20,503 nt of DNA, from the IMG/VR virus record IMGVR_UViG_3300048797_000080, positions 1 through 20,503 of that record. One strand, written 5' to 3'. Each line of letters opens with the position of its first letter. Positions within the stretch are counted from its first letter, which is position 1. The stretch is from a virus. This document shows, one piece after another, positions 1 to 20,503 of this stretch. The translations under genes were made by a program, and so were the position numbers. The notes beneath the pieces were generated by a model. It did not search any database. It was given only the letters and a program-made list of their open reading frames with translations, and was not told the origin of the DNA.

Positions 1-53
1 CCTCCCTAAAGGCTCGATAAAACGCCCCTAGGTTAGTACCTACGCCCGCCCTT

Positions 54-71
54 AAAAACCTTGCAGCAAGG
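54..71 (-). terminator. possible second, weaker intrinsic terminator
   Basis: Read on the minus strand, a 5-bp stem (CCTTG/CAAGG, loop CTG) is followed at once by TTTTT. It lies about 25 bases beyond the strong terminator, so it would be a backup. The same bases can also fold as a 6-bp TGCAGC/GCTGCA stem, which would leave three bases before the T-run. The stem is short, so this is tentative. Confidence 0.4.
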
Positions 72-94
72 CTGCACACGCTTGTTTTAAATAA

Positions 95-143
95 GAAAAA
101 GCCCCGTAACCTACGGTTTTTAGGCCGACCGGCTACGAGGCTT
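95..143 (-). terminator. rho-independent terminator of the late operon
   Basis: On the minus strand the arms at 143-131 and 111-99 form a 13-bp stem with two G-U pairs and no mismatch. The loop holds a second small stem (CCGTA/TACGG alternative). The 3' arm runs into TTTTTC. It starts 8 bases after the stop of the last gene, where an operon terminator is expected. The remaining bases 1-53 hold no gene; a 5-bp inverted repeat at 29-42 has no clear role. Confidence 0.85.
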
Positions 144-150
144 ATTTGAT

Positions 151-390
151 CTATGCTGGATTGGCTACTACAGCTGCAGCCAATGGATCAGCGTGGCTCT
201 TCAAAGATGCCTGAAGAGCAGTAATCTGGGCCAATTGTGCAGGAGTGGCACCCGCTGCTGTGGCCGCTGCTACTGCCGCGGCAATCTTAGCTGCTATACC
301 ATTGATCACTATGGTAGCCGAGTCCTCGGTGTCGTCATTAGCCGTGACCTGTGCCGCTAATGCGGTAAGTTCATCATCAATTGCTGCCAT
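151..390 (-). CDS. small Ala-rich phage protein of a widespread unnamed type
   Basis: This is a 79-residue acidic to neutral protein, predicted to be largely helical. It begins MAAIDDELTALAAQV and ends with an Ala-rich segment. The pattern (ELTALxAQVTAN, then INGIAAKIAAA, then LAAAVVANPA) resembles a small protein seen in many tailed phages and prophages, typically near tail or lysis genes; its function is not known to me. The start at 390 is chosen because AAGGAG lies 7 bases upstream; a longer reading frame to 444 has no such signal and overlaps the previous gene. It is the last gene of the operon and is followed directly by the strong terminator. The family resemblance is recalled, not searched. 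Confidence 0.75.
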   Translation of the reverse strand: MAAIDDELTALAAQVTANDDTEDSATIVINGIAAKIAAAVAAATAAGATPAQLAQITALQASLKSHADPLAAAVVANPA

Positions 391-394
391 TCTC

Positions 395-577
395 TTACTC
401 CTTTCCTTGTTGAGTCGCGACCGCAGCCGCGAGGTTGTCACCACTGGCCTTTAGTTTCAATCTAAGATCCTTTAGCTTTTGCACATCCTCCTCTGTGATT
501 AACGAGATTACCGTGTCGAGTTTATCCTCTATCCGCTTCCGCCACTCTTGGTCATCTCTGTGCCATTGTTCATCCAT
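395..577 (-). CDS. small charged helical protein, function unknown
   Basis: About 60 residues beginning MDEQWHRDDQEWRKRIEDKL. It is strongly charged, with a probable coiled coil over most of its length (hydrophobic spacing in RIEDKLDTVISLI and LKDLRLKLKA). There is no signal peptide and no membrane segment. The start at 577 has GAGG 6 bases upstream; an ATG at 580 and a GTG at 595 are in frame but are worse placed for that site. It ends 4 bases before the next gene, so the two are probably co-translated. I do not recognise a family. Short coiled-coil proteins in this position of phage operons can be tail or lysis accessories, but nothing here proves either. Confidence 0.65.
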   Translation of the reverse strand: MDEQWHRDDQEWRKRIEDKLDTVISLITEEDVQKLKDLRLKLKASGDNLAAAVATQQGKE

Positions 578-608
578 CATGTACCTCTGCTTCACTAAAC
601 ATCACCAT

Positions 609-941
609 TTATGGGTGTATCACAGACGCTGGTGGTGAAGTAACAACTACAGTTTGTGTTGGAGGAATAACACAGTTCAGCGTCCCAGAATCCGAGCCAA
701 AAATCGGAACATACGTGTAATCCATTGATGCTTGATTTGATGGTGTTGGACCTTGTGCCATCAAAAATCCAGCCTTTGTTGCCACGCCTCCTAGCATGGA
801 TATAGCGGTGTTGCCAACGGTTGAACCGCTTAACGCAAATCCGACGCCGGTACTGCCCATTGGACAGTTCTGTGTAAGGTGAACGGTCGCGCATCCACCG
901 GCGAGAATGGCTAACAAGACGAATAGGATATACTTCTTCAT
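609..941 (-). CDS. predicted phage-encoded lipoprotein
   Basis: A 110-residue protein beginning MKKYILFVLLAILAGGCATV. It has a short basic n-region, a hydrophobic core and a lipobox-like LAGGC at residues 13-17, so it is probably cleaved and lipidated at Cys17. The mature part contains Cys26 and a second Cys near the end (LNCVIPP), which could form a disulphide. The middle (GGVATKAGFLMAQGP) is small-residue-rich, and the tail is Pro/Val-rich. The start has AGGAGG 4 bases upstream. Phage lipoproteins at this site are usually outer spanins or superinfection-exclusion proteins. Both fit the location; neither is shown by sequence. An alternative frame across the same DNA (595-894) has no membrane segment, so this is not a nested Rz/Rz1 pair. 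Confidence 0.75.
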   Translation of the reverse strand: MKKYILFVLLAILAGGCATVHLTQNCPMGSTGVGFALSGSTVGNTAISMLGGVATKAGFLMAQGPTPSNQASMDYTYVPIFGSDSGTLNCVIPPTQTVVVTSPPASVIHP

Positions 942-942
942 A

Positions 943-1017
943 CTACCTCCTCAACGCAATTTTAGGAACGAATAGCACGATTATTACAAACCCTAACCAC
1001 TTCACTGCACTCCACAT
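943..1017 (-). CDS. tiny single-span membrane peptide
   Basis: A 24-codon frame starts ATG at 1017. A 20-codon version starts GTG at 1005 and reads MKWLGFVIIVLFVPKIALRR. The GTG overlaps the stop of the upstream lipoprotein gene as GTGA and has GGAG 4 bases before it, the coupling style used elsewhere here. The peptide is one hydrophobic span with a Lys at the N-terminal end and KIALRR at the other. Its final AGG AGG codons form the ribosome-binding site of the next gene. It fills the whole gap between two lipoprotein genes and is below usual gene-finder limits. It may act in lysis or in the envelope, but no family is recognised. Confidence 0.5.
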   Translation of the reverse strand: MWSAVKWLGFVIIVLFVPKIALRR

Positions 1018-1316
1018 CCGTAACAATGCAACTGGTTGCAAGTGTTTTTACGAACAGTTAAACAAGACAACATACACGGGTTCGTTCTGAGGCAAGCCTG
1101 CGCGCAATCGGTTTGAGCCTTCGTGAGACACCGAGTTAGGTCGAATACTGGCGTCGGTGTCGGCGACGCAGAAACAGTTGGTGTTGCCACGACCGTAGGA
1201 GCCGCCGTAACGACTGGCGTACTAGACGCCGGAACCGGCGACGGAATCGGGGCCGGCGGATTCGTGCCGCAAGCAATCGCCGACACAACGAGAAAAGCCA
1301 AAAATAATCGCTTCAT
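1002..1316 (-). CDS. Cys-rich lipoprotein with Pro/Thr-rich linker
   Basis: A 104-residue protein beginning MKRLFLAFLVVSAIACGTN. It has a signal sequence with a possible lipobox (AIAC, Cys16). A linker of about 40 residues rich in Pro, Thr, Ser, Ala and Val (TPTVSASPTPTP) is followed by a compact C-terminal domain of about 45 residues with eight Cys (pattern C-x6-C-x3-C-x5-C-x3-C-x7-C-x4-C-x2-C). The architecture is export signal, flexible linker, Cys-rich head, as in the proteins at 5464-6587. The start has AAGGAG 7 bases upstream. The gene is far richer in G+C than the next one (43 of 60 bases at 1201-1260 against 28 of 60 at 661-720), suggesting separate acquisition together with the peptidase gene before it. 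Confidence 0.75.
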   Translation of the reverse strand: MKRLFLAFLVVSAIACGTNPPAPIPSPVPASSTPVVTAAPTVVATPTVSASPTPTPVFDLTRCLTKAQTDCAQACLRTNPCMLSCLTVRKNTCNQLHCYGCGVQ

Positions 1317-1318
1317 TA

Positions 1319-2143
1319 CTACGCTCCTTGTGTTGCCGCGATGTCGGCAGCCATTTGTTCAGCGTCAAAACCGGAGACGCTTGTTTTACCTGGTCCGACG
1401 GCGCTAGGGCTGATTATCGCCGTCGCCTGGTCGCAGAACCTCGCAAGCGCCGCAGCCGTCATGATGCGCGAACCACCCCAAGTGTTGATGACAATCGAAC
1501 CGTTTGAGCCAACTTTCAGGTCAGAGAAAACTGGTATTTCGTGCCCGCCGACAATCGGCGACGTTGTGTCGTCCCAAACGGGAGCGCTCTCCCATGCTTG
1601 TGGAAAGTGAACACCAATCGAAATGTTCCCACCCGACAGATTAAAGGCGATGAGAAATTCTTCGATGTCCTTCGGATTGACGCTGATGGCGGCGCCGATT
1701 TTATCATACGAGCCATCCGAGCAGCGCAAGCCAGTAGCCGTTAGATACTTCCACGCCGCAGTTGGGTCCGTTCCCTGGTCGGTAGCATTGGAATTATTCA
1801 CATCCCAACCAGTACATTCCGCGTATGCTTTAAGCGCAGCGTTTACCATATCTTGTTCGGAGGTCCATAACTGCTTGCCGACGCTCATCCCTGCGAGCGC
1901 CGCGCGGCGCACAGCAGCAGCAAAGACGCAATCGCCGACGCCCGATGCCGCAATCTGTGGCGGAGCGAGCGGGTCAGGACCGTTCGCCATGACCGCTATA
2001 TTGACAAAAGCCAGCGGTCCTTTCGCGGTTACGCTCACGTCCAATGGAACCGTTATTGGCACAGTTGACCGATTGAGGTACTTTGCAAAATGTAACATTT
2101 TCGGATTGTAGGTTGGCGGTTTGCGACCAAGTTTGAACATCAT
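1319..2143 (-). CDS. papain-like cysteine peptidase
   Basis: A 274-residue protein. The catalytic pattern of papain-fold peptidases is visible in order: GVGDC with Cys72 followed by a small-residue helix (VFAAAVRRAAL), GGHEIPVFSD with His201 leading a beta strand, and VINTWGG with Asn220 before Trp-Gly. There is no signal peptide, so it would need the holin or lysis to reach the wall. N-terminal MMFKLGRKPPTYNPKMLHF resembles a family of phage and prophage proteins that begin FKLGxKP and carry GDC and NTWG motifs (recalled). It lies just downstream of the transglycosylase gene, so peptidoglycan cleavage is plausible; cleavage of a host protein is the alternative. The start has AGGG 7 bases upstream. 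The gene is about 67% G+C at 1921-1980, unlike its upstream neighbours. Confidence 0.75.
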   Translation of the reverse strand: MMFKLGRKPPTYNPKMLHFAKYLNRSTVPITVPLDVSVTAKGPLAFVNIAVMANGPDPLAPPQIAASGVGDCVFAAAVRRAALAGMSVGKQLWTSEQDMVNAALKAYAECTGWDVNNSNATDQGTDPTAAWKYLTATGLRCSDGSYDKIGAAISVNPKDIEEFLIAFNLSGGNISIGVHFPQAWESAPVWDDTTSPIVGGHEIPVFSDLKVGSNGSIVINTWGGSRIMTAAALARFCDQATAIISPSAVGPGKTSVSGFDAEQMAADIAATQGA

Positions 2144-2146
2144 ACT

Positions 2147-2235
2147 TTATCCCTCGCTGCGGCGGACTTCGCGGTTGAACCAGACGAACTTCCGAATTCT
2201 AGTAACTCCTGTTTGATCTTTTACTTTCCTATCAT
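2147..2235 (-). other. gap with two ribosome-binding sites and an open frame lacking a normal start
   Basis: The 93 bases between the transglycosylase and the peptidase contain an ATG at 2235 with AGAGGG 7 bases upstream. Its frame stops after four codons (MIGK). A second frame, entered by a -1 shift at the AAAG just before that stop, stays open to TAA at 2147. It would give a 29-residue basic peptide (KVKDQTG ... FVWFNREVRR ... G). AGGAG followed 8 bases later by ATT could also open that frame for 16 codons. This could be a real frameshifted mini-gene, a leader, or a gene broken by a one-base deletion or assembly error. Confidence 0.35.
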
Positions 2236-2236
2236 A

Positions 2237-2611
2237 TTACAACCCTCTTAAAATAGAAAGTACTTCGGCCACATATCCATCTTTATCACCACGTTCAGCC
2301 CACCCGTTATGCCCATCATGAAAGGTCCCAATCACGTCTTTATCGGGCATACTTGTTCCGCACAATCCTATGAAACTGCGCATAATATTGATACTAGCAA
2401 AAGGTTCCCCGCGCAGCAGCACCAATATAACATCTTTGGTTGGTACAACATAGTCTGTGGCGAAGGCTGCATGCAATTGGAACATGCCCTGGGCATCCCC
2501 ATTATCGCCAACAGCTGTAGCGTTGCCGGCAGATTCACGAATGCAAATAGCCTTGGCCAATTTCCAACGAGTACCTACTAACTGAAAGAAAGCGTCGCTA
2601 GGTAAACTCAT
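2237..2611 (-). CDS. soluble lytic transglycosylase-like endolysin
   Basis: A 124-residue protein with the core signature of the SLT/goose-lysozyme-like fold: AICIRESAGN with probable catalytic Glu26, then AVGDNGDAQGMFQLH at residues 33-47. The GD.GxAxGMFQ motif is typical of transglycosylases that cleave the MurNAc-GlcNAc bond of peptidoglycan. A Trp-containing FHDGHNGWA segment lies near the C-terminus. There is no signal peptide, so release would depend on a holin, and three small membrane proteins are encoded immediately upstream. The start overlaps the preceding stop as ATGA. The protein is short for the superfamily, a minimal single-domain enzyme. It could instead be a virion-borne muramidase, but it sits in the likely lysis region and not with the ejection genes. 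Confidence 0.8.
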   Translation of the reverse strand: MSLPSDAFFQLVGTRWKLAKAICIRESAGNATAVGDNGDAQGMFQLHAAFATDYVVPTKDVILVLLRGEPFASINIMRSFIGLCGTSMPDKDVIGTFHDGHNGWAERGDKDGYVAEVLSILRGL

Positions 2612-2922
2612 GGTCGTTTGTCCTTGGCAGTACTGCCGCTTGACGAACCGTAGTAATATTGGAACACAGAACTGATATTACTGGACTGAGAGCCAAGAAT
2701 TGTTCCAATAAGCGTGGCTACTACAGAAGAGATTTTATCTGAGTGAAATACCAAGAGGTATATTAGCAAAGATATAAAAATCCCATACACCAAGGTAGAG
2801 ACCACAGCCAAATGGCCACGAATTTTGTCATCAGCCGCAGGGGCAGGAGCGGGGGGCTGCGCCAGAGCCGCTTCGCCTGAGGCCTTCTCAGTCGTGGTCT
2901 TTTCTACTATAGGTTCACTCAT
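2608..2922 (-). CDS. small membrane protein, probable holin
   Basis: A 104-residue protein. Residues 1-35 are a charged and Pro/Ala-rich tail (PPAPAPAADDK). A hydrophobic span follows (LAVVSTLVYGIFISLLIYLLVF, about 38-60), then a second weaker one (SVVATLIGTILG), then the end FQYYYGSSSGSTAKDKRP. A C-terminal aromatic-Gly-Ser-Ser motif after the last span is common in phage holins of the gene-transfer-agent type (recalled). The gene begins one base after the upstream stop (TAAGATG) and its stop overlaps the transglycosylase start as ATGA. A membrane protein coupled to an endolysin-like gene supports a holin role; the two neighbours upstream are alternative candidates. Confidence 0.65.
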   Translation of the reverse strand: MSEPIVEKTTTEKASGEAALAQPPAPAPAADDKIRGHLAVVSTLVYGIFISLLIYLLVFHSDKISSVVATLIGTILGSQSSNISSVFQYYYGSSSGSTAKDKRP

Positions 2923-2923
2923 C

Positions 2924-3199
2924 TTACCGACCTGACCAAATAAGAGGAAGAAATGTGGTTTTGAAGAAAGCGCATAAAATAAAGTTCAGCAACAGCACAA
3001 CTCCTATGAACATCAATAATGCGCTAAATACAGCCGGACGTGGCGCTGGAGGTGCTGCTCCTGGCCAAGCGCTGAATGGATTAAAGACGCTTATCCCTGG
3101 AAAGAAGGGACTTAGGATTAGTGTCAATAACCATAACGCGAATAAGATGACACCAGCCCACAATACCATGTTAAGTAAACAAATAATTACTTCGCCCAT
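2924..3199 (-). CDS. small membrane protein with two spans
   Basis: A 91-residue, very hydrophobic protein. Span one covers about residues 4-32 (VIICLLNMVLWAGVILFALW onward). A Pro-rich loop follows (AWPGAAPPAPRPAV), then span two at about 58-82 (ALLMFIGVVLLLNFILCAF), and a short basic end. No family is recognised. It lies between two other membrane proteins upstream of the transglycosylase and begins one base after the previous stop, with AAGGAG 7 bases before its ATG. A holin or antiholin role is possible from context only. Confidence 0.65.
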   Translation of the reverse strand: MGEVIICLLNMVLWAGVILFALWLLTLILSPFFPGISVFNPFSAWPGAAPPAPRPAVFSALLMFIGVVLLLNFILCAFFKTTFLPLIWSGR

Positions 3200-3200
3200 C

Positions 3201-3563
3201 TTACTTCTCCTTATCCTTACGGTTTTCTGAGATTCCTTTTAATTCACCCTCGGCCTTATTTGCTCGCTTCGCGTCTTTTCTTTGCAATTCTTCTAGCGCA
3301 GTCTTTTGGCTATTGAGCATAATATGCGTGTCATCTTGCTTTCGGTTCATCTCATCCATTGGTCGTCTTAGATATACAGCTACTAAAACAGAGGCTATCG
3401 CCGAAATGGTAGACGACACACCAGCTGCCACAATTGCTGTGATTAAAATGTTCCAATTAAACTCTTGTGCGATAGGAACACTTACCACAGCCCCAACTGC
3501 GGCAGCGATGAGGCTTTTCACAAAGATCACCAACACTTTAGCTGTTGTTATATGACTAGTCAT
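3201..3563 (-). CDS. membrane protein with cytoplasmic-type coiled coil
   Basis: A 120-residue protein. Two hydrophobic spans (about residues 10-32, VLVIFVKSLIAAAVGAVV onward, and 38-65, ILITAIVAAGVSSTISAIAS onward) are followed by RRPMDEMNRKQDD and a highly charged helical tail (EELQRKDAKRANKAEGELKG) likely to form a coiled coil. The start follows the previous stop with no gap (TAGATG), with GGTGG 9 bases upstream. It is the first of three small membrane genes before the transglycosylase. It could be a holin or an inner spanin; a spanin would normally have one span, which argues for the former or for another envelope role. No family recognised. Confidence 0.65.
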   Translation of the reverse strand: MTSHITTAKVLVIFVKSLIAAAVGAVVSVPIAQEFNWNILITAIVAAGVSSTISAIASVLVAVYLRRPMDEMNRKQDDTHIMLNSQKTALEELQRKDAKRANKAEGELKGISENRKDKEK

Positions 3564-5369
3564 CTAGTTTATCCACCCTGATTTAGCACAAGCACTAAAG
3601 GATCTTGTGTGCCCCACTATGTTGCCGCTAACTGTTGGAGGACATGGCAGTGGTTGATCTGTTTCAGAAGGTGTAGAAGTCGCTGTTGCCGTTGCGGTAC
3701 TCGTTGCCCCGCTCGTGCTGGTTGCCGTACTCGTAGTGGTAGCAGTCGCCGTCGATGTTGCCGTTGAGGTCGCAGTTGCCGTACTCGTCGCAGTTCCCGT
3801 GCTCGTCGGGGTCGCTGTGGGCGATGCTGTCCCTGTCGATGACGGAGCAGGCGTGCCGGTGAAGGTCGCAGTCGGGGTAGCCGTTGCTGTAGGCGACGCA
3901 GTGGCCGTGCTGGTTGCCGTCGCTGTCGCGGTCGCGGTCGCGGTCGCGGTCGCAGTCGCAGTCGCGGTCGCCGTCGCGGTCGGTGTTGGCGTGGCACTCA
4001 CCGTATTTCCACCAAGAAACGGAATCGATAATCCTTCCCCCGCAGTACTGAGGCTTATCGTCGCTTGCGCTGTCGGTGCAGTCGGTGTGCCACCCCCTGT
4101 TATCGGATATAAATCTCCGGCAAGTGATCCGCTAGCGTTGTTGATCGACGTAACAGAAGCCGAATTAAAAGGTGTGAAGTTACTAAAGGTACTATTAGTA
4201 AGATCACAAAATGCAGTTAGCAGAGAATCAAGACTTGTTGTTAGCTGACTCGGCGCACTTGCCGTCGTAGATGCGCTCCAAGGCGCTCCCCCTGCGGTGC
4301 CGTCTACCTGACACCCATTCAAACCTTTTATTGCACCGGATGCCCATACACCGGTACTGAGGATCCCTGCTGTTAGCGTAGGTGTTGTTGTGTTGATGCC
4401 AGAATATAAGCCGATGAGAGCTTGACATGAGCCGCTGACACTTCCGTTTGTTTGCTCTGCCAACGTGAACCCAGAACCAGTAACAGGAGTTGTGTTGCCT
4501 ATCGAGATGATCACGTATTCACAATCTGTAGAAGTGCTGCTCGCTAGTGTAGGAGTAATGGTCGAGGTTGAGGTAAACGCCCCACTCGTTGGTGATCCAG
4601 TCGGCGTGCCAGGAGCCTGCGTATCTGCCTTCCAGCAGGCCGTCACGCCGGTCGTCTGCGTGTTACCTGTATAGCTCCACGTCGCTAGCTTGCCCGTCCC
4701 CGATACAACCGTGATCGTGCTCGCGGTAAACAGCGACGGTCCAGCAGCCGTCATGTTATCGAGGCTAACCCAGTTACGGGGCACAGGTGATATGTTCGTA
4801 TTGGAATTGCCGCCCGGTCCGGCAGTCGGAGTCTTTGCGACGGTGCTGGCAGTCGCAAGACCCGCGAGACAGTAATCGGTTTGAACCGTCGTATTTCCGG
4901 TAGTGCCCGAGCCTGCCTGCGCTAGCGAAGCGTTTTTGATAACTCCCGCCACATCGAAGGTGCCCGCACCGCTGAACTCGACAACCTCTAGCGATGTAAG
5001 CCCATTTCCTGACGATAGCGTAATCGTAACTGTGGTCGCGGCGGTGTTGACGACAGGGCACTCCCAGATTTCGGTATCGGGATTTTGGCCGATATTCGCT
5101 GGTGTCCGTTTCGTGCAAGCTGTACCAGCACTAGGATTATTGCTCGTGACGGTCGCTGTGATCGTCGTGCCCGCAGTTCCCAGAATGACACCTAGTTTGT
5201 TGCCCGCTGCGGGCGTTCCTGCGGAACAAGTCGTAACAGACCCGCTCGGCGTCTGCGCGCTGCACGGAAAGTGAGCAACGGTCTGCGGCCCGTCGATGGC
5301 AAGCTGCGCCCGCGCCAGCGTCGGCAACAGCAGCACGAGGAGAGCTAGGACCGTGGCTATGCGCTTCAT
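3564..5369 (-). CDS. large exported protein: beta domains, Thr/Ala-Pro linker, Cys-containing end
   Basis: A 601-residue protein. The start at 5369 overlaps the stop of the small upstream gene as ATGA and gives a good Sec signal (MKRIATVLALLVLLLPTLARA). An in-frame ATG at 5387 with GGAG upstream is the alternative. After the signal come two beta-rich regions, about residues 25-235 and 255-455, in which strands alternate with Thr/Ser/Gly loops (ITATVTSNN, TVTITLSSG, LEVVEFSGAGTFDVAG). They resemble the repetitive beta-sandwich domains of phage and bacterial surface proteins. About 110 residues of Thr/Ala/Ser/Pro repeats follow, then a short end with two Cys (LPCPPTV, FSACAKSG). Enzyme motifs are absent. 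The protein is probably exported into the host envelope, where it could bind sugars or a surface protein. Composition changes sharply inside the gene. Confidence 0.7.
   Translation of the reverse strand: MKRIATVLALLVLLLPTLARAQLAIDGPQTVAHFPCSAQTPSGSVTTCSAGTPAAGNKLGVILGTAGTTITATVTSNNPSAGTACTKRTPANIGQNPDTEIWECPVVNTAATTVTITLSSGNGLTSLEVVEFSGAGTFDVAGVIKNASLAQAGSGTTGNTTVQTDYCLAGLATASTVAKTPTAGPGGNSNTNISPVPRNWVSLDNMTAAGPSLFTASTITVVSGTGKLATWSYTGNTQTTGVTACWKADTQAPGTPTGSPTSGAFTSTSTITPTLASSTSTDCEYVIISIGNTTPVTGSGFTLAEQTNGSVSGSCQALIGLYSGINTTTPTLTAGILSTGVWASGAIKGLNGCQVDGTAGGAPWSASTTASAPSQLTTSLDSLLTAFCDLTNSTFSNFTPFNSASVTSINNASGSLAGDLYPITGGGTPTAPTAQATISLSTAGEGLSIPFLGGNTVSATPTPTATATATATATATATATATATATSTATASPTATATPTATFTGTPAPSSTGTASPTATPTSTGTATSTATATSTATSTATATTTSTATSTSGATSTATATATSTPSETDQPLPCPPTVSGNIVGHTRSFSACAKSGWIN
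3668..4002 (-). repeat. degenerate 6-base tandem repeats coding a Thr/Ala linker
   Basis: The minus strand reads as runs of ACN GCN codons (Thr-Ala), broken by Ser and Pro codons, for about 110 residues. Codon third positions vary, so it is a coding repeat under amino-acid-level constraint as well as a DNA repeat. The purest stretch (GCGACC/GACTGC-type units) is at about 3920-3985. It links the beta domains to the C-terminal tail of the exported protein at 3564-5369. Confidence 0.85.
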
Positions 5370-5488
5370 TGACAACAATATGGACATGCCACACGCTCCG
5401 CTTCTGTGCCACACGCTGGCGTACTCGTTGGAGTTGGAGTAGCTATCAATAACAATAGCAACATTATTGCTTTGTACTTTCCATACAT
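5366..5488 (-). CDS. hidden 40-residue exported Cys-rich mini-protein
   Basis: The frame starts ATG at 5488, inside the end of the upstream gene, and stops TGA at 5366-5368, which overlaps the next start as ATGA. The product begins MYGKYKAIMLLLLLIA (basic n-region, hydrophobic core), continues TPTPTSTP, and ends in a Cys-rich tail (ACGTEAERVACPYCCQ, five Cys including CPYCC). This is the architecture of its neighbours in miniature: export signal, Thr/Pro linker, Cys head. A second possible start, ATG at 5464, overlaps the upstream stop as TAATG. GGTGG lies 7 bases before the first ATG. The fit at both ends argues that it is real despite its size. Function unknown. Confidence 0.6.
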   Translation of the reverse strand: MYGKYKAIMLLLLLIATPTPTSTPACGTEAERVACPYCCQ

Positions 5489-6054
5489 CCTATTTCCACC
5501 GTTGCCGTTTCACCAGAGCACATGATTACTTGGGGATCACAAAAAGTGATGCTCTGTCCAGCAAGTACACGAGAACCACGAGTGGGCGACGTATGACCCA
5601 CGTCACCAAGACGAACCGCATTTGTGGCATCATGATTATCGCATCGCACACATATTCTGTTATACAGCCAATCCCCCGTATTAGGTACAGGCGTGGAAGC
5701 GGGGATAGCGGTTGTGGCTGCAGTTGGACAACTCACTGGCGTAAAGGCAAAGTGTGCCGGCCCTCCTGGAGCGTATGTGGGTGTAGCCGTAGGGGTAGCC
5801 GTCGCCGTACTCGTTGCCGTAGCTGTAGCAGTACTCGTAGCCGTTGCAGTAGCGGTCGCTGTGGCCGTACTAGTCGCCGTAGCTGTGCTGGTGGCTGTCG
5901 CGGTTGCAGTAGAAGTGGCCGTAGCAGTAGATGTTGCTGTGGCCGTTGGGCTCTCTGTCGCTGTCGCTGTAGGCGACGATGTTGGTGTAGGAGTTGCCGA
6001 AGCGGCCCCAACCAACAATAATGAGAACACTATTGTGAATATTAGAGACCGCAT
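5464..6054 (-). CDS. exported Thr/Ala-linker protein with Cys-containing domain (second copy)
   Basis: A 196-residue protein. The start at 6054 is chosen because AGGAGG lies 6 bases upstream; longer versions to 6060, 6084 or 6108 lack a suitably spaced site. The first 20 residues (MRSLIFTIVFSLLLVGAASA) form a Sec signal with an AxA cleavage site. About 75 residues of Thr-Ala/Ser-Thr/Pro repeats follow, then a domain of about 95 residues with six Cys: SCPTAA, RICVRCDNHD, TFCDPQ, IMCSGE, IGCME. Its signal and linker closely match the next gene in transcription order upstream (6042-6587), but the C-terminal domains differ, so the two are paralogues with exchanged or diverged heads. The CVRC pair could bind metal or form a disulphide. 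It overlaps the upstream gene by 13 bases. Confidence 0.75.
   Translation of the reverse strand: MRSLIFTIVFSLLLVGAASATPTPTSSPTATATESPTATATSTATATSTATATATSTATATSTATATATATATSTATATATSTATATPTATPTYAPGGPAHFAFTPVSCPTAATTAIPASTPVPNTGDWLYNRICVRCDNHDATNAVRLGDVGHTSPTRGSRVLAGQSITFCDPQVIMCSGETATVEIGCMESTKQ
5775..5996 (-). repeat. degenerate 6-base tandem repeats coding a Thr/Ala linker
   Basis: The minus strand carries about 75 codons alternating Thr (ACN) and Ala (GCN), with Ser and Pro at intervals, inside the gene at 5464-6054. Synonymous positions are varied. It is the second of three such tracts in 3 kb. Confidence 0.85.
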
Positions 6055-6587
6055 ACCCATCCTCCTGGTTTTTTCATTGCCCATGATCCTGTTCCTGTTC
6101 CTACGCAAGCGGCCCCTCGTGCAGCCCCATCTTGCGAACCGTTACAATTTCCGCAATATAACATTGTACCCACTAATTGAGAAGGCCCATAACGAGATGA
6201 ATCGGTCAACCCATTAAATTGTACTCCTGGCGTTGCACAGCCATTAGGGCAGGACGTGTAACTCAGCGCCTGTTCACGCATAGGATACGCAGGAATAGGC
6301 GTGGCCGTTTGAGTTGCTGTCGCAGTCGCTGTGCTGGTAGGAGTCGCCGTTGCCGTTGCTGTAAAAGTAACTGTTGCAGTGGCAGTAGCTGTCGCAGTTG
6401 CTGTTGGCGTAGCAAGTGCAGTAGACGTTGCCGTAGCCGTGGCGGTGGCAGTCGATGTGGCCGTAGACGTTGATGTAGCCGTTGCGGTTGCAGTACCTGT
6501 GGGACTGGCCGAAGGCGTCGGCGTCGCTGTTGCATGAGCAACTCCTACCAAGATTAGCGAGAAGATTACTGTAAAGATTATCTTCAT
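6042..6587 (-). CDS. exported Thr/Ala-linker protein with Cys-containing domain (first copy)
   Basis: A 181-residue protein. The ATG at 6587 overlaps the tail-fibre stop as ATGA and has GGGGAG upstream; a frame extending to 6635 would add a hydrophilic tail that hides the signal. Residues 1-19 (MKIIFTVIFSLILVGVAHA) are a Sec signal. About 78 residues of Thr/Ala/Ser/Pro repeats follow. The C-terminal domain of about 80 residues has six Cys in pairs (SCPNGC, YCGNC, AACVGT, WVCGL), suited to disulphides in the periplasm or to a zinc knuckle. It is the first gene after the fibre anchor, where T7-like phages carry fibre shaft, chaperone or lysis genes. A virion role is unlikely given the signal. 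An envelope role during infection, such as receptor masking, is inference. Confidence 0.75.
   Translation of the reverse strand: MKIIFTVIFSLILVGVAHATATPTPSASPTGTATATATSTSTATSTATATATATSTALATPTATATATATATVTFTATATATPTSTATATATQTATPIPAYPMREQALSYTSCPNGCATPGVQFNGLTDSSRYGPSQLVGTMLYCGNCNGSQDGAARGAACVGTGTGSWAMKKPGGWVCGL
6300..6530 (-). repeat. degenerate 6-base tandem repeats coding a Thr/Ala linker
   Basis: About 75 codons, mostly Thr-Ala alternation with Ser and Pro interruptions, within the gene at 6042-6587. It is the first of three related tracts. The plus strand across it reads as Val-Ala runs, which explains spurious open frames there. Confidence 0.85.
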
Positions 6588-7099
6588 AGACTCACATCTC
6601 CCCAAGGAAGCCACACGGTTCCTGACCATACCCAACCAAAGTTACCGGAAGCAGGATTAGTGCTTTGATACCATTGGCCAGGAAATGTGCCGTTAGATAC
6701 TGGAGGACCAGGCGCTAGTCCTAAGAAAAGCGTCTGTTCCTGAGCGATCAGGGTCAATTTATCCAACGCATGCTCAAGTACATTGGCCGGAAAAGAGTCA
6801 TCGTCTATATAGTGAACCAATTGTGTCTTCTGCGTACCACGTGTAACAAATAAACTCCCACCGCCACCTGGTAATACAGGAGCAAGAGTAATATCAACAC
6901 CCTCAGGATAAGCGCCATATTCATCTGCTGTACCTGCCAAAGTGTAATCTGCATTAAGCACCAACTGTTTAGAGTTATTGTTGGCATCCGTGTACCAGAC
7001 AATTAAGTCAGAGAACTGGAACAAGTAATATGGGTAAGGAAATACTGTCGTAATTCCATCCGTATTGTACTTTATAAAGAACTGAATGCCAGTTACCAT
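6584..7099 (-). CDS. tail-fibre anchor protein, T7 gp17 N-terminal domain only
   Basis: A 171-residue protein. Residues 1-130 match the T7 tail-fibre N-terminal domain (Phage_T7_tail type): an early FIKYNTDGITTVFPYPYYL motif, a YTDAN strand, LNADYTLAG, VDITLAPVLPGGGGSLFVTRGT, and a late helix HALDKLTLIAQEQ. In T7 this domain docks the fibre onto the adaptor and nozzle. The remaining 40 residues are Gly/Pro/Trp-rich (SGNFGWVWSGTVWLPWG). T7 gp17 has over 550 residues; here the shaft and receptor-binding tip are absent. The start overlaps the gp16-like stop as TAATG, with AGGAG 7 bases upstream. It probably acts as an adaptor for another receptor-binding protein encoded elsewhere, or as a stub when the nozzle itself binds the host. 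Confidence 0.85.
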   Translation of the reverse strand: MVTGIQFFIKYNTDGITTVFPYPYYLFQFSDLIVWYTDANNNSKQLVLNADYTLAGTADEYGAYPEGVDITLAPVLPGGGGSLFVTRGTQKTQLVHYIDDDSFPANVLEHALDKLTLIAQEQTLFLGLAPGPPVSNGTFPGQWYQSTNPASGNFGWVWSGTVWLPWGDVSL

Positions 7100-10000
7100 T
7101 ATGGCGCTCCTATCGTCGCATGACCACCACTCATTTCTTCTCTACGCTGGCCCTGACGATCACGTACTCGGTCACGAAGATCAGGATTCTCTTTCATAAG
7201 CTGAATTCTAGCGTGCTCCAAATATTGAAGGCTTATCTTGTCCAACTTGTCGGCCTGCCAATATTCAGTGTGGCCTTTATAATAATCTTTATTCATCTCA
7301 TTCTGCATGGCATCATGCTGATTAACTCCGCCTATCGTTAACTCATGCCCAGCTAGAACGGAGAGACGGTCGTGTAGTCTGGCAGCTTCTACGACATCTG
7401 TTGGGTGATATGCGACTCCCACCTTGGGGCTGTTGGCATCGGACGTAATGCCTTGCGGCCCAGCGCCGCCGATAAACATTTCGGGAACATTACGGTCGTT
7501 AGCGCCCACGCGCATCCTTTCTACATCTACAGGATCAGGCTTATTTATCGTAGAAAGATGGAACGGGTTAAAGAGGTATAGTGCCGCCTCCAATGGGCTA
7601 GGTGGCACTTCATCGTGTTCATAGCCAGGGGGCACATATTGCGGGTAGCCCCAATGATCTCTCTTCAGTGGAACGCCTGCTCTTGTATAAGGGTTGTCCT
7701 GGGCCAACCGCTGTATGGCCGTGTTGGATTGTTTTATCGTGGGGTCCAAAGACTCGGATATTTGCTTCAGTATCTCAGGCCTGATCCCTGTGCTCATAGA
7801 GTCGGCCAGTCGGCCTTCCATATCTTTAAAATCGCCCCTGCCTGCTGACTGAATAGCCTGTTCTAGATAGCCTACTTGATGCATCAAAGGCAAATGATCT
7901 ACGAGTCGAGCAAATGCCGTAGCCACGTGAGCCACGTATGCGCCCTTATTCTCTGGTGTAGCCGCGTGGTAACTCTCCGCCGCATTAGCCCCCAATGCTA
8001 TCATATTACTTAATGGGCCCAGGCCTTCGTAACTGACATAGTGTCCAAATGCCCCGATAGACCTATCCGGTATGCCCATCTCTTTACGCATACGGGCTTG
8101 ATTTGGATCCACTGGGCCATCTCCAGTGATTAAATGGCTACCAGCCGCAAGAAAGATACCTGACATAATAGAAGAGCCAACGGCCATTTTAGTTGCGGCT
8201 AGCCGTTTAGATTCAAAATCTCCTGTCCAACCTGCACTTTCCTTCATAGCTAGAGCCATGGGGCTATTAATAAACGCCTGTTTCATCAAATTGAACGGGG
8301 TCTTGACAAACAGACCGCCAAGCAACCGGCCCCAATGAAACTCTGGGGTGTATGCGGTAGCTGGGATGACTCCTTTGCTCAGCACATCCTGTACCGCTTT
8401 AGCTGCATTATTGTCGCTAGTGAAGGTTAGCTGGTATGTTTCATTGTTAGCCGCTTTTGTCAACCATTCTGGCTGATCATTAATGTACTTTTCAGCCTGC
8501 GCCTTAGCAAAAGTAGCGCGGTCCATAAAACCTATGCCTTGGGCATCAGCATCCTGCAACCCTTTAACAGTGGCTGCTGTGCGAATAGCGGCGCGTTGGG
8601 CAAAGGTCTTGGCAAATTGGTCTTCGGCTAATATCACTCGTGGTCCAGCATTAAGTGTCATTCCAGCCAGGTTCTTTAATTTTGCCATATTAGCGGGGTT
8701 GAAAGCACTGGCCGTTCCCTGAATAGCCTGCCCAGGATTAGTCTCGTAATCTTCGCCAAATACGGTCGAAGTATTCTCGGGTGCCTTTAGCATCCCCAGT
8801 TCTTTCTCGGCCACCCGTTCTCCCGTGGCATAAGATTTTGCCCCATATATAGTGGCATCGCCCACGGCATCACGAGCACCCTTCATGGCCGCGCCCCAAA
8901 TAGTAAAGGCATCTTGGGGATGGAAACTAGCCACATGGGCTAGGCCTTTGACAATATTGTTATAAGGCAGCCATGCTAGGTCAGTAGCTGCCTTGGCCAG
9001 CCACAGGTGAGGATTAAACAATGCAGCAGAAACAGCCACGTTGGCTGGATCCATATAGTGGTGCCAGTCCATAATCTTAGCCGTTTTGGCTAGTCTCGTT
9101 GCTGGCGTCCCTTGCTGAGAGCCAATAGTCGTAAGCAAATCGCTACTCTGCACCGCGGTCTTAGCTGTTTGAGTGGCTACGTCGACATTACCGCCTAGGC
9201 CCAGAGCCTTATCCAAATGGTTAAGTTTAGCCGACTCATGGGTAAAGAGATCCCCTATAAGCGACACACGATTGCCATCGTCAGCAGCTGCCGCCTTGAT
9301 GTGCTCAGCGCTCAACTTGGCTATATTGGTTATTGAAGTATCCTTAGCCCCCTGATAATCGGTCTTTTCGCCGTCAGTCAATGGTGTGCTGGGGTTTCGG
9401 TTAATGGCCTTATTTACGACAGGTTCATTCTCTTCTATTCCTATGTCCTTAGCCGTTTGTCCCAGAGCATAGACCCGAGAGTCCTTGGCGGCTTGGACTA
9501 TACTGTCCCCGCCCTGCTTCATTGGCTCTTTTATCTGGCTTTCGTCCGGTGAAGCATTAGCTACTGTGCTGGTAAGTTTAGATACAGCGGGGTTATTCTT
9601 TCCTTCTTCGACAGCAGGCCTTTTCTCTAAAATATCCCCTTTAGCTATTGGCGCTATATCTGTATTATCTACAGTATATTCATTATCGCCGGTCTTCTTT
9701 ATCGTAGATCCTCTCGGCAGCACCCATTCATCTTCTCCATTAGTGTGCGCTGTAAGATTTCCCACACGGCTTCCAGCCAAAACAGTAATCTTTTGCGGAG
9801 GAATTATTTCTTCGCCAAAAGTGGCCTTGGAATTATCAGGATCAGCATAACTTTTGGCTTCTTCTTCATTTTTAGTGAGAAAAGTATAGCCCTTTTCCGG
9901 AGAACCTGTTGGTGCATGTTCAGAAGCAGCAATGCCGCGATAAAAGACTGTGTCTTCTTTTAGTGGTTTTGTACTATTGATGTGGTCATCTACAGCATCT

Positions 10001-12177
10001 ACAACACGCTGTTGAACTGGCGCCAGATCTTTTCCTCCCCTAAGAGCAGTATTTATGCTACCAGCGCCTTCAGTTCTATCAACTTCATCAACACCAATAT
10101 CAATGCCCTGATTTTTAGCAGATTCTACACTGGCCTTATCCCACTCTTTACCAGTAAAGAAATTGAGGGCTTGTGTGTCTTTTCCTTCGGCCGCAGGCTC
10201 TTGCGCTTCGGCCGTATTCCTCAGCTTAAGTAGCCTGTTCGCTCTAGCCTCGGCGCTGACCAATTTGACCGGCAGCCCTGCTTTCTGAATTCCTGCGGCG
10301 GCTTTCTCTTCTAAGGTTTGAGGAGCAGCAGTTTCTGTAGATGCTTTTTCTGCGTATAATTCTTCTCCACGTAAAGGCACTCTACTATTATCTGGTTCCG
10401 TATCCTCGCTATAAGGACGACCAATTGCAGCAGATGCCTCCTCTCTAGTATAGTATTTTCCCTTAGAATCCACATACCCAGCCTCAAAATCTCCCACGCG
10501 GCCTTGTTCTTTCTCCACTCTCTCAATAGGATCTGCGTGAGTTTCTCCTAACGCTCCAGGGTAAACTTTATCAGTTGAGATATCTCTTACCGCCACTCGA
10601 AGACCCATGTTTTTTGCGGTATTTAAACTTGCTACAGATTCTTCTTGCTCCGCATCTTTTGAAATTGTTGGTTTTGCTTCAGCCTCCAGATTAACATTCC
10701 AGACTCCGTCTTTATCTTTTACAGGTGGACCAGAAACCTTATAAGATCCTCCTTCAGGAAGAGCATATTCCCCAGTTCCTTCCCCAATTTCTACTCCCTT
10801 ATGAGCCCCATTCTTGCTTGTATAATTAAGAACAATACCCACAGGCTTTTCATTAGCTTCATGTGTAGCATATTCATTAGCCACTTCTTTATCAAAAGCT
10901 GCACTCGTTATTTCTTTATGTGTAATTATTGCTCCAGGCTTAAACCTGTCCAGTACCTGGGCATCAGTATCATATTTTTCACCGCGATACAGTGGGTTCC
11001 CTTCATTAGAAATCTCACCAGACGACGCTGCTGAAGCAACCTTGGTATGAAGATCCTTATACTTAGCTATCTCCTCTTCACTAAGAGTAGAGCCATTATA
11101 TGGCACTCCAGGCTTTATTTTTCCTGTCGCCGCAGCTTTGGCCAAGTCAGCATTTCCAGTCCAATCAGAGGACTCCTTTTCTGTCAAGGCTGGCCCAACC
11201 TTCTTGGCCGATTCACTAGCTGTCGCTGGCCCCTCCATCACCTCGGGTTCTACATGCTTTAGGCCCACAGGATCGGACATAGTGTGCTGCGTATCTTCCA
11301 TAGCGGCCTTAACTTCGGGCATTTCGGCCGCAGTACGCAGGAACGGGACTTGATTTAATGCCTTGCCACCAATGGCAAATCCAGCCAGGCCACCAACCAA
11401 ACTTACGGCCGCTTTTGTCTTCCATCCAGCGTTGGGGAAGACCTTGGACACCACAGCCTCAGCCCCATCTGTGGTGAGATCGGCCATCTTAAACAGCATG
11501 GAGGCTTTGGCTATTTCAGCTGCCACCACACCCGTAGTGACAGCAGGAGCAGCAGTAATCCCAGCAGCAGCAACAACGCCATAGCCCCCGATAGTGCTGA
11601 GAGTCTTCGCCACAGGTTCCAGCTCACCAGCTTCTTTTTCTTCTTTAGTAGCAGTTTCACCAGCCTTCTCACCTGCTTGCTGTTCGGTCTGTTGCTGTTG
11701 CTTTAATGCACCGCCTAATTCTTGTTGTATCTTATTTACATTATCTTGGCTAAGGCCCGATCCCTGTAGTGCCTCGGCCCTAGCCACTGGGGACATGGCT
11801 TGCAGGGCACCAATCTTTTTAGATAAATCCTTCGTCCTTTGCATCTTAGCCATAAACTCGGAGTCCATGCCAAAGTCAGAAGGCTGATTGGTCAATACTG
11901 CGCCAGAAAGATCACCATGTGTCCATGCGGGTGCTGCTTCTGGCTCCGGAGCCTTGGACGCTGGGCCAGTAGCATTTTCGGGAGAAGAAACAGGAACGGG
12001 TGGGGTGGTCTTGGCCGCTGGAGCAATGGCATCAGCAACTGATCCAGCTGCTGATGTGACAGCACCCTCAACTGAGCCAACGGCTGACGTAACTGCACCC
12101 TCGGCACGATCCTTAGCGTCGCTGATCTGTGTCAACGGGTTGAGGTTCTTTGTTGCTTCTGGTATTCCGCCGCCCAT
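7099..12177 (-). CDS. gp16-like internal ejection protein with two ADP-ribosyltransferase-like domains
   Basis: A 1692-residue protein at the gp16 position. Residues 1-180: low-complexity Ala-rich start with a duplicated 11-residue unit, then Gln/Glu-rich helix. Residues 192-222 and 256-271 are hydrophobic and may insert in the host membrane. Residues about 335-500 form a first ADP-ribosyltransferase-like domain: LYRG (Arg398), ITSAAF (Thr424-Ser425), GTGEYALPEGG (Glu470). Residues about 680-830 form a second: FYRG (Arg747), TFLTKNEEEAKSYA, GEDEWVLPRG with Glu815-Asp816-Glu817 (ExE). The C-terminal 750 residues carry the helical pattern of podovirus ejection proteins (ILAEDQFAKTFAQR near 1180, GLFVKTPFNLMKQAF near 1293). 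T7 gp16 has a transglycosylase domain near its N-terminus; none is seen here. The protein is presumably ejected into the host, where the second domain could modify a host target using NAD. Its start overlaps the gp15-like stop as TAATG with only a weak binding site. Confidence 0.8.
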   Translation of the reverse strand: MGGGIPEATKNLNPLTQISDAKDRAEGAVTSAVGSVEGAVTSAAGSVADAIAPAAKTTPPVPVSSPENATGPASKAPEPEAAPAWTHGDLSGAVLTNQPSDFGMDSEFMAKMQRTKDLSKKIGALQAMSPVARAEALQGSGLSQDNVNKIQQELGGALKQQQQTEQQAGEKAGETATKEEKEAGELEPVAKTLSTIGGYGVVAAAGITAAPAVTTGVVAAEIAKASMLFKMADLTTDGAEAVVSKVFPNAGWKTKAAVSLVGGLAGFAIGGKALNQVPFLRTAAEMPEVKAAMEDTQHTMSDPVGLKHVEPEVMEGPATASESAKKVGPALTEKESSDWTGNADLAKAAATGKIKPGVPYNGSTLSEEEIAKYKDLHTKVASAASSGEISNEGNPLYRGEKYDTDAQVLDRFKPGAIITHKEITSAAFDKEVANEYATHEANEKPVGIVLNYTSKNGAHKGVEIGEGTGEYALPEGGSYKVSGPPVKDKDGVWNVNLEAEAKPTISKDAEQEESVASLNTAKNMGLRVAVRDISTDKVYPGALGETHADPIERVEKEQGRVGDFEAGYVDSKGKYYTREEASAAIGRPYSEDTEPDNSRVPLRGEELYAEKASTETAAPQTLEEKAAAGIQKAGLPVKLVSAEARANRLLKLRNTAEAQEPAAEGKDTQALNFFTGKEWDKASVESAKNQGIDIGVDEVDRTEGAGSINTALRGGKDLAPVQQRVVDAVDDHINSTKPLKEDTVFYRGIAASEHAPTGSPEKGYTFLTKNEEEAKSYADPDNSKATFGEEIIPPQKITVLAGSRVGNLTAHTNGEDEWVLPRGSTIKKTGDNEYTVDNTDIAPIAKGDILEKRPAVEEGKNNPAVSKLTSTVANASPDESQIKEPMKQGGDSIVQAAKDSRVYALGQTAKDIGIEENEPVVNKAINRNPSTPLTDGEKTDYQGAKDTSITNIAKLSAEHIKAAAADDGNRVSLIGDLFTHESAKLNHLDKALGLGGNVDVATQTAKTAVQSSDLLTTIGSQQGTPATRLAKTAKIMDWHHYMDPANVAVSAALFNPHLWLAKAATDLAWLPYNNIVKGLAHVASFHPQDAFTIWGAAMKGARDAVGDATIYGAKSYATGERVAEKELGMLKAPENTSTVFGEDYETNPGQAIQGTASAFNPANMAKLKNLAGMTLNAGPRVILAEDQFAKTFAQRAAIRTAATVKGLQDADAQGIGFMDRATFAKAQAEKYINDQPEWLTKAANNETYQLTFTSDNNAAKAVQDVLSKGVIPATAYTPEFHWGRLLGGLFVKTPFNLMKQAFINSPMALAMKESAGWTGDFESKRLAATKMAVGSSIMSGIFLAAGSHLITGDGPVDPNQARMRKEMGIPDRSIGAFGHYVSYEGLGPLSNMIALGANAAESYHAATPENKGAYVAHVATAFARLVDHLPLMHQVGYLEQAIQSAGRGDFKDMEGRLADSMSTGIRPEILKQISESLDPTIKQSNTAIQRLAQDNPYTRAGVPLKRDHWGYPQYVPPGYEHDEVPPSPLEAALYLFNPFHLSTINKPDPVDVERMRVGANDRNVPEMFIGGAGPQGITSDANSPKVGVAYHPTDVVEAARLHDRLSVLAGHELTIGGVNQHDAMQNEMNKDYYKGHTEYWQADKLDKISLQYLEHARIQLMKENPDLRDRVRDRQGQRREEMSGGHATIGAP
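9600..11120 (-). other. AT-rich island coding the ADP-ribosyltransferase-like modules
   Basis: Within one reading frame the base composition falls. Counted by hand, G+C is 23, 20, 22 and 24 of 60 in lines 10801, 10861, 9841 and 9661, against 31-33 of 60 in lines 9121, 8821 and 11341. Codons there favour A/T third positions on the coding strand. The boundaries are approximate. Confidence 0.7.
12037..12102 (-). repeat. duplicated 11-residue unit in the ejection protein start
   Basis: Residues 26-36 (EGAVTSAVGSV) and 37-47 (EGAVTSAAGSV) differ at one residue, followed by a partial third unit (ADAIAPAAK). The DNA copies have several synonymous changes, so this is an old duplication kept at protein level. 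It is Ala/Val/Ser-rich and possibly amphipathic. Confidence 0.7.
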
Positions 12178-13505
12178 TATGGTTTCCAGTTCTTAATAGC
12201 GTCTATAGTTTTGTCAGACAGTTTATTAGGATTCCCGTATTTCTTAATCAAATCATCATACACTTTATGTGCTTCAGGTATAGTTTTTGCTCCTCGTATC
12301 GCTGCTATGTTGACTGCAGTCTCTTCCTGCAATTTTCGTTTTTCCTCAGGATCAGGCAAAAACCCTGTGGCATCTGGGTGATTCTTTTCTAAAATAGATT
12401 TAGAATTAGCAATAAGCGTGTTCTTTAACTTCCCCTCATCGGTAGCGGCCTCTTCACGCTCCACCTTGTACTTAGCCTCTACAGCAGAATTAGTAGCCGA
12501 ATCAGTATATGGCGCCACAGTCAACTTATAGTTGGCCCAGAAATGGTCCAGGCTATTTGTACTTCGTCCCTCGACAGGCATCGCATCTAAACTGGCAATG
12601 GCATGATTGGCTGCGCCAGCATCAAATGGCTTATGGCCAAAATGATACTCATAAAGTTGATTAGACACGAGGCCTCTTCTGTTTCCCTCTGTTACATCCG
12701 CATCACTGGCTGTACCCGTAAGAACCGCCAATCCTGCTTTGTTAGCCATACCTCTGTGTAAATCTTCAGCGGTATCATTCTGACGGTTTATCTCACGTTG
12801 CGCACGAGATTGCCACGTAAAATAATCCTCGGCATTAAGCCCGCTCTTTTCTAGTGGAATACCGATTGCTCCTAACGGATCAGTGCTTACTTGTTTACCC
12901 CATACGGCCATCTGTCCAGCGTATTTGGCTTCGTACTTATACTTGGCAGCATCACCCAGCGAGATAGCCCCATGCTTAAGAGCGATGTCAACGGTGGAGT
13001 TATAGCTGTCCATTATCTGGGCAGCATCCCGATCATCTTTAGCAGAGGCAAAAGCTACCGCTGTCTGTTTCATACCTGTCGTCAAACCCGCCACAGTATT
13101 CTCATGAGTCTGAGCCACAGCAGCCATTGTTGCTCTATACTGTAACTCGCTCATTCTTGTAGCAAGTTGCGGTCCTAACTCGACTCCAGCCCCAGGATAT
13201 TTCTGGACTATTTGCTGCTGAAGAGTTTTAGCCCCGTTCATGATGAAATCTTTACGCTGTTGCGGATCAGTTATGGCTCGAGATTGATCTTCTAGTGCCG
13301 CTGAGCCAGTAATGAAATCGGCATCAGCACCATGAAATTGCTGATATCGCCTAATAGTTATTGCTTGATTAAGCAGTTCATTAGCTTTGGCACTTACCTT
13401 TGCGCCAGTTTCCGCCATTTCTGAGCCAGATTTACTTGGCTCAACTGGTACAATACCAGGAGGATTTACCTGAGCATTCTGTCCTATTTGCGGCAACTCA
13501 GGCAT
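12177..13505 (-). CDS. gp15-like internal virion protein
   Basis: A 442-residue, mostly helical, hydrophilic protein without signal or membrane segment. It lies between gp14-like and gp16-like genes, the place of gp15 in T7-like phages. Gp15 and gp16 build the tube that carries DNA across the periplasm. The N-terminus is Pro-rich (PQIGQNAQVNPPGIVPVEP), followed by helices with regular Ala spacing (GAKVSAKANELLNQAIT). It is much shorter than T7 gp15 (about 750 residues), as is common in distant relatives. Assignment rests on order, length class and composition, because I see no diagnostic motif. The start overlaps the previous stop as TAATG with GGAGGT about 10 bases upstream. Confidence 0.7.
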   Translation of the reverse strand: MPELPQIGQNAQVNPPGIVPVEPSKSGSEMAETGAKVSAKANELLNQAITIRRYQQFHGADADFITGSAALEDQSRAITDPQQRKDFIMNGAKTLQQQIVQKYPGAGVELGPQLATRMSELQYRATMAAVAQTHENTVAGLTTGMKQTAVAFASAKDDRDAAQIMDSYNSTVDIALKHGAISLGDAAKYKYEAKYAGQMAVWGKQVSTDPLGAIGIPLEKSGLNAEDYFTWQSRAQREINRQNDTAEDLHRGMANKAGLAVLTGTASDADVTEGNRRGLVSNQLYEYHFGHKPFDAGAANHAIASLDAMPVEGRSTNSLDHFWANYKLTVAPYTDSATNSAVEAKYKVEREEAATDEGKLKNTLIANSKSILEKNHPDATGFLPDPEEKRKLQEETAVNIAAIRGAKTIPEAHKVYDDLIKKYGNPNKLSDKTIDAIKNWKP

Positions 13506-14008
13506 TATGCCAAATTACCTCCAGCAACAGGGGTGCCCTTACTCCCGAGGCCATACTTGTATTTGTAATAAGCATCAGTAATCGCCGATGTAAGTGTTGT
13601 AGCGCCGCCAACAATTCCACTCATGGCAGCCTGTCCACCTTGGAACTTTAACTGGCGCGCTGCATACACGTCCTTCATCGCGGCGAGATTTCCCGAATAA
13701 CGGGTGTACATGTCATTTATCTGCGCTTCTTGGCCAGAGTTAGTTTTAGCCAAAGCCACCGAGCCGCCAGGAGTTACCCCAGCTGCACCGGCGTTAGCAC
13801 TTATCCGACCCATAGTTTGTACTGCCGCATAATCTTGATCAGATATCTTAGCCCCAGCAGCCTGTTTCTCGAGTTCCCCTTGTGTTGTTAACTCTCTTCC
13901 CTGGTATAAGTCTGCTTGTTTGGTATCCAATCCTTGCTTGACTTGGCCCGCCGCGCTCACAGCAGCACTGCCGACAGCGGCCACAAGTAATGCTGTTTCT
14001 ATGCCCAT
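13505..14008 (-). CDS. gp14-like internal virion protein
   Basis: A 167-residue protein with a hydrophobic Ala-rich N-terminal segment (TALLVAAVGSAAVSAAG), then a Gln/Ala/Tyr-rich helical region (KQADLYQGRELTTQGELEKQ, RYSGNLAAMKDVYAARQ) and a Gly-rich end. Podovirus gp14-type ejection proteins show this composition and layout: an N-terminal membrane-seeking segment and helices with repeated Q, A and Y. T7 gp14 (196 residues) forms the pore in the host outer membrane. The start overlaps the gp13-like stop by 10 bases and has AGAGG upstream; the stop overlaps the gp15-like start as TAATG. The assignment is by position and composition. Confidence 0.75.
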   Translation of the reverse strand: MGIETALLVAAVGSAAVSAAGQVKQGLDTKQADLYQGRELTTQGELEKQAAGAKISDQDYAAVQTMGRISANAGAAGVTPGGSVALAKTNSGQEAQINDMYTRYSGNLAAMKDVYAARQLKFQGGQAAMSGIVGGATTLTSAITDAYYKYKYGLGSKGTPVAGGNLA

Positions 14009-14421
14009 TTCGTCCTCTTATAGATGAGGTACTGGGGGAAACCTTCTACTCTACGGTCTACAGAAAAACCCAACCAAGAAAGCCAGCGCATAGTTTTTGG
14101 ATAATTAGTATTGGCTATTATCTGTACCCAAGGTAGCTCAAAGTCTTTGACAATAGCCGCCATAAAATGCTTCACTAGTCGAGCCACCATCATATGAGAC
14201 TCAATCCAATAACTACAGAAAAGCCATGCTTCCCCACCCTTATCTGGCCGTATGCGTATTCCTCCACACAAGACTGCCGTGTCATTATTCCAGATGGTAA
14301 AGGCCGGTCCTTGTAGGATATAATCTTCAAGATTAGGGGCATAACGCAGCCCTTCCTTCTCCAATTCTCTTGGCTCTACTTTTTCCCAGTCTCCTAACTG
14401 ATATGCCTCAATTCTCGCCAA
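13999..14421 (-). CDS. gp13-like / acetyltransferase-fold virion accessory protein
   Basis: About 140 residues. The core reads like a GNAT-fold protein: a strand FTIWNNDTAVLCGGIRI, then AWLFCSYWIES, a helix VARLVKHFMAAIVKDF, the strand WVQIIANTN, and a KTMRWLSWLGFSVDR motif typical of the end of that fold. T7-like phages encode gp13 (needed for virion assembly) between gp12 and gp14, and homologues of this type (DUF2833) fill that place (recalled). No ATG is available in the N-terminal half. I chose TTG at 14421 because GGAG lies 9 bases before it; TTG at 14436 would add five residues but lacks such a site. Either way it overlaps the end of the nozzle gene. Whether it is an active acyltransferase is unclear. 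Confidence 0.7.
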   Translation of the reverse strand: MARIEAYQLGDWEKVEPRELEKEGLRYAPNLEDYILQGPAFTIWNNDTAVLCGGIRIRPDKGGEAWLFCSYWIESHMMVARLVKHFMAAIVKDFELPWVQIIANTNYPKTMRWLSWLGFSVDRRVEGFPQYLIYKRTKWA

Positions 14422-17400
14422 TTTCCAAATCTCCAAACACAGCCAATACTTCGGCAGAGAACGGTTGGTCTTGTATAATTTCCCAAGTCAAAACGCGCTT
14501 AGATCCTAAGTCCTTTACAGACACGTCCAAAGTTTGTGCAGGAACTGCCGTGTCCATCTTCATACTGGGCTTTCTAAAGTTTATATGTTGACCATTCACC
14601 TTTAAGCCAACAGTATTCAACACTCGAACCCACAGTTTACTGAATCGTTTTAGATAGCCCTGGTTATTGCTGCCTCCCTTAACTTCAATTGGTAATGAGG
14701 TCAGGGTTGAATCATACGGGATGCCGCCTTCGACCACCTGGGCCGTAAATCCTCGCTGAAAAGTAATCTCCCCACTGGTTGGAACCAAGAAATCCCCAAA
14801 GTAAGCTCCATCTCCTTTAATGGAAATGGTACGACCCGCCAAATAGCCAAATCCGCCAACACCACCAAATTTAGCCCCAAGATCAGTTTCTGTAGCTGCA
14901 TCAGTATTAAGCGTTGGGTCAAACTTCTCGAGGAAAAAGCCAAGACTACCTCGACCGACTATGGCCCAAAGATCATCACTGAGACCATTAGAAGAAGTCA
15001 TTACTCCTATGCTCAAGATGGCATCTGCTACACCACCAGTCGTCGGTGGACCTTCAGGCAAACTGGCCTGATTATCCGCGACAAACTGCTGCACTGTAAT
15101 TAGATCAAAATTTGTATCATCAAATTTATTGGCCCAAGTAGAAGCATCTCCACTCACAGCTAAAAAGTTATCATTAACAAAAGTGGGGTTCGCAGTAATA
15201 TTTAGAGAGACAAATTTTGTACCATTAAAAATGAGGTGCCCAGGTTGCGTTTCCGGTATTGGGTCTGAAACAGAAGTCCAATTCATACCGCCATCGGCAG
15301 AAACCCAAGGCTGACCATTTCCTGTATATGGAGGATTACCTGGATCGCCAGTCCCAGAATCCAGCCAAGCATATAAATTCCCGTTTAATCCGCGCAATAC
15401 TGTGCCACAAAATTGACTGTTTCCGACAAGAGAACCAAAGCCAAGATCCAAACGCGTCGTCCACATAAACCCATCAGGAGAAGTTCTTATGACAACCCGA
15501 GAAGTGCCTGTTGGTATATCAAGACTATCATCAAACCCAGAAACTATCCACTGACTAGTCAGCACATCCCACATTGACTGACGACGTTCAAAATTAACAA
15601 CAACCCCACTTGACGTCTCTTTCCAAGCGAGGCCATCTGAAGAAGACGCTGCATAAGCTGTTCTGGTATTCGGGGTGAACGTTGCGTTTTGATTAGCAGC
15701 AAGTACCAAAAAACCGCCCTTTGGATTTGCTCCTATCCACGCATATTGATCCTCAATAGTTGATGTGAATACAACTGACCAATTAGTTAAATCGACAGAA
15801 GTCCAAAAGGAACTTGGCTGATTACTATTAGGGCCTGGCCCAGCAATATCAGAATTCCATTCAAGAGCGACACACCGCGTGCCATTAGACGCCACTCCGA
15901 TAAATCGGCCTGAATGCGCCCCACTGCCCATTGGACCAAGATTTCTAAAATTCCAAGTAACAGCATCTACAGAAGTTCCAACTATGCCCTGAGAATACCC
16001 AGCAATTGGTGTGAGCCATCCAACACAGATAAACTGTTTTCCATCATGAGTAAGCGTCCTGAGAATATCAGTTAACTGTCCAAGATTCTCAGGAAGGCCA
16101 AATTTCATGCCCGCAGGAGTTGTGACTTTAGCCCAAGTAACACCGTCATTAACTGAGGCCCAAAGACCATCCGCAGTAGAATTATCCCCACCACATAACA
16201 CATAGGCATGCTTGCCATCCCATGCACCAATTGTCAGATTATTGGTGCTCGCGTCATCAGCGTGACGAGATGTCCAAGTCTGTCCGCCATCATCAGAAGT
16301 AAGAATTAGATTATTAGCCCCAGAAGCAATTAACTTTTGAACTGCCCCTGGAGGTATTGGTCCACCGCCGCCACCTCCACCACCAGCGCCTGCTCCAGGA
16401 GTCCCCGTTATGTGCCGATGCCAACCCCACACATCATCATCACGCTTATATGTTAGTCCGTACAATACACCATCATTAGTGGTGAACCAAACTATACGAT
16501 CGGGGGTTTGCTGATAGATCATCTCCTTAAAGCCAGAAGGATCTAACACAGCAGCAAATGTCGTCAAGTCTTTGCTAGAGAAGACAGATTGGTAAATACT
16601 AAAAGAAAACTCAAAAATCTTAGTCAATGCCCGCTGGACATACAGTAACTGGTTCTCTACTAAGATAGCCTGGACAACAGAAGAGCCAAAGAGAGACTGG
16701 ACAAGAGTATTGATATTAGTGGGAGTAACTGCTGAGCCATTACTACCAAATCCTCCTGAGCCAATAGCCCACTCACTCTGAAGATTCCCCGTAACCAATT
16801 GCCCCTGAAATGGCTCCATCCACAGGATATTATCAAACTGGCCACTATTCTCCGTGAAGATCATAGCCTGATCGTCTAGTGATCCAGGGGCAAAATTCTC
16901 ATAATCTCCAGTAACACTACTATATGCTGTGGTGGCTTTAGCATTACTGCCACCCAGCCACAATCGATCTTGGAAAAACGCTATCGCTTGGGCATATCCC
17001 CTTGCTGCAGTAAACACTGGATCATTGATAGACCAAGCTCCACCAGAAATGGGGAGCGCTCTTATTTTACCAACAAGATCCGAGAAAGTCTGGTTTATCG
17101 GGGAATAAAGTTGTACCTCGGCCTGTGCCGAATTAGTCAGCGACACGATCTTCATTACAGCGCCATCGCCAATTATCCAACGGCCCACATCTGATGGCCG
17201 GAAACTATCGGTGGGGGGAGGTGGGGTATTCCCAGTACCACCCTGAGCTTCATCTGGATAATCAGACAGAGTATAGGCATGTTGTAATCCGCCTATACCC
17301 AATTTGGTTGTGGCATAGAAAAGGTTATTGCCATTGACCGACCCCACATTGCCAATAGTGCCAATACACAAATAAGACTGTGGGGAACCAAATAAGAACC

Positions 17401-18139
17401 AATTACCTGCGGCAAATGGCCCAGTTGTTTCAAATGGATCTACAATCTGAATAACTGCCTGTGGATAAAGCGTGGCTCCTAACGCCCCGCCACCAGTGGC
17501 ACCGGCCAAAGATTGTATGTAACCCGCGCCTTGTCCAGAGATCAGTAACTTACCAATATCTCCTTGCATGAAGACGAGGGCCGATGCTGTAGCTATCGCA
17601 GCATTACCCGACACGGCAGACAGTTGGACAGTGACGCTGCCCCCAGAAATATCAGTATTAAATCTGTCTATTGCAGGAGAATCAAAACTTGGTGCCGTCA
17701 GTGTCCAATCTGTATCCGTGATGTGGTTCAACCGATATATGGGGAAACTCGGATGAACCAAATACATCACATCGTTCTGTTGAACAAATTTAATGAGCCA
17801 CAGGTTATCGGCAGTTCCCCAAGGGGATGCGATCTTAACCGGATTAGGGCCATTAAAGATCAAACCGTTAGGATTTATGAACCTTATGAAATGATCCCCA
17901 ACCTCTATTAAATAGGTGTGAGCAACATTTAATCGAAAAGGAATAAGCCTGCTGGGCCCAAGGGCCAGTCCAAAGAAGCGCAGGCCAGGACGTCGGTGCA
18001 CCGAGCCAAAGATCGTGGGGATAAAGTTTTCACAATCAGCAATAGACGTGTAATAACGGGCAAGATCCTGTCGCCCGAACATCTGGGGTGCAAGAATACC
18101 CCCGTTGAAGTTATTCTGTATGTACTTAGTCTGCGGCAT
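14408..18139 (-). CDS. tail nozzle protein (tail tubular B, gp12-like) with inserted beta-propeller
   Basis: A 1243-residue protein. The N-terminus has the hallmark of podovirus nozzle proteins: FNGGILAPQMFGRQDLARYY, CENFIPTIFGSVHRRPGLRF, and later FQDRLWLGGS and GLTYKRDDDVWGWHRH. At about residues 580-595 a Gly-rich linker (eight Gly in a row, then PIPPG) opens a region of about 440 residues with eight Asp-box-like motifs S-x-D-x-G-x-x-W (for example SDDGGQTW ending at Trp622, then near 670, 730, 788, 839, 893, 955 and 1002). The nozzle resumes near 1035 (LWAIVGRG, FLEKFDP). Without the insert the length is about 790, like T7 gp12 (794). Asp-box propellers occur in sialidases and other sugar-active or binding proteins. 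The domain could bind or cut host surface glycans. The start overlaps the adaptor stop as TAATG. Confidence 0.85.
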   Translation of the reverse strand: MPQTKYIQNNFNGGILAPQMFGRQDLARYYTSIADCENFIPTIFGSVHRRPGLRFFGLALGPSRLIPFRLNVAHTYLIEVGDHFIRFINPNGLIFNGPNPVKIASPWGTADNLWLIKFVQQNDVMYLVHPSFPIYRLNHITDTDWTLTAPSFDSPAIDRFNTDISGGSVTVQLSAVSGNAAIATASALVFMQGDIGKLLISGQGAGYIQSLAGATGGGALGATLYPQAVIQIVDPFETTGPFAAGNWFLFGSPQSYLCIGTIGNVGSVNGNNLFYATTKLGIGGLQHAYTLSDYPDEAQGGTGNTPPPPTDSFRPSDVGRWIIGDGAVMKIVSLTNSAQAEVQLYSPINQTFSDLVGKIRALPISGGAWSINDPVFTAARGYAQAIAFFQDRLWLGGSNAKATTAYSSVTGDYENFAPGSLDDQAMIFTENSGQFDNILWMEPFQGQLVTGNLQSEWAIGSGGFGSNGSAVTPTNINTLVQSLFGSSVVQAILVENQLLYVQRALTKIFEFSFSIYQSVFSSKDLTTFAAVLDPSGFKEMIYQQTPDRIVWFTTNDGVLYGLTYKRDDDVWGWHRHITGTPGAGAGGGGGGGGPIPPGAVQKLIASGANNLILTSDDGGQTWTSRHADDASTNNLTIGAWDGKHAYVLCGGDNSTADGLWASVNDGVTWAKVTTPAGMKFGLPENLGQLTDILRTLTHDGKQFICVGWLTPIAGYSQGIVGTSVDAVTWNFRNLGPMGSGAHSGRFIGVASNGTRCVALEWNSDIAGPGPNSNQPSSFWTSVDLTNWSVVFTSTIEDQYAWIGANPKGGFLVLAANQNATFTPNTRTAYAASSSDGLAWKETSSGVVVNFERRQSMWDVLTSQWIVSGFDDSLDIPTGTSRVVIRTSPDGFMWTTRLDLGFGSLVGNSQFCGTVLRGLNGNLYAWLDSGTGDPGNPPYTGNGQPWVSADGGMNWTSVSDPIPETQPGHLIFNGTKFVSLNITANPTFVNDNFLAVSGDASTWANKFDDTNFDLITVQQFVADNQASLPEGPPTTGGVADAILSIGVMTSSNGLSDDLWAIVGRGSLGFFLEKFDPTLNTDAATETDLGAKFGGVGGFGYLAGRTISIKGDGAYFGDFLVPTSGEITFQRGFTAQVVEGGIPYDSTLTSLPIEVKGGSNNQGYLKRFSKLWVRVLNTVGLKVNGQHINFRKPSMKMDTAVPAQTLDVSVKDLGSKRVLTWEIIQDQPFSAEVLAVFGDLEIGEN

Positions 18140-18906
18140 TATCCATTCTGACTAAAGTCAATACCGGAGTTCCCATATCCCATTCGAACATCCACAATTG
18201 TAGTGTCGAATAGCACATCTCCCGGAGTCTCTACCCCATTCACATAAGCAGCCTCAAGAAGAGCATCTTGATAGTCTTTCTTAGATAATTGGACTATTTG
18301 CTCTAGACCATTGGCCCCAAAAGCCATATCCATGGCCATCTTATTGATCAAAGCCTCCACAAATAAGGTATCATAGAGACCAGGATTTACGAGATTACTT
18401 ATGTACTCTATCCCAACGGGATTAGGTGCAGTGGAAAATCCTGTAGTCGTAACGGCATTTCCTTCTTCGGAATAGGCTGGTGGCGGCTGAACACCCAGCA
18501 ATGGGCCTGGGACGGCACTAAGCGGGACGGCAGTAGTGTAAATAGTGCGACCAACCACTCTCCATTGGGCATGCTTAGGAGAAAAGCGATGAACTCGCAC
18601 GCAGTCCCGAGGAAGTTGATAGGCGTTAGTGAATATGATATTTCCTGTCCCACGGTCACCTGGTGAAAGGAAGTCTAAGGATAATGGAGCAGCCGTTAAA
18701 CTGGCGAGAGCAGCCCACTTCTTAGCAAAACTCCAAGGGATCTTGCGAAGAAGCATATTTCTGTTGTGATAGTAAAGAGACGAGGCAGCTACACCCGAGG
18801 CTGTGTCGTCACTAAAGGCTTCAAGTGGATCTTGGCCCAACTTGAGAAAGGCCATATTTACGATGTCTAGGTCACTAGAAATCTGAACTCCAGTATCTAC
18901 GCCCAC
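18139..18906 (-). CDS. tail adaptor / tail tubular protein A (gp11-like)
   Basis: A 255-residue protein. The N-terminal motif is typical of the gp11 adaptor family: IVNMAFLKLGQDPLEAFSDD, then ASSLYYHNRNMLLRKIPWSFAKK. The family forms the ring joining portal to nozzle and binding the fibre anchors. A conserved aromatic/Pro strand follows (AYQLPRDCVRV). A late helix, LFVEALINKMAMDMAF, is also typical. Length is close to T7 gp11 (196) and usual for larger relatives. The start is GTG with GGAGG 6 bases upstream; the nearby ATG is out of frame. It follows a strong hairpin and is coupled to the nozzle gene by TAATG. Confidence 0.85.
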   Translation of the reverse strand: MGVDTGVQISSDLDIVNMAFLKLGQDPLEAFSDDTASGVAASSLYYHNRNMLLRKIPWSFAKKWAALASLTAAPLSLDFLSPGDRGTGNIIFTNAYQLPRDCVRVHRFSPKHAQWRVVGRTIYTTAVPLSAVPGPLLGVQPPPAYSEEGNAVTTTGFSTAPNPVGIEYISNLVNPGLYDTLFVEALINKMAMDMAFGANGLEQIVQLSKKDYQDALLEAAYVNGVETPGDVLFDTTIVDVRMGYGNSGIDFSQNG

Positions 18907-18922
18907 GTCTCACCTCCATTTT

Positions 18923-18953
18923 GCCCCTGCCAGCCTCGGGAACTGGCAGGGGC
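18923..18953 (-). promoter_or_regulatory. perfect 11-bp hairpin between head and tail genes
   Basis: Arms GCCCCTGCCAG (18923-18933 on the plus strand) and CTGGCAGGGGC (18943-18953) pair perfectly around a 9-base loop. No T-run follows on either strand, so it is not a standard intrinsic terminator. It sits 4 bases before the GGAGG of the adaptor gene, in the longest gap of the head-tail block. In T7 a terminator or RNase III site separates gene 10 from gene 11 and adjusts their ratio; this hairpin is in the equivalent place. Roles as a partial terminator, processing site or 3' stabiliser are inference. Confidence 0.65.
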
Positions 18954-18979
18954 CACAAGTCTAATCGGGAGAATATCGA

Positions 18980-19537
18980 CTAGCCTTGGTTTCCTGGCAC
19001 AAACATCAACCAGCCAGAGAGCGAGAAACCCGCCGCAGCTATCGCTCCACCAAAAGTCGCGCGGATCACTATTGGGGCAGCACCAAACTGAGGTGGTGTA
19101 TTCCCTATGGAATCATCGCCCAAGTTATCGACACCAACCGAATCTCCAGTCAACAACATCTGTTCCGCAGCAACAGCGGTAGCCCCTGAGATATCCAGAG
19201 CATTAACATAACGGGTTGCGCTATTGTTGGACGAGTTATTCGGATCAACTCTCCCAATACTCAGAGTCAGACCCGCGCCACCAGCCACAGGAACACTGAT
19301 CTTAATTGAGTACAATTTTGTCTGTACATTCAAATAAGCCAGGTCCATGGTGTCATTCTGAGCAAGAACAACGCTGGTGCCGCCGTTAGTTGACGTAGTA
19401 TTTGTGAAGGTAAACCGCCATATTTCAAGACCGCCTCGAATGACCTGGTTACGGGCCATATTCGGCGATCCTTGCAATCCTCCAAGAGAACTGTTTCCCT
19501 TGTAGAAGTCTATCTGATCACTTACATAGTTAGGCAT
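18980..19537 (-). CDS. virion-block protein downstream of capsid, function unknown
   Basis: A 185-residue protein with no charged coiled coil, signal or membrane span. It is rich in Ser, Thr, Asn, Gly and Val with alternating strands (GLEIWRFTFTNTT, KLYSIKISVPV, GLTLSIGRVD, VIRATFGGAI), suggesting a beta-sandwich. Genes of this size and composition often follow the capsid gene in podoviruses with this capsid type, and may encode a head decoration or head-fibre protein. That is inference; no diagnostic motif is seen. The start has AGGAG 6 bases upstream and lies 9 bases after the capsid stop, so the two are likely made at related levels. A 73-base gap with a strong hairpin follows. Confidence 0.7.
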   Translation of the reverse strand: MPNYVSDQIDFYKGNSSLGGLQGSPNMARNQVIRGGLEIWRFTFTNTTSTNGGTSVVLAQNDTMDLAYLNVQTKLYSIKISVPVAGGAGLTLSIGRVDPNNSSNNSATRYVNALDISGATAVAAEQMLLTGDSVGVDNLGDDSIGNTPPQFGAAPIVIRATFGGAIAAAGFSLSGWLMFVPGNQG

Positions 19538-19546
19538 GATTTACTC

Positions 19547-20503
19547 CTATGGCTCAACCGTGGCGCACTGAACAACCTTCACTTCTTCGATCCTGGTTGA
19601 CCCCATTACCATCTCCATATAAAGCTGAGTGGTAAAGGACAGGTCGGCTCGCTCTGCCATCTTAGTGATGACTTCTTCTTGTACCGCTAGACCAACCCCA
19701 GAGTGACAATAGAAAAGGGATAGTCTATCTCCAGTATTCACACCAATGCCGGCATTTGCCGGATAGCTAATACCAAAGGTGACGCCACCAACTAAAGGAA
19801 GACGGTTTGACATTATGAACTTAAAGCCCATAAATGTGTCGACTGCGCCTTCCACCAGAGCTTTTACGCTATTGTAGTCAGCGCTGGTTATTTGTGGCTG
19901 TGAGAGCATCTGGGTCAGACCGTAAGGCGAAATAGCCGCATAACGCTCTTCATCAGGATCAACATCGGCCAAATCAAATTTCAATTTAACCGAACGAAGA
20001 CGCTGTACTGACCAGCGACCACCGTCATTGGTCCCTGGCTGAAGCGTACTATCGTTATTGAGAGCAGCATCGCCCAAGATCTGTGCATTCGAGAAAGCGA
20101 CAGCAGTCTGACCATCACTACCAGCCTGCGCAGTACCAAAAGCACCAGCGATGATGATATCGTCCTTAAGACGACCAAAAGCATTCGCAGCGTTAATGGT
20201 GTAATCGCTTTCAGGATTAATCAGCACCTTCAACTTATCATCGTTGTCAACGGTGTCCCCCCAATTGTACGTGGCCATCGAAACGCGCCTGCGTGAATGG
20301 GGCGTGCTGATTGCTGGAGTCGGAGCGGCACGACTCACTTTCTGTACGGCCGCAGTTGCGCCAATACGCTCAAAATAATAGTTCATTCCCACTATATCCG
20401 GTTGACGCCGGACAGTGGACTCTAGACGAGAGCCTTTCTGCTGAGACAGGAACGTGACGTTGTCCCTGTACATCTGCACAAAGGCTTGATCAATCGATGT
20501 AGA
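19547..20503 (-). CDS. major capsid protein, 5' end outside the window
   Basis: The frame is open to the window edge; eight codons (STSIDQAF) precede the first GTG at 20479, which would cut into a conserved segment, so the true start lies upstream. At least 318 residues are visible. The pattern matches the podovirus capsid family often called Phage_capsid_2: FVQMYRDNVTFLSQQKGSRL, VGMNYYFERIGATAAV, STPHSRRRVSMATYNWGDTV, then DDIIIAGAFGTA and a C-terminal TTQLYMEMVMGSTRIEEVKV. Such proteins form the icosahedral shell and are expected to have the HK97 fold. It is the first visible gene of the operon; portal, scaffold and terminase should lie beyond 20503. Confidence 0.85.
   Translation of the reverse strand, partial: STSIDQAFVQMYRDNVTFLSQQKGSRLESTVRRQPDIVGMNYYFERIGATAAVQKVSRAAPTPAISTPHSRRRVSMATYNWGDTVDNDDKLKVLINPESDYTINAANAFGRLKDDIIIAGAFGTAQAGSDGQTAVAFSNAQILGDAALNNDSTLQPGTNDGGRWSVQRLRSVKLKFDLADVDPDEERYAAISPYGLTQMLSQPQITSADYNSVKALVEGAVDTFMGFKFIMSNRLPLVGGVTFGISYPANAGIGVNTGDRLSLFYCHSGVGLAVQEEVITKMAERADLSFTTQLYMEMVMGSTRIEEVKVVQCATVEP

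Follow-up and report, generated by a model that had tools for sequence, protein, structure and literature searches.

A putative papain-fold peptidase and a neighbouring lipoprotein at the end of a lysis-like gene region in a 20.5-kb virus record

Genes of the window and origin of the peptidase-lipoprotein pair

The window, by which we mean the whole stretch of DNA analysed here, is a virus record of 20.5 kb (20,503 nt; G000) whose main genes lie on the minus strand. The major head protein (19547 to 20479) shows 39.8% identity to that of Pelagibacter phage HTVC010P. Past the head gene come tail, internal virion and tail-fibre genes, and these are followed by a putative lysis region (Table 1). 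Because the gene order past the fibre region is lysis-like, the peptidase and lipoprotein genes end what reads as a lysis cassette, in which the holins are candidates only. The SLT match of the lysozyme-like gene reaches 20.2 bits, just below the cut-off of 21.3. Promoter- and terminator-like sites near the cassette were not above those in shuffled sequence, and an Rfam search gave no match.

Table 1. Genes at the putative lysis end of the window
Feature	Position	Strand	Basis and remarks
Membrane protein with charged C-terminal tail, holin candidate	3201-3563	minus	Weak PHROG holin rows, best E 0.059
Small membrane protein, holin candidate	2924-3199	minus	Open reading frame and reading
Small membrane protein, holin candidate	2608-2922	minus	phrog_1544 (no function assigned); 4-base overlap with the start of the SLT gene
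SLT-type transglycosylase/endolysin (lysozyme), 124 aa	2237-2611	minus	Pfam SLT E 4.6e-4; 93 bases upstream of the peptidase gene
Putative papain-fold peptidase, 274 aa	1319-2143	minus	phrog_19005 match; C72, H201 and the invariant residues N54 and D122; hydrophobic export signal absent
Cys-rich lipoprotein, 104 aa, 9 Cys	1002-1316	minus	N-terminal lipobox; 2 bases past the peptidase gene
Second lipoprotein-like gene, 110 aa	609-941	minus	LAGGC lipobox (by reading); next downstream

Two other features of the window were seen by eye. The 1692-aa internal virion protein (7099 to 12177, minus strand) has two stretches, at about residues 390 to 480 and 740 to 825, that resemble ADP-ribosyltransferase domains (YRG...ITSAAF...EYALPEGG and FYRG...FLTKN...EDEWVLPRGS), judged against what we take to be the motif of these enzymes. 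A sequence search of solved structures with these stretches gave no match at E <= 10. Long Thr/Ala/Ser repeat stretches (TATATA...) occur in three window genes (3564 to 6635, minus strand) and in one gene of the phage contig L009 (10396 to 10944, minus strand).

A sequence-only reading had described a peptidase gene and a Cys-rich lipoprotein gene as a pair, and the two minus-strand reading frames are indeed there, two bases apart. It also put them at about 67 to 72% G+C and took them for a separately acquired module; the G+C figure does not hold over the genes. The G+C content is 54.6% over positions 1002 to 2143 (lipoprotein 54.6%, peptidase 54.8%) against 49.1% for the window; the higher values are found in only 3 of the 21 printed 60-base lines (lines 1201, 1861 and 1921). 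G+C at third codon positions is raised in the peptidase gene (0.575, z 5.5) and in the lipoprotein gene (0.533, z 2.5) compared to 0.412 over 13 other genes. The repeat-rich gene at 3564 to 5414 is biased as well (z 6.6), so that composition by itself is a weak argument for acquisition. The nearest peptidase homologue found, with 50% identity, lies in a 59% G+C locus of L009, a 31-kb phage record that shows no match to the window capsid gene. The nearest relative by tail gene, L076 (66% identity), is a 43.8-kb record that shows no match to the window peptidase or lysozyme; both records may be incomplete. Together with the raised third-position G+C, these two records favour exchange of the peptidase gene between phages. 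Separate acquisition is therefore plausible for the peptidase gene; acquisition of the pair as a unit would be a further assumption.

Family, fold and conserved residues of the peptidase

The window peptidase matches the profile phrog_19005 (E 3.3e-16), as do all 37 aligned family members, and this profile carries no function in PHROG. No Pfam and no NCBIfam family was found for the window protein. Among the 37 members, Pfam Peptidase_C1 gave one weak row (E 0.13), CHAP and NlpC_P60 gave no row at E <= 1 (11 Pfam rows in all), and NCBIfam gave weak rows for single members, the best at E 0.008. Searches of annotated phages and plasmids gave no match to the window peptidase, and a first single-protein scan of viral contigs returned no relative. 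A pattern scan yielded 59 loci, 50 of which encode a peptidase relative at E < 1e-6, a second scan yielded 52 viral loci, and a genome scan yielded 13 loci, in Gordonia, Mycobacterium, Williamsia, Nocardia, Diaminobutyricibacter, Methylobacterium, Xanthobacteraceae, Thermoleophilia and others. By the genome scan, the family thus occurs in Gram-positive hosts too. Residues and flanks were counted over 66 non-redundant loci, copies more than 90% identical having been removed, and the near-duplicate loci L096 and L123 were left out of the searches of 50 records.

An AlphaFold2 model of the 274-aa protein, built from the family alignment, has a mean pLDDT of 85.8. Structure comparison aligned 210 residues of this model with xylellain (3ois; Z 19.5, rmsd 2.7, 17% identity) over residues 1 to 247, including the N-terminal segment, and procathepsins matched at Z up to 16.2. 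The papain fold proposed in the sequence-only reading is supported by this predicted structure. The best rows in a sequence search of solved structures, 4glw at E 0.0057 and, over 50 residues, an NlpC/P60 chain at E 0.09, were taken as chance matches.

Cys72, the residue singled out in that reading, is conserved in all 66 non-redundant relatives, a count that is biased because most relatives were found via patterns containing GDCV. Three relatives reached through a lipoprotein instead (L135, L137 and L138) retain the Cys, in the motifs GNC, SDC and SNC. Among members with a residue at the site, His201 is conserved in 64 of 64 and Trp222 in 63 of 63; besides Cys72, the residues Asn54, Asp122, Tyr107 and Gly124 are invariant over the 66 members. 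A hydrophobic stretch before Pro33 was found in none of the 66. The product is therefore a putative soluble cysteine peptidase with a modelled papain fold and without an export signal. As an observation on the motif itself, GNC, SDC and SNC are natural variants of the GDC active-site motif.

The catalytic site differs from that of papain. Asn54 presumably occupies the place of Gln19, the oxyanion Gln of papain; that Gln is absent and Asn is found in 66 of 66. The spacing from Asn54 to the Cys is six residues in 63 of the 66 members, 18 in the window and L009, and 16 in L032. Only these last three members have the corresponding insert of 10 to 12 residues that separates the invariant Asn from the catalytic Cys. 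The window residues N220-T-W align to what we take to be the catalytic Asn of the papain N-S-W motif. At this site 55 of the 63 members with a residue there have Val or Ile, Asn occurs only in the window and Asp in L009, so that most members have to rely on a different third residue or do without one. Asp122 is a candidate for the third catalytic residue, by its invariance in the alignment. The window protein also lacks His79 (His in 62 of 66) and His147 (His in 61 of 66) and, with its Asn at the papain Asn site and its 18-residue spacing, is a divergent member of the family.

Lysis genes and lipoproteins beside the peptidase gene

In a Pfam scan of upstream neighbours (102 of 113 picked reading frames), the 25 of 42 families that were listed include GH25 (four rows), PG_binding_3 (four), GH108 (three), Amidase_2 (three), M15_4 (two), Phage_holin_10 (two), and Amidase_3, DPBB_1 and an Rv2525c-type hydrolase (one each), together with many rows unrelated to lysis (sulfotransferase, Mu-like gpT and terminase among them). 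Downstream neighbours (45 of 49 reading frames) gave a mixture in which most rows, among them endolysin, holin, integrase and methyltransferase, occur once. When whole records were searched, GH108 was found in 4 of 50, Amidase_2 in 3 and GH25 in 7, and 11 of these 14 matches lie on the same strand 183 to 1804 bases upstream of the peptidase match; the other three, all GH25, are 8.5, 24 and 68 kb away. M15_4 was found in 3 of the 50 records, one match being above the cut-off and beside a GH108 gene. In MW202816 an annotated amidase gene overlaps the peptidase gene by 10 bases. Searching the fetched flanks, we found a holin-like family, so named from its likeness to the Phage_holin_10 neighbours, on the same strand within 1 kb at 11 loci, two of them near-duplicates; it was not found in the window. 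By reading, the order in L135 is M15 peptidase, GH108, papain-like protein, lipoprotein, peptidoglycan-binding protein and holin-like protein. In the Mycobacterium locus L064 (4909 to 5784, plus strand) an upstream cutinase-like gene resembles, by reading, mycobacteriophage lysin B.

The link to lysis genes is strong and not universal, as 36 of the 50 records showed none of the three families sought (GH108, Amidase_2 and GH25) and copies in L009, L013, L016 and L062 lie beside genes read as terminase, antirepressor or other non-lysis genes. An action of the peptidase on the wall, suggested from the window sequence, has become more likely through the neighbouring lysis genes. An alternative is that the gene serves lysogenic conversion or counter-defence, the peptidase acting on host proteins in the cytoplasm or envelope, with the lysis cassette as a common insertion site. 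This would agree with the patchy occurrence of the family, with the copy in Komagataeibacter phage phiKX1, whose neighbouring genes bear the annotation hypothetical or phage protein, and with the copies near regulator- or terminase-like genes. We consider it improbable, however, as unrelated hydrolases and holin-like genes recur nearby on the same strand in different phages.

The window lipoprotein (1002 to 1316) has a charged and hydrophobic N-terminus followed by a lipobox-like AIAC, a Pro/Ser/Thr-rich linker and, by reading, 8 Cys in its last 42 residues. A Shine-Dalgarno-like AAGGAG for its gene sits within the 3' end of the peptidase gene. A scan of viral contigs returned no relative of this protein. 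In PHROG it gave six function-less rows up to E 1, none of them a spanin; the best, phrog_15511 (E 0.001), falls on the Pro/Ser/Thr-rich part, and we took it to be compositional.

A different lipoprotein family, of mutually homologous members, recurs in 13 of the 66 non-redundant loci, and its profile does not match the window lipoprotein. Its members share an invariant lipobox Cys, two further conserved Cys and a C-terminal VNGVxVxGxFV-like segment. Eight members gave only two chance-like rows and no spanin in PHROG at E <= 0.1, and 14 members gave only weak rows in Pfam and NCBIfam (best E 0.0024 and 0.002, respectively). The model of this lipoprotein is of medium confidence (pLDDT 67.5) and had no match among solved structures at E <= 0.001, which is not proof of a new fold. 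Other lipoproteins occur as well. In phiKX1 a different one (phrog_28078, no function assigned) overlaps the end of the peptidase gene, and in L072 another lies upstream of the peptidase gene. In L009 the product of a gene 118 bases downstream has a membrane segment and a Pro/Ser/Thr-rich stretch similar to that of the window lipoprotein. Different envelope proteins thus fill the same slot.

Several counts bear on the pairing. Lipobox reading frames on the same strand within 300 bases of the peptidase gene were found in 13 of 127 flanks compared to 9 of 1681 farther 300-base bins (Fisher p 1.6e-10), and on the opposite strand they are also somewhat denser near the peptidase gene (3 of 127 compared to 9 of 1681). 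An earlier, downstream-only test of 55 loci, in which the near-identical L036 and L038 were counted separately and control genes came from crude reading-frame calling, gave 9 lipoproteins compared to 3 of 544 control genes. The 300-base flank count and the search for the recurrent family combined mark 16 of the 66 non-redundant loci; the other 50 have no recognised lipoprotein beside the peptidase gene. In whole records the recurrent family was found in 11 of 50, with one copy each, on the same strand, upstream of the peptidase gene in three and downstream in eight, at 23 to 781 bases (these distances, like those of the hydrolases, are between matched segments and not gene ends).

Reciprocally, three single-protein scans with the recurrent lipoprotein returned eight loci, three of which are in new records. 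All three have the peptidase, encoded on the same strand ahead of the lipoprotein at a distance of 11 to about 500 bases; in L138 two small reading frames separate the two genes. In the whole-record check of these three, the matched stretch crosses stops outside open frames. Their GNC, SDC and SNC motifs are the ones missed by the peptidase patterns. The idea of a peptidase with an envelope partner is thus supported, in that the arrangement recurs in a minority of the relatives, although the lipoprotein of the window is not homologous to the recurrent one.

Possible role in lysis and relation to known systems

We propose, with a slight leaning in its favour, that the peptidase is an accessory lysis enzyme released by the holin, which in some phages has an envelope lipoprotein as a partner. 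By analogy with classical endolysins, the peptidase would stay in the cytoplasm until the membrane is opened by the holin. The freed enzyme may then cut peptide bonds of the envelope; its neighbours point to stem or cross-link peptides of peptidoglycan as the most likely ones, and it would thereby complement the glycan- or amide-cutting endolysin that is often encoded just upstream. In some phages the lipoprotein from the nearby gene would sit in the envelope and anchor, activate, restrain or complement the enzyme, with an effect in either direction; in the window an unrelated Cys-rich lipoprotein would hold the same slot. This proposal builds on the genes themselves, the modelled fold, the conserved Cys and His, the missing export signal and, for part of the family, the association with lysis genes and lipoproteins; from these we infer the activity, the release through the holin, the substrate and the role of the lipoprotein. 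A papain-shaped enzyme beside a wall-dissolving enzyme and, in several other viruses, a lipid-anchored protein suggests an unrecognised helper pair for host lysis.

When the pair was sought in bacterial genomes, an adjacent same-strand lipoprotein was found in 3 of 5 proteobacterial loci but in 0 of 8 loci from other hosts (p 0.035; several of the 13 are metagenome assemblies). In L075 (Thermoleophilia) there is an adjacent lipoprotein gene on the opposite strand. The proteobacterial skew fits a lipoprotein role tied to the second membrane, while the peptidase also occurs without the lipoprotein, and these 13 genome loci suggest that the hosts of the paired phages are diderm. Possibly, then, the pair takes the outer-membrane step in place of spanins: the peptidase would cut protein tethers that join the wall to the outer membrane, and the lipoprotein would direct the enzyme to them. 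The skew would be explained, and the pair-carrying L135, L137 and L138 do read as lysis cassettes. Still, we regard this as unlikely, as Gram-positive genomes contain the peptidase as well, there without the lipoprotein, and L135 and L137 encode, by reading, a membrane and coiled-coil protein that may be an inner spanin.

The lipoprotein could also be an inhibitor or immunity protein that shields the envelope of the infected cell from premature peptidase or from the enzyme released by neighbours. Its small size, the two conserved Cys besides the lipobox Cys and the close linkage in either gene order would suit such a role. On the other hand, the peptidase has no signal to reach the periplasm ahead of holin action, and the lipoprotein model neither supports nor rules out an inhibitor fold, so we give this explanation little credence.

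Compared with the accessory, holin-released peptidase proposed above, a broader version goes further: a widespread and undescribed two-gene module, in which a holin-released papain-fold endopeptidase and a lipoprotein perform the envelope step of lysis in diderm hosts as an alternative or helper to spanins, with different phages recruiting unrelated lipoproteins. We hold this version to be rather doubtful. With the accessory role, a function that can be tested is assigned to a phage protein family that has none and to a lipoprotein family without a convincing match in three profile libraries. If the pair does act in lysis, a cysteine peptidase and an envelope partner would join the holin, endolysin and spanin, and would provide a new kind of enzyme to try on Gram-negative envelopes.

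Among the papers listed in our literature search we recognised none on the peptidase family, its lysis context or its lipoprotein partner. The parts of PMC5411513, PMC9862828 and PMC9703825 that were available concern other proteins, and the available part of PMC8566455, on Komagataeibacter phages, has no mention of lysozyme, holin, endolysin, protease or papain. The profile phrog_19005 represents the same family as the window peptidase, to which fold, context and partner are added here.

In Rz/Rz1 spanins a lipoprotein is part of the lysis cassette. The recurrent lipoprotein differs in having no PHROG spanin match (eight members), and its neighbour here is a soluble papain-fold protein. CHAP and NlpC/P60 endolysins and Tae amidases belong to the papain-like superfamily and serve phage lysis or wall attack (PMC10318531). 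Compared with these, the best fold matches of the window family are xylellain and cathepsins. The model also matches the fold of viral proteins from phages and giant viruses that are named Peptidase C1 in BFVD, among them A0A6J5TCZ4 (E 1.5e-6) and A0A6J5LAR6 (E 1.7e-6) of uncultured Caudovirales phages, at 11 to 13% identity.

Papain-like genes in phages are not new, since xylellain-type C1A peptidases have been acquired by Myoviridae and Siphoviridae, according to the part of PMC10380794 that was available. The short C1A peptidases of this type are the best fold match of the window model (3ois, Z 19.5), whereas identity to xylellain is only 17% and the window peptidase has no Pfam Peptidase_C1 match. 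Compared with papain C1A enzymes, the family has Asn for Gln and, in most members, Val or Ile for Asn. What further sets it apart from the xylellain-type peptidases is its lysis-gene context and its lipoprotein partner.
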